This document shows positions 1 through 41,612 of a stretch of DNA of 41,612 nucleotides, piece after piece. A program made the translations under genes and the position numbers. The stretch is from a virus. The notes under the pieces are model-generated. The model was not told the DNA's origin, searched no databases, and worked only from the letters and a program-made list of their open reading frames with translations. The DNA lies in the IMG/VR virus record IMGVR_UViG_3300022690_000108, positions 1 through 41,612 of that record. One strand, 5' to 3'. The first letter of the stretch is position 1; the number at the start of each line of letters is the position of its first letter.

Positions 1-144
1 CTTGTCGAGATTGTAAATACCGGCAGCACTGAGATAAATAGAGGATCGCACGTATTAAGTGATGCCCCTTACTTTGTGAATAACACCACTTTATACCGGC
101 TAGATACGGACGATACAGTCACAAGCCTAGGCACAGTAGAGGGT
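1..144. repeat. Terminal direct repeat, left copy
   Basis: These 144 bases are identical to 41469-41612. An open reading frame runs through both copies in the same frame, so the simplest reading is that the contig is circular and was cut inside a gene with overlap left at the ends. True short terminal repeats of the virion DNA are possible but less likely for a phage with P22-type packaging genes. Confidence 0.97.
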
Positions 145-1290
145 GATGGGCGTGTATCAATGGCAGACAACGGAAATCAATTAATTATTGTCGTGCCGGG
201 AACTAAAATAGGATACATCTATACTGTTGCTGGAGGATTGGTTCAAATAACAAGCGCGACATTTATAGATCCAAGTAAAGCGGCCCCTGAAATAGTTGTA
301 TTTATTGATGGTTACTTTGTTGTTACACGAGGAAGTAAAGAATTCTTTTCATCCAACATCAACAACGGTTTAATATTTGACGCTTTAGATTTTGGTACTG
401 CAGAGGCCGATCCCGACATCATAAGAAGTGCTCACGTACACAAGAATCAATTGTATATTTTTGGCTCTGAAACTATTGAAGTATTTCAGAATGTAGGTGG
501 CGCTGACTTTCCCTTTGTTCGTATTAACGGATTTGTTATACCTAAAGGGATCACTGCTCCATTTTCAGTTACTGCTTTTGATGGTACGTTTGCATTTATT
601 GGTCAAGGTGTAAATGAATCTCCTAAGATTTATATATTTACTGGTTCGGGCGTGTCTCCTATATCAACAACATCGATAGACTTTCTATTACAAAGCGGAT
701 CTGAAACTATTGCTGATGCTTTTGTATGGAATTACACGTTTAGGGGTGCAACTTTTGTGGGTTGGTCCAATACTAACGGCACGTTTGTTTATGACTCTAA
801 GGCTAGTGGACTGGCTGGCGCTAAGATTTGGCATCAACGGCTAAGTTCTAACGTTCAGCAAAAAACAAGGTGGCGTGTTAACTCATTAGTTACTGCTTAC
901 GGCAAGTTATTAGTGGGTGATTCAGAATCTGGTATAATAGGTCGTATTGATAACGATGCAGAAACAGATTACGGCAATGTTATAGAAACAGATTTCGCTA
1001 TGCCAACACTAGAAAACAATTCAAAGCCGATGTTCTTTAATTCTATCGAGACTGTTTTAGATTCAGGTAAGGCACTCAAGAACGGTGCTGAGCAAAACAT
1101 AAGAATGTCTTATAGTGACAATGCTAGAACTTATTCTCCTTATAAGAATAGAGGCATCGGCAAGACTGGAGAGTTTGAAAAGAAACAAAGATGGAATCAA
1201 TTAGGTACTACGCGCAGGTATCGTATATTCAGGTTCAAAATGGACGCGAGAATGGTAGTTATGAAAGTGGTGATAAATACCGATGGCTAA
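1..1290 (+). CDS. P22 gp10-like packaged-DNA stabilization / tail hub protein (3' part, start at 41319)
   Basis: This is the 3' part of a gene beginning at 41319; joined across the circular junction it encodes 479 residues, close to the 472 of P22 gp10. In P22, gp10 binds under gp4, closes the portal channel and keeps packaged DNA in the head. Family-like segments are visible: GDGRVSMA, then QLYIFGSETIEVFQ, then KIYIFTGSGVSPIST, and a C-terminal RRYRIFRFKM. The beta-rich repetitive character fits the propeller-like hub. It lies directly after the gp4-like gene, as in P22, and its stop overlaps the next start by 8 bases. The function is inferred from sequence pattern, length and synteny. Confidence 0.88.
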   Translation, partial: LVEIVNTGSTEINRGSHVLSDAPYFVNNTTLYRLDTDDTVTSLGTVEGDGRVSMADNGNQLIIVVPGTKIGYIYTVAGGLVQITSATFIDPSKAAPEIVVFIDGYFVVTRGSKEFFSSNINNGLIFDALDFGTAEADPDIIRSAHVHKNQLYIFGSETIEVFQNVGGADFPFVRINGFVIPKGITAPFSVTAFDGTFAFIGQGVNESPKIYIFTGSGVSPISTTSIDFLLQSGSETIADAFVWNYTFRGATFVGWSNTNGTFVYDSKASGLAGAKIWHQRLSSNVQQKTRWRVNSLVTAYGKLLVGDSESGIIGRIDNDAETDYGNVIETDFAMPTLENNSKPMFFNSIETVLDSGKALKNGAEQNIRMSYSDNARTYSPYKNRGIGKTGEFEKKQRWNQLGTTRRYRIFRFKMDARMVVMKVVINTDG

Positions 1291-1522
1291 AACATTAAAC
1301 AATCAAACTATTGATACTCGATGGTTGATGGACGGGAAGCCTACAATTGAATTCTTTACTTTGATTGAAGCTATTGCTGCTTATGAAATGCTTGATGGTA
1401 CTGGAAGTCCTGAAGGTGTAATTAAGGCAAAGTTTAAGGTTTGGTACATCGATACAGCGAACAATGATACTTACATAAAGACAACTAGTGAGAGTGTAGA
1501 TACAGGATGGATACTAAAGTAA
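1283..1522 (+). CDS. Small protein downstream of gp10-like gene, unknown
   Basis: The 79-residue protein starts inside the last codons of the gp10-like gene (8-base overlap) and itself overlaps the next gene by 16 bases, so it is probably translationally coupled. It has mixed alpha/beta character with aromatic residues (TRWLMDGKPTIEFFTL, KVWYIDTANNDTYIKT). P22 has its tail-needle gene gp26 at this position, but this protein is far too short and lacks the long trimeric coiled coil, so I do not call it a needle. A small virion or assembly role is possible. Confidence 0.75.
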   Translation: MAKTLNNQTIDTRWLMDGKPTIEFFTLIEAIAAYEMLDGTGSPEGVIKAKFKVWYIDTANNDTYIKTTSESVDTGWILK

Positions 1523-1950
1523 GATTTGCAACAGTAGATGATATGCCTGTACTTTTAAGAATGGGAAAATCGTTCTTTGACAAGTCCGGTTATGCCTCTA
1601 TTTCTAATTACAACGTAGAAGCGGTAGAGGATTTATTCTTAAAATTAATAGATAGTGACGGTGTGGTTACAGATGGAGAAAGCGGCATGTTAGCTTTTGT
1701 ACAGTTCCCCTTATTCTTTGACCCTGAATCAACGGTAGTTCAAGAGCTGTTCTGGTGGGTTGACGAAGACAAAAGGGGAAACGGCGTTGCTAAAAATATG
1801 TTATCATTCGTAGAAGAAGAAGCCAAACAGAGACAGGCTAAAGCTGTGATCATGCTAAACATTAATGATTTAGATGGTGATGCAGTTGCTAATTTATATC
1901 AGAGACTAGGCTATAAAAAAGCAGAATCAATGTTTATGAGGTCCATATAA
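1507..1950 (+). CDS. GNAT-family N-acetyltransferase
   Basis: The 147-residue length is typical for a single GNAT domain. N-terminal RFATVDDMPVLLRM is the usual beta1-alpha1 opening. Motif A is visible as WWVDEDKRGNGVAKNML, in which RGNGVA (residues 90-95) matches the Q/R-x-x-G-x-G/A pyrophosphate loop that binds acetyl-CoA. YQRLGY at 131-136 matches the conserved motif B ending. The substrate cannot be read from sequence. It sits among tail and ejection genes, a position where several podoviruses carry such a protein; a role in modifying virion or host proteins is inference. Confidence 0.88.
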   Translation: MDTKVRFATVDDMPVLLRMGKSFFDKSGYASISNYNVEAVEDLFLKLIDSDGVVTDGESGMLAFVQFPLFFDPESTVVQELFWWVDEDKRGNGVAKNMLSFVEEEAKQRQAKAVIMLNINDLDGDAVANLYQRLGYKKAESMFMRSI

Positions 1951-1951
1951 A

Positions 1952-3946
1952 ATGGCTATTAGCACAGGCGCGGCAATTCTAGGAGGCACTATAGCCTCTA
2001 GTTTTTTTAGCAGTAAGTCACAAAAAAAAGCAACAGACAAGGCAGCTCAAGGCGTTATAAACGCTCAGGGCATATCTGAAGCGGCAGCGCAAAAAGCCAT
2101 GTCTTCAGCTCTTGCTTTGTATAACCCTGCATTTGCTGACATATCAACTAGTTTAAATCAGGCTAGAGGTGACATACTAGCAGGTCGAACATCTGCTCAA
2201 GACGTTCTAAATCAAGCGTTTTCTAAATCATCTCAGACGCTACAAACATCAGCTCAACAATCAATGAATGCACTGTTAGGAAATCAACCTATGATGCCTC
2301 CATCGGCTTTACGTAAGCCAGAAAAATTTGTGGCCCAAGATAGACGTCAAAGAATGCCGCCTCCTGGCTTACCACAAGAAACAATACAACAACCTGACGG
2401 AACTTTTATACCTATGCCAACCGATGGCGCTGGCGGTATACGAAAAGGTGACGCTGGCATACCTACACTTAATTATGGTTCAGATTTGCGTGGCGGCGTT
2501 AATGATCCGAACGTTGCAATAGGCCCATTTCCCGAAGGAGATCCAAGAGGTAATTACGAGCCAAACCCATCAACAGATCCAATGCAGCCGTTAGAAGGTG
2601 AATTGATGCCATCTCAAATGGCTGACATGAATTACAACCTGCAGCAGCCGCAAGGGAGTTATGGCATGGAGCCTGCTATTTCTGACTTAAGAAATGCGGC
2701 AGTGGGACAGGTAGGCGCTTTAACTGGTGGCGCTTACGATGCTATGCAATCAGGTCAGCAAGGTTATGATGAGGCAGGAAATATAGTAACTGGTGCTTTT
2801 GGTACTGGAATGAACATGTTACGAAGTGGCGTAGACCGAGCAAGAGGTGATATCACTGGTCAACTTGATCAAGGCTTGTCTGCTTTACGTGGGGGCGTTC
2901 AAGCTGGACGCGGTGACATACAGCAATCAAGTCAAAGCGCTATTGGTAGATTTGACCCATACGCACAAGCCGGACAATCAGCATTAGATGTTGAAGCTGC
3001 TAGAAGTGGCGCATTAGGACCAGAAGCACAAGCACAAGCATTTGCACAATATAATGAGTCTCCTGGTCAAGCGTGGGCGCGTGAGCAAATGGAGAAATCA
3101 ACACTTAGAACGCAAAACGCGATCGGTGGTGTTGGTGGTGCGAACGTACAAAAAGCATTAATGAGAGAAAGGTATGGTTTATCTTCTCAGAATTATCAAA
3201 GAGATTTAGAAAACTTGCGATCACTTGCTGGACGTGGGCAACAAGCTGCAGGAAGTCAAGCGGGCATCGAAACACAAGCCGGTCGTGATATGTCTCAACT
3301 TGCTATGCGTGGCGGCGAGATGGAAATAGGCGCTAGACAACGTGCTGGTTCTGAATTAGGCGGTATGGAATTCGGTGCAGGTCAATATGGCGCAGGAGCT
3401 GCAGAACGTGCAGGATCTTCTTTGAGTCGATTAGCTGAAAACCGTGGATTGTATACTGGTGGAATGCAACGCGATTTAAGTCGTGACGTATCTAATGTTT
3501 ATGGTAGAACTGGTGAATTAACTTCAGGCTTAAGAATGAATACCGGCCAAATGATTGCTCAGCAACTTGGATTAAGTGGCCAACAACAAGCTCAGTTAGA
3601 ACAGCAACTTGGTATAAGCTTTGCTAACATGGACCAAAACACTGCACAGCAACTTGCACAATTAGCAGGACAACAAGGCGGGGCAACAAGCGGATTAAGA
3701 ACTGGTTTGGCTGCATTACTTGCAAATATAACTACTGGCCAAGGTTCGCAGCAAGCTAACATGGCTATGCAGTTAGGCGATATAGAGGCTGGAGGTGTAA
3801 CTAATCCAATTGGTAACGCTATTAATACAGGGATAGGTATTTACACTGCTAACCCTACTATTTTTGGTGGTAATCCTCAGCCGATGGCACCGCAAACTAG
3901 TGGATATCAAGCACCAATCTTCCAAGCAGAACCGGCAAGTAGATAG
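1952..3946 (+). CDS. DNA ejection protein, P22 gp7-like
   Basis: This 664-residue protein is rich in Gln, Gly and Ala. It opens with a hydrophobic stretch (AAILGGTIASSFF) followed by KSQKKATDKAAQG. The part around residues 350-440 (SPGQAWAREQMEKS, GGVGGANVQKALMRERYGL, SSQNYQRDLENLRSLAGRGQ) has the gp7 pattern: SPG.., GG..G.N, then a Tyr-rich helix and a GQ motif. In P22, gp7 leaves the virion into the cell envelope to help DNA cross. At more than twice the length of P22 gp7 (229 residues), it carries extended low-complexity repeats, for example several copies of a G(V/L)..(A/G)RGDI motif at about residues 70-320. The start follows the previous stop by one base. Confidence 0.8.
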   Translation: MAISTGAAILGGTIASSFFSSKSQKKATDKAAQGVINAQGISEAAAQKAMSSALALYNPAFADISTSLNQARGDILAGRTSAQDVLNQAFSKSSQTLQTSAQQSMNALLGNQPMMPPSALRKPEKFVAQDRRQRMPPPGLPQETIQQPDGTFIPMPTDGAGGIRKGDAGIPTLNYGSDLRGGVNDPNVAIGPFPEGDPRGNYEPNPSTDPMQPLEGELMPSQMADMNYNLQQPQGSYGMEPAISDLRNAAVGQVGALTGGAYDAMQSGQQGYDEAGNIVTGAFGTGMNMLRSGVDRARGDITGQLDQGLSALRGGVQAGRGDIQQSSQSAIGRFDPYAQAGQSALDVEAARSGALGPEAQAQAFAQYNESPGQAWAREQMEKSTLRTQNAIGGVGGANVQKALMRERYGLSSQNYQRDLENLRSLAGRGQQAAGSQAGIETQAGRDMSQLAMRGGEMEIGARQRAGSELGGMEFGAGQYGAGAAERAGSSLSRLAENRGLYTGGMQRDLSRDVSNVYGRTGELTSGLRMNTGQMIAQQLGLSGQQQAQLEQQLGISFANMDQNTAQQLAQLAGQQGGATSGLRTGLAALLANITTGQGSQQANMAMQLGDIEAGGVTNPIGNAINTGIGIYTANPTIFGGNPQPMAPQTSGYQAPIFQAEPASR

Positions 3947-3958
3947 GATAAAAATATA

Positions 3959-5071
3959 ATGGCTATACCTAATTTCCAACAACAATCACAAAGCGCATTA
4001 CGTAGCGGTTTAGATATTGGTGGGGCACTGCAAAACGCTGAAACCTTGCGCCTTAATCGTGAGCAGCAACAGCAGCAACAAGGAATTCAAGCTCAAAATC
4101 AAGAGTTTAATTTGCAACAGCAGCCTTTAAAGTTACGTCAAATGGAAGCGCAAGCTACAGGAATGGAGCAACAAAACGAAAGAGCTGATTTACTGCAAAC
4201 CGCTATGCTATTGGCATCTATACCTGAAAAGGACGGTAAACAGTTGATACCTGAGATGATTAACAAGTATCAAGGTAATGAACCTGTACTTGCTGCATTA
4301 CGCGAATTATATCAAAGCAAAGGCGTTGATTACATATCCAAAACCATGTCGGCTGTTCAGGCTTTTGGTGGCAAATCTGCAGGCGGTAAAGATACCGCCC
4401 CGTCTAAAGTTAAAGAGCTTGAGGCAGCTGGTTATGTACGAGGTACGCCAGAGTTTCAAGAAGCTATGAAGTCTCTTATATTTAAAGACACCGAAGGAAT
4501 GACATCACTTAAAGCCTCTGACGTTAAAGGAATTAATAGTGACGTAACCGCATTTGTTAAACCTTGGAAAGAAGTATATAGGGCCGCTAAAGATCTGGAC
4601 GCATTAGGAAAAGCTAAAACACCTGCTGGACAAATGGCTATGATATTCAAGTTTATGAAAGCTTTAGATCCTGCATCTACAGTAAGAGAAACTGAATTCC
4701 AAGCAGCACAAAATACTACGGGAATGCCGGATAGAATATTTAATATGGTACAAAAAGCCAGTAGCGGTATTTTCTTAAGTGAAAAACAAGTAAAGGAATT
4801 TGTTGATACTGCAAAAATAATGTCTAACTCTAGAGCTGAAAACGTAACTGGCGAAGTAAATGATTATCTCGCGCCTTACGGAAGTATGATTGATGATAAG
4901 CGTAGAGCTGCATTCCTGAATAGAGCTAGCACTAAAATGTTTGATGTTAAAGCGCCAGAGCCTATAACTGCCACGCCAGCAAGCACAACTCCGCAAGTAG
5001 GAGAAGAAAGCGATGGTTATAGATTTATTGGCGGTGATCCTTCATTACCTGCAAGTTGGGAGAAGATTTAA
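3959..5071 (+). CDS. DNA ejection protein, P22 gp20-like
   Basis: A 370-residue, Gln-rich helical protein; the N-terminus (QQQSQSALRSGLDIGGAL, then a run of six Gln) is typical of gp20-type injection proteins. The middle has amphipathic helices (VREAEFQ-type segment seen as TVRETEFQAAQNT at about 242). The C-terminus carries a short GYRFIGGDPSLPASWEKI tail. In P22, gp7, gp20 and gp16 are ejected together. It is placed between the gp7-like and gp16-like genes and shares a TAATG stop-start with the latter. Confidence 0.75.
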   Translation: MAIPNFQQQSQSALRSGLDIGGALQNAETLRLNREQQQQQQGIQAQNQEFNLQQQPLKLRQMEAQATGMEQQNERADLLQTAMLLASIPEKDGKQLIPEMINKYQGNEPVLAALRELYQSKGVDYISKTMSAVQAFGGKSAGGKDTAPSKVKELEAAGYVRGTPEFQEAMKSLIFKDTEGMTSLKASDVKGINSDVTAFVKPWKEVYRAAKDLDALGKAKTPAGQMAMIFKFMKALDPASTVRETEFQAAQNTTGMPDRIFNMVQKASSGIFLSEKQVKEFVDTAKIMSNSRAENVTGEVNDYLAPYGSMIDDKRRAAFLNRASTKMFDVKAPEPITATPASTTPQVGEESDGYRFIGGDPSLPASWEKI

Positions 5072-7113
5072 TGCCTAACCCATGGGAAAAGTTTCAGACT
5101 CAGAAAGATAAAAAGCCTTGGGATATATACCAATCACCACAACAGGACGCTTTTAAATCTTTAGCATCCGAACAAGGGCCGATTGATACGGCTATGATTG
5201 CAGCCGGTAAAGGTGTTATGGATATAGGTCGTGTGCTTGGTATAGCTGATGACGCATCAGACGTTGAAAAGAAAGCGTACGGAGCGTTAAAGGAAGAATC
5301 ACCAATAACAACAGGATTAGGAGAAGCTTTGCCCTATGTGGCCGCTTCTGTTCCTCTTGGTGGTTTAGCTCTTGCTCCAAGAGTTGCATCTATGGCGGGT
5401 TTGGGTGCTGCAGAATTAGGAATCCCATCATTAGCGGAGGGTGAAGATGTTAGTACTACATTATCTAAGGCAGGTGTTGGCGGCGTTATTGCTGGCACTC
5501 TGGAGGCTGTGTTTCCTGTGTTCGGTCGCTTACTTGGGAATGCATATCGTAAGTTAACCGGTACAACCGTAACAGAAGTTTTCGACCAAGCAGGCAATGT
5601 TGTTCCGGAAGTTCAACAAGTGCTTGATGCTAACAATATCAACCTAGATGAAATAAAAGGCACTGCTGTAAGCTTGGTAGAGCAAACAGCTAAAAACCCT
5701 GAAGAGATGGCTAAGATAGCTAGATTCAAAGAGCAGGGTATGCCGTTTACACCTGGGGATATATCCGGTGATTTCTCTCAACGCTCTAAAGAGGCCCGAT
5801 TACTTGAGATTCAAGACGAACCAATGGCTGAAGGATTGCGACAACTAAGAACTCAACAAGCCGAGAAGATAGATATATTAAAAACACAGTTAGTCGAATC
5901 ATTAGGCGATCCAGAAACTGCCGGAGAAATGACTAAGCTTGGTATTGGTGGCGCTCTTGATATGTCGAAGTCCAATAGAAAACAAGCTTATGCATTACTA
6001 GCGGAAAAAGCTGGCATGAGTGGAGGTATACCAATTCCACAAGATAAATTACTATCTACTATTTATGAAGACCCTGATTTTTTAGGTATGCTTGACGGAC
6101 TTAACACACAAGAGTCACAACAACTCAGTGATTTAATGGTTAAGTATGGCGTAGATACAGAAGAAAGCGCTATCGAGGATTATCTATCCAGAAATGTATC
6201 TAAAGGTATATTCAGTAGAGGAAAACAGATATCAGAGCTAACAACGGCTAACGCTGAAGATTTATCCAAAGCACTAAATAGCATAGTATCACCCACATCA
6301 TCACCGGCTCTTAAAGGTGTTATTGGTAAAATCAAGTCAGGAGTGGATAAAGGATTTGATTTGATCGACGATGCAATATTTGATACTGCTGAACTGGTCG
6401 GATTAAAGAAAACAGCTAGACAGGCTCATATTGATTTAATGCAAGAGTTTGGAAAAGGCGGAGTTGTAAACAAATTGATACAAGCCAAGCAGGATGGTAT
6501 ATCTCAAGTAGTCGAAGCATCTAATGTATTCAATGAATTATTTAAATCTGGCCGCACAAACACAATAGAACAAATACAAAAGGTTACTGCTCAGCTTGGT
6601 AAAACTGCAAAAGGTAAAAAAGCATTAGGTGATTTACAGGCTGCATTTGCGCTTGATGTTTTAGATAAAGGATTTCAAAAGTCAGACAAGATTAATGGTC
6701 AAATATTATTTCAAGGTAACACTGCGCTAAATAGACTTGAATCGCTAGGTATGAAAGAAGCTAAAGAGTTGTTTAAAGATAACCCTAAAGCATTTGGTAA
6801 GCTTAAATCTATCCTTGATACTGGTGTAGACATAACGCCTAGCAAGAAAGAAGTATTAAAGGGATCTGCTGGTTTAATTGCAAACTTGGCCGCACCATTC
6901 GCACAGCTTGCAGCTACCGCTAAGTTTGGAATGCCTATGGGCGTAGTCAATGCTATGAGTAAAATCTCTCAAGCAGGTTCAGATAAAAAATTACTAAAAG
7001 AATTATTTAAAAACAACCCTAAACTAGTAAAACACGCTCAGTTTATTAAAAACGATTTACCGAACATTGCTGTTATACTAGGACTTTCACAAATGGATGA
7101 TAACGATGGCTGA
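5071..7113 (+). CDS. DNA ejection protein, P22 gp16-like
   Basis: 680 residues from ATG 5071, which overlaps the upstream stop as TAATG; the upstream TTG at 5056 lies inside the previous gene and is less likely. The N-terminus MPNPWEKFQ / KPWDIYQSP is a repeated short motif common at the start of large podovirus internal proteins. Hydrophobic segments at about 95-130 (ALPYVAASVPLGGLALAPR and the following AGLGAAELG) could insert in membrane. Long helices follow, with another hydrophobic segment near 600-625. It is the third member of the ejection set. No lysozyme or other catalytic motif was recognised. Confidence 0.78.
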   Translation: MPNPWEKFQTQKDKKPWDIYQSPQQDAFKSLASEQGPIDTAMIAAGKGVMDIGRVLGIADDASDVEKKAYGALKEESPITTGLGEALPYVAASVPLGGLALAPRVASMAGLGAAELGIPSLAEGEDVSTTLSKAGVGGVIAGTLEAVFPVFGRLLGNAYRKLTGTTVTEVFDQAGNVVPEVQQVLDANNINLDEIKGTAVSLVEQTAKNPEEMAKIARFKEQGMPFTPGDISGDFSQRSKEARLLEIQDEPMAEGLRQLRTQQAEKIDILKTQLVESLGDPETAGEMTKLGIGGALDMSKSNRKQAYALLAEKAGMSGGIPIPQDKLLSTIYEDPDFLGMLDGLNTQESQQLSDLMVKYGVDTEESAIEDYLSRNVSKGIFSRGKQISELTTANAEDLSKALNSIVSPTSSPALKGVIGKIKSGVDKGFDLIDDAIFDTAELVGLKKTARQAHIDLMQEFGKGGVVNKLIQAKQDGISQVVEASNVFNELFKSGRTNTIEQIQKVTAQLGKTAKGKKALGDLQAAFALDVLDKGFQKSDKINGQILFQGNTALNRLESLGMKEAKELFKDNPKAFGKLKSILDTGVDITPSKKEVLKGSAGLIANLAAPFAQLAATAKFGMPMGVVNAMSKISQAGSDKKLLKELFKNNPKLVKHAQFIKNDLPNIAVILGLSQMDDNDG

Positions 7114-8017
7114 TTTATTTACCCCGTTTGCTCAATTTTTTGATAAGAATGGCGATCCTTTATCCAAAGGTACGCTTAAGTTCTTAGAGGAAGGCACGAC
7201 AGATACTTTATTAGATACGTTTTCTGATTCTGCCTTACTCAATAAAAACACTAACCCTGTTGTATTGGACGGCGAAGGTAGACTACCTAACCTGATATTC
7301 GGCAAAGGTGTTTACAATGTAATCCTAAGAAGCAAAGCAACCACTGCAAGCCCTAACGGTGTATTGATTGACCAGTTAGACCCAATCGGAGGAAGTTCGG
7401 GATTAAAGACAGCTTTCGATTTGTGGGATGAAAGCACGATTTACAACATACCTAATATTGTTTCAAGTTTAGATGATAAATTTTACAAGTCATTGACTGA
7501 CGGTAACTTTAACAACGACCCAACGTTATTGCCGGGTGAAAATCCTGATTGGGAAGAATGGCCTGTTAACGGTATTTACAATACTAAAATACCTTACGGT
7601 ATTGGCGATATAGCTCAAACTGTCGATGGTAATTTATGGAAGTCATTAACCGCTCCAAACTTAAATAACGATCCAGATACCGACGATGGCACGAACTGGG
7701 CTAATGCAATCGATGAGCAATGGGTAAATAAATCAGCAGCCTTTACGGTATTTGCTGGTAAGTCATATCAAATTGATGCAAGCGGAGGCTCAGTAGATGC
7801 AGCATTACAAACGTCTTATGTTGTTGGTGATGTTATTACTGTACATAACGAAAGCATTTCTACAAACCTAGTTAGATTAACAAATACAGCGCTAACGATT
7901 AAAGATAATAATGGCACGATTACAAGTGCAGACAACTTGGTTTTATCTGCTGGCAATTCCGTTCAGTTGGTAGCTAAAACAACAACGATACTAGAAGTCG
8001 TAGGAGCAAAAGTATAA
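7106..8017 (+). CDS. Tailspike/fibre-like protein with P22-type head-binding domain
   Basis: 303 residues from ATG 7106 (MADLFTPFAQFF). An in-frame ATG at 7097 is possible. Residues 1-95 follow the pattern of the P22 tailspike head-binding domain: a start with FFDKNGDPLSKGTLKF, then NTNPVVLDGEGRLPN, then GVYNVILRSK and a D-P end. This domain docks a fibre or spike to the short tail. The rest contains two related segments (DKFYKSLTDGNFNNDP.. and GNLWKSLTAPNLNNDP..), i.e. an internal duplication of about 50 residues, then a beta-rich C-terminus. There is no long beta-helix, so the receptor-binding part may be in other proteins. It overlaps the gp16-like stop by 8 bases. Confidence 0.78.
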   Translation: MADLFTPFAQFFDKNGDPLSKGTLKFLEEGTTDTLLDTFSDSALLNKNTNPVVLDGEGRLPNLIFGKGVYNVILRSKATTASPNGVLIDQLDPIGGSSGLKTAFDLWDESTIYNIPNIVSSLDDKFYKSLTDGNFNNDPTLLPGENPDWEEWPVNGIYNTKIPYGIGDIAQTVDGNLWKSLTAPNLNNDPDTDDGTNWANAIDEQWVNKSAAFTVFAGKSYQIDASGGSVDAALQTSYVVGDVITVHNESISTNLVRLTNTALTIKDNNGTITSADNLVLSAGNSVQLVAKTTTILEVVGAKV

Positions 8018-8439
8018 TGGCTGATATATTATTAAGTACATTGGTTGGTGGTGGTGGATTAACACGATTAGCGCCTGATTTAACTTGGCCCAGTAGCAAG
8101 CAAAGTGCAACAGTAACATATGAGAGAATAACAGGCATTAACGCTCAAGGCTCTTTAACCACAGCGCTATTATTAACAGGTAAATTCTCTATTAGTTATC
8201 TATTTATATCAGGATGGACGGCGGAGGCCGTAACGATTAAATTGACTATTGATGGTGAGGTTATTTGGAATGATTCATTTTCAGCAACGCTTACAAGTGA
8301 GAATTTGCTTGGTCAGTTAAGCTCTGCCGGTTTAGGCCCGCAAGAGGTTATAAGCTGCGATTCGTCATTACTTCTAGAGATTCAAACAGCAACCGACACC
8401 AGTATAACGTTAGACCATACAACAAGGCCGATCCTATGA
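8017..8439 (+). CDS. Tail-region structural protein, unknown
   Basis: A 140-residue beta-rich protein starting in a TAATG overlap with the tailspike-like gene. It has a Gly-rich start (LVGGGGLTRLAPD) and alternating hydrophobic strands (KFSISYLFISGWTAEAVTIKLTIDGEVIW). The C-terminal half resembles segments of the 28778 protein in general style (ligand strand, polar turn), but I see no clear motif. Position suggests a virion tail component. Confidence 0.7.
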   Translation: MADILLSTLVGGGGLTRLAPDLTWPSSKQSATVTYERITGINAQGSLTTALLLTGKFSISYLFISGWTAEAVTIKLTIDGEVIWNDSFSATLTSENLLGQLSSAGLGPQEVISCDSSLLLEIQTATDTSITLDHTTRPIL

Positions 8440-8663
8440 ATGTAATATACCAAACCGCAACACATAAAGTTGAAAGCGCTGGCACTTTATATATTCCAAC
8501 CAAATCTGATATTGAGCGAGATTGGCGTGATTCAGAGTTACTGCGTACTGACGAGTTAGTTAAGCTTCCTGATTACCCGGTTGATTTAACCGCTTATCGA
8601 GCATCATTAAGAGACTATCCACAGCAACCCGACTTTCCTAACGGAACAAGGACAACGATATGA
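8436..8663 (+). CDS. Phage tail assembly chaperone-like small protein
   Basis: 75 residues, ATGA overlap with the previous gene. The C-terminal half has the sequence pattern common to short phage tail assembly chaperone proteins: RDWRDSELLRTDELVKLPD, then LTAYRASLRDYPQQPDFPNG, that is, R-D-x-x-L-x-x-T/D..LPD..... YR..LRD....FP. These proteins usually accompany fibre genes. The assignment is by motif reading only. Confidence 0.65.
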   Translation: MNVIYQTATHKVESAGTLYIPTKSDIERDWRDSELLRTDELVKLPDYPVDLTAYRASLRDYPQQPDFPNGTRTTI

Positions 8664-8965
8664 TATATAACGCTTACGGTAAACAATGCAGAATAAATAC
8701 AAACGAGATATTTACAGGTACTTTTAGTATTCGAGCAGAATACGACAAAGATGGAACTTGGGCTTATATCGACGAACCAACACTGGGTAATTTATCAACA
8801 AAGGCGAAATGTGATGCAGAGTATCAAAAGGCTTTGGACTCGATTAACGCGTCTATGTTGGCGTTGTTTGGGGAAGTAACAGAGCCATCAAGCGGTATAG
8901 CCCGAATTGAATGGCTCATAGACAATAAAACAATAGTTGAAAATAATAATTTAAAGATAGGATAG
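8660..8965 (+). CDS. Last gene of late operon, unknown
   Basis: 101 residues, ATGA overlap with the preceding gene. Contains a likely DUF-type phage motif-free alpha/beta region: FSIRAEYDKDGTWAYIDEP, then helical DAEYQKALDSINASMLALFGE. It is the last rightward gene before the terminator at 9045-9072, so it shares the late transcript. No function recognised. Confidence 0.7.
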   Translation: MIYNAYGKQCRINTNEIFTGTFSIRAEYDKDGTWAYIDEPTLGNLSTKAKCDAEYQKALDSINASMLALFGEVTEPSSGIARIEWLIDNKTIVENNNLKIG

Positions 8966-8996
8966 ATTTTTTAATAATCTTAACCTATACTGTTTT

Positions 8997-9015
8997 AGAG
9001 GTTTAAACAGCCTCT
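8997..9015 (+). other. Weak hairpin after late operon
   Basis: AGAGG at 8997-9001 pairs with CCTCT at 9011-9015 around a 9-base loop, without a good T run. It may be a minor structure upstream of the stronger terminator. Confidence 0.3.
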
Positions 9016-9042
9016 TCCTTTCCACGTATTATTTGTTTCGTT

Positions 9043-9348
9043 TTATACCTCGCTTATGTGAGGTATTTTTTTATCTATCGCAATAACATCTTCATCACAT
9101 ATAACTAGTTCGTAAGCTCCTTTCCATTCGTACTCAAACTTTAATTCTCCCGTTGATAACTTTCTTGCTGATGGTGGTTTTTTACCGTCCTTGATTTCAA
9201 TAGCGATAGTATGTCCGTTCTTGCTAACCATAATGTCACAACAGTTTTTAAGTTGGCTGATAATTAATACATACCAGCCTAGCTTTCTAAATAGCGCAAC
9301 AACTTCTTTCTGATTATCATCGATTCGGGCAGCTCTACGAAAACTCAT
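9043..9348 (-). CDS. VRR-NUC-type nuclease (PD-(D/E)xK fold)
   Basis: 101 residues from the ATG at 9348, which makes an ATGA overlap with the upstream gene; a longer frame to 9372 exists but ignores that coupling. The pattern of small phage VRR-NUC proteins is clear: E15 in DNQKEVVALFRKLGW, D38 in NCCDIMV, and E51-I-K53 in AIEIKDGKKPPSARKLS, which supply the PD-(D/E)xK metal site, then a late F-x-x-x-W-x-G-x-Y. Such proteins are thought to cut branched DNA, serving replication or recombination. Last gene of the leftward cluster. Confidence 0.85.
   Translation of the reverse strand: MSFRRAARIDDNQKEVVALFRKLGWYVLIISQLKNCCDIMVSKNGHTIAIEIKDGKKPPSARKLSTGELKFEYEWKGAYELVICDEDVIAIDKKIPHISEV
9045..9072 (+). 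terminator. Rho-independent terminator of the late operon
   Basis: ATACCTC (9045-9051) pairs perfectly with GAGGTAT (9060-9066) around an 8-base loop, followed by six T (9067-9072). It closes rightward transcription of the tail genes and overlaps the last codons of the convergent leftward gene. Confidence 0.85.
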
Positions 9349-9713
9349 GCGTTCGTATCTCCAATAGCGCAAGCGATATCAAAGTGAGGCGTATCTAAGT
9401 TCTCGTTAAACATACTATGTAGCATTTGACTAAATATCTCTGATTGCTTTCCGAACTTCCTAACAAAAGATTTTTTGTGATGAGTTACATTTAATAAATG
9501 ATTACTACTAACATCATGCAAAGCAATAGGGACAGGTAAAATAAACCAGTGACCTATTTCAACCTTATCTTGTTTGGCGCTTCTACCTAAAACATGATGA
9601 AGTTGAAATTGCGATCCAGACCATTCATCGCCATATAACTCCCCTATGTTTTCAATAGCCCAATCAGATATGACACTCATCCACTTCTTTTGTGCTGTAT
9701 TAGCTTGTTTCAT
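9345..9713 (-). CDS. HH-motif protein, possible HNH/Ref-like nuclease
   Basis: 122 residues. The central FQLHHVLGRSAKQDKVEIGH, followed by PIALHDVSSNHLLNVTHHKK, has spaced His residues and an HH..GR pattern that resembles phage HNH or P1 Ref-like zinc/metal nucleases. A W-rich helix opens the protein. It is coupled (ATGA) to both the VRR-NUC gene and the gene before it, so it probably acts on DNA with them. The exact family is uncertain. Confidence 0.6.
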   Translation of the reverse strand: MKQANTAQKKWMSVISDWAIENIGELYGDEWSGSQFQLHHVLGRSAKQDKVEIGHWFILPVPIALHDVSSNHLLNVTHHKKSFVRKFGKQSEIFSQMLHSMFNENLDTPHFDIACAIGDTNA

Positions 9714-9886
9714 AAAAAATTACTCCTTATCCATTTCATTACACTAATATTTAACCGGTAAACTTTCCCGCAATACAACTTGTAATACTTGCCGTTAATC
9801 TTACTCACAACGTCACCTCTTGGTAGTTCCTTGCCGCAACCACAAGCACAGATAACGCCTCTTTTACACAGAGTAATAATTTTCAT
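9710..9886 (-). CDS. Small Cys-rich protein, possible zinc-binding
   Basis: 58 residues, not previously obvious because of its size. It ends in an ATGA overlap with the 9345-9713 gene and its start lies 23 bases inside the end of the gene before it. Cysteines at 7, 13, 15, 17 and 39 (CACGCG motif) suggest metal binding. Codon overlap on both sides supports its being a real gene of this compact operon. Confidence 0.6.
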   Translation of the reverse strand: MKIITLCKRGVICACGCGKELPRGDVVSKINGKYYKLYCGKVYRLNISVMKWIRSNFL

Positions 9887-10157
9887 ATCTAGTAACCTTT
9901 TGTTGTAACTTATTAACTTTAGATTTTAACGCGGCTATTTGTTTCTTTTGCTCGAGTATCAATTCTTGATCCATCGCTAGCATTTTATCAAACTGTTCCT
10001 CAGTCCTTGGCATTGGATCACCTTTCTTTGGTGTCGTTTTATATTCCAACCAACTTTTAACTCGTTTCATCTCTAGCGCCTTATGGCTTAATATAATAGT
10101 TAGCATGGCTTTATTGCTCTTTTGACCAGCACTTCCCGCAAACTCTATTTTGAACAT
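9864..10157 (-). CDS. Coiled-coil protein, unknown
   Basis: 97 residues. The C-terminal half (about 55-92: EQFDKMLAMDQELILEQKK and KVNKLQQKVTRYEN) has a heptad pattern of a coiled coil. The basic middle contains MKRVKSWLEYKTTPKKGD. The start is 47 bases inside the end of the membrane-anchored Cys protein upstream. No function recognised. Confidence 0.6.
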   Translation of the reverse strand: MFKIEFAGSAGQKSNKAMLTIILSHKALEMKRVKSWLEYKTTPKKGDPMPRTEEQFDKMLAMDQELILEQKKQIAALKSKVNKLQQKVTRYENYYSV

Positions 10158-10251
10158 CTTGCTCGCTTTTGCAGTATTTACATTTACAACTTCTCAAGTA
10201 GAAAAAGCCAAAAATAACCAGTATTAACAAAAACCATAAAAAATCAATCAT
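10111..10251 (-). CDS. Membrane-anchored Cys-motif mini-protein
   Basis: 46 residues, preceded by AGGAG about 9 bases upstream of ATG 10251. Residues 2-20 form one membrane segment (IDFLWFLLILVIFGFFYL). The remainder has CKCKYC and CGKC, a four-Cys zinc-ribbon arrangement with C-x2-C pairs at 24/27 and 38/41. This layout would put a metal knuckle next to the inner membrane. It overlaps the next gene out of frame. Unknown function. Confidence 0.65.
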   Translation of the reverse strand: MIDFLWFLLILVIFGFFYLRSCKCKYCKSEQDVQNRVCGKCWSKEQ

Positions 10252-10289
10252 CTTGATGCTCTCCTATCTATTAATCTTTAATAACACGT

Positions 10290-10424
10290 TTAAATAAAAT
10301 ACAACCCAGCCATAAAGCCTATATACCAAACAGCTAAAATAGAAAACTTGATAAAAAGTAACTTTTTTTGTCGCTTGTGAATACCTGCAAAAACATCATC
10401 AAGATTATTGTTTAAACTATCCAT
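10290..10424 (-). CDS. Small membrane protein
   Basis: 44 residues. Polar start (MDSLNNNLDDVFAGIHKRQKK) then one transmembrane segment at about 22-43 (LLFIKFSILAVWYIGFMAGLYF) running to the C-terminus, a tail-anchored layout. A purine-rich AAGGGG precedes the ATG. Unknown role. Confidence 0.55.
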   Translation of the reverse strand: MDSLNNNLDDVFAGIHKRQKKLLFIKFSILAVWYIGFMAGLYFI

Positions 10425-10451
10425 TATATATACCCCTTCTTATGGTTGCTG

Positions 10452-10892
10452 TTAACTATCTTTAAATTTAATTGGTATACCGTTTTCATTGAAATAATAA
10501 ATCATATTTTCGCAATACTCTTTACTTTCTGCAGTGTTAAACAATGACGTAACGCTCATGCACTGTATTAACTTCATTTTACTTTCCTGACCTCTGCCAT
10601 AGTAATTCAGATTAGACGTCAAAAACTCTATGCTCTCGCTGCTATGCACGCTGTTATGCAAGATAGGCAAGCCAAACTTATCTTTGCACTCATTCTTTAC
10701 ATCTAACGCTGACCTATCACCATAATACTTAGCTATCTGAGCATAAAATAAATGCTGTTGTGCGTTCATGCTAAGGCCGCGCTTCTTCTTCCACTCGCTG
10801 ACTGTCAATCTTTTGGCGGTACTCAAATCAAGCTTATCTAACTCTTGATTGATAAATGCCCGATTACTGGATGTAAGCTTTAAGTCAGTCAT
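10452..10892 (-). CDS. NinB/Orf-like recombination mediator
   Basis: 146 residues from ATG 10892, which overlaps the upstream stop as TAATG; a longer frame to 10925 is less likely. The part KRLTVSEWKKKRGLSMNAQQHLFYAQIAKYYGD matches the lambda NinB pattern of a short strand, then RSLDQN and a helix. NinB (Orf) binds single-stranded DNA and helps load recombinases. Together with RecT and exonuclease genes at 22-23.5 kb, the phage would have a complete annealing pathway. C-terminus is helical without recognised motifs. Confidence 0.65.
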   Translation of the reverse strand: MTDLKLTSSNRAFINQELDKLDLSTAKRLTVSEWKKKRGLSMNAQQHLFYAQIAKYYGDRSALDVKNECKDKFGLPILHNSVHSSESIEFLTSNLNYYGRGQESKMKLIQCMSVTSLFNTAESKEYCENMIYYFNENGIPIKFKDS

Positions 10893-11158
10893 TATATATT
10901 TTTCATACCTCCTGATAATTGACAAACATAGCTATATGTAATACTGCACTTAATAGCTATTTCCTTTAGTGACAACGTTTTTAGTTTTATTAATTTTATT
11001 GCCTTTCCTGTGCGCGTTAACGGCTTTGCTAACCTATGTTCTTTTGCTAACTGGTGATACTTACTTTTCCATTTTATAACGTTATTATTCGATAATCTTA
11101 ACTGCTCAGTTAACCGTTCTATCTCGTCCTTCTGAGACATAAACTCGCCGATATCCAT
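10892..11158 (-). CDS. Small protein with coiled coil and C-terminal HTH
   Basis: 88 residues from ATG 11158, chosen because it overlaps the stop of the tiny gene upstream (TGATG). Residues 8-40 are heptad-like (EIERLTEQLRLSNNNVIKW). Residues 57-83 (KLIKLKTLSLKEIAIKCSIT then YSYVCQLSG) look like a helix-turn-helix. A DNA-binding regulatory or NinH-like role is possible. Confidence 0.6.
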   Translation of the reverse strand: MDIGEFMSQKDEIERLTEQLRLSNNNVIKWKSKYHQLAKEHRLAKPLTRTGKAIKLIKLKTLSLKEIAIKCSITYSYVCQLSGGMKNI

Positions 11159-11247
11159 CACGGCACCATATAAGCACATACATAATAAATCATACCCATA
11201 GCTATAAACGATATTAGTAAAGGTTTAAATTGTTTTAGTTTATTCAT
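11158..11247 (-). CDS. Tiny membrane peptide
   Basis: 29 residues, MNKLKQFKPLL followed by one hydrophobic segment (ISFIAMGMIYYVCAYM). The stop is coupled to the next start (TGATG). It could be a real mini-protein or a leader that feeds ribosomes to the HTH gene. Confidence 0.45.
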   Translation of the reverse strand: MNKLKQFKPLLISFIAMGMIYYVCAYMVP

Positions 11248-11256
11248 TGTTAGCCT

Positions 11257-11520
11257 CTAGTCAGATGTAGTCATGGAAGAAAGCCACTTTTTACTATTAT
11301 TGATATGACTATCGGCAGACCCCATATCTTCAATTGATTTATTTAATAATTGAAATAACTCATTGACACTTACCTCTGATTTATTCGGTAGGTTATCTTT
11401 ATTTGCACTGAGGTACATTAAGATATCATGAAGATTATCGCTTATACCCGAAACAAATCTACCCGCCGATTCATTACTATTAAAAGCCTCAATTGATGCT
11501 AATTTTATTAACTCTTTCAT
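11257..11520 (-). CDS. Unknown small protein
   Basis: 87 residues, start directly abutting the previous stop (11520/11521). Predicted helical (EAFNSNESAGRFVSGISDNL, then NELFQLLNKSIEDMGSADSH). No motif recognised. Confidence 0.6.
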   Translation of the reverse strand: MKELIKLASIEAFNSNESAGRFVSGISDNLHDILMYLSANKDNLPNKSEVSVNELFQLLNKSIEDMGSADSHINNSKKWLSSMTTSD

Positions 11521-11739
11521 CTAGCTAACCTCTTTCATTCGTAATTTAATTTTAAGCTCTGCATTCTCAGCGTTAAGCGACATTACCTGTTCGTCAAGTT
11601 CTATGTTTTTAACGTTAAGCTTTCTCATTTGATCACCGTAAAACTTATTATTCTCACTCATAGTACTTCTAAGCTCAGTTATCGTAACTTTAGCTTGTGA
11701 TAGTTCCGTTTCCATTTGTTCTATCGCTTGTTGCATCAC
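11521..11739 (-). CDS. Coiled-coil protein
   Basis: 72 residues that are almost entirely coiled coil by heptad pattern (QMETELSQAKVTITELRS, NIELDEQVMSLNAENAELK). It abuts the next gene. The start lies 50 bases inside the end of the 59-residue gene upstream. Confidence 0.62.
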   Translation of the reverse strand: MMQQAIEQMETELSQAKVTITELRSTMSENNKFYGDQMRKLNVKNIELDEQVMSLNAENAELKIKLRMKEVS

Positions 11740-11869
11740 TGGACTTATCCTTACTGTAAGGTTTAGGCATCACGGACTTAGCTAATTCTAAATCCTTCTT
11801 ACTGTCACCAGTTGGAACTACACCTTTACGCTCTAGTAGCTCTCTGATTGCTCTTGATGTAGTTGTCAT
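11690..11869 (-). CDS. Unknown small basic/polar protein
   Basis: 59 residues starting two bases after the stop of the 207-residue gene. N-terminal TTSRAIRELLERKGVVPTGD looks like a short helical, possibly SAP-like, segment; the tail is polar (SKDKSSDATSDR). It overlaps the coiled-coil gene by 50 bases in another frame. Confidence 0.5.
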   Translation of the reverse strand: MTTTSRAIRELLERKGVVPTGDSKKDLELAKSVMPKPYSKDKSSDATSDRTNGNGTITS

Positions 11870-11871
11870 GG

Positions 11872-12495
11872 TTAATTCAAATTCATTAAAGGGTTTTTGG
11901 TGAAATACGGTTCTCTACCATAAACACCAGATGAAACAATTCTAATAAATTGACGGTTACCACTATGGGAAACAGGCAAGCTTTCGTGAGGGGTTAGTAT
12001 TCCTATTTTATGAACTTCACCAGCTTTCATTAGTATTGCTGTTTCGTAAGGGTACATATCAGCGTAATGACCTATGTCTCCATCCTCTGATGTTTCTTGG
12101 TGCTCAGCATCCCATAAGGCGCAAGTATTGCTTATGCTATTCGCCAGTAAAACCTCAGTATCACGATCAAGCGTTACTAAACCATTACCTCCCCATGTCG
12201 GAACGCTACCCCAAGCGTATAGCTTATTAGGGCGTAAACCTGCTTCCGTATGCAATGCTCGTCCATGCTTTGAACGGTAAGCTCTTTGTGGGTTACCCGC
12301 TTTAACTGATGACTCATCAATAGTTAAGTAGCCAACGTCGCCTTTTTTAATGAATGAACTATCTAGTATAGATCCGTATTGCGCTCTAATGTTTTCTGGT
12401 ACAGTTGTCGAATCACCTTGAATAAACGGCATCATCAAACATTGAATACCCGTTTGCTTTGGGAAGATTATATTGTTAACTATTGCTATATTCAT
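11872..12495 (-). CDS. Conserved-looking phage protein, possible double-stranded beta-helix fold
   Basis: 207 residues, first gene of the 12495-to-9043 leftward cluster. The C-terminal part has a spaced H..D pattern and a basic end (GDIGHYADMYPYETAILM, then TPHESLPVSHSGNRQFIRIV) reminiscent of small phage proteins annotated as 2OG-Fe(II) oxygenase-like, where His/Asp/His bind iron and Arg binds 2-oxoglutarate. The match is only suggestive: the first H-x-D is not in the usual spacing. Function unresolved. Confidence 0.7.
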   Translation of the reverse strand: MNIAIVNNIIFPKQTGIQCLMMPFIQGDSTTVPENIRAQYGSILDSSFIKKGDVGYLTIDESSVKAGNPQRAYRSKHGRALHTEAGLRPNKLYAWGSVPTWGGNGLVTLDRDTEVLLANSISNTCALWDAEHQETSEDGDIGHYADMYPYETAILMKAGEVHKIGILTPHESLPVSHSGNRQFIRIVSSGVYGREPYFTKNPLMNLN

Positions 12496-12548
12496 TTTTA
12501 ATTCTTCGTTTCGTTTAAGTTGAAATAACTATACACCACAAAAGCCCT

Positions 12549-12579
12549 TTGACATATCCGACCAGTTGGAGATTATTAA
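12549..12579 (+). promoter_or_regulatory. Candidate rightward promoter of the holin cassette
   Basis: A perfect -35 TTGACA at 12549-12554 faces the 12625 operon, but the best -10 at reasonable spacing (TATTAA, 12574-12579) is 19 bases away and weak. TACAAT at 12586-12591 is an alternative -10. The exact start is uncertain. Confidence 0.35.
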
Positions 12580-12624
12580 TATAACTACAATAATGTTAAA
12601 CTAACTATAACTAGGAGAATAAAC

Positions 12625-12768
12625 ATGAAAGGCGGCTATTTAGATATTAACGAAGCGGAAGATATAAAGACTGATGATTGGCCTAGCTGCGGAATTATGC
12701 GAGGCAAAGTTAAAGGTATGATTCACGGTGTCGGCTGTGGAATTAATGAAGGCGGGAGTGGGGCATGA
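12625..12768 (+). CDS. Small Gly/Cys protein, unknown
   Basis: 47 residues, with AGGAG eight bases before the ATG. Acidic middle (DINEAEDIKTDDW) and a Gly-rich end (GMIHGVGCGINEGGSG) with two Cys. First of four coupled rightward genes ending with a holin-like protein; no function recognised. Confidence 0.6.
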   Translation: MKGGYLDINEAEDIKTDDWPSCGIMRGKVKGMIHGVGCGINEGGSGA

Positions 12769-12845
12769 ACGAATTCGATGGTATTCACAGCGAGCAGGAT
12801 TGGGGTGTTGACGAGAAGTTCTCTATTGAAGGTATGGGAGCATGA
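12765..12845 (+). CDS. Tiny acidic peptide, translationally coupled
   Basis: 26 residues starting in an ATGA overlap with the gene before and ending in an ATGA overlap with the holin-like gene; GGCGGGAGTGGGG upstream can act as ribosome-binding site. The tight coupling on both sides argues for translation, whether or not the peptide itself matters. Confidence 0.5.
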   Translation: MNEFDGIHSEQDWGVDEKFSIEGMGA

Positions 12846-13204
12846 GTTTTTTAACCAGCCTATTTAGCGGTGGCATTGTTAAATCTATTGAGAATATAGC
12901 GAGCGAATGGATTGAAACTGACATGGAGTCGGCAGAGGCTAAAGTTCTCATGATTAAGACGCTTGACCCTAACGGATTAATGCGTAGAGACTTATCTAAT
13001 AGAGTTACTAACCTTTACACTTTATACATAGTAACGGCTCTTATATTGCTTATCTGTGAAAGCTTCGGTTTAGGTGATATAGCTCAAATTGCAGTAGCGA
13101 CAACTAAGGTAACAGAATTGTTTATTCCGATAACCACGCTATTTGGTGTAATAGTTTCAGCCAGCTTTGGTGTGAACTACGCCAATACGAAACAAGCTAA
13201 ATAA
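12842..13204 (+). CDS. Holin-like membrane protein (3TM/GTA-type)
   Basis: 120 residues. An amphipathic N-terminus and a short charged segment (DPNGLMRRDLSNRVTNLY) come before two membrane segments, at about 61-79 (LYTLYIVTALILLICESF) and 95-113 (FIPITTLFGVIVSASFGV). The arrangement matches phage holins of the gene-transfer-agent release type. Holins make the inner-membrane hole that lets endolysin out. It is far from the DUF5675 lysis-type gene at 24 kb, and another holin-like gene exists at 25050. Confidence 0.7.
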   Translation: MSFLTSLFSGGIVKSIENIASEWIETDMESAEAKVLMIKTLDPNGLMRRDLSNRVTNLYTLYIVTALILLICESFGLGDIAQIAVATTKVTELFIPITTLFGVIVSASFGVNYANTKQAK

Positions 13205-13299
13205 TGAATTATGTTAAATGTACGGGCAGATTTACCGCCCACTCACCCAAACCCTACGCCTCCCGAAGATATATAGAGGCTGCAAGGGATTTTAAATAA
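13204..13299 (+). CDS. 31-residue basic peptide coupled to the holin-like gene
   Basis: Starts in a TAATG overlap with the holin-like gene stop and ends just at the terminator stem. The peptide is basic with aromatic residues (CTGRFTAHSPKPYASRRYIE). No similar protein recognised. Confidence 0.5.
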   Translation: MNYVKCTGRFTAHSPKPYASRRYIEAARDFK

Positions 13300-13319
13300 C
13301 TCACTTAACTGTGAGTTTT
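13298..13319 (+). terminator. Terminator of the holin cassette
   Basis: AACTCAC (13298-13304) pairs with GTGAGTT (13311-13317) around six bases and is followed by TTTT. The reverse strand has a short T-containing tract, so it may also stop leftward transcripts. Confidence 0.7.
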
Positions 13320-13544
13320 GTCGTTCTTCTTTTTACATCTTCTTTTGTTTGCGTCTATCAAATGCCCTTCAATAAACCTATTAATAAAATTAGCGTAACT
13401 AAGGTTAGCCAAGTAATCAGATAAATCGTCAATCTTTTCACCTGTAAATATAAGCGCTATTGATAAGTATTTTAATGGAATAACAAAAATACCCATGGCC
13501 ACAACTATCAATATAAATAAAAACCTATCTCTGTAATATTTCAT
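13305..13544 (-). CDS. Small membrane protein
   Basis: 79 residues with one strong membrane segment (FLFILIVVAMGIFVIPLKYL, about 8-27) perhaps followed by a second weaker one, then a basic tail (ANKRRCKKKND). Last gene of the 16056-to-13305 leftward cluster. Unknown function. Confidence 0.6.
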   Translation of the reverse strand: MKYYRDRFLFILIVVAMGIFVIPLKYLSIALIFTGEKIDDLSDYLANLSYANFINRFIEGHLIDANKRRCKKKNDKTHS

Positions 13545-13588
13545 AATCCCAAACCTCTATTTAACAAATCTCCAAATCGGGTATCAAA

Positions 13589-13744
13589 TTAAATCTTAAC
13601 TTGCTTTTCATTCATACCCATTACATCAACTAGATACACTTTAATTTCATCAAACCACATTTGTTTAGTATAGTGACTCATATCAATATCTTTTAGTTCG
13701 TGCTTAGTTTCTAGATCTCTAAACTCATCGTAGTGATCACTCAT
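13589..13744 (-). CDS. Small charged protein, unknown
   Basis: 51 residues, highly charged (DHYDEFRDLETKHELKDI, then MWFDEIKVYLVDVMGMNEK). Lies between two other small leftward genes with short spacers. No motif seen. Confidence 0.55.
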   Translation of the reverse strand: MSDHYDEFRDLETKHELKDIDMSHYTKQMWFDEIKVYLVDVMGMNEKQVKI

Positions 13745-13754
13745 CGTTGTAAAC

Positions 13755-14057
13755 CTATTTAGTGTTATGTGTTAACTGATTGCTCTTAGTTAAATCACTC
13801 ATTAATTCATTAAATGTAAAATCGCTTTGTTCGTCGCCATCAGGGTTAATAGCTTTTAAATTATTCTCTTTAATCCATATCTTACATAGGTTTTTTGTTA
13901 TCCCTGTGTAATAGTAATTACCCGCTTGATTTCGATGAATCTCAAAGACAAGGCTGTCAGCGTTACCAGAATCTGTAACAATAAATCGCTCACCATTTAC
14001 GCTGATGTCTTTAGTTAATCCGTACACCTCAACTAACTGACCTTTTTTATATTTCAT
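13755..14057 (-). CDS. Unknown beta-rich small protein
   Basis: 100 residues. N-terminus KYKKGQLVEVYGLTKDISVN resembles an SH3-like barrel start. Then strands GERFIVTDSG and LVFEIHRNQAGNYYYTG. AAGGATAAGAG precedes the start. No function recognised. Confidence 0.6.
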   Translation of the reverse strand: MKYKKGQLVEVYGLTKDISVNGERFIVTDSGNADSLVFEIHRNQAGNYYYTGITKNLCKIWIKENNLKAINPDGDEQSDFTFNELMSDLTKSNQLTHNTK

Positions 14058-14071
14058 TCTCTTATCCTTAT

Positions 14072-14260
14072 CTAATCTGTATTTAAATCATCAGCGGTTA
14101 GTTTGAAATGCTTAGCCATGGCAATTACATCATCTCTATACAGTGCTATCCAAGGTGCTCTATTTGTTTCTAATGTGACCGCTATGTCATTTGCTTGCGC
14201 CTTACTTACGGCATAATCTAAAAAGCAATGCTCATCTAAATCATAATCTTTTAGACTCAT
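14072..14260 (-). CDS. Unknown small protein
   Basis: 62 residues with good GAGG ahead of ATG 14260. Reads as a helix-strand-helix (DYAVSKAQANDIAVTLETN, then DDVIAMAKHFKLTADD) and could be a small nucleic-acid-associated protein, but no family is recognised. Confidence 0.6.
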   Translation of the reverse strand: MSLKDYDLDEHCFLDYAVSKAQANDIAVTLETNRAPWIALYRDDVIAMAKHFKLTADDLNTD

Positions 14261-14279
14261 TGTTTATTCCTCTATCTTA

Positions 14280-14531
14280 TTAGTCTTTAACTAGCTCTAT
14301 AATAAAAACATCATCAGCCCAAGATTCACCCTTTAAATACATATCAGTAATAAAATATCTATTTAATTCACGGTCAATTATTATTTCTTCTGTGCCGCCA
14401 ACTTCGTCGCCAGCTTCTAAAATACCTTCAACTTTAACGACTTGGCTATCTGATGGTGACTTGCCTATTATCACAAGGTCATCGCCAATCATTATTTGCC
14501 CTTCTGCTTCAAGTTCTATAAATTTTTTCAT
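14280..14531 (-). CDS. Unknown acidic small protein
   Basis: 83 residues from ATG 14531 (MKKFIELEAEGQ), chosen because AAGGA lies at proper distance; an ATG two codons upstream overlaps that site. Beta-rich (QIMIGDDLVIIGKSPSD, then VEGILEAGDEVGG) and strongly acidic overall. Confidence 0.6.
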   Translation of the reverse strand: MKKFIELEAEGQIMIGDDLVIIGKSPSDSQVVKVEGILEAGDEVGGTEEIIIDRELNRYFITDMYLKGESWADDVFIIELVKD

Positions 14532-14553
14532 AATCATTCCTTACTTAATACGT

Positions 14554-15168
14554 TTAGTGTTTAACTTTATTTTTAGCAATTTTAGCCATTCGTTTTTCAA
14601 TAGCTGTTTTGCATCCAGTTCTTGCGGTTACTGCTTTATCCATTTCGTTAACAACTGATTTCTCAGACAATAACTTTTGACCTCTAATTGGCAGCTTTCC
14701 TTTACGCTTAAGTTCAAGCTTAACTTTGAATGTCTTGTCAAATAACACTCTAGCTTTTTCATCAGGTAATCTACGCTTACAATCAAAGCCAACTTCCTGT
14801 CTTGTGAAGTATTCAACGTCATCTAGTACAGCAACACCCTTGATCATCCTGTTATAAGCTTCTGTAGTATCGAAATCTAAGCATAACGATAGAAAGTGAG
14901 GCAATGACGGCGGCCAGTTTAATCTTTCGCTTACAGTGCGGCTTACGCCTCTTTTTAAATGGTTACTCGTAATCGATGAAAGTTCCGTTATCCACATGGT
15001 CGATGGTGATTCCCCCCTCTCCCTCGTCCACTGCTCCCCCCAAATGTCTGTCATCTGCTCCCACAGCCAATCCGCATTCATTGGATCTGTCTCTATACTT
15101 GGCATCGTTTCGCTGCTTTGTCCGTTCGTACGCTGAAAGTTTTTTACCAGAGCTTTGAGTTGATCCAT
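14554..15168 (-). CDS. Replication protein P-like (helicase loader)
   Basis: 204 residues; AAGGAG seven bases before ATG 15168 supports this start. Residues 30-100 (NADWLWEQMTDIWGEQW, then MWITELSSITSNHLKRG, then NWPPSLPHFLSLCL) follow the lambda P pattern: a conserved iw..m..i.G..W, a helix, then a PPS.P.F..LC motif. Lambda P brings host DnaB helicase to the origin bound by O. Its first 68 codons are read in a different frame from the last 68 codons of the O-like gene (see findings). The C-terminus is Lys-rich. Confidence 0.75.
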   Translation of the reverse strand: MDQLKALVKNFQRTNGQSSETMPSIETDPMNADWLWEQMTDIWGEQWTRERGESPSTMWITELSSITSNHLKRGVSRTVSERLNWPPSLPHFLSLCLDFDTTEAYNRMIKGVAVLDDVEYFTRQEVGFDCKRRLPDEKARVLFDKTFKVKLELKRKGKLPIRGQKLLSEKSVVNEMDKAVTARTGCKTAIEKRMAKIAKNKVKH

Positions 15169-15805
15169 TATTTACTCCTTGCATTTTCGCTTGTAGTTGT
15201 GGGAATTTTTCTCTTAATTTTTTAACGCTTAATATATTGCTTGACCAGAAACTATCTTGATTAGCCCATTTAAAAACATCTGAAATGTCATCGAATGATA
15301 ACTTGTCAACTTCTCGCATTAATCGAATAACATTAGCCCAAGTTTCAAAGTTAGGTTTTTTGCTACTAGGTGCAACTTTTACTACTAAACTATAAATCCA
15401 TTCAGCACATCTATAATCATCATCTGAAAAATTACATTTTTTAGTAGTTACTATATCTTTACTAACACTATCACTCTTACTATCACTCTTATTCTTACTA
15501 ACACTATCTGCTACGTTTGCTAGGGTTTGCTTGCATTTGCTAGCATTTGCTACCTTTTGCAACCCGCCCTTAGAGCCAGCAATGGCGCGCCTTTCACAAG
15601 TTTCTAGGTATTTACCATCATCCCTAATAAACTGGTTTTTAAATGGCAAGAACACCATTTTTGTTATTTGGTCTAACGTTATTTCGTCATCAATTTGATA
15701 AGCATGTATAGCTTTAAATAATTTACCAGCTTGATCATCCGTCAAATCTGGCAGTATATCTAAACTATCTTTATGTAAAACAAATGACTTTCTTTTGCTA
15801 CTCAT
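14963..15805 (-). CDS. Replication initiator, O-like (DUF6291 N-domain)
   Basis: 280 residues. Residues 1-80 (KSFVLHKDSLDILPDLTDDQ, then AGKLFKAIHAYQIDD, then ending ERRAIAGSKGG) look like the DUF6291 DNA-binding domain. A low-complexity SKSDSVSK linker is encoded by the iteron region. Residues 125-205 (YRCAEWIYSLVVKVAP, then SFWSSNILSVKKLREKF) look like the DnaT/O C-terminal module that contacts helicase loader. In lambda, O binds iterons in its own gene; here five tandem iterons are at 15516-15565. The tail (residues 213-280) is dual-coded with the P-like start. Confidence 0.75.
   Translation of the reverse strand: MSSKRKSFVLHKDSLDILPDLTDDQAGKLFKAIHAYQIDDEITLDQITKMVFLPFKNQFIRDDGKYLETCERRAIAGSKGGLQKVANASKCKQTLANVADSVSKNKSDSKSDSVSKDIVTTKKCNFSDDDYRCAEWIYSLVVKVAPSSKKPNFETWANVIRLMREVDKLSFDDISDVFKWANQDSFWSSNILSVKKLREKFPQLQAKMQGVNNGSTQSSGKKLSAYERTKQRNDAKYRDRSNECGLAVGADDRHLGGAVDEGEGGITIDHVDNGTFIDYE
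15461..15508. repeat. AT-rich repeats next to iterons (possible unwinding element)
   Basis: ACTATCACTCTT occurs twice in tandem (15467-15478 and 15479-15490), flanked by two copies of ACTAACACTATC (15461-15472 and 15497-15508). The tract directly adjoins the iterons, as the AT-rich unwinding region does in lambdoid origins. Confidence 0.6.
15516..15565. other. Putative replication origin: five tandem 10-bp iterons
   Basis: Five consecutive 10-bp units each begin TTTGC, at 15516, 15526, 15536, 15546 and 15556, with consensus TTTGCTAGCA on the plus strand. The spacing of one helical turn puts them on one face of DNA. They lie inside the O-like initiator gene, where lambdoid phages have their origin, and next to AT-rich repeats. 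Confidence 0.75.
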
Positions 15806-15832
15806 TTATAATTACCTTACTCAATTAATTAA

Positions 15833-15860
15833 GCCGCTATCGCCAAGACGCGGTTTTTTT
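15833..15860 (+). terminator. Rightward-facing terminator-like hairpin between HTH and O-like genes
   Basis: CCGC at 15834-15837 pairs with GCGG at 15850-15853 and is followed by seven T. It faces right although both neighbours are leftward genes, so it could only stop antisense transcripts; on the minus strand it has no T run. The stem is short. Confidence 0.4.
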
Positions 15861-16056
15861 ATTCGCCTAGAGCTATAAACTCGCTCACCTTCAAATCTAA
15901 CAATTCACAGATACGCTTTAAGTTCTTACTGCTAATTGAACCGCCAGTTATCCAGTTACTTACTTGCTGTTGTGATGTTGGGATCATCTCCGCAATCATC
16001 TTGTTGTTCATTGGGCTTCTAGCTAATGCCACCTTTAACGATATTCCTAAGTTCAT
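15859..16056 (-). CDS. Cro/XRE-like HTH DNA-binding protein
   Basis: 65 residues from ATG 16056, with AAGAGG in front. A helix-turn-helix is visible: NNKMIAEMIPTSQQQVSNW, then SISSKNLKRICELLDLKVSEF, matching XRE/Cro-type proteins. It is the first gene of the leftward operon that continues with the O-like and P-like genes, the place of cro/cII in lambda. It most likely binds the 16057-16216 control region. No partner CI-type repressor is found. Confidence 0.8.
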   Translation of the reverse strand: MNLGISLKVALARSPMNNKMIAEMIPTSQQQVSNWITGGSISSKNLKRICELLDLKVSEFIALGE

Positions 16057-16112
16057 ATACACCTCTTAATGTTGGGCTCTAACAAAGCTGCTCGAGACTA
16101 GGTATGATTCAA

Positions 16113-16140
16113 AGTATACGCCGATAATATAAAAGTACAA
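16113..16140 (-). promoter_or_regulatory. Leftward promoter for HTH-O-P operon
   Basis: On the minus strand, TTGTAC (16140-16135), a 16-base spacer and TATACT (16118-16113) form a good sigma-70 promoter about 57 bases upstream of the HTH start codon. Confidence 0.6.
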
Positions 16141-16158
16141 GTTTATTGTGTATTTATA

Positions 16159-16187
16159 TTGCTTTTAAGTTTTAGGTGTATTAATAT
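16159..16187 (+). promoter_or_regulatory. Rightward early promoter
   Basis: TTGCTT (16159-16164), 17 bases, TAATAT (16182-16187). The -10 is inside a perfect 12-bp palindrome ATTAATATTAAT (16180-16191), which could serve as an operator. It would drive the 16217-19954 genes. Confidence 0.5.
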
Positions 16188-16216
16188 TAATTAAACTTAA
16201 CTAGGAGATAGAAAAA

Positions 16217-16633
16217 ATGAATATAGAAAGGCCAGAGGTTTCAAAAGAAACAATACTTTCAGCATCAAAATCAATAGCTGTAAAGTTAGATGGTTGCGCT
16301 GAAGAAATAGCTTTTTGTTATTATTCGCACATCGACGGTTACGAGCTAGCAAAAAAACTTGAAGAAAAGTACGACTGGATTATAGATTTACAGGTAATTG
16401 AAGAGTTAGAGGAATTGCAATGGAAGGTAGAATCAATTCACAAAAAAGTTTGCATGCAATGGGTTATAGATAGCGACATAAAGCCACCACTTGAAATTGG
16501 AACAGCCATAAAGGAAGGTATTATTAAGGGTATTTACGATCATGGCGCGGCGATGTACACGGTGACAAAATATGGTGAAACAATGAAAAATAGACACCAA
16601 ATAATAAAATTCGAAAATGCAGTTGCAGTTTAA
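16217..16633 (+). CDS. Unknown early protein
   Basis: 138 residues, with a clean AGGAG before the ATG. Alpha-helical (AKKLEEKYDWIIDLQVIEEL, then EELQWKVESIHKK) with acidic bias. First gene rightward of the control region, the place of an early regulator in lambdoid phages, but no HTH is seen. Confidence 0.7.
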   Translation: MNIERPEVSKETILSASKSIAVKLDGCAEEIAFCYYSHIDGYELAKKLEEKYDWIIDLQVIEELEELQWKVESIHKKVCMQWVIDSDIKPPLEIGTAIKEGIIKGIYDHGAAMYTVTKYGETMKNRHQIIKFENAVAV

Positions 16634-16660
16634 TTTCAACAACGAGAGAGGATTTAAAAG

Positions 16661-16831
16661 ATGGATAAATGTAGCCCTGTAGAAATGAGGAAAAACTTAG
16701 ATACTGTTGAGGCGTTGAGAATTCACGGTATTGATTTTGTGGTTATACCTGCAAAAGATGCGTTACATAAAGCGCAGTTAATAGCGCAAGGTCAGGCTGT
16801 GTTTGATGAGCTATGCCAAGAGGTAAAGTAA
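16661..16831 (+). CDS. DUF1382-family phage protein
   Basis: 56 residues. MDKCSPVEMRKNLDTVEALR followed by HGIDFVVIPAKD follows the pattern of the small lambda protein family DUF1382 (M.K.SPVE.R......A...IGI.FV.IP). Function is unknown in the family. AGAGAGG precedes the start. Confidence 0.7.
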   Translation: MDKCSPVEMRKNLDTVEALRIHGIDFVVIPAKDALHKAQLIAQGQAVFDELCQEVK

Positions 16832-16832
16832 T

Positions 16833-17075
16833 ATGAGTGAGTTAACATAATTTCAAAAGTTTGAGAAGTGCACAGAAGTAAAGCAAGCGAAAGATCGAGT
16901 TACTGTTGATTGTGTAAAAGGATTGTGGGGCGTTGATGCTCCGACATTAGAACAGGCTATAGATGAAGCTAAGCACTACTTTTTACAGTATCTTAGCGAT
17001 GGCGAATACAGTTCCATTGTTGGCGGTAAAAACGTAGTAGAAACGCTACTAGAACAAGGAGTAAACAAGTCATGA
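16833..17075 (+). pseudogene. Early gene with an in-frame ochre codon at codon 6
   Basis: Reading from ATG 16833 gives MSELT, then TAA at 16848-16850, then an uninterrupted 74-codon frame (QKFEKCTEVKQAKDRVTVD, then GLWGVDAPTLEQAIDEA) that ends in an ATGA overlap with the next gene. The position, spacing and coupling are those of a real gene, so a point mutation (for example CAA to TAA) probably inactivates it. A sequencing error or restart at a downstream non-ATG codon is possible. Confidence 0.65.
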
Positions 17076-17464
17076 GTGAATTAAAAGTAGGTAGTAAGTT
17101 AAATATGGTACACGTCGCTCTAAATACAGACATGAGCATCATGAAGATAGAAATAGAGGAACGCAAGGTTATCGGTGTTAGTGATGTTTATTATTGCCTT
17201 GATGATGATTACTTTACGACGATAGCAAGAACAAAGTCTTTTGAGTTCTGTCACGCAAAAATGGAACAAGTAAGAATCGGTGAAGAAAAAAGCAAAATAT
17301 CAATTGAGTTATTCGGTAAATTTAGAATTAGAATTTACAGTACGTCTAGCTTAAAGGTTATCGAAAATAGAATTAACCGAGAGTTTAAAAAGTGGATAGA
17401 TGATAAAATAGGTGTTTACGGTATTGGTAGGGACGTAGTAATTAAACTTGAAAAAGGAGCATAA
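17072..17464 (+). CDS. Unknown early protein
   Basis: 130 residues, ATGA overlap with the interrupted gene. Beta-alpha style sequence (SKLNMVHVALNTDMSIMKIE, then SKISIELFGKFRIRIYS), with a C-terminal helix of basic residues. It starts with the same MSEL as the interrupted gene. The promoter of the putative small RNA begins inside its last codons. Confidence 0.7.
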   Translation: MSELKVGSKLNMVHVALNTDMSIMKIEIEERKVIGVSDVYYCLDDDYFTTIARTKSFEFCHAKMEQVRIGEEKSKISIELFGKFRIRIYSTSSLKVIENRINREFKKWIDDKIGVYGIGRDVVIKLEKGA

Positions 17465-17475
17465 AAGCGTATAAT
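17448..17475 (+). promoter_or_regulatory. Strong promoter of the putative pseudoknot RNA
   Basis: TTGAAA (17448-17453), a 16-base spacer and a perfect TATAAT (17470-17475). No open reading frame starts within 390 bases downstream of the terminator, so the expected transcript (start near 17482) is non-coding. Confidence 0.7.
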
Positions 17476-17481
17476 TAGTAA

Positions 17482-17622
17482 TGCAGCTGTGAGAGGTTGC
17501 TTGAAAATGGTAATGAACATTAAAGGTTATTTGTATAAGGTCTTAGACGCGTAGGGTTAAAACTCTCACTCGTTTATTACCATCCTGAAATGTTTAGGGC
17601 TTTATACACATAGCCTTTTTTT
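17482..17622 (+). ncRNA. Putative small RNA: H-type pseudoknot plus terminator
   Basis: Two inverted repeats interleave. Stem A: GTGAGAG (17489-17495) with CTCTCAC (17563-17569). Stem B: ATGGTAATGAAC (17507-17518) with GTTTATTACCAT (17572-17583), 11 Watson-Crick pairs and one G-U. The A-B-A'-B' order is that of an H-type pseudoknot with loops of 11 and 44 bases and a 2-base junction that would allow coaxial stacking. A terminator follows 12 bases later and a consensus promoter precedes. No ORF of meaningful length lies inside. The class is not one I recognise. Confidence 0.65.
17596..17622 (+). terminator. Terminator of the putative small RNA
   Basis: AGGGCT (17596-17601) pairs with AGCCTT (17612-17617, one G-U) around a 10-base loop, running into seven T (17616-17622). 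Confidence 0.75.
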
Positions 17623-17687
17623 GTGTCTTATTGTAAAGTTAACATCGCCCAGCAACACGCCAGCGACCGGATTCGGATAAGACACAA
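17621..17687. repeat. 11-bp perfect inverted repeat
   Basis: TTGTGTCTTAT (17621-17631) and ATAAGACACAA (17677-17687) are exact complements around a 45-base, GC-richer loop that has its own short stem (TCGC with GCGA). It starts in the terminator T run, so it might be an alternative structure, or a separate hairpin in read-through RNA. GATAAGAC recurs exactly 200 bases later (17876-17883). Confidence 0.6.
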
Positions 17688-18012
17688 CCCCTTTCAAAGC
17701 TCCTCACTAACTGTCGTCATAAACAATGGATTATAGACCCGATCCTTAATACTTCTAACTTAGCCGTGAAGTATTTGATAAAAGAATTAAAAGCTTGGAA
17801 AATCATTTTATAGGTTAGGAGATTACGGATTCTTCTTTAACAAAACCGATGAGCCTTATAAATGTTACCCGTCCTGATAAGACGTTAAAAGATGTTCGAT
17901 AAAATTGTTTATGTATGACTAGCTAATAATAGATTAAGTATACGTCCCAAGGGTTACCAAGTAACCGGGTCATTAAGACAGTTACGTTTAAATTTTAACA
18001 ACGGAGATTACC
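17688..18012. other. Non-coding stretch with hairpins before the endonuclease gene
   Basis: No credible ORF on either strand. Two hairpins are visible: AATACTTC (17748-17755) with GAAGTATT (17768-17775), and GGTTAC (17952-17957) with GTAACC (17961-17966) around CAA. A weak promoter-like TTGTTT and TAATAG pair with 16-base spacing lies at 17905-17932. The stretch may be untranslated leader of the endonuclease, or remains of an inserted element. Confidence 0.4.
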
Positions 18013-18579
18013 ATGCGAAGACTACTTTACGGCGTTGGTGTTAATGATGCTGATTATATTGTGAAGCCAACAATTGACGGCAAGCAGGTAGTGTGTCCTT
18101 ATTACAGGAAGTGGCAAAGCATGCTTACTCGTTGTTATTGCGCTAAGTTTCAATCTGAATATCCTACTTATATTGGATGCACATTAGTAAAAGAGTGGTT
18201 GATATTCAGCAATTTCAAAGCTTGGATGATTAATCAAGATTGGCAAAATAAAGTGCTAGATAAGGATATATTAGTACAAGGAAATAAGCGCTATTCACCT
18301 GAAACCTGTTTATTTGTTAATCCAGCAATTAATTTATTATTAATCGACAGAAAAGCAAAAAGAGGTTTATATCCAGTTGGGGTTTGTTTTTGCAAGCGAA
18401 ATAATAAATTTCAAGCAAATATAAGCGTAAACGGCAAGGTTGCATATTTAGGTTGTTACACATCACCAGAATTAGCACATGAAGAATATAAAAAAGCCAA
18501 GTATGAGTTAATAAAACAAGTAGCACTTGAGCAAAAAGAACCATTAAGGTCGGCCTTATTGAGATATACAATAATCTAA
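18013..18579 (+). CDS. HNH endonuclease-like protein with AP2-type DNA-binding end
   Basis: 188 residues. CPYYRKWQSMLTRCY, then YPTYIGCTLVKEWLIFSNFK, then KVLDKDILVQGNKRYSPETC form the known pattern of phage free-standing endonucleases (Y..W..ML.RCY...P.Y.GC...W..F..F...LDKD...GN..YSPETC). The C-terminal PVGVCFCKRNNKFQANISVN and LGCYTSPELAHEEYKKAK is an AP2-like module, which binds DNA. Such genes move as selfish homing elements. It is preceded by the 550-base non-coding region, consistent with an acquired insert. Confidence 0.8.
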   Translation: MRRLLYGVGVNDADYIVKPTIDGKQVVCPYYRKWQSMLTRCYCAKFQSEYPTYIGCTLVKEWLIFSNFKAWMINQDWQNKVLDKDILVQGNKRYSPETCLFVNPAINLLLIDRKAKRGLYPVGVCFCKRNNKFQANISVNGKVAYLGCYTSPELAHEEYKKAKYELIKQVALEQKEPLRSALLRYTII

Positions 18580-18634
18580 CCAAAGCAAGCGTGTCTAAGA
18601 GACAACTATAATTAAATTTTAAGGGAGAGTAAGA

Positions 18635-18835
18635 ATGAGTAAATATAATTTCACAGTAGATTGTAAAAAAGTTTCAGTTGAATACGCCGCAGGTAATTAT
18701 CTAGTGGAGGTTTCTATTGAAGACGTAGAGCTTGACGATATCATTACAGAGATTGGAACCAATAAAGTTTTAGACCACTTTTGTCACGAAGATATAGCTC
18801 AATACGTTTCAGATAATGATATTGAGATTAGTTAA
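18635..18835 (+). CDS. Unknown acidic early protein
   Basis: 66 residues, preceded by AGGGAGAG. Beta start (KYNFTVDCKKVSVEYAAGNY), then acidic helices (EDVELDDIITEIGTNKVLDH). No motif recognised. Confidence 0.65.
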   Translation: MSKYNFTVDCKKVSVEYAAGNYLVEVSIEDVELDDIITEIGTNKVLDHFCHEDIAQYVSDNDIEIS

Positions 18836-18861
18836 CATCAACAAACAGAGGATATAAAAGA

Positions 18862-19167
18862 ATGAGTGAAGTAATAATTAAATTCGAAACTAGAGAGTTA
18901 GAGCTAATTAAAAATTTAACCTACTACAATCACGTTATACACAAAGTTAAAGGGAGTAAGTTTTGCTTTGATCATATTAAAGAGATTTACGATGATGTTA
19001 GTGATAGTCCTATGTATGAATATGGAGTAGTGGAGGATGGAAAGTTTAAGTGTTTATTTTCTGGTGAAGGTGATCCGATTCCAGAAGGACAAGAAAGTAC
19101 TGGCGGTGTTTACGTTAATACTTATATCCACTGCCCTGAATATTTAAACTTAAATAAATCCAAGTAA
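18862..19167 (+). CDS. Unknown early protein
   Basis: 101 residues with GAGG before the ATG. Reads as beta-rich in the middle (MYEYGVVEDGKFKCLFSGEG), with Cys and His scattered but without a paired C-x2-C. No family recognised. Confidence 0.62.
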   Translation: MSEVIIKFETRELELIKNLTYYNHVIHKVKGSKFCFDHIKEIYDDVSDSPMYEYGVVEDGKFKCLFSGEGDPIPEGQESTGGVYVNTYIHCPEYLNLNKSK

Positions 19168-19193
19168 CTATATAAGATACAAGAGGAATAGAA

Positions 19194-19445
19194 ATGGAAA
19201 TAGACAGAGAAAACGAAAAGATGCTTTACGATATGCTTATAAAGGCCTTTTATGGTTATAGATTGCATTTAAATAACGAGCCTACGCCAAGTATGGATAA
19301 GTTCGAGGAGATGGCATACCGTAACTATCATATGCTGCCATCAGATCATACTAAGATTGAGTTGAACTTTTTAAGGCCAACGATAGATAGTATTGTTGGT
19401 CAGATTTTAAATAAACCAATTAACAAGCACATAAACAAGGCATAA
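19194..19445 (+). CDS. Unknown early protein
   Basis: 83 residues with AAGAGG before the start. Helical (ENEKMLYDMLIKAFYGYRLH, then MDKFEEMAYRNYHMLPSDH). No function recognised. Confidence 0.62.
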   Translation: MEIDRENEKMLYDMLIKAFYGYRLHLNNEPTPSMDKFEEMAYRNYHMLPSDHTKIELNFLRPTIDSIVGQILNKPINKHINKA

Positions 19446-19449
19446 GAAT

Positions 19450-19620
19450 ATGAATAATACGGCAGAGTTTGAATTCAATGTGGGTGATTCGGTTTTTGAT
19501 GATATTCAAGGTGGAAATATTGAGGTTGTAGGGCAATATAGGAGTAATGGTATGAATAGCTACGAATGCACCACACCAACAGGTTGCACAGTTTACAGAA
19601 CGGAAAATGATTTAAAATAA
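19450..19620 (+). CDS. Unknown small early protein
   Basis: 56 residues starting five bases after the previous stop. FEFNVGDSVFDDIQGGNIEV, then GQYRSNGMNSYECTT looks like a small beta-barrel of the KOW/SH3 type. No family recognised. Confidence 0.55.
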   Translation: MNNTAEFEFNVGDSVFDDIQGGNIEVVGQYRSNGMNSYECTTPTGCTVYRTENDLK

Positions 19621-19657
19621 ACCATCATATAGACACTAAACAAAAGGATAAGAAGAA

Positions 19658-19954
19658 ATGATAGTAGAAACAATTTACTTTTGTGAGAGATGCAATCATC
19701 ATCACAACATGAGTGACAGTGTGTGCGACAGTTGCGGGTTTGATATTCAGTGGTCTACAAATGGCAGATGCGTTACAAAGTTAAATATTAACGCTTGGTG
19801 GAAGTTTTGGAATAGAAAGTATATAGCTGTATTTACCCCGAAAGAAGAGTTTACGTCAAGGTCAGAATTTAACTCATGGAAAAATCAAAAGATAGAAGAG
19901 TATTTATCAGGCGATCATCATGACGTATATTTTGGAAAGCTTAAATATATTTAA
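19658..19954 (+). CDS. Zinc-ribbon protein
   Basis: 98 residues. FCERCNHHHNMSDSVCDSCG supplies C-x2-C and C-x2-C pairs at about 8/11 and 23/26, a zinc ribbon. A Trp-rich, basic stretch follows (WWKFWNRKY). Nucleic-acid binding is plausible. Last gene before the bidirectional terminator. Confidence 0.7.
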   Translation: MIVETIYFCERCNHHHNMSDSVCDSCGFDIQWSTNGRCVTKLNINAWWKFWNRKYIAVFTPKEEFTSRSEFNSWKNQKIEEYLSGDHHDVYFGKLKYI

Positions 19955-19977
19955 CTACTACAAGAGTAATACAAACA

Positions 19978-20010
19978 TAAAAAACCGCTAATTAAAGCGG
20001 TATTCTTTTG
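19978..20010. terminator. Bidirectional terminator between convergent blocks
   Basis: ACCGCT (19984-19989) pairs with AGCGGT (19996-20001). The minus strand continues with six T, the plus strand with ATTCTTTT, so it should stop transcripts from both sides. Confidence 0.8.
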
Positions 20011-20021
20011 CGTGATGATAA

Positions 20022-20162
20022 CTACTTTTTATTATTGTTGATTATTCTAAGTATATCTAAGTTGGTTCTCCATATATGCTCCTCCGTGCTTTCCATAGAG
20101 AATTTCCAAGCTACATGACTCTTGATTAAATAACCTATTACTCTTAATGCGTTTTCGTTCAT
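20022..20162 (-). CDS. Small unknown protein
   Basis: 46 residues, start two bases after the previous stop. Helical, aromatic sequence (ALRVIGYLIKSHVAWKFSME, then EEHIWRTNLDILRIINNN). Short hypothetical phage protein. Confidence 0.55.
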   Translation of the reverse strand: MNENALRVIGYLIKSHVAWKFSMESTEEHIWRTNLDILRIINNNKK

Positions 20163-20164
20163 GA

Positions 20165-20335
20165 TTAACACTCCAAGACATTAAACATTAAATTAATCCG
20201 ATCCATCTCATCATAAAAAGATAAATCATCAAGTCTGCTTTTAATTTCTTTCTTTCTATTTACACTGATTACTTTGATGTTATCCATTCTTTCGTTAATA
20301 CTCTTTGCTTGATCTTCTGTGTATATCGGTTTCAT
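20165..20335 (-). CDS. Small charged helical protein
   Basis: 56 residues, ATGA overlap with the 20332-20913 gene. MKPIYTEDQAKSINERMDNI, then VNRKKEIKSRLDDLSFYDE suggests helices. No function recognised. Confidence 0.58.
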   Translation of the reverse strand: MKPIYTEDQAKSINERMDNIKVISVNRKKEIKSRLDDLSFYDEMDRINLMFNVLEC

Positions 20336-20913
20336 GATTTAACCTCAAGTAATTGAATGTTAGTGGCTGCTTTTGCGTTACTGGTAACCGTGTACTGACC
20401 AAAAGTATCATCAGGCTTGTGATATATACCGACTAACTCAGTTCGTCCGTTGTAGTCAAACTGATAAGCCTTACCATCTACTAATTCAATTGGTGGAGTA
20501 AGTGGTTTAATCGTGACGTCTGATACATGCTTAGCTAATTCAACATCTTTACCATAACCCTCACCTGTCTGCCTTAGTACTATAGCCCACTCACTAATGT
20601 ACATAACGGTGCATTCAATATAATTGTTTGTGGTTGAGTCTAAATAAAAACACTCCATACCTACACTTGGTAACTCTCCTGCATCACACATAGCTTGACT
20701 GAATACGGGTATAGATTCTGGCTTAGGTTTTATCGCTATAGGGACAAAGCACCCATAATCTGTCGAGTCATAATTAGTAAAGAATATTCTTTTATTGCCG
20801 TCAAATGCTTCGTAACTATCGTCATTCATCCAAAATTTATATGATGATAAAGTACCTACACCTGTGGCCCACTCTGGCGCTTTACTCCAGTCTATAACTG
20901 TTTTAGCTTCCAT
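20332..20913 (-). CDS. Unknown beta-rich phage protein with repeated SH3-like segments
   Basis: 193 residues. DWSKAPEWATGVGTLSSY at the start and a recurring style GMECFYLDSTTNNYIECTVM / GKAYQFDYNGRTELVGIYHK suggests two small beta-barrel repeats, as seen in phage proteins that carry DxxKAPxW motifs. The role is unknown. It overlaps the next-upstream gene by 11 bases. Confidence 0.65.
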   Translation of the reverse strand: MEAKTVIDWSKAPEWATGVGTLSSYKFWMNDDSYEAFDGNKRIFFTNYDSTDYGCFVPIAIKPKPESIPVFSQAMCDAGELPSVGMECFYLDSTTNNYIECTVMYISEWAIVLRQTGEGYGKDVELAKHVSDVTIKPLTPPIELVDGKAYQFDYNGRTELVGIYHKPDDTFGQYTVTSNAKAATNIQLLEVKS

Positions 20914-21085
20914 TAGACGATCCTTTTAGTTTTTTAATTTCCAGTTTAGTTAATTCAATACTAAGCTCAGTGATTTCTTTTTCTGATGAATCTAAAGCTA
21001 CTTGTTCACCGACAGCCAGCCCAATAAAAAGCATGAGCCCCGACCAAGCAGACAAAGCTAAGCATATACTTTTTAAATCTCGCAT
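20903..21085 (-). CDS. Small membrane protein with cytoplasmic coiled coil
   Basis: 60 residues from ATG 21085 (MRDLKS), just after the previous stop. A membrane segment (ALSAWSGLMLFIGLAVG) is followed by a heptad-like helix (SEKEITELSIELTKLEIKKL). Unknown. Confidence 0.58.
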   Translation of the reverse strand: MRDLKSICLALSAWSGLMLFIGLAVGEQVALDSSEKEITELSIELTKLEIKKLKGSSNGS

Positions 21086-21087
21086 AA

Positions 21088-21189
21088 TCACATACCCCAA
21101 CTAAGTAATATAGAATCTACACTAGACGCTAATAAGAAAAGCGCCACTATTGCTGTAACTCTTAATTTATCTTTATTTGATTCAGTCAT
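21088..21189 (-). CDS. Tiny membrane peptide
   Basis: 33 residues: charged start MTESNKDKLR, then one hydrophobic segment (VTAIVALFLLASSVDSILL). It abuts its neighbours by a few bases on both sides. Confidence 0.5.
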   Translation of the reverse strand: MTESNKDKLRVTAIVALFLLASSVDSILLSWGM

Positions 21190-21191
21190 TA

Positions 21192-21437
21192 TTAAACCTC
21201 GTAATATTGTTTATCTTCATCGAAATTTACTTCTGCTATTTCACCATCACCGATATCAAAATTATTATGGCAATTAACATTAAAGTAACCTTTCTCATGT
21301 ATATCATTTATATTGTCATTTAATATTTGCTCGTACTCTTCTTTCGTATCACAATAAATATTACCAACACAAATAGAAGCTGTTGCTATCATATCTACAG
21401 GCATACAGTACTTTTTACTCTTATCGCCTAATTCCAT
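21192..21437 (-). CDS. Unknown acidic protein
   Basis: 81 residues; the start overlaps the previous stop (TAATG). Acidic C-terminal half (DIGDGEIAEVNFDEDKQYYE) and a Cys-containing middle. No motif recognised. Confidence 0.6.
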   Translation of the reverse strand: MELGDKSKKYCMPVDMIATASICVGNIYCDTKEEYEQILNDNINDIHEKGYFNVNCHNNFDIGDGEIAEVNFDEDKQYYEV

Positions 21438-21586
21438 TATTTGATTTCCTTTTTATGTGCTATTGCTACCAACTCAGCAACAATGTCTTGTTTGTTTTTA
21501 ATTAAAGCATGCTCGGCTTTACGCTTTGCTGACAACTCTGTTAACTGCTTAGTCGTCTTGTCGTTAGTCTTTACATTTACTGGCAT
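21437..21586 (-). CDS. Small basic helical protein
   Basis: 49 residues, first gene of this leftward cluster. Lys-rich (KTNDKTTKQLTELSAKRKAE), a TAATG overlap with the next gene, and AGAGATAAAG before the start. Short nucleic-acid-associated protein possible. Confidence 0.58.
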   Translation of the reverse strand: MPVNVKTNDKTTKQLTELSAKRKAEHALIKNKQDIVAELVAIAHKKEIK

Positions 21587-21616
21587 TTCTTTATCTCTAT
21601 TTAATTAAGTTACCTA

Positions 21617-21645
21617 ATACTAGTTTATATAGCTTTATAAATCAA
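21617..21645 (-). promoter_or_regulatory. Leftward promoter of the 21586-20022 cluster
   Basis: Minus strand TTGATT (21645-21640), 17-base spacer, TAGTAT (21622-21617), about 30 bases from the first start codon. Confidence 0.55.
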
Positions 21646-21680
21646 CCATAAAATAATATCAAAATTAACCATTAAATAGT

Positions 21681-21708
21681 TTGCAATGATATTTACCTGT
21701 GCTAGTAT
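21681..21708 (+). promoter_or_regulatory. Rightward promoter of the recombination operon
   Basis: TTGCAA (21681-21686), 16-base spacer, extended -10 TGC-TAGTAT (21703-21708). The two divergent promoters share the same TAGTAT -10. The gap contains two AACCAT copies (21644, 21667), possible operator half-sites. Confidence 0.5.
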
Positions 21709-21741
21709 TTGTACATCGGAAAACGAAACGGATTAAACGAA

Positions 21742-21894
21742 ATGAGTATTGAGAATCAAATATCTGACCACTGCAATACACAAGAGTCGATATGCCCTGA
21801 GTGTCATGCAAATATGTACATAGAGTTATGCAGTACAGTTTTAAAGTGCTCAGAGTGCGACCATGAAATTGATACTGATGAGGATTTGAACTAA
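21742..21894 (+). CDS. Zinc-ribbon mini-protein
   Basis: 50 residues from ATG 21742 (the frame extends back to a TTG inside the promoter, not used). CPECHANMYIELCS and LKCSECDHEI give two C-x2-C pairs, a typical two-strand zinc ribbon. First gene of the recombination operon; TAATG overlap with the next. Confidence 0.7.
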   Translation: MSIENQISDHCNTQESICPECHANMYIELCSTVLKCSECDHEIDTDEDLN

Positions 21895-22082
21895 TGACAA
21901 TAGTTACAGATAAGTCATTCGATGAGTTAATGAGAGAGCATACAACTGCTATGGATGACGGAATGAAAGTAATGTGTGAGATTTTATTGAAAGAAATAAA
22001 AACATATAAATACGAAACGTTCAGTGATTTACATGGCGCTATACAGAATCATTTAGAAATATTGGAGAGTAAAAGTGAGTGA
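21894..22082 (+). CDS. Small unknown protein
   Basis: 62 residues, helical and acidic (KSFDELMREHTTAMDDGMKV, then SDLHGAIQNHLEILESKSE). It overlaps the GTG start of the recT gene, hinting at translational coupling and an accessory role. Confidence 0.62.
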   Translation: MTIVTDKSFDELMREHTTAMDDGMKVMCEILLKEIKTYKYETFSDLHGAIQNHLEILESKSE

Positions 22083-22911
22083 TTTAATACAATACATCAA
22101 TGAGCAGGAAAGTTATTTTTTACCTGTTCTTTCTGATGAGTCGGTAGTATGGGAAAAAGAAAAGCAATTCGCTATTCAAGCAATAAGTAGTAATGACTAT
22201 TTAGCGAAGATAGCTCAGAGCAACCAAGCGAGCCTACAGAACGCAATAATCAACATTGCTAGCATTGGTATTAGTTTGAATCCAGCGTTAAAGCACGCCT
22301 ATCTAGTGCCGCGTAAAGGTGGTGTTTGTTTAGACTTGAGTTACATGGGTTTACTTCATCTAGCACAATCGAGCGGCGTTATATTGTGGGGGCAATGCAA
22401 GATAGTTAGAGCTAACGATACTTATCAAAACGCAGGGTTATCAAAAGAGCCTAGCCACTTAGCAGATACCTTTGGTGATAGAGGTGAAATAGTCGGCGCT
22501 TATTGCACAGTCAAAACAGTTGATGGTGATTTCTTAACGGAAGAAATGAGCATTAAAGAAATATTTGAAATACGCGCAAGATCGGAAGCATTCAAAAGAG
22601 GTAGTGGCCCGTGGAAAACTGACGAAGGCGAAATGATTCGCAAAACAGTTGTTAAGCGCGCTTATAAATATTGGCCTAAATGCGAAAGGTTAGGTACAGC
22701 TATTCAAATGCTAAATGACAATGGTGAAGGTGTGTTGCAAGAAAAAGACGTAACACCATTTATTGAAAATGCACTGTCTGAATTGCAAAATTTATTAATT
22801 GATAAAGACCCTTCTCAATACTTGCCATGGCTAAAGGTCGATAAGTTTGAAGATGTAACAGAAGATCAAGCTGCTGCTGCAGTAGTATTATTAAGGAAGA
22901 AAAGAGCATGA
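22075..22911 (+). CDS. recT: RecT-family single-strand annealing protein
   Basis: 278 residues from GTG 22075, preceded by GGAG. The RecT pattern is clear: YLAKIAQSNQASLQNAIINI, then ASIGISLNPALKHAYLVPRK, then LDLSYMGLLHLAQ, and later WKTDEGEMIRKTVVKRAYKYWPK. RecT binds resected single strands and anneals homologous DNA. The following gene is a YqaJ-type exonuclease that would produce those strands, and an SSB-like protein comes next, so this is a complete phage recombination cassette. Confidence 0.93.
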   Translation: MSDLIQYINEQESYFLPVLSDESVVWEKEKQFAIQAISSNDYLAKIAQSNQASLQNAIINIASIGISLNPALKHAYLVPRKGGVCLDLSYMGLLHLAQSSGVILWGQCKIVRANDTYQNAGLSKEPSHLADTFGDRGEIVGAYCTVKTVDGDFLTEEMSIKEIFEIRARSEAFKRGSGPWKTDEGEMIRKTVVKRAYKYWPKCERLGTAIQMLNDNGEGVLQEKDVTPFIENALSELQNLLIDKDPSQYLPWLKVDKFEDVTEDQAAAAVVLLRKKRA

Positions 22912-23531
22912 ATATAATAACAACGTGTGATCAAGGTAGTGAAGCATGGCTAAAGATGCGATTAGGAAAAGTAACAGCTTCAAAGATGAGCGATGTACTT
23001 TCAAAAGGTCGCGGAACTGCTCCAAGCAAGACGGCAGAAACTTATATGATGGAGTTGATAGCTGAAAAACTAACAGGACTATCTAAACCATTCTTTGAAA
23101 ATGATGCTATGCGATGGGGAACAGAAACAGAGCCACAAGCGCGTTCAATGTATGAGATTAACAATGACTTTGTAAGTGTTGAGGAAGTTGCTTTCGTAGA
23201 GCGTGACGAATTTATAGGCATATCTCCTGATGGGTTGGTAGGTGATGATGGGTTACTTGAAATTAAGTGCCCGAACACCACAACACAAATTAAACGTGCT
23301 TTATCTGATGATTACGCAAAAGACTATTACACACAGATTCAATGTCAATTATGGGTTACTGAACGTAAATGGTGTGACTTTGTAAGCTTTGATCCTCGAT
23401 TAGATTGTGCTGCAGGATATTTACAGCAACGAGTAATGCGCGATGAAGATTTTATAAAGGATATGCAAGTTAAGGTCTATGTCTTTGTAGAAAGAATGAA
23501 TGAATTAATCAATAAATTAAATGTTAAATAA
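22908..23531 (+). CDS. YqaJ/lambda-type 5'-3' exonuclease
   Basis: 207 residues, ATGA overlap with recT. The motifs are G-S-E-A-W-L..R-L-G-K-V-T-A-S (9-25), MRWGTETEPQARSMYE (68-83) and the catalytic ISPDGLVGDDGLLEIKCP (105-122), giving D108, E118 and K120, which correspond to D119, E129 and K131 of lambda exonuclease. QIQCQLWV (about 143-150) is the usual following helix. It would digest 5' strands at ends for RecT. Confidence 0.93.
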   Translation: MNIITTCDQGSEAWLKMRLGKVTASKMSDVLSKGRGTAPSKTAETYMMELIAEKLTGLSKPFFENDAMRWGTETEPQARSMYEINNDFVSVEEVAFVERDEFIGISPDGLVGDDGLLEIKCPNTTTQIKRALSDDYAKDYYTQIQCQLWVTERKWCDFVSFDPRLDCAAGYLQQRVMRDEDFIKDMQVKVYVFVERMNELINKLNVK

Positions 23532-23549
23532 CGTAAAGGGAAAGAAGAA

Positions 23550-23861
23550 ATGACTAAACGATTAAGTGTAAAAATAGGCGATTATCAGAAAGAGGGTAAA
23601 ACTGTTGGTGACTATCAAGAAGTAGGTGTATTGGTTGATTCAGATGATGGCGGTCAATATGTATTATTAAAGCCTGAAATATCAATTGCCGGATTATTAG
23701 CAAAACAAAATATCATGGCATTGAACAAAGGTGAGAATCAGCGTGATATGGTTATGTGTGGAGTTTATGATAACTCTAACGATAATAGCCAAGGTCAGCA
23801 GCAAGGGCAACAACAAGGCCAGCAAAGCGGGGGATTCTCCCAGCAAGGTCAGCGTAGATAA
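23550..23861 (+). CDS. Putative ssDNA-binding protein with Gln/Gly-rich tail
   Basis: 103 residues. The first 75 (RLSVKIGDYQKEGKTVGDYQ, then QYVLLKPEISIAGLLAKQN, then VMCGVYDN) read as a small OB-like barrel like the SSB-like proteins that follow recT/exonuclease genes in other phages. The tail is a Gln/Gly repeat, like the linker of SSB, but it lacks the acidic DDxPF tip and ends in RR. SSB function is inferred from context. Confidence 0.6.
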   Translation: MTKRLSVKIGDYQKEGKTVGDYQEVGVLVDSDDGGQYVLLKPEISIAGLLAKQNIMALNKGENQRDMVMCGVYDNSNDNSQGQQQGQQQGQQSGGFSQQGQRR

Positions 23862-23903
23862 TTAACTAACAATAAGAGCAGGGACGCTCTAAAAGGCTAA
23901 ACT

Positions 23904-24014
23904 ATGAACATAAGACAGATACAAAAACCTAAACATAAACGGCATGTGCCTAGAACTAACGAGGATGAATTTAATGGGAAAATACGACAAGATACCAGCA
24001 TCATCTCTTTATAG
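23904..24014 (+). CDS. Small basic peptide, uncertain
   Basis: 36 residues with AAAGG upstream. N-terminus is basic (IRQIQKPKHKRHVPRT). Its end overlaps the next membrane mini-gene in another frame, so only one of them may be translated efficiently. Confidence 0.4.
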   Translation: MNIRQIQKPKHKRHVPRTNEDEFNGKIRQDTSIISL

Positions 24015-24099
24015 TGAATGTATGGTAGTTTTAAAGTGGTGCATAGTAATATGTATCGGTATAGCAATTAGCATAGGGAGTACGATGTGGGCGAATTAA
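23974..24099 (+). CDS. Small membrane protein upstream of the lysis-type gene
   Basis: 41 residues with GAGG nine bases before ATG 23974. One membrane segment (MVVLKWCIVICIGIAISIG) toward the C-terminus. It overlaps the DUF5675 gene start by 13 bases, the layout of pinholin or antiholin-like proteins in lysis cassettes. The lysis role is inference from context. Confidence 0.6.
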   Translation: MGKYDKIPASSLYSECMVVLKWCIVICIGIAISIGSTMWAN

Positions 24100-24482
24100 A
24101 GTTAAGAATAGAAACATGGCAACGTAAAGATTGTACAATTGGCGTATTAACTTACGGTGATTTTCAGTGTTTTACTTTGGAGCTGCCTTGGTTAGACAAT
24201 CAAGAATTTATTAGTTGCATACCTAGAGCAGAAGGTTACAAAGGGGAGAAGTTTAAAAGCAACAAGAACGGTGATTGCATAGCTATTATCAATGTGCTGG
24301 ATAGAACGCATATACAGATTCATTCTGGTAACTATACTAGAAATGTAGAAGGCTGCATGCTTGTAGGTAATTCTGTTAAATTTTTAGATAGTGATACAAT
24401 TCCAGACGTGACCAGTAGCGTTAATACATTAAAAGCTTTGCTGGCTATATTGCCTAATACTTTTCCGATTGAAATTGTGTGA
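24087..24482 (+). CDS. DUF5675 protein, probable lysis-associated
   Basis: 131 residues from GTG 24087, with AGGGAG six bases upstream. The hallmark DUF5675 segment is visible: ELPWLDNQEF, IPRAEGYKGE, then HIQIHSGNYTRNVEGCMLVG (about 78-97), where H..H.GN..... GC is the conserved centre. DUF5675 proteins lie in phage lysis regions and the H/C motif is reminiscent of L,D-transpeptidase-like sites, so a peptidoglycan role is likely. No other endolysin was recognised in the genome. Confidence 0.75.
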   Translation: MGELKLRIETWQRKDCTIGVLTYGDFQCFTLELPWLDNQEFISCIPRAEGYKGEKFKSNKNGDCIAIINVLDRTHIQIHSGNYTRNVEGCMLVGNSVKFLDSDTIPDVTSSVNTLKALLAILPNTFPIEIV

Positions 24483-24488
24483 TACAAT
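24480..24488 (+). promoter_or_regulatory. Candidate extended -10 promoter
   Basis: TGATACAAT is a TGn extended -10 with TACAAT (24483-24488); no good -35 is visible. It precedes the lysis-type small genes by 30 bases. Confidence 0.35.
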
Positions 24489-24517
24489 TAAATATTAATT
24501 AACAAAGAGGGTATATC

Positions 24518-24580
24518 ATGTCAGGAAACGGAAAAAAAAGAACACGTAAAACAAGCGAAAAAGGTAAAGATAAAAAATAA
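24518..24580 (+). CDS. 20-residue Lys-rich peptide
   Basis: Good GAGG before ATG 24518. The peptide is mostly Lys/Arg/Gly (KKRTRKTSEKGKDKK) and ends in a TAATG overlap with the next gene. It may be a real basic mini-protein or a leader peptide coupling translation to the membrane protein. Confidence 0.5.
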   Translation: MSGNGKKRTRKTSEKGKDKK

Positions 24581-25053
24581 TGCATATCACTCAAGCGGTT
24601 ATATTGTTTGTTTTACTCCTGATCGCTTTCGATAAGGATAAAGACTCTTCATTATTTGCCTTTATCCTTATCGTGCATTCTTTATTTTATTATAGTTTTG
24701 TAGTGGACACTCCAGCAACTCAGTATTATTCATACTCCTCATATATAAACTTAATCTTAGGGTTATACTTGTATTCAAAGAATAAATATCATGCTGCAAT
24801 ATGTAGTTATATTCTTGTGCCGTGGGATCTGGTAGGGTTTTTTGCGTGGTATCAGTATTACGATCCCGACTACTATGATAATATATCAATATTAATACAC
24901 GCAATTCAAGTAATAACAATAACCCCAAAAAGGCTATTAAATGGACTTAGAAATAGTATACAACATATTATGGCTAAGCCTCCTGTCTGTAATAGCAGTA
25001 AAGCACGTGTTACAATGTATAAAAGCCATTCGATCAAAGAAACAAAACAATGA
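24580..25053 (+). CDS. Polytopic membrane protein
   Basis: 157 residues, TAATG overlap. About four hydrophobic segments (ITQAVILFVLLLIAF, FAFILIVHSLFYYSFVV, YINLILGLYLY, ICSYILVPWDLVGFFAW) then a basic, Ser-rich tail. It lies in the lysis-type region, so a holin-like or spanin-accessory role is possible, but no family is recognised. Its tail overlaps the 49-residue ORF at 24941. Confidence 0.65.
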   Translation: MHITQAVILFVLLLIAFDKDKDSSLFAFILIVHSLFYYSFVVDTPATQYYSYSSYINLILGLYLYSKNKYHAAICSYILVPWDLVGFFAWYQYYDPDYYDNISILIHAIQVITITPKRLLNGLRNSIQHIMAKPPVCNSSKARVTMYKSHSIKETKQ

Positions 25054-25090
25054 AAGACGAAGCGAAACAAGCGATAGAGACGATAGCTAG
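24941..25090 (+). CDS. Overlapping small membrane/basic ORF (Rz-like layout)
   Basis: 49 residues in a different frame, overlapping both neighbours. AAAAAGG precedes the ATG. MDLEIVYNILWLSLLSVIAV gives one membrane segment, then a basic, Arg/Lys-rich tail. Overlapping frames in lysis cassettes are typical for spanins, but no cysteine lipobox is seen, so I do not call it one. Confidence 0.4.
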   Translation: MDLEIVYNILWLSLLSVIAVKHVLQCIKAIRSKKQNNERRSETSDRDDS

Positions 25091-25259
25091 TCACCCGAAA
25101 GTTTCAGTAGGTGTTACTGCTATGTTTACGTCTAACGTTTGGTTAGACTATGGCGAGCCAATAATTCAAGGATTAACTAGTTTTTTAGGCGTGGCTATTC
25201 TCATAGTTATTTTGGTTAAGAATATTTTAGATATTAAAAAAGAACATTTCACTAAATAA
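25050..25259 (+). CDS. Holin-like small membrane protein
   Basis: 69 residues, ATGA overlap. Amphipathic N-terminus, then a segment (TSFLGVAILIVILVKNILDI) and a short basic end. Size and location fit a class II/III holin. It is the second holin-type gene beside the one at 12842. Confidence 0.6.
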   Translation: MKDEAKQAIETIASHPKVSVGVTAMFTSNVWLDYGEPIIQGLTSFLGVAILIVILVKNILDIKKEHFTK

Positions 25260-25278
25260 ATTAGATAAGGGATAAGTA

Positions 25279-25530
25279 ATGTTAGCCGACACTAAAAAAG
25301 TACAATCATTAATAAACAGAGTTGCCGAAGCAGTAGAAGGCGCCGCCTTTGTTACTGATTTGAGAGCTAAGTATATAGAAGAATCTCCGTCTCTTGTAGG
25401 TACGCCGCTGGAAGGGAAATCAGCAGAGGTTGATAAATGGCTAGACGATGTTCATGCTGTGTTGACAAGCCCGACAGCGTTACTATTTATTCAAAATAAA
25501 GTTAAATCACATAAGAGTAATGCATTATGA
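25279..25530 (+). CDS. Unknown small structural-region protein
   Basis: 83 residues, first gene of the 25279-28297 block. Helical (KVQSLINRVAEAVEGAAFV) with an amphipathic end. ATGA overlap with the next gene. Confidence 0.6.
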   Translation: MLADTKKVQSLINRVAEAVEGAAFVTDLRAKYIEESPSLVGTPLEGKSAEVDKWLDDVHAVLTSPTALLFIQNKVKSHKSNAL

Positions 25531-26000
25531 GTAGTATTTTATTATCTTTACCACCTCAGGGTTTTGATTCGACGAATCCGGCAGGTTTGGAATATACTAA
25601 TTCAGTACCTAAATTGTTATTTGATGATACGACCTCAGAGTTAGTTTATTGGGTTTTTAGACTGCCTAGTGATTTCTCAAGCGCTCCGATATTGAAAGTT
25701 CAATATGCAATGGCAAGCGCTACATCGGGAACGTTTGGTGTATCCGTTTCGGTTATGGCTGTGACAGATGGTGATTCTCAAGATGTTGATGTAGAAAGCT
25801 ATGATACTGCAAATTCTCCAGCAGCTTCAACAGTACCAGCTACGGCGGGATTTTTAGATGAAATATCAGTTACATTAACTAATGATGACTCTATGGCTGC
25901 TAATGACTTGGTATTTATTAGATTGGCAAGGAATATCGCTGATACTGCAACAGGTGACGCAGAGGTAAGAGCCGTTAGTTTAGAATATACTGCGAGTTAA
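25527..26000 (+). CDS. Beta-rich virion-type protein
   Basis: 157 residues, almost all beta strands (ILKVQYAMASATSGTFGVSV, then DEISVTLTNDDSMAANDL). The middle has the small jelly-roll look of phage fibre parts. It resembles the 28778 protein in style. Role in tail or capsid fibres is inferred from context. Confidence 0.65.
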   Translation: MSSILLSLPPQGFDSTNPAGLEYTNSVPKLLFDDTTSELVYWVFRLPSDFSSAPILKVQYAMASATSGTFGVSVSVMAVTDGDSQDVDVESYDTANSPAASTVPATAGFLDEISVTLTNDDSMAANDLVFIRLARNIADTATGDAEVRAVSLEYTAS

Positions 26001-26003
26001 ATC

Positions 26004-26786
26004 ATGGCTATAGATCTAATAGCTGGCAATAACACTAGGTATTATTCCTTACCTGATAGTGCTGATTGGACGTTTCCCGACAGTGACTATTTTATTTATT
26101 TTTGGACAAGAATAGATAATAATAGTGGTAATTTTTTTCAGTACATATTTTCTAACAACACGTTTGGATCGGCTAATTCTCTAAATTTTGGTTTATCTGA
26201 ATCAGGATCAGCTAACCCAAACAAATGGTTTTTGGGATTGCCTAACGATGGAACACTATATACTTCAACAAACTCTCCCGGGGCAGATGGAAATAATAAA
26301 TTAGTAGTTGTCACAAGATCGGGTACAACCGTTAGAATGTATCTTTGTGATGAAAACTCTACAGCGTCATTAGAAATAACAGCTACAAGTTCAGAGGCAG
26401 CTAACGGCGGCGTTGTTAACATAGGTCGTCGTGTAGACGGTCAAGCTGCTAGGTACTATAAAGAACATTTCGGGGACTGTGTAAAAGGCTCTGTTGCTCT
26501 GGCAACAACACAAATAGAGTTACTTGCGAAAGGTGTTAGCCCTGTTGATGTTATAGGGTTTGATAATTTAGATATATGGTTGCAATTTCATGAAGCGACA
26601 AGCCAAGTAGTAGATATTATCGGTGGAAATGTAGCGACTAGAAACGGCTCAGGGTTATTAACATCAGAGCATTTTCAAACAGTAATTAGTAATAATATAT
26701 TTATTTCTGCTGCTGGTGTTGCTCCTGTTGGATTCGAACCGCAATGGGCTATCCACGCAAACAAATTAATTAATATGGTACAATAA
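26004..26786 (+). CDS. Concanavalin/LamG-like lectin-fold protein
   Basis: 260 residues, start four bases after the previous stop. Strand pattern and sequence (YYSLPDSADWTFPDSDYFIY, then LSESGSANPNKWFLGLPNDG, then LVVVTRSGTTVRMYLCDE) match laminin G/ConA-like lectin domains in phage fibres, which bind sugars on the host surface. The C-terminal part has less clear motifs. A receptor-binding or decoration role is likely, not proven. Confidence 0.7.
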   Translation: MAIDLIAGNNTRYYSLPDSADWTFPDSDYFIYFWTRIDNNSGNFFQYIFSNNTFGSANSLNFGLSESGSANPNKWFLGLPNDGTLYTSTNSPGADGNNKLVVVTRSGTTVRMYLCDENSTASLEITATSSEAANGGVVNIGRRVDGQAARYYKEHFGDCVKGSVALATTQIELLAKGVSPVDVIGFDNLDIWLQFHEATSQVVDIIGGNVATRNGSGLLTSEHFQTVISNNIFISAAGVAPVGFEPQWAIHANKLINMVQ

Positions 26787-26790
26787 TACT

Positions 26791-27600
26791 ATGAAAAAGA
26801 ATGTTGCAAGCCAAAGCATAGGCGCTGAAATGATAACTGTTGCGGACGGTAGTAATTTTACTGGCTCTGTATCTGTACTTGTCACCATAGATAACGGCAC
26901 TCAATCCGCTGGCGGAGGTGCTGTGGTTCATGAGGGTAACGGTTATCACTCTTACGCTCCTACTCAGGCAGAAACCAACGGTGATCATGTTGCTTTTACG
27001 TTTACAGGAACAGGAGCTATAACCGCAACAATTCAAGTTTATACTTTCTTCCCTCAATCAGTAGATAACGATACTAAAATATCACTAATACCTACTACAG
27101 CAATGAGAGGGACAGATTCGGCTAATACCGTAGTACCTCCATCAGTAGCGCAATTCAACGCAAGAACAATTTTAAGTGCTGCTTACTTCGATCCCGCTGC
27201 TGATACAGTAGCTAATGTTACGCTGGTAGCAACAACCACTACAAATACTGACATGGTAGGAACTAATAACGCATTACTAGCAGCGAGCTACACTGCACCA
27301 GATAACGCAGGTATAACAGCTAACGGTGTAGCAATTGGTGCATTGAACGATTTAAGCTCAGCACAGGTTAATGCAGAAATGCTTGATGTATTGGTTACAG
27401 ATACTTTTGCAGAAGTAACAGTTCCTACATCGACAGCTTCAATAAAAGATATGATACATTACACATTTAGCCGAGTTAAAAATAAAACAACTCAAACGGC
27501 AACAACGTTAACGGTTAGGAATAATGCAGACAGTGGTGATCTTGGTACAGCCACAGTTTCAGATGATGGTACAACGTTTACTAAAGGTCAAGAAGCATAA
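26791..27600 (+). CDS. Fibre-like beta protein
   Basis: 269 residues. GAEMITVADGSNFTGSVSVL, then GNGYHSYAPTQAETNGDHVA, then TFTGTGAITATIQVYT is a segment shared in pattern with many phage fibre/appendage proteins. The middle has Ala/Thr-rich low-complexity regions. It is followed within one base by the next fibre-like gene. No enzyme motif seen. Confidence 0.65.
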   Translation: MKKNVASQSIGAEMITVADGSNFTGSVSVLVTIDNGTQSAGGGAVVHEGNGYHSYAPTQAETNGDHVAFTFTGTGAITATIQVYTFFPQSVDNDTKISLIPTTAMRGTDSANTVVPPSVAQFNARTILSAAYFDPAADTVANVTLVATTTTNTDMVGTNNALLAASYTAPDNAGITANGVAIGALNDLSSAQVNAEMLDVLVTDTFAEVTVPTSTASIKDMIHYTFSRVKNKTTQTATTLTVRNNADSGDLGTATVSDDGTTFTKGQEA

Positions 27601-27953
27601 TGGCAGTTGATACCGCAACAAAAAGAGCTTCAGCTTTAAGTTTTGGTATAATTGCTTTAGCTCTAGTTGTTCCTTCTGGCTCGGTAGCTCAAGAGGCAAG
27701 ACAAACATCTGCAAATACCTATAGTGGTATACTTGCAGGTGCACCGATAATAATTACACCTGATGACGGTATAACTTTATCGAGCAATATAAACCCTAAT
27801 GGAGTAACGCTATCAAGTAACATCACTGACGGTTTAACTATTTCTAGCACTATAAATAATAACGGCGTTACAGTAACAAGCACGATAGTCGAAGGAATCA
27901 CACTATCCAGTAATATAAACGATAACGGAATTACAGTAAGGAGTCCGATATGA
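27600..27953 (+). CDS. Repeat fibre protein with three 21-residue repeats
   Basis: 117 residues, TAATG overlap. The first half (TATKRASALSFG, LVVPSGSVAQEARQ, SGILAG) is a pattern common to small phage appendage proteins. The second half is a set of beta repeats (see repeat feature). The protein probably forms part of a fibre or capsid appendage. Confidence 0.65.
   Translation: MAVDTATKRASALSFGIIALALVVPSGSVAQEARQTSANTYSGILAGAPIIITPDDGITLSSNINPNGVTLSSNITDGLTISSTINNNGVTVTSTIVEGITLSSNINDNGITVRSPI
27768..27950 (+). repeat. Three imperfect 63-bp / 21-residue repeats
   Basis: Residues 57-77, 78-98 and 99-117 of the 27600 protein repeat with pattern G-(I/L)-T-(L/I)-S-S-(N/T)-I-N-x-N-G-(V/I)-T-x-x-S-x-I, i.e. 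alternating 11- and 10-residue half-units, the look of a short beta-solenoid or fibre shaft. Confidence 0.8.
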
Positions 27954-28297
27954 CTATAAAAATAGCGGAAGTTGGGCAAGCCATCAGGGCTGACGCGGCT
28001 TTTGATTTATCTGGAAATTCAGATTTAAAGCTAATGATGACCAAACCAAGCGGGGCGGCATTAACGGTTGATAAAGCTGGCGGAGTTACTGCTCCTGCTG
28101 TTGATTTTACAGATCCAGATACAGGGCAGGTATTAAAGGCCAATGAATATTGGGAATACCCTACTGCGGCATTAGATATTGATGAAGCTGGCTTATGGTG
28201 CCTGTATGGCGTTTACATAGATTTAACACCTAAGACGTTTAATGGTGAAGCAACTACATTCACAGTAGAAGATAATGAATGTGACACATGTTCTTAA
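27950..28297 (+). CDS. Ig-like fibre-type protein
   Basis: 115 residues, ATGA overlap. FDLSGNSDLKLMMTKPSGAA, then EYWEYPTAALDIDEAGLWCL is the pattern of small phage fibre or baseplate-upper-like domains (D-L-S-G.. KP-G ... aG-W). Promoter elements of the next unit lie within its last codons. Confidence 0.65.
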   Translation: MTIKIAEVGQAIRADAAFDLSGNSDLKLMMTKPSGAALTVDKAGGVTAPAVDFTDPDTGQVLKANEYWEYPTAALDIDEAGLWCLYGVYIDLTPKTFNGEATTFTVEDNECDTCS

Positions 28298-28309
28298 TAA
28301 TAGTATACT
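28281..28309 (+). promoter_or_regulatory. Internal late promoter with strong consensus
   Basis: GTGACA (28281-28286), exactly 17 bases, TATACT (28304-28309). Transcription should begin near 28316, at the base of the first leader hairpin, 128 bases before the next start codon. Confidence 0.65.
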
Positions 28310-28315
28310 TATCAA

Positions 28316-28443
28316 GTCGGAATTGATGGGCCGACACTTGGCTAGCTAGTCAAACCCCATCTAAGGACCCATCTAATCCTTCCCTCTTAAAACGGGGGAG
28401 GCCCAACTTATTCATATCCCATCAAATAAACAGGGATACTGAC
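28316..28443 (+). promoter_or_regulatory. Structured 5' leader with sequestered ribosome-binding site
   Basis: Hairpins: GTCGG/CCGAC (28316-28320 with 28331-28335), whose loop contains GATGGG (28325-28330); CCTTCCC (28378-28384) with GGGGAGG (about 28395-28401); and TATCCC (28415-28420) with GGGATA (28433-28438). The last stem hides AGGG, the likely Shine-Dalgarno of ATG 28444. GATGGG is complementary to three CCCATC copies (28356, 28368, 28418), the first two being part of tandem CCCATCTAA repeats, so alternative folds are possible. Looks like a cis-regulatory RNA. Confidence 0.6.
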
Positions 28444-28788
28444 ATGATCGAAACACTATTCTCAGCCGCCACATCGGACGGTGATACAATAAGCCCACTA
28501 TTAGATAGATTCTACGAGCGAGGCTATATATCTATAATCTTTTATTCTGACGCTGAATTGACAACTATTGTTACTCCTGGTGCAGGAACTGTAACTTTTA
28601 CAGCATCTGAAGATGGTACGCAGTACGGAGATGTAGCTGTAGTTGACGCAACATTAGCTGGTGCAGAATCAACTTATACTAGACCCTCATTTGCTGGCGT
28701 GATTAGATTTGTTCGGGTTAATATGTCCGGTATAACTACAGCTAACTTCTTTCAGGTAAGAATAGGGAGGTTTCAGCGTGGACAGTAA
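28444..28788 (+). CDS. Beta-rich virion-type protein
   Basis: 114 residues. RFYERGYISIIFYSDAELTT, then GAGTVTFTASEDGTQYGD, then FAGVIRFVRVNMSGITTANF has the pattern of small phage head/tail fibre domains (an Ig-like beta sandwich). Its translation may be controlled by the leader structure upstream. Overlaps the next gene by 11 bases. Confidence 0.65.
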   Translation: MIETLFSAATSDGDTISPLLDRFYERGYISIIFYSDAELTTIVTPGAGTVTFTASEDGTQYGDVAVVDATLAGAESTYTRPSFAGVIRFVRVNMSGITTANFFQVRIGRFQRGQ

Positions 28789-30370
28789 TAATTTTCCTTT
28801 GCCAAGCACGTTAACTGTAGAGCAGGATGATGCAATTGATTCTATTATTGAGTTGCCTGATGATTCAATACCAAAAGCCAATAGCGGTCAGCTGGTTAAA
28901 AGTAGTACTAACGAAAACCCCACAACAGAAGAGTGGTTTTTTGACAAATCAGTAAACGTCCCTGTGAGTTCGGTAATATTAGGAGGTGCGTGGACCATAT
29001 CAAGTTCAGGCGCTTCTGTTTCTGCTAGAGATGACGCTATAGGTGTGAAATATAGATTTCACATCGATGATATAAACGCTATCGATCAGCCTACCATTAT
29101 AGCTAATCGATTATTAACAGGTGAGTTTGCTGTACAGCCTATTGACGCAGATACCTTAATTGATCCCGTGGATGCTATGGTTATAATCCCTGCAGTAGCT
29201 CCCTTATTGAGTTTAGGGCCAGCAGAAGACGGTCAAGTTATTACGGGTGTTGATTTAAAATTAACAGCTGCTTCAGTAAAAACTAACATTACAATAACAT
29301 TAACTCTTAATGGTGAGATATTTGCACAATTCTTTTTTCCAGTTGCGATATTAAAAACTCTCCCTGATATTTACCATTTTGATTACGATCCACCTGTTGA
29401 CGTTCGTGTCGGCGATACTTTGTTAGTTAATACATCTTCTACTGATGGTGCTATGGTATTCCTAGGTCGTGCCGATACACAAGTAAAATGGCAGCAAGTT
29501 AACCTTATATTATGGGATGATGTTGACGTACCGACAAAAGAAGATATTCCAAATATTGCTGATAGGTATGTCAGGATAAACAATCAGCATAGTTCAGTAA
29601 CGGCAGAGGCGACAGGTATTGTTGCTAACTACTTGCCGACTGCTACTACGGATATTGGGTCGGATTTTCTTAGCAATATCTCTACAGTCGGAGGCACTTC
29701 AGGAGTGTGTACGACTGCTGGTTCAGGTACGTTTACACAAGGAGACATAATTCAAGTTTCAGATTCCCGCTTTAATGACTATATCTTTGAAGTCGAAGAT
29801 CATACAGGTGACGTATTAGAGATTCGTGGCGTCGATGGAACTGCAAATATTGAAGATTTCACGCGTCAAGATTTTGCTTTTGAAAATGATAGCGCAACGA
29901 TAACAAAGATTAATGTATCGATAATCAGAGCTGGAGTTGATGGTAAGTGGGAGCAAGGTAAAGGAAGTTCAACGCCAATACCGTTCAAGGTTATTGATTT
30001 ATTTGGTAGTGAATATCAGTTTGAATCTGACGAAGACGAAAGTGAAACCACGAGTCAAACCTTTGTAAATAAACTAACCTTAACAACTCCAGTTATTCCG
30101 GCAGGTGATTATAGAGGCGAGATAACATGCGCCGTAACAAATGACACTAATAACAAGGTAGTTACTATTCAAACTGTATTAGATGGGAATAGTGTAAATG
30201 AGTCGTCATTCTCACCAAGAAACGGCGGTGATTTTATAGTAAAAACATCATTCTCAAATGACACGCTAATAAGTGGAGTTCATACATTGGATTTGAATTT
30301 TAAAGCGGGTGGTACAGGTGGCACAGCTAAAATAAAAAACGCTAGAATAGAAGTATTTAGAGTAGGATAG
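28778..30370 (+). CDS. Large beta-rich appendage protein
   Basis: 530 residues from GTG 28778 with GGGAGG seven bases upstream. Four beta-rich parts are separated by short turns. The part ADRYVRINNQHSSVT and FTQGDIIQVSDSRFNDYIFE suggests repeated jelly-roll or Ig-like domains. A fibre or spike protein is the best guess; no enzymatic motif is seen. It is the last gene before the terminator/promoter pair in front of the packaging genes. Confidence 0.68.
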   Translation: MDSNNFPLPSTLTVEQDDAIDSIIELPDDSIPKANSGQLVKSSTNENPTTEEWFFDKSVNVPVSSVILGGAWTISSSGASVSARDDAIGVKYRFHIDDINAIDQPTIIANRLLTGEFAVQPIDADTLIDPVDAMVIIPAVAPLLSLGPAEDGQVITGVDLKLTAASVKTNITITLTLNGEIFAQFFFPVAILKTLPDIYHFDYDPPVDVRVGDTLLVNTSSTDGAMVFLGRADTQVKWQQVNLILWDDVDVPTKEDIPNIADRYVRINNQHSSVTAEATGIVANYLPTATTDIGSDFLSNISTVGGTSGVCTTAGSGTFTQGDIIQVSDSRFNDYIFEVEDHTGDVLEIRGVDGTANIEDFTRQDFAFENDSATITKINVSIIRAGVDGKWEQGKGSSTPIPFKVIDLFGSEYQFESDEDESETTSQTFVNKLTLTTPVIPAGDYRGEITCAVTNDTNNKVVTIQTVLDGNSVNESSFSPRNGGDFIVKTSFSNDTLISGVHTLDLNFKAGGTGGTAKIKNARIEVFRVG

Positions 30371-30375
30371 ATAAA

Positions 30376-30395
30376 CCACAAGGACGTGGATTTTT
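30376..30395 (+). terminator. Weak terminator after fibre genes
   Basis: CCAC (30376-30379) pairs with GTGG (30386-30389) around six bases, then TTTTT (30391-30395). The stem is only four pairs, so some read-through into the packaging genes is expected. Confidence 0.4.
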
Positions 30396-30421
30396 ACACC
30401 TATCTCATAAACTGATATAAT
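30393..30421 (+). promoter_or_regulatory. Strong promoter of the packaging/head operon
   Basis: TTTACA (30393-30398), exactly 17 bases, TATAAT (30416-30421) with an extended TGA before the -10. Its -35 overlaps the T run of the terminator. Expected start about 30428, followed by the 149-residue gene, terminases and portal. Confidence 0.75.
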
Positions 30422-30455
30422 ACAAATCAAATAGAAACTAATCTAAGAGATGATT

Positions 30456-30905
30456 ATGTTATACAGATCAGAAGAAGGGCAAGAGATAAAGCCCGGCATT
30501 AATATTGGATGGGGTTCGGGGTTAGTGATTACCCTTATGTACACCAACTATAAAAACAGATACGCACTTCGATTTAGTTACTCAAAATGCACTCGCAAAT
30601 TCAACTTACAAAAAAGAAAATGGACACTTAAGGATGATATTAAAAACGATATCCTTCAGAAGGGGTTGCTAACTCGTGAGTATCACTTTGCGGATAGAGA
30701 GCAGTTAGCTAAAGATCTGCAAACTAACTGTGAGCGTGTTGATATGCTCAAGCAAGAAAACTATGAGTTAAAGCAAGCTCAAAAAGGTATAGTTACACCT
30801 AAAGCAGTATTTGACAGAGTTATAGAGGAACAATTAGAAAATGGCAGCTTGTCATTGCCAGATCATATGATGCCAGAACACCTAAGACAGAAACGAATTA
30901 ACTAA
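30456..30905 (+). CDS. Unknown protein at head of packaging operon
   Basis: 149 residues from ATG 30456; AAGAGA is at the right distance for it but overlaps an ATG at 30450. N-terminal beta part (INIGWGSGLVITLMYTNYKN), then a charged coiled-coil-like region (REQLAKDLQTNCERVDMLKQ) and a short motif SLPDHMMPEHLRQK. It stands before the small terminase, a spot often held by a small regulator in P22-like phages. Not recognised. Confidence 0.7.
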   Translation: MLYRSEEGQEIKPGINIGWGSGLVITLMYTNYKNRYALRFSYSKCTRKFNLQKRKWTLKDDIKNDILQKGLLTREYHFADREQLAKDLQTNCERVDMLKQENYELKQAQKGIVTPKAVFDRVIEEQLENGSLSLPDHMMPEHLRQKRIN

Positions 30906-30921
30906 TCTAGAGAGAATGATT

Positions 30922-31341
30922 ATGCCAGAGAATAAACAAGAGACGAATAAAGTAGGGGCACCATTATTATTTGATACGCCTGAAAAAATGCAAGAAGCTA
31001 TAGATGAGTATTTTGAGACTGATGCGTTCATGGAGATGGGTGATAATACTATATTCGCACCAACGGTTTCAGGATTGGCATTATCATTAGATATGGATAG
31101 GAAATCATTTGTAAATTACTCAAATCGTGATGAATATTTCCCCACTATAAAAAGGGCTCGTGAAAGAATAGCGGTTGCACTAGAGCAAAGACTGTATGGA
31201 AACAACGTTACAGGAATTATATTCAACTTAAAAAACAACTTTGATTGGAAGGATAAACAAGAGATTGAAAACACTCATTCATTCAAGGATATCACCGAAG
31301 AAGAGTTAGACGAAAAGATCAAGCAACACCTAAAGGAGTAG
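30922..31341 (+). CDS. terS: Terminase small subunit
   Basis: 139 residues from ATG 30922 (AGAGAGA upstream). PLLFDTPEKMQEAIDEYF, then PTVSGLALSLDMDRKSFVNY is the HTH DNA-binding part typical of small terminases, and the C-terminal QRLYGNNVTGIIFNLKNNFD WKDKQEIE is the conserved end of gp3-type small terminases. It recognises packaging sites on phage DNA and delivers it to TerL. Directly upstream of TerL. Confidence 0.88.
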   Translation: MPENKQETNKVGAPLLFDTPEKMQEAIDEYFETDAFMEMGDNTIFAPTVSGLALSLDMDRKSFVNYSNRDEYFPTIKRARERIAVALEQRLYGNNVTGIIFNLKNNFDWKDKQEIENTHSFKDITEEELDEKIKQHLKE

Positions 31342-31344
31342 GCT

Positions 31345-32775
31345 GTGACTAAATCTGAAAAGATTGAATTGCTACAACTACTCGAAGAAAAAGAAAGGCG
31401 GGCCAAGCTTAATCTAATAGCTACCGTCTTTTCTACGTTGTACGACTGGCAAGTTAAATTCATAAATCACACTGCTAATTACAGAGCCGCTTGTTTAATG
31501 GCTGCTAACCGTGTTGGCAAGACTTATACTGGTTGTTTGGTTGACGCTATGCACGCTACTGGTGATTATCCTGATGACTACGAAGGTCATAGATTCGAAC
31601 ACCCTCCACTGATATGGGTACTTGGTTACTCAGGTGAAAAAATACGCGACCTATTACAAAAACCCCTTGTTGGATCAGTATCAAACGGACAGGCTGAAGG
31701 TGGATTAATACCTAAAGAAAGAATAGTTGATATATTGCCAATGCTTGGCACTCCTCGTTGTGCAAGAGAAGTAAGAATCAAGCACAAGAACGGTGGTATA
31801 GCTCGCATACAATTCTGGTCATACACTCAAGGACAGCACGCTTTAATGGGTGATAGTGTTGACTGGTATCACATCGATGAAGAACCCAAGGATCAAAGCA
31901 TATTCCCTCAAGTTGTAACACGTACCGCAACCGGTGATATGGGTAAGGGTGGTAGAGGTATATTAACCTTTACCCCTGAGAATGGCCGCACTGAATTAGT
32001 TATCAAGTTCATGGATGATCCCGCGCCAAGCCAGATATTACAGCGTGCAACATGGAACGATGCCGCCCATTTGACGGAGGAAACAAAAGAAGCCCTGTTA
32101 GCTATTTACCCTGAATACCAGCGTGACATGAGAACTAAGGGCTTGCCGTTGCTAGGTACTGGCCTGATATTCGACTTACCTATTGAAGATAATAAGATCG
32201 CACCGATAGAATGCGCCGATCATTGGTACGTTATAAACGGTTTAGATTTTGGCTGGGCACATCCTCAGGCTCACATACAAATGTGGTGGGATAAAGATAA
32301 AGATATATATATTGTTGCTTATGCGTGGAAGAAATCTAAAACACAACCATATGAAGCATGGCAACACGTAAAGGGATGGGCTGAAGGTGTGCCGACTGCA
32401 TGGCCTCATGATGGATTGCAAACAGAGAAAGGCTCTGCTAAACAACAAAAGAGTTATTACGGTGATGCTGGATGGGAAATGATTGAAGATATGGCGACGT
32501 GGGAGAATGGCGGTAACGGTGTCGAGCAAGGTATTATGGAGATATATCACCTAATAAAAACTAAGCGCATGTTATTCTTTAATGACTTGGGTGAACTGTT
32601 TGATGAGATGCTACAGTTTCACCGTGATGAGAAAGGTTTGGTGGTGAAGCTGGTTGATGATTTAATAAGCGCATTACGTTATGCTTATATGATGAAACGA
32701 GAGGCAGTAAGGAAATGTGATATACTGCCTGACGACGAAGACTACTATGAAGAACACTCTGAGGGCGCTTGGTAA
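31345..32775 (+). CDS. terL: Terminase large subunit (P22 gp2-type)
   Basis: 476 residues from GTG 31345, with AAGGAG six bases upstream. Walker A is AANRVGKTY (53-61) and Walker B is VDWYHIDEE (172-180) with D178 and E179 of the ATPase. The nuclease half has D301 in INGLDFGWAHP and D438/D439 in LVDDLISALRYAYM of the RNase H-like domain. TerL drives DNA into the head and cuts it. Length and motifs match P22 gp2 (499 residues), which supports headful packaging. Ends TAATG into the portal gene. Confidence 0.96.
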   Translation: MTKSEKIELLQLLEEKERRAKLNLIATVFSTLYDWQVKFINHTANYRAACLMAANRVGKTYTGCLVDAMHATGDYPDDYEGHRFEHPPLIWVLGYSGEKIRDLLQKPLVGSVSNGQAEGGLIPKERIVDILPMLGTPRCAREVRIKHKNGGIARIQFWSYTQGQHALMGDSVDWYHIDEEPKDQSIFPQVVTRTATGDMGKGGRGILTFTPENGRTELVIKFMDDPAPSQILQRATWNDAAHLTEETKEALLAIYPEYQRDMRTKGLPLLGTGLIFDLPIEDNKIAPIECADHWYVINGLDFGWAHPQAHIQMWWDKDKDIYIVAYAWKKSKTQPYEAWQHVKGWAEGVPTAWPHDGLQTEKGSAKQQKSYYGDAGWEMIEDMATWENGGNGVEQGIMEIYHLIKTKRMLFFNDLGELFDEMLQFHRDEKGLVVKLVDDLISALRYAYMMKREAVRKCDILPDDEDYYEEHSEGAW

Positions 32776-34853
32776 TGAGCATAAAAAAATTAATAGATGC
32801 TATTGATTCGGATAACCTAGTCGATAAAGTATTAAAGATGGAGAAGGGCGAGCATATACTTAAAAAGCTCGGCACTAAGGTCTGTCAATACCACACAGAT
32901 AACATATCATCTATGACTGATTGGTCTGATTTAATTGAATCAGGCATGGATATAGCTAAAGCTGAAAGCCAAGGATCGTCTTATCCGTGGGATGGTGCCG
33001 CTAACTTTAAGTCTCCATTAATTACTGAGGCGGTTCGAGCGTTTGGCGATAGAGCTAAGACCGAGATAATGAAGTCTGATAAATTGGTCGCTACTAAGTT
33101 AATAGGACCAGAAGACGAGGAAAAGAAAGAATCAGCTGAACGTATTGAAGATCATATGAACTGGCAGATTAATACAGAGATGAAAGGGTGGCGTGATGCA
33201 CACTCTAAACATTTGTATTTATTATCTAGTCAAGGCGCATACTTCAAGAAAACATTTTATGATGCTACTGAAGGGCGTAATAAGTCCTCATGTATTCGTT
33301 ATCCTAATTTCTCTCTTGATCAAGAGTGTGATGATTTACATAGTTCAAAGTTTACAGAAGTGTCTTACTATTACCCCAATGACATATGGAGCTTTCAAGA
33401 GGCTGGATTATGGGTTAAAGGTAAGATAGTTGATGATAACGATGATAACAGCGATACGAAAGATGATAAGTTCGAATTCTTAGAGCAGTTCTGCGAATAC
33501 GATTTAGACGGTGACGGTTACGAAGAGCCGTTAATCGTTACAGTGCACAAGCAATCTAAGAAGGTTGTTAGAATTGTTCCTCGTTGGGATGTTGAAGGTA
33601 TTCACGTTAATTACGAAGGCAACACATATAATCTCGCTGAACTAATCAAAGCTAAAACGGCTGACGCTGAATCATCAACAGAAGACCAAGAGTTTAACGA
33701 TATACAAGCACAAGAAAAGCTTAAAGATATCGAATCAAAAGCTAAGATGATCCGCATTACACCAATGGACATCATAACTTACTACGGATTTATTGAATCA
33801 ACTGATGGTTCATTCTTAGGGCAAGGCTATTTACATCTAATTAGCTCAACGGTTAAAGGCATTAACAAAGGTACTAACGCCTTATTTAATGCTGGAGAAT
33901 TAGCCAACTTACAAGGCGGCTGGTTATCTAAAGAACATCGTGATAAAAAACGCGGACCATTTAAAACTAAAGCTGGTGTATTTAAGCAAACTAACATCAC
34001 CGCAACCAACTTACAAAACTCTGTGCTAAACCTGCCGTTTAAAGAGCCATCAGCCACGCTATTAGCATTAGTTGATAAAATAGAGGGCAGTGTTAAGGAG
34101 ATGTCTAGCCAGTTCAACTATGAGCAGGTGCTTAGCCCTAACATACCAGCAGCTAGCGTATTAGGTGTATTGCAAGAAGGTATTATTCCTACATCATCAT
34201 TGTTAATGAATGTTATTAACTCGATGAGTAAAGAGTTTGCCATTCTATTTACGTTGAATCAGAAGTTTACCGACCCGTTAATATATCAATCGATTACCGG
34301 TTCACAAGAATTCAATACAGATTACACGCAAGACATCGAGATAGCGCCAACTGCCAACGCTCAGTTTAGTAACCAGATGCAGAAGATTACAATTGCACAA
34401 GCTCAGATGGAGCAGATACCCATGGTCCAACAAATGGGCGGTAATGCTGTGCCAATTATTAAGGGTTACTTTGAAGCGCTTGGTACGCCGAACATGGATG
34501 CTATATTCCCTGAAGAAATGAGCGACGAGGATAAGAAAACAAACGAGGCTATGCAGAAACAGCAAGCAGCTCAAACTGAAGCTTTAGAGTTCCAGAATGA
34601 ATTACTTAAAGGGCAGGTTGATCAAGGTAATCAAGCGTTAGAAATAAAAGGTCGTGAAGCTGACGCTAAGATTGAAGAGATTCAGCGCGAGTCTGATCGC
34701 AAAGATGCTGAGCTACTAGAAAACTTAGAGAAAATAAAGGCTGAGACTCTACTTAAGAATGAAGAGGCTCAGACTGAAGACATGAAGAACGATCATCAAA
34801 TGTCGATGGATATAATAGACAGGGTTATCAACCTAACTGCGGCACCTAAGTAA
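32775..34853 (+). CDS. Portal protein (P22 gp1-like)
   Basis: 692 residues from ATG 32775, against 725 in P22. GSSYPWDGAANFKSPLITEA, then RIEDHMNWQINTEMKGWRDA, and GWLSKEHRDKKRGPFKTKAG follow the P22-type portal pattern. The last 120 residues (from about 575: KQQAAQTEALEFQNELLKGQ, then EEIQRESDRKDAELLENLEK) form a long coiled coil, the barrel seen in P22-type portals. The dodecameric ring is the packaging motor base and DNA exit. Overlap with TerL as TAATG. Confidence 0.92.
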   Translation: MSIKKLIDAIDSDNLVDKVLKMEKGEHILKKLGTKVCQYHTDNISSMTDWSDLIESGMDIAKAESQGSSYPWDGAANFKSPLITEAVRAFGDRAKTEIMKSDKLVATKLIGPEDEEKKESAERIEDHMNWQINTEMKGWRDAHSKHLYLLSSQGAYFKKTFYDATEGRNKSSCIRYPNFSLDQECDDLHSSKFTEVSYYYPNDIWSFQEAGLWVKGKIVDDNDDNSDTKDDKFEFLEQFCEYDLDGDGYEEPLIVTVHKQSKKVVRIVPRWDVEGIHVNYEGNTYNLAELIKAKTADAESSTEDQEFNDIQAQEKLKDIESKAKMIRITPMDIITYYGFIESTDGSFLGQGYLHLISSTVKGINKGTNALFNAGELANLQGGWLSKEHRDKKRGPFKTKAGVFKQTNITATNLQNSVLNLPFKEPSATLLALVDKIEGSVKEMSSQFNYEQVLSPNIPAASVLGVLQEGIIPTSSLLMNVINSMSKEFAILFTLNQKFTDPLIYQSITGSQEFNTDYTQDIEIAPTANAQFSNQMQKITIAQAQMEQIPMVQQMGGNAVPIIKGYFEALGTPNMDAIFPEEMSDEDKKTNEAMQKQQAAQTEALEFQNELLKGQVDQGNQALEIKGREADAKIEEIQRESDRKDAELLENLEKIKAETLLKNEEAQTEDMKNDHQMSMDIIDRVINLTAAPK

Positions 34854-34860
34854 AAGGTTA

Positions 34861-34880
34861 AGCCCTATTTAGGTAGGGCT
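34861..34880. terminator. Hairpin between portal and convergent insert
   Basis: AGCCCTA (34861-34867) and TAGGGCT (34874-34880) pair perfectly around six bases. T runs on both sides are poor, so termination may be weak; it separates convergent genes. Confidence 0.5.
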
Positions 34881-34890
34881 AAGCTATTAT

Positions 34891-35136
34891 TTAGTATTCT
34901 AGATATAACTCCACTTGTTCGTGTGTGTGGATTAAATCAATTAGTTCTTCAGCTTCTTTAATTCCTGCGTGTAGCAAGCCTTTTAAAAATTTAACATCCC
35001 CATTATCTACAATTACAGAGCCATCCCAACAAGAGCCATCGCCTCCAAACCTATAAGATCCTATCGCTCTTTTTAGTTGATTCTCAAAATAACCACTCGG
35101 GCTTTCTATTGGTTTCCATACTAAAGTGCTACTCAT
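34891..35136 (-). CDS. Unknown protein of minus-strand insert
   Basis: 81 residues from ATG 35136, with GGAGGT in front (the longer frame to 35148 starts inside the SD). Reads alpha/beta (GYFENQLKRAIGSYRFGGDG, then SCWDGSVIVDNGDVKFLKGL). Third gene of the opposite-strand insert between portal and head genes. No family recognised. Confidence 0.65.
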   Translation of the reverse strand: MSSTLVWKPIESPSGYFENQLKRAIGSYRFGGDGSCWDGSVIVDNGDVKFLKGLLHAGIKEAEELIDLIHTHEQVELYLEY

Positions 35137-35138
35137 AA

Positions 35139-35306
35139 CTACCTCCAACTAGCATTCTTACCACATGAATTACTTGTAAACTTAGGCGCTGATAACTGCC
35201 TCATAGCTAATGACCCACACTCACATTTGATCGTTTGAGTATCGCTATCAATAAGCTTCTCATATTTACGCTGACATGAGCCGCATTTAAAGTTAAGTGT
35301 TATCAT
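35139..35306 (-). CDS. Zinc-ribbon protein of minus-strand insert
   Basis: 55 residues. FKCGSCQRKYEKLI and IKCECGSLAMRQL give two C-x2-C-like pairs (C8/C11 and C28/C30), a Com-like or ribbon knuckle. Starts in an ATGA overlap with the HTH-like gene and ends two bases before the next start. Com-type proteins regulate translation in Mu-like phages; that comparison is inference. Confidence 0.68.
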   Translation of the reverse strand: MITLNFKCGSCQRKYEKLIDSDTQTIKCECGSLAMRQLSAPKFTSNSCGKNASWR

Positions 35307-35455
35307 TTCATTCCCTCTATCATCTTGTTTAATTTGTCGTGCCTATTTGGATCTGCCATCATTCGCTCATATGTTCTCGATGATATAGACCAGAATTCGT
35401 AGAAGTCTTGTCGTCGATAACCTTTAGCGTGTATTTTCTTAGTAAAGCTATTCAT
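35303..35455 (-). CDS. HTH-like small regulator of minus-strand insert
   Basis: 50 residues with GGAG seven bases before ATG 35455. FTKKIHAKGYRRQDFYEFWS, then ISSRTYERMMADPNRHDKL reads like a helix-turn-helix of small phage regulators. It is first in a three-gene leftward unit whose promoter overlaps that of the rightward gene, so it may control both. Confidence 0.62.
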   Translation of the reverse strand: MNSFTKKIHAKGYRRQDFYEFWSISSRTYERMMADPNRHDKLNKMIEGMK

Positions 35456-35480
35456 TTATATTCTCCGTCAGTTTGTCGTA

Positions 35481-35509
35481 TTCAAAGATTAACCCATACG
35501 TTATATAAT
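35481..35509 (+). promoter_or_regulatory. Rightward promoter for the GroES/head genes
   Basis: TTCAAA (35481-35486), exactly 17 bases, perfect TATAAT (35504-35509). Drives 35544 onward independently of the terminase operon. Confidence 0.65.
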
Positions 35510-35514
35510 AGCAA
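35486..35514 (-). promoter_or_regulatory. Overlapping leftward promoter for the insert
   Basis: Minus strand TTGCTA (35514-35509), exactly 17 bases, TAATCT (35491-35486). It lies almost wholly within the rightward promoter, so only one polymerase can bind at a time. Confidence 0.5.
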
Positions 35515-35543
35515 TGCAATATTAATTCACTAAAGAGACTGTG

Positions 35544-35813
35544 ATGATAAAAGAGTTTGAAATCTTGCTACAAGAGCTAGACCACGTAAACCCCGATTTA
35601 ACTCCAGAAGATGTAGTTGATTGGATATCCCACCCAGTAACACAACAATTATTCCGAGACGCAAAAATAAACCTTATTAAGTCACTAGATGGCTTAGACG
35701 ACGTACCTTTAGATACTCTAGCTATTGCTCAAGCATCTGAAAGTAAGGGTGAGCGTAATACTTATAAATGGCTATTAGAATGGGGACTACCTGATGAAAG
35801 TGACAAAGATTAA
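35544..35813 (+). CDS. Unknown protein upstream of GroES-like gene
   Basis: 89 residues from ATG 35544 (AAGAG upstream; a GTG one codon earlier is possible). Helical (EFEILLQELDHVNPDLTPED, then TQQLFRDAKINLIKSLDGL), acidic. It precedes the GroES-like gene and head genes. No function recognised. Confidence 0.65.
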   Translation: MIKEFEILLQELDHVNPDLTPEDVVDWISHPVTQQLFRDAKINLIKSLDGLDDVPLDTLAIAQASESKGERNTYKWLLEWGLPDESDKD

Positions 35814-35949
35814 AGAAATCGACGCAGTATGGTGTACGGCTGAAACCGACGAAGGTGAAAAGCACATGACCATTGAAAGCGCTATGTTGTTATTAGTCAA
35901 ACCTAAGAAAAAGGAAAAGAAAAGTGTCACTAAAAAAACTAGAGATTAA
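35794..35949 (+). CDS. Small protein overlapping both neighbours
   Basis: 51 residues, starting 20 bases before the end of the previous gene and ending 26 bases into the GroES-like gene. Beta-strand start with acidic middle (EIDAVWCTAETDEGEKHMTI) and a Lys-rich tail (KPKKKEKKS). Similar short proteins with basic tails occur in phage head operons. Confidence 0.6.
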   Translation: MKVTKIKEIDAVWCTAETDEGEKHMTIESAMLLLVKPKKKEKKSVTKKTRD

Positions 35950-36262
35950 AGATATAGAACCATGCGGATATAATGTTCTTGTTGAGCTATTAGATGTAAA
36001 AGACACATCTGAAGGCGGTATTATTATGTCGTCTGAATATGTCAATAAAGAACAGTCGGCCATGGTTATATGTAAAGTACTTAAGTTTGGTCCGGCTTGT
36101 TTCCTTAATCATGATTCGGGAATTAACTCTCCTGAAGCGTGGGGGATATCTGTTGGTGATTATGCTCAAATACCAGGGCATGCATATCAACGAGTAGCCG
36201 GAGAGAAATCCAATATGGTTTACGTATTAGACCATGACATCAAAGCTAAGGTAAATATCTAA
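35924..36262 (+). CDS. GroES-like co-chaperonin (Cpn10 family)
   Basis: 112 residues from GTG 35924, AAGGA eight bases upstream. The Cpn10 fold reads through: DIEPCGYNVLVELLDVKDTS, then EGGIIMSSEY as the mobile loop (E. coli GroES has SAGGIVLTG at this place, with IVL contacting GroEL), then VCKVLKFGPA, GISVGDYAQIPGHAYQRVAG and VLDHDIKAKVNI. The IIM in place of IVL keeps the hydrophobic contact. Phage versions such as T4 gp31 replace GroES to fold the coat protein, and this gene lies just before the scaffold and coat genes. TAATG overlap with the scaffold gene. Confidence 0.88.
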   Translation: MSLKKLEIKDIEPCGYNVLVELLDVKDTSEGGIIMSSEYVNKEQSAMVICKVLKFGPACFLNHDSGINSPEAWGISVGDYAQIPGHAYQRVAGEKSNMVYVLDHDIKAKVNI

Positions 36263-37053
36263 TGAGCGAACTAGAGAATGCAATAGAGAATAAAGACGAA
36301 GCGGAAATTAAAGATCCGATTGAAATGCCAAAGGTCAACGCCTTTGAAGCTAAGGCACGTCAAAAAGGATGGTTGTCTGCTGATGAACTAAAAGAAAAGA
36401 AAGGTGATGACTTCGATCCTGACAATGTAGTTAGTGCTCGTCAATTCGTCGAGAAAGGCGAAATGATTAGCGCTATTAACCAACTTAAAAAGCAAGTAAG
36501 AGATAATGAAGGTCGAATGGTCGATAATAATGCATATTGGAAGGTTCAACTTGAAGTTCAAAAAGATGAGTTATTATCCAAGCGTGATGAAGCTATCGAT
36601 CTTGCTGATAAAGATGAAGTTAAAAAGATTGATGGACAAATTAAGAATATCGAGAAGCAAGAAGGTAATTTAAAACCCACTGCTCCACAGTTTGATCCTG
36701 CTGACATCCAAGCTGAAAACAATTACTTTGCATCGTTAACAAATCGTAGCCAGAAGTTATTCGCACAAGACGCAGCTAACCAATATATCAATCAAGGATA
36801 TGCGGGCGCTGATTTAGTGGATGCCATCAAGCTTGATATGGATAAAGAATTTCCAGCTAAAAATCCTCGACGAGAAGAGGCGACGTTAACCACTAGCAAA
36901 TCTCGTTCTAAACCGTCCGGCGAAAAAACCACTGTTGATAATCTTGGAGATATGGAGCGTAAAATCATATCCGCAATGAGAAATTCAAACAGTAAGTATG
37001 CTAAGAAATCTGATGGTGACATGCTTAAAATTATAGAGGATTCGAAACGATGA
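36262..37053 (+). CDS. Scaffolding protein (P22 gp8-like role)
   Basis: 263 residues, close to the 303 of P22 gp8. Acidic N-terminus, then EAKARQKGWLSADELKEKKG and FVEKGEMISAINQLKKQVRD, a pattern common in podovirus scaffolds, and a long coiled coil (about 70-135). Basic C-terminus (TTSKSRSKPSGEK, then ISAMRNSNSKYAKKSD) as in gp8, where the basic end binds coat. It lies between portal/GroES and coat genes. ATGA overlap with the next gene. Confidence 0.78.
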   Translation: MSELENAIENKDEAEIKDPIEMPKVNAFEAKARQKGWLSADELKEKKGDDFDPDNVVSARQFVEKGEMISAINQLKKQVRDNEGRMVDNNAYWKVQLEVQKDELLSKRDEAIDLADKDEVKKIDGQIKNIEKQEGNLKPTAPQFDPADIQAENNYFASLTNRSQKLFAQDAANQYINQGYAGADLVDAIKLDMDKEFPAKNPRREEATLTTSKSRSKPSGEKTTVDNLGDMERKIISAMRNSNSKYAKKSDGDMLKIIEDSKR

Positions 37054-37586
37054 GTAACAATAACAGTAAAGACCAAAACACAAGGTCAAGACCTACCCAT
37101 CATCAAGATGAGAGGTCAATTAAAATGACTATCTTAAATGAAATGGAAGAGATGGCACAAACTCGCATTAAATCAAAAGGATCTAGTCGCGTAGCTTTAA
37201 GCCCTAAACTGAAGTTGGAATGGTCTGATTGTGAAGAAGGGTTCTATTATCATTGGGCCTCAGACTCCGAGAATTACCCTATAAACTTGCAACAGATGTG
37301 TGATGCGGGTTATACTTTCGTTAGACATAAGCACGGCTCAGCGGCTGGTGAACTAGTTATCCAGAATTCCAAAGGCTGTCAATTGTACTTAATGAGATGT
37401 CCTCAAGAATACTTTGAGGAAGACCAAGCAATAAAGAATGCTAAGTCAATCGCTCAGCATGCGGAAATATCGCAAGTAGGTAATAGAGAATATGCCGGAA
37501 CCTCTAAAGAGTTAGGGCAGGGCAAAGTAGCTCAGTTAAGTATCGAAGAGAACCCAGACGCTATACGCCTTATGGAAGGTGATTAG
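37050..37586 (+). CDS. Unknown head-region protein
   Basis: 178 residues, ATGA overlap with the scaffold gene. N-terminus polar and disordered (DQNTRSRPTHHQDERS). Core ALSPKLKLEWSDCEEGFYYH, then QQMCDAGYTFVRHKHGSAAG, then GCQLYLMRCPQEYFEEDQ with paired aromatic and Cys residues. It resembles the sort of conserved head-region protein seen in many podoviruses, but I know no function. Confidence 0.68.
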   Translation: MSNNNSKDQNTRSRPTHHQDERSIKMTILNEMEEMAQTRIKSKGSSRVALSPKLKLEWSDCEEGFYYHWASDSENYPINLQQMCDAGYTFVRHKHGSAAGELVIQNSKGCQLYLMRCPQEYFEEDQAIKNAKSIAQHAEISQVGNREYAGTSKELGQGKVAQLSIEENPDAIRLMEGD

Positions 37587-37657
37587 CTTTTAATCGGCCA
37601 TTACTTTGGTTATTCGATTGATAAAACATCCGTTTTTATTTTTTGGAGATTAAACTA

Positions 37658-38212
37658 ATGGCTTTTAATTTAGATTTAAGCCAAGGATCTGCAGACCATA
37701 ACGGCAAACTCGAAACTTTTTCTGTTGCCGCTACACATTCTACAATCCTTGCGCCCGGAGATGTTATTGTCCTTACAGGTACATCTGACACCGACGGTAT
37801 CGCTGGCGCTGATGCTGGCGCACAAGGCGCTGCTATCACAGGCGTTATCGCATCAATCGACCCTACTTTTGTTGGTGAAGCTCTAAGCGACACCGGATTA
37901 CCTGCATTAACCGCTGGTAATCTTAAGGCACACGTCGATCCTAACCTGAATTTTATTGTAAATGTAACTGGTGGTGCTCTAGGTGCTGCAGACGTTGGCT
38001 TAAATGCTGACGCTGATGTTACCGCTGCAAGTAAATCAGGTGGTTTAACTATTAGTAACATGTCTTTAGATTCTTTAACTAAAGCTGGTACTGCAACACT
38101 TCAATTCCGTATCATGGGCTTAGCCCCTAATGATGACGGTGTAATCGATGGCTTAACAGCACGCGTTCGTTTGAATAATTCTACAATGCGCGCCGGAACT
38201 GCAGGAGTTTAA
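37658..38212 (+). CDS. Decoration/head-stabilizing protein, probable
   Basis: 184 residues from ATG 37658; GGAG is upstream, and the apparent longer frame is a TTG within it. Rich in Ala, Gly, Thr and Asp (FSVAATHSTILAPGDVIVLT, then GAQGAAITGVIASIDPT) with beta-strand rhythm and no charged core. Directly before the coat gene, as decoration proteins often are. Good Shine-Dalgarno and codon use of a highly expressed virion protein. Confidence 0.72.
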   Translation: MAFNLDLSQGSADHNGKLETFSVAATHSTILAPGDVIVLTGTSDTDGIAGADAGAQGAAITGVIASIDPTFVGEALSDTGLPALTAGNLKAHVDPNLNFIVNVTGGALGAADVGLNADADVTAASKSGGLTISNMSLDSLTKAGTATLQFRIMGLAPNDDGVIDGLTARVRLNNSTMRAGTAGV

Positions 38213-38214
38213 TC

Positions 38215-39135
38215 ATGTCAGGTACTATAGCAACTGGTAATATACCTCGCCTCCTACAGGAAGGCATCCATACGATTTACGGTGATTCATATAATGAGCG
38301 TGAAATGCTTTGTTATCGAATCTTCAATGAAAAAGAAAGCCGTAAAGCATTTGAAGTAGACGTACAGTTTGAAGGTTTTGGCTTAGCAGCTAAAAAGCCT
38401 GAAGGCCAAGAGATTCAATTTGATTCTCGCCGTCAAGGTTTTACTCCTAAGTATATTCAGGCAACAATCGCTAAAGGCTTTGTTGTTACTGAAGAAGCAA
38501 TGGAAGATAACCTTTATGATGTGGCCCTTGCTGATGCTTCGGCACTTGGTAAGTCAATGCGCGTAACTAAAGAAATCATTCATCACAACATTATTAACAA
38601 CGGATTTAACTCCGCGTTTGTAATGCCTGATGGTGATGGTAAGCAGTTATTTGCAACCGATCATTTAAATGGACCTACTAACGCAGGTACATTTTCAAAT
38701 CGTTTAGCTGTAACCGCTGCTTTTTCTGAAGCTTCACTGGAAGATTTGTTAATTCAAATCGACAAAGCTGATGATGCTCGTGGTAAGCCAATTAATCTAC
38801 AGCCTGAATTGTTATACGGCGCTCCTGATTTACGCTTCGAATTTGAGCGTGTTCTTGGTTCTGTATTGCAAAACGATACTGCTAACAATGCTGTTAATGC
38901 TGTTAACTCGTTAGGCTCAGTACGTCAAGGTTGGATGACTTCGGTTTATCTTACTAGTGCAACGGCTTGGTATCTTAAAACTGATGCTGATGCTGGCTTG
39001 TGTTCATTCACTCGTCGAGCTATGGCATTCGGTGAAGATAACTCGTTCACTACTGGTAACGCTCGCTTTAAAGCATCAGAACGTTACATTCCAGGTTGGA
39101 CAGACCCTCGCGGCTGTTACGCTGGTAACTCGTAG
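38215..39135 (+). CDS. Major capsid protein (Mu gpT-like)
   Basis: 306 residues. SGTIATGNIPRLLQEGIHTI at the start, then FEVDVQFEGFGLAAKKPEGQ, then LFATDHLNGPTNAGTFSNRL, then LEDLLIQIDKADDARGKPIN, then FERVLGSVLQNDTANNAVNA follow the Mu gpT coat pattern (a loop with DHP/L..., then D..LIQI..A.D..G.PI). P22 coat is 430 residues and of another sub-family, so the coat looks like an exchange. It is followed by a strong terminator, as usual for very abundant coat transcripts. Confidence 0.85.
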   Translation: MSGTIATGNIPRLLQEGIHTIYGDSYNEREMLCYRIFNEKESRKAFEVDVQFEGFGLAAKKPEGQEIQFDSRRQGFTPKYIQATIAKGFVVTEEAMEDNLYDVALADASALGKSMRVTKEIIHHNIINNGFNSAFVMPDGDGKQLFATDHLNGPTNAGTFSNRLAVTAAFSEASLEDLLIQIDKADDARGKPINLQPELLYGAPDLRFEFERVLGSVLQNDTANNAVNAVNSLGSVRQGWMTSVYLTSATAWYLKTDADAGLCSFTRRAMAFGEDNSFTTGNARFKASERYIPGWTDPRGCYAGNS

Positions 39136-39142
39136 TATGTAT

Positions 39143-39166
39143 AGGGAGGTTAAACCCTCCCTTTTT
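39143..39166 (+). terminator. Terminator after the coat gene
   Basis: AGGGAGG (39143-39149) pairs with CCTCCCT (39156-39162) around six bases, then TTTTT. Strong GC stem. It would make coat mRNA the most abundant part of the transcript. Confidence 0.9.
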
Positions 39167-39226
39167 AATTTGTGTCCCTGTTGGTTAAGTTGCGGTTTAA
39201 ATCCGTGAGGCACTAGGAGAAATAAA

Positions 39227-39634
39227 ATGTCAAACCGTTTAGAAAGTACAACAGCATTCCCTAATGGGCTTCATTCATTCTTAGTCGATATTAACTCAGT
39301 TGATAAAGTAGCTAACTATACCGTAGTTATTACTGATGACTCGGGTATATCATTTACATCTAAATTAGATGGTATGGTATTTACTCTTCCTTCAATCGCT
39401 ATCGGCAATACATTAACTTTTATTAATACTGCTCGCGATGGTGAAGCTGAGATGAGTCTCAATCCAGCAACATTGGACGGTATCACTTACGCTGGAAGTT
39501 CAACTGATAACAAAGATTTGATCAATACTAAAGCTACGTCTAAATATGGCGATTACGTCACATTAGCAAGCCTAGATGGTTTAGTTTCTTGGCAGGTAGT
39601 ATCTGCACGAGGTGTTTGGAATAAGGAAGCTTAG
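39227..39634 (+). CDS. Virion-type beta protein, unknown
   Basis: 135 residues with AGGAG before ATG. LESTTAFPNGLHSFLVDINS, then VVITDDSGISFTSKLDGMVF and ATSKYGDYVTLASLDGLVSW read as an Ig-like or decoration-type beta sandwich. Position between coat and neck genes is compatible with a head-decoration or head-tail protein. Confidence 0.65.
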   Translation: MSNRLESTTAFPNGLHSFLVDINSVDKVANYTVVITDDSGISFTSKLDGMVFTLPSIAIGNTLTFINTARDGEAEMSLNPATLDGITYAGSSTDNKDLINTKATSKYGDYVTLASLDGLVSWQVVSARGVWNKEA

Positions 39635-39636
39635 TC

Positions 39637-39753
39637 ATGGGCAGAACCAGAGAAGCGGAACAGCAGCAGAAAGGTAAGCAAATTCCCGACAATGAACAAG
39701 GGAATAAGTACAAAGGTAATCGCAACCCTAAAAAGGGTGGATCCGGTTACTAA
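39637..39753 (+). CDS. Small basic Gln/Lys-rich peptide
   Basis: 38 residues, starting two bases after the previous stop and ending with a TAATG overlap with the next gene; no good Shine-Dalgarno, so it relies on coupling. Polar (REAEQQQKGKQIPDNEQG), then Lys/Asn/Gly-rich and ending in GSGY. Conserved-type peptide in head operon, unknown role. Confidence 0.5.
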   Translation: MGRTREAEQQQKGKQIPDNEQGNKYKGNRNPKKGGSGY

Positions 39754-40016
39754 TGGCCAAGTACCGCAAGCATAAAATGATATATAAGCCTGGAGACTTT
39801 AAAGTTAGATCTGATGAGTCCGGGCTTACTTGTATGGATTCCCAAACCAAATTAACTTGGGAAGGTTACAAGCGAGAAAAAAGCGAGTGGGATCCTAAGC
39901 ATCCACAACTTATAATTTATCCACATGAAGACCGAGTAGCCGTGCAGAACTCACGCCCCACCAGTGAAGATGATGCAGATCTACCTTTCGGTGAAGGCGA
40001 TGCAGATGACCTCTAG
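39753..40016 (+). CDS. Small protein before the gp4-like gene
   Basis: 87 residues. YRKHKMIYKPGDFKVRSDES, then TKLTWEGYKREKSEWDPKHP, then an acidic tail (TSEDDADLPFGEGDADD). Overlaps the next gene start by 11 bases. A small head-tail assembly protein is possible. Confidence 0.65.
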   Translation: MAKYRKHKMIYKPGDFKVRSDESGLTCMDSQTKLTWEGYKREKSEWDPKHPQLIIYPHEDRVAVQNSRPTSEDDADLPFGEGDADDL

Positions 40017-41319
40017 CGCAACATATTCAAGAACAGCAATCGAGATAGTAAAACGCGCACTTAAATTAATACGCGTTGTTGATGCTGAATTACCCGTTGA
40101 AGGACAAGACAGAGAAAATGGTTTTGATGCTTTAAATGGCTTTGTTAAATTCCTACAAACTGAAGGCTTCAACCTTTGGCGTGAAACTGAAGCTTTTATA
40201 CCTTTAGTTAAAGGTCAGCAATCTTACTTGCTTGGTCCTAATGGTGATCATGCTTTTGATGCTGATGACTTTATTGATACCACATTATCGGCAGACGCAT
40301 TAACTGGTGCCACATTATTAAGCTTAACTTCCACTGCTGGAATAGAAGCTGCTCCTGATATTTTATTATCAGACCCCACAACATCCACTCAAGACTGGAC
40401 AACAACTAACGGCACGATAGCAATAGTTGATAACAAATTAGTCTTAACAAATACAACTAAAGCTTTTACTGATTTATCGCTAGTTACAGAGGTTGGTAAA
40501 ACATACATCGTCAAAGCTGTATACGAGCGCGGAAGCTCAGCAAATGCAGACTTTGAGATAAGAGATGTAGACGGACTTATCATATGTACAAACCTTGCAG
40601 CGTGCGGTACTGCTAGATTAGAGTTTACAGCTAGACAGAAATCAACAACATTTAGATTTCAAAACGGACTTGGTACTGTCGGATTAAAGAACACTATCTC
40701 TGATTTAAATTACATTGATAAAGCTACCGGCGATAAGATTGGTATATTCCTAAATGACAATACCCGTCAATGGACTAATATTTTATACTTGTCACCTTTT
40801 GAAATAGCTGACGGTTTAACTGGTCCTGCTGATTCTGGAAACTTAATATACTCTTATACTAATTTAGTTCCTCGGCCGATGAGTATTACTAATTTACGTT
40901 ATAGAGAAAACCTAACATTTAATGATACACCTACGACTGACTGGTCGAGAGTTCAATACTTCGAGCAACCGGACAAAGCTAACCAAGGCACCGTAACTAA
41001 GTGGTATTACTCACCTCAACTAAATGATGGTCGGCTATATATATGGCAACCTGCTAGTTCTAGCGCTGCATTACTACCGTTTACCTACATACGCCCGTTA
41101 GATGTCACAGACGATAACGCTGATACGTTAGATTTTCCTTCTGAATGGTTTGATTTATTATCATTTGGCACTGCTGACATGTTATCCGCTGAATATGACG
41201 TACCTGAAAAAGCACTAGCAAGAGTCGCTACTAAGTATCAAGAGTTATTAGATCAAGCATTAGGATTTGATAACGATGGTTATGTCATGATTGAAATAGA
41301 TTATGAGGGCCGCAGATAA
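40006..41319 (+). CDS. P22 gp4-like head-tail adaptor with an inserted beta domain
   Basis: 437 residues from ATG 40006, eight bases after GAAGG (an ATG at 40000 has too short a spacing). Residues 1-112 (YSRTAIEIVKRALKLIRVVD, then RENGFDALNGFVKFLQTEGF, then RETEAFIPLVKGQQSYLLGP) match gp4-type adaptors, which seal the portal. Residues 242-437 (GDKIGIFLNDNT, then YWY-type aromatic region, then DWSRVQYFEQPDKANQGTVT) continue that family. Between them, residues 114-241 look inserted (see finding). TAATG overlap with the gp10-like gene. Confidence 0.82.
   Translation: MTSSATYSRTAIEIVKRALKLIRVVDAELPVEGQDRENGFDALNGFVKFLQTEGFNLWRETEAFIPLVKGQQSYLLGPNGDHAFDADDFIDTTLSADALTGATLLSLTSTAGIEAAPDILLSDPTTSTQDWTTTNGTIAIVDNKLVLTNTTKAFTDLSLVTEVGKTYIVKAVYERGSSANADFEIRDVDGLIICTNLAACGTARLEFTARQKSTTFRFQNGLGTVGLKNTISDLNYIDKATGDKIGIFLNDNTRQWTNILYLSPFEIADGLTGPADSGNLIYSYTNLVPRPMSITNLRYRENLTFNDTPTTDWSRVQYFEQPDKANQGTVTKWYYSPQLNDGRLYIWQPASSSAALLPFTYIRPLDVTDDNADTLDFPSEWFDLLSFGTADMLSAEYDVPEKALARVATKYQELLDQALGFDNDGYVMIEIDYEGRR
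40345..40729 (+). other. Inserted jelly-roll-like domain in the gp4-like protein
   Basis: Codons 114-241 of the 40006 gene (WTTTNGTIAIVDNKLVLTNT, then VTEVGKTYIVKAVYERGSSA, then KSTTFRFQNGLGTVGLKNTI) have the strand rhythm of carbohydrate-binding-module-like jelly rolls. Removing them rejoins STAGI with GDKIGIFLND, the continuous form seen in gp4-type proteins. Confidence 0.6.
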
Positions 41320-41612
41320 TGGGTGAACCAACGGCTTTACCATTACATAACGGCTTTTATCAGTCTGAAGCTTTACCGGTAGCATCTCAATTCTGTCAGA
41401 ATATGTATGTAAATATTCCAGAGGTTACCGGCGCTATATCTGATTCTCAACTATACCCAACACCGGGACTTGTCGAGATTGTAAATACCGGCAGCACTGA
41501 GATAAATAGAGGATCGCACGTATTAAGTGATGCCCCTTACTTTGTGAATAACACCACTTTATACCGGCTAGATACGGACGATACAGTCACAAGCCTAGGC
41601 ACAGTAGAGGGT
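41319..41612 (+). CDS. P22 gp10-like hub protein (5' part; continues at 1)
   Basis: Start of the gene whose remainder is at 1-1290. The 98 codons here include the junction repeat. The N-terminal LPLHNGFYQSEALPVASQFC, then QNMYVNIPEV and LYPTPGL match the gp10 start (LPL.. G......LPVN). TAATG with the gp4-like stop. Confidence 0.88.
   Translation, partial: MGEPTALPLHNGFYQSEALPVASQFCQNMYVNIPEVTGAISDSQLYPTPGLVEIVNTGSTEINRGSHVLSDAPYFVNNTTLYRLDTDDTVTSLGTVEG
41469..41612. repeat. Terminal direct repeat, right copy
   Basis: Exact copy of 1-144; see the left copy. Confidence 0.97.

Follow-up and report, generated by a model that had tools for sequence, protein, structure and literature searches.

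A predicted folded RNA with a conserved pseudoknot carried by dozens of Vibrio and Pseudoalteromonas phages

Comparison of related sequences indicates that a folded RNA of about 500 bases is carried by dozens of Vibrio and Pseudoalteromonas phages, and one copy lies in the window, i.e., the whole 41,612-nucleotide stretch of viral DNA analyzed here (IMG/VR record IMGVR_UViG_3300022690_000108; the parts of the RNA locus are on the plus strand). With moderate confidence, we propose that the unit first noticed in this window forms the 5′ domain of a larger structured RNA, ~500 nt long, that extends from ~17482 to ~17980 and acts in trans as a scaffold for the phage. An earlier note had taken the unit for a compact, self-contained RNA of about 140 nt. 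Those coordinates cover roughly the first third of the RNA locus, and a linker and a second structured domain follow in all relatives examined except BT-1011. The note also considered the RNA undescribed, which agrees with our results, as we found neither a matching Rfam model nor, in a literature search, any paper on such a Vibrio phage RNA. Judging from the sequences, the 5′ domain is a real and conserved RNA structure, and the sources searched contain no description of it.

With positions 17300 to 17750 as the query, a distant blastn search returned a single record, Vibrio phage phiV208, which aligned exactly over the unit at 79% identity and in which the match is intergenic. Searching from phiV208 led to 37 Vibrio phages, and the use of other members as queries added more; the Pseudoalteromonas phage relatives include HS5, HS2, H105/1, and BS5. 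Pattern scans of viral contigs contributed further loci, four of which (L029, L031, L035, and L037) are closely related to the window. An arrangement in which the promoter is followed by the 5′ domain, the linker, and the 3′ domain is conserved at approximately 30 loci from viral contigs and from phages of Vibrio and Pseudoalteromonas. A plasmid search for the family gave no match, and short-pattern matches in L050 (a Flavobacteriales genome contig), L028, L030, L032 to L034, L036, and L052 were rejected as chance matches without the structure. In one viral contig, IMGVR_UViG_3300027828_000049, the 5′ domain occurs in two copies (L040 and L045) that differ in their S1 sequences (see below) and in their 3′ domains.

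The 5′ domain (17479 to 17625) is recognized by a covariance model, R1, at 85.4 bits (E value = 1.5e-14); R1 was built from helices P1 and P4 only, with neither S1 nor P2, and with the window left out. The two interleaved inverted repeats reported previously are both at the places given for them. One, S1, is a 7-bp repeat of GTGAGAG (17489 to 17495) and CTCTCAC (17563 to 17569), and the other, P2, is a 12-nt repeat of ATGGTAATGAAC (17507 to 17518) and GTTTATTACCAT (17572 to 17583), with 11 of 12 positions complementary. The 5′ arm of S1 is itself the loop of a hairpin, P1 (17483 to 17500; GCAGC...GTTGC, with an 8-nt loop), and S1 is therefore predicted to be a loop-loop helix with the loop of P4. 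The latter helix, absent from the earlier note, is a 27-nt inverted repeat (17522 to 17548 and 17592 to 17618; 78% complementary) that runs into a T-run and encloses a 43-nt loop containing the 3′ arms of both S1 and P2. The strand order in the window's class is thus S1, P2, P4, S1′, P2′, P4′, so that any two of the three helices cross each other. The crossing of S1 and P4 persists in class II loci, where S1 encloses P2 or a local hairpin takes the place of P2; R1 also detects these loci, weakly, at the expected places.

Relatives keep the pairing of the 5′ domain and not its sequence, beyond what is expected by chance. Across 11 relatives, P1, S1, P2, and P4 together are paired in 92.4% of cells, compared with a shuffled mean of 81.3% and at most 57.6% in partner-slid controls, and their covariation score is 0.364 versus 0.178 (0 of 500 controls). 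These counts come from a MAFFT alignment (A3) of 11 relatives that excludes the window, L029, and L031; in A2, which covers every class I sequence, S1 of the window group was misaligned. Among the individual helices, S1 is 100% paired, and three of its pairs carry double changes; P1 is 97.7% paired, with one double change; P2 is 97% paired, with double changes in 6 of 10 pairs; and P4 is 86.7% paired, with double changes in 6 pairs. Family-wide, there are 17 distinct S1 pairs (e.g., GTGAGAG/CTCTCAC, GTGGTAG/CTACCAC, GTAGGAG/CTCCTAC, GTCGTGT/ACACGAC, and GTCGAGT/ACTCGAC), in which 6.76 of 7 positions pair with their own partners and 4.27 with swapped partners (0 of 20,000 permutations), the segments having been cut by hand with the pairing in view. 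The alignment counts and R1, which is blind to S1 and P2, are for this reason the less biased tests. The folding stability of the unit also exceeds that of 200 of 200 shuffles (z = −3.8). The fold of P1, S1, P2, and P4 is therefore supported by covariation, and the compensatory changes in both stems that the earlier note had proposed to look for do occur in S1 and P2. Its H-type pseudoknot is genuine in that S1 and P2 cross, that both also cross P4, and that the crossing helices covary; the architecture is more complex than was described, combining the P1 hairpin, the S1 loop-loop helix, P2, and the long P4.

A further candidate helix, P3 (17517 to 17526 and 17584 to 17593; ACATTAAAGG/CCTGAAATGT), would occupy the base of P4, with which it shares a GGG, and might serve as an antiterminator. 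It has a counterpart in L041 (AGTAATTTGGG/CCCCGAGTTACT) and is 86.7% paired with little covariation, so its sequences make an alternative to the P4 base a possibility.

Upstream of this fold is a sigma70-type promoter, TTGAAA (17448 to 17453) and TATAAT (17470 to 17475) separated by 16 nt, which overlaps the 3′ end of the upstream open reading frame (ORF; 17072 to 17464). The promoter claimed in the earlier note is thus present: it matches 11 of 12 consensus positions, is the top-scoring site within 16000 to 19500 in a consensus scan, and is retained in the close relatives L029, L035, and L037. Promoter-like matches in the scanned stretch are no commoner than in shuffles (15 versus 13.8), and the element by itself is therefore suggestive of promoter use. 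In class II and Seahorse-like phages (L004, L005, L007, and L008), the promoter region upstream of TATAAT shows strong conservation of an inverted repeat around TTTGCA (CCCACC...GGTGGG or CCCCACT...AGTGGG), which is possibly an operator. As the note had stated for the unit, coding capacity is lacking, with no ORF of >37 amino acids within 17470 to 18012. An HNH endonuclease gene (phrog_953; 18013 to 18579) lies directly behind the RNA locus, and HNH, Orf172, or homing endonuclease genes occupy the matching place in several relatives.

The sequence behind P4 would be the end of the RNA according to the earlier note, which placed an intrinsic terminator here. The T7 run is present (17616 to 17622) and a stem adjoins it, and the order of promoter, RNA, stem, and T-run is that of a small RNA ending at an intrinsic terminator; however, the stem is the long-range P4, and a terminator scan found no compact local hairpin at T7. 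The T-run after P4 is nearly universal among the relatives, and the T-run with its ATTGCC tail also stands behind canonical hairpin terminators in the same phages. In HS5, the fold is kept and the T-run is absent.

Directly after the T-run, relatives have real tRNAs, a stem (P5) closing a tRNA-sized element, or a short spacer. Linker tRNAs for Trp, Arg, Gly, Met, and Ser occur across L004 to L006, L014, L015, L043, and L044; they begin at the end of the T-run with no promoter of their own evident by eye, and transcription must therefore pass the T-run. ARAGORN called no tRNA in the window, where the linker (17623 to 17685) holds only a tRNA-like stem, P5 (GTGTCTTA/TAAGACAC; 17623 to 17630 and 17678 to 17685). 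The corresponding stem in phiV208 is GTGTCTG/CAGACAC; between the window and L029, P5 shows one compensated double change, and its innermost pair is broken in L029. L001 (6127 to 6228) and the linkers of L031 and L041 contain tRNA-like elements with a GGTTCGA T-arm-like hairpin and a 7-bp acceptor-like stem that ARAGORN did not call, and L031 and L041 have a second such element behind the first linker.

The region from 17623 to ~17980 thus comprises the linker and the 3′ structured domain (17700 to 17980), which has compensated pairs of its own; in the relatives, this second domain spans ~300 nt, and BT-1011 (L012) is the sole case among those examined that has a 5′ domain without it. The window and L029 are 86% identical over the aligned downstream region, and many of the positions that differ belong to compensated pairs, with eight compensated double changes downstream of T7, including the one in P5. 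All four pairs of hairpin H1 (17728 to 17731 and 17742 to 17745) are compensated, hairpin H2 (17748 to 17755 and 17768 to 17775) has two compensated double changes, and a long-range pairing (17736 to 17741 and 17966 to 17971) has one. This long-range pairing is found again in 3′ domains of other types (8 distinct pairs; 5.62 of 6 positions with own partners versus 3.82 with swapped partners; 12 of 20,000 permutations, with segments cut by hand), and in the class A 3′ domain of other phages, 19 of the 34 predicted pairs show double changes. Covariation supports at least three helices of the 3′ domain. The linker and 3′ region of the window are modestly stabler than shuffles (z = −1.8) and have no match in phage records, and the 3′ domain of the window therefore rests on L029 and on analogy. 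In the loci examined, a 3′ domain is invariably found behind a 5′ domain, and although 5′ and 3′ types re-assort between phages, their order is kept.

We propose that transcription starts near 17482 and can reach ~17980 as a single transcript, in which the P1 loop would pair with the P4 loop through S1 and P2 would join the upstream segment to the P4 loop. P4 and the T-run resemble a leaky or controlled intrinsic terminator, and partial termination there would yield two products, a short form of ~140 nt and a read-through form that also includes the tRNA or tRNA-like linker and the 3′ domain. Both forms are likely, because the T-run tail is like that of terminators, yet the tRNAs and 3′ domain have no evident promoter, HS5 lacks the T-run, and in L041 the 3′ domain is closely followed by a terminator-like hairpin. 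That hairpin suggests that the L041 locus is one transcription unit, and it is absent from the consensus terminator scan because its stem uses part of a T-run. By analogy with proposals for GOLLD and ROOL, the long form most likely acts in trans, with the folded RNA serving as a scaffold or particle, and it may form oligomers through S1. We speculate, as an extrapolation from those RNAs and with considerable doubt, that the family represents a new RNA-only particle, or cage, held together by an intermolecular P1-P4 loop-loop helix, with tRNAs in the linker and no sequence relationship to GOLLD or ROOL.

The same observations could be read as a stand-alone regulatory small RNA of ~140 nt that ends at T7, with the linker and 3′ domain as separate neighbors. 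The unit from promoter to T-run is complete, the T-run is nearly universal with a tail as in true terminators, BT-1011 has the 5′ domain alone, and the re-assortment of types suggests that the two domains may be separate units. We nevertheless consider this reading unlikely, given that tRNAs and a 3′ domain without an evident promoter of their own lie downstream, that HS5 dispenses with the T-run, and that the 3′ domain was found only behind a 5′ domain. The antitoxin-like RNA or decoy suggested in the earlier note found no support in any of our results.

Regulation in cis is likewise improbable in our judgment, though P4 adjoins the T-run and the competing P3 shares its GGG: S1, P2, and P4 would then form a switchable terminator (attenuator or antiterminator) governing transcription of the tRNAs and 3′ region and of the genes that follow, in a layout similar to lambda pR′-6S RNA-tR′. 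Many loci do lie upstream of terminase or capsid genes, but downstream genes vary widely (HNH, methylase, phosphatase, and tailspike), the next genes in the window encode RecT and an exonuclease and are not late genes, and the next gene block is set apart from the locus in L008, L022, L027, and L041, where a terminator-like hairpin lies between them together with a new promoter-like site. Such varied downstream genes and separating elements favor action in trans over a simple late-gene leader. Very improbable is a part of a mobile intron or homing element, in which a ribozyme-like RNA would accompany the HNH endonuclease encoded at 18013; such endonuclease genes are immediately downstream here and similarly placed in several relatives, but other genes take that place at most loci, no Rfam intron family matches, and the locus is intergenic with its own promoter.

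There are few large structured RNAs in phages, and what the best-known examples, GOLLD and ROOL, do is not known. The RNA described here occurs in cultured Vibrio phages (NF, phiV208, Seahorse, VnaS-L3, and the V. breoganii and V. lentus collections), so that knock-out, probing, and cryo-EM are directly feasible. If the proposed scaffold or cage is correct, RNA particles with linker tRNAs arose independently more than once in phages; if the switchable terminator is correct, the triple-crossing pseudoknot is an unusual regulatory fold.

Rfam searches with the unit, at gathering thresholds and relaxed E values, gave chance matches only, and none of the Rfam families, including the group I and II intron and HEARO models, matched ten relatives (E value of ≤1) or the window stretch (E value of ≤5); the GOLLD model (RF02032) found nothing at an E value of ≤10 in seven records (the window and six phage records). 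In the late leader of lambda (pR′-6S RNA-tR′), a strong promoter, a short RNA, and a terminator precede the late genes. Many relatives share this layout, but the family differs from it in its conserved pseudoknot, embedded tRNAs, and 3′ structured domain, and in some relatives a terminator-like hairpin stands between the locus and the next genes. Phage ICP1 makes an abundant noncoding transcript of ~800 nt, whose length its authors liken to those of GOLLD and ROOL (PMC7567579). It resembles the present RNA in coming from an ORF-less space of a Vibrio phage, and R1 found nothing significant in that region (L051, 10098 to 11108, minus strand; best score, 6.8 bits). ROOL is phage-borne, lies near tRNA islands, and has multiple pseudoknots and an unknown function (PMC12286853); our family shares the phage setting, nearby tRNAs, and multiple pseudoknots but matches no Rfam model at the E values given above. 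GOLLD has separate 5′ and 3′ domains, a variable linker able to hold tRNAs, and kissing loops (PMC12286853). The family RNA is shorter (about 500 to 700 nt versus >800 nt), and whereas GOLLD has a universally conserved 3′ region and a less conserved 5′ region, here the 5′ domain is common and the 3′ domain is of several types. Because GOLLD and the other Rfam large-RNA models do not match, we file the RNA as a new family that may work like the GOLLD kind and not as a member, the likeness lying in a large phage RNA with a layout of two domains that evolve separately, a variable tRNA-holding linker (tRNAs lie in or beside the RNA in L004, L005, L006, L014, L015, L043, and L044), and predicted loop-loop contacts.
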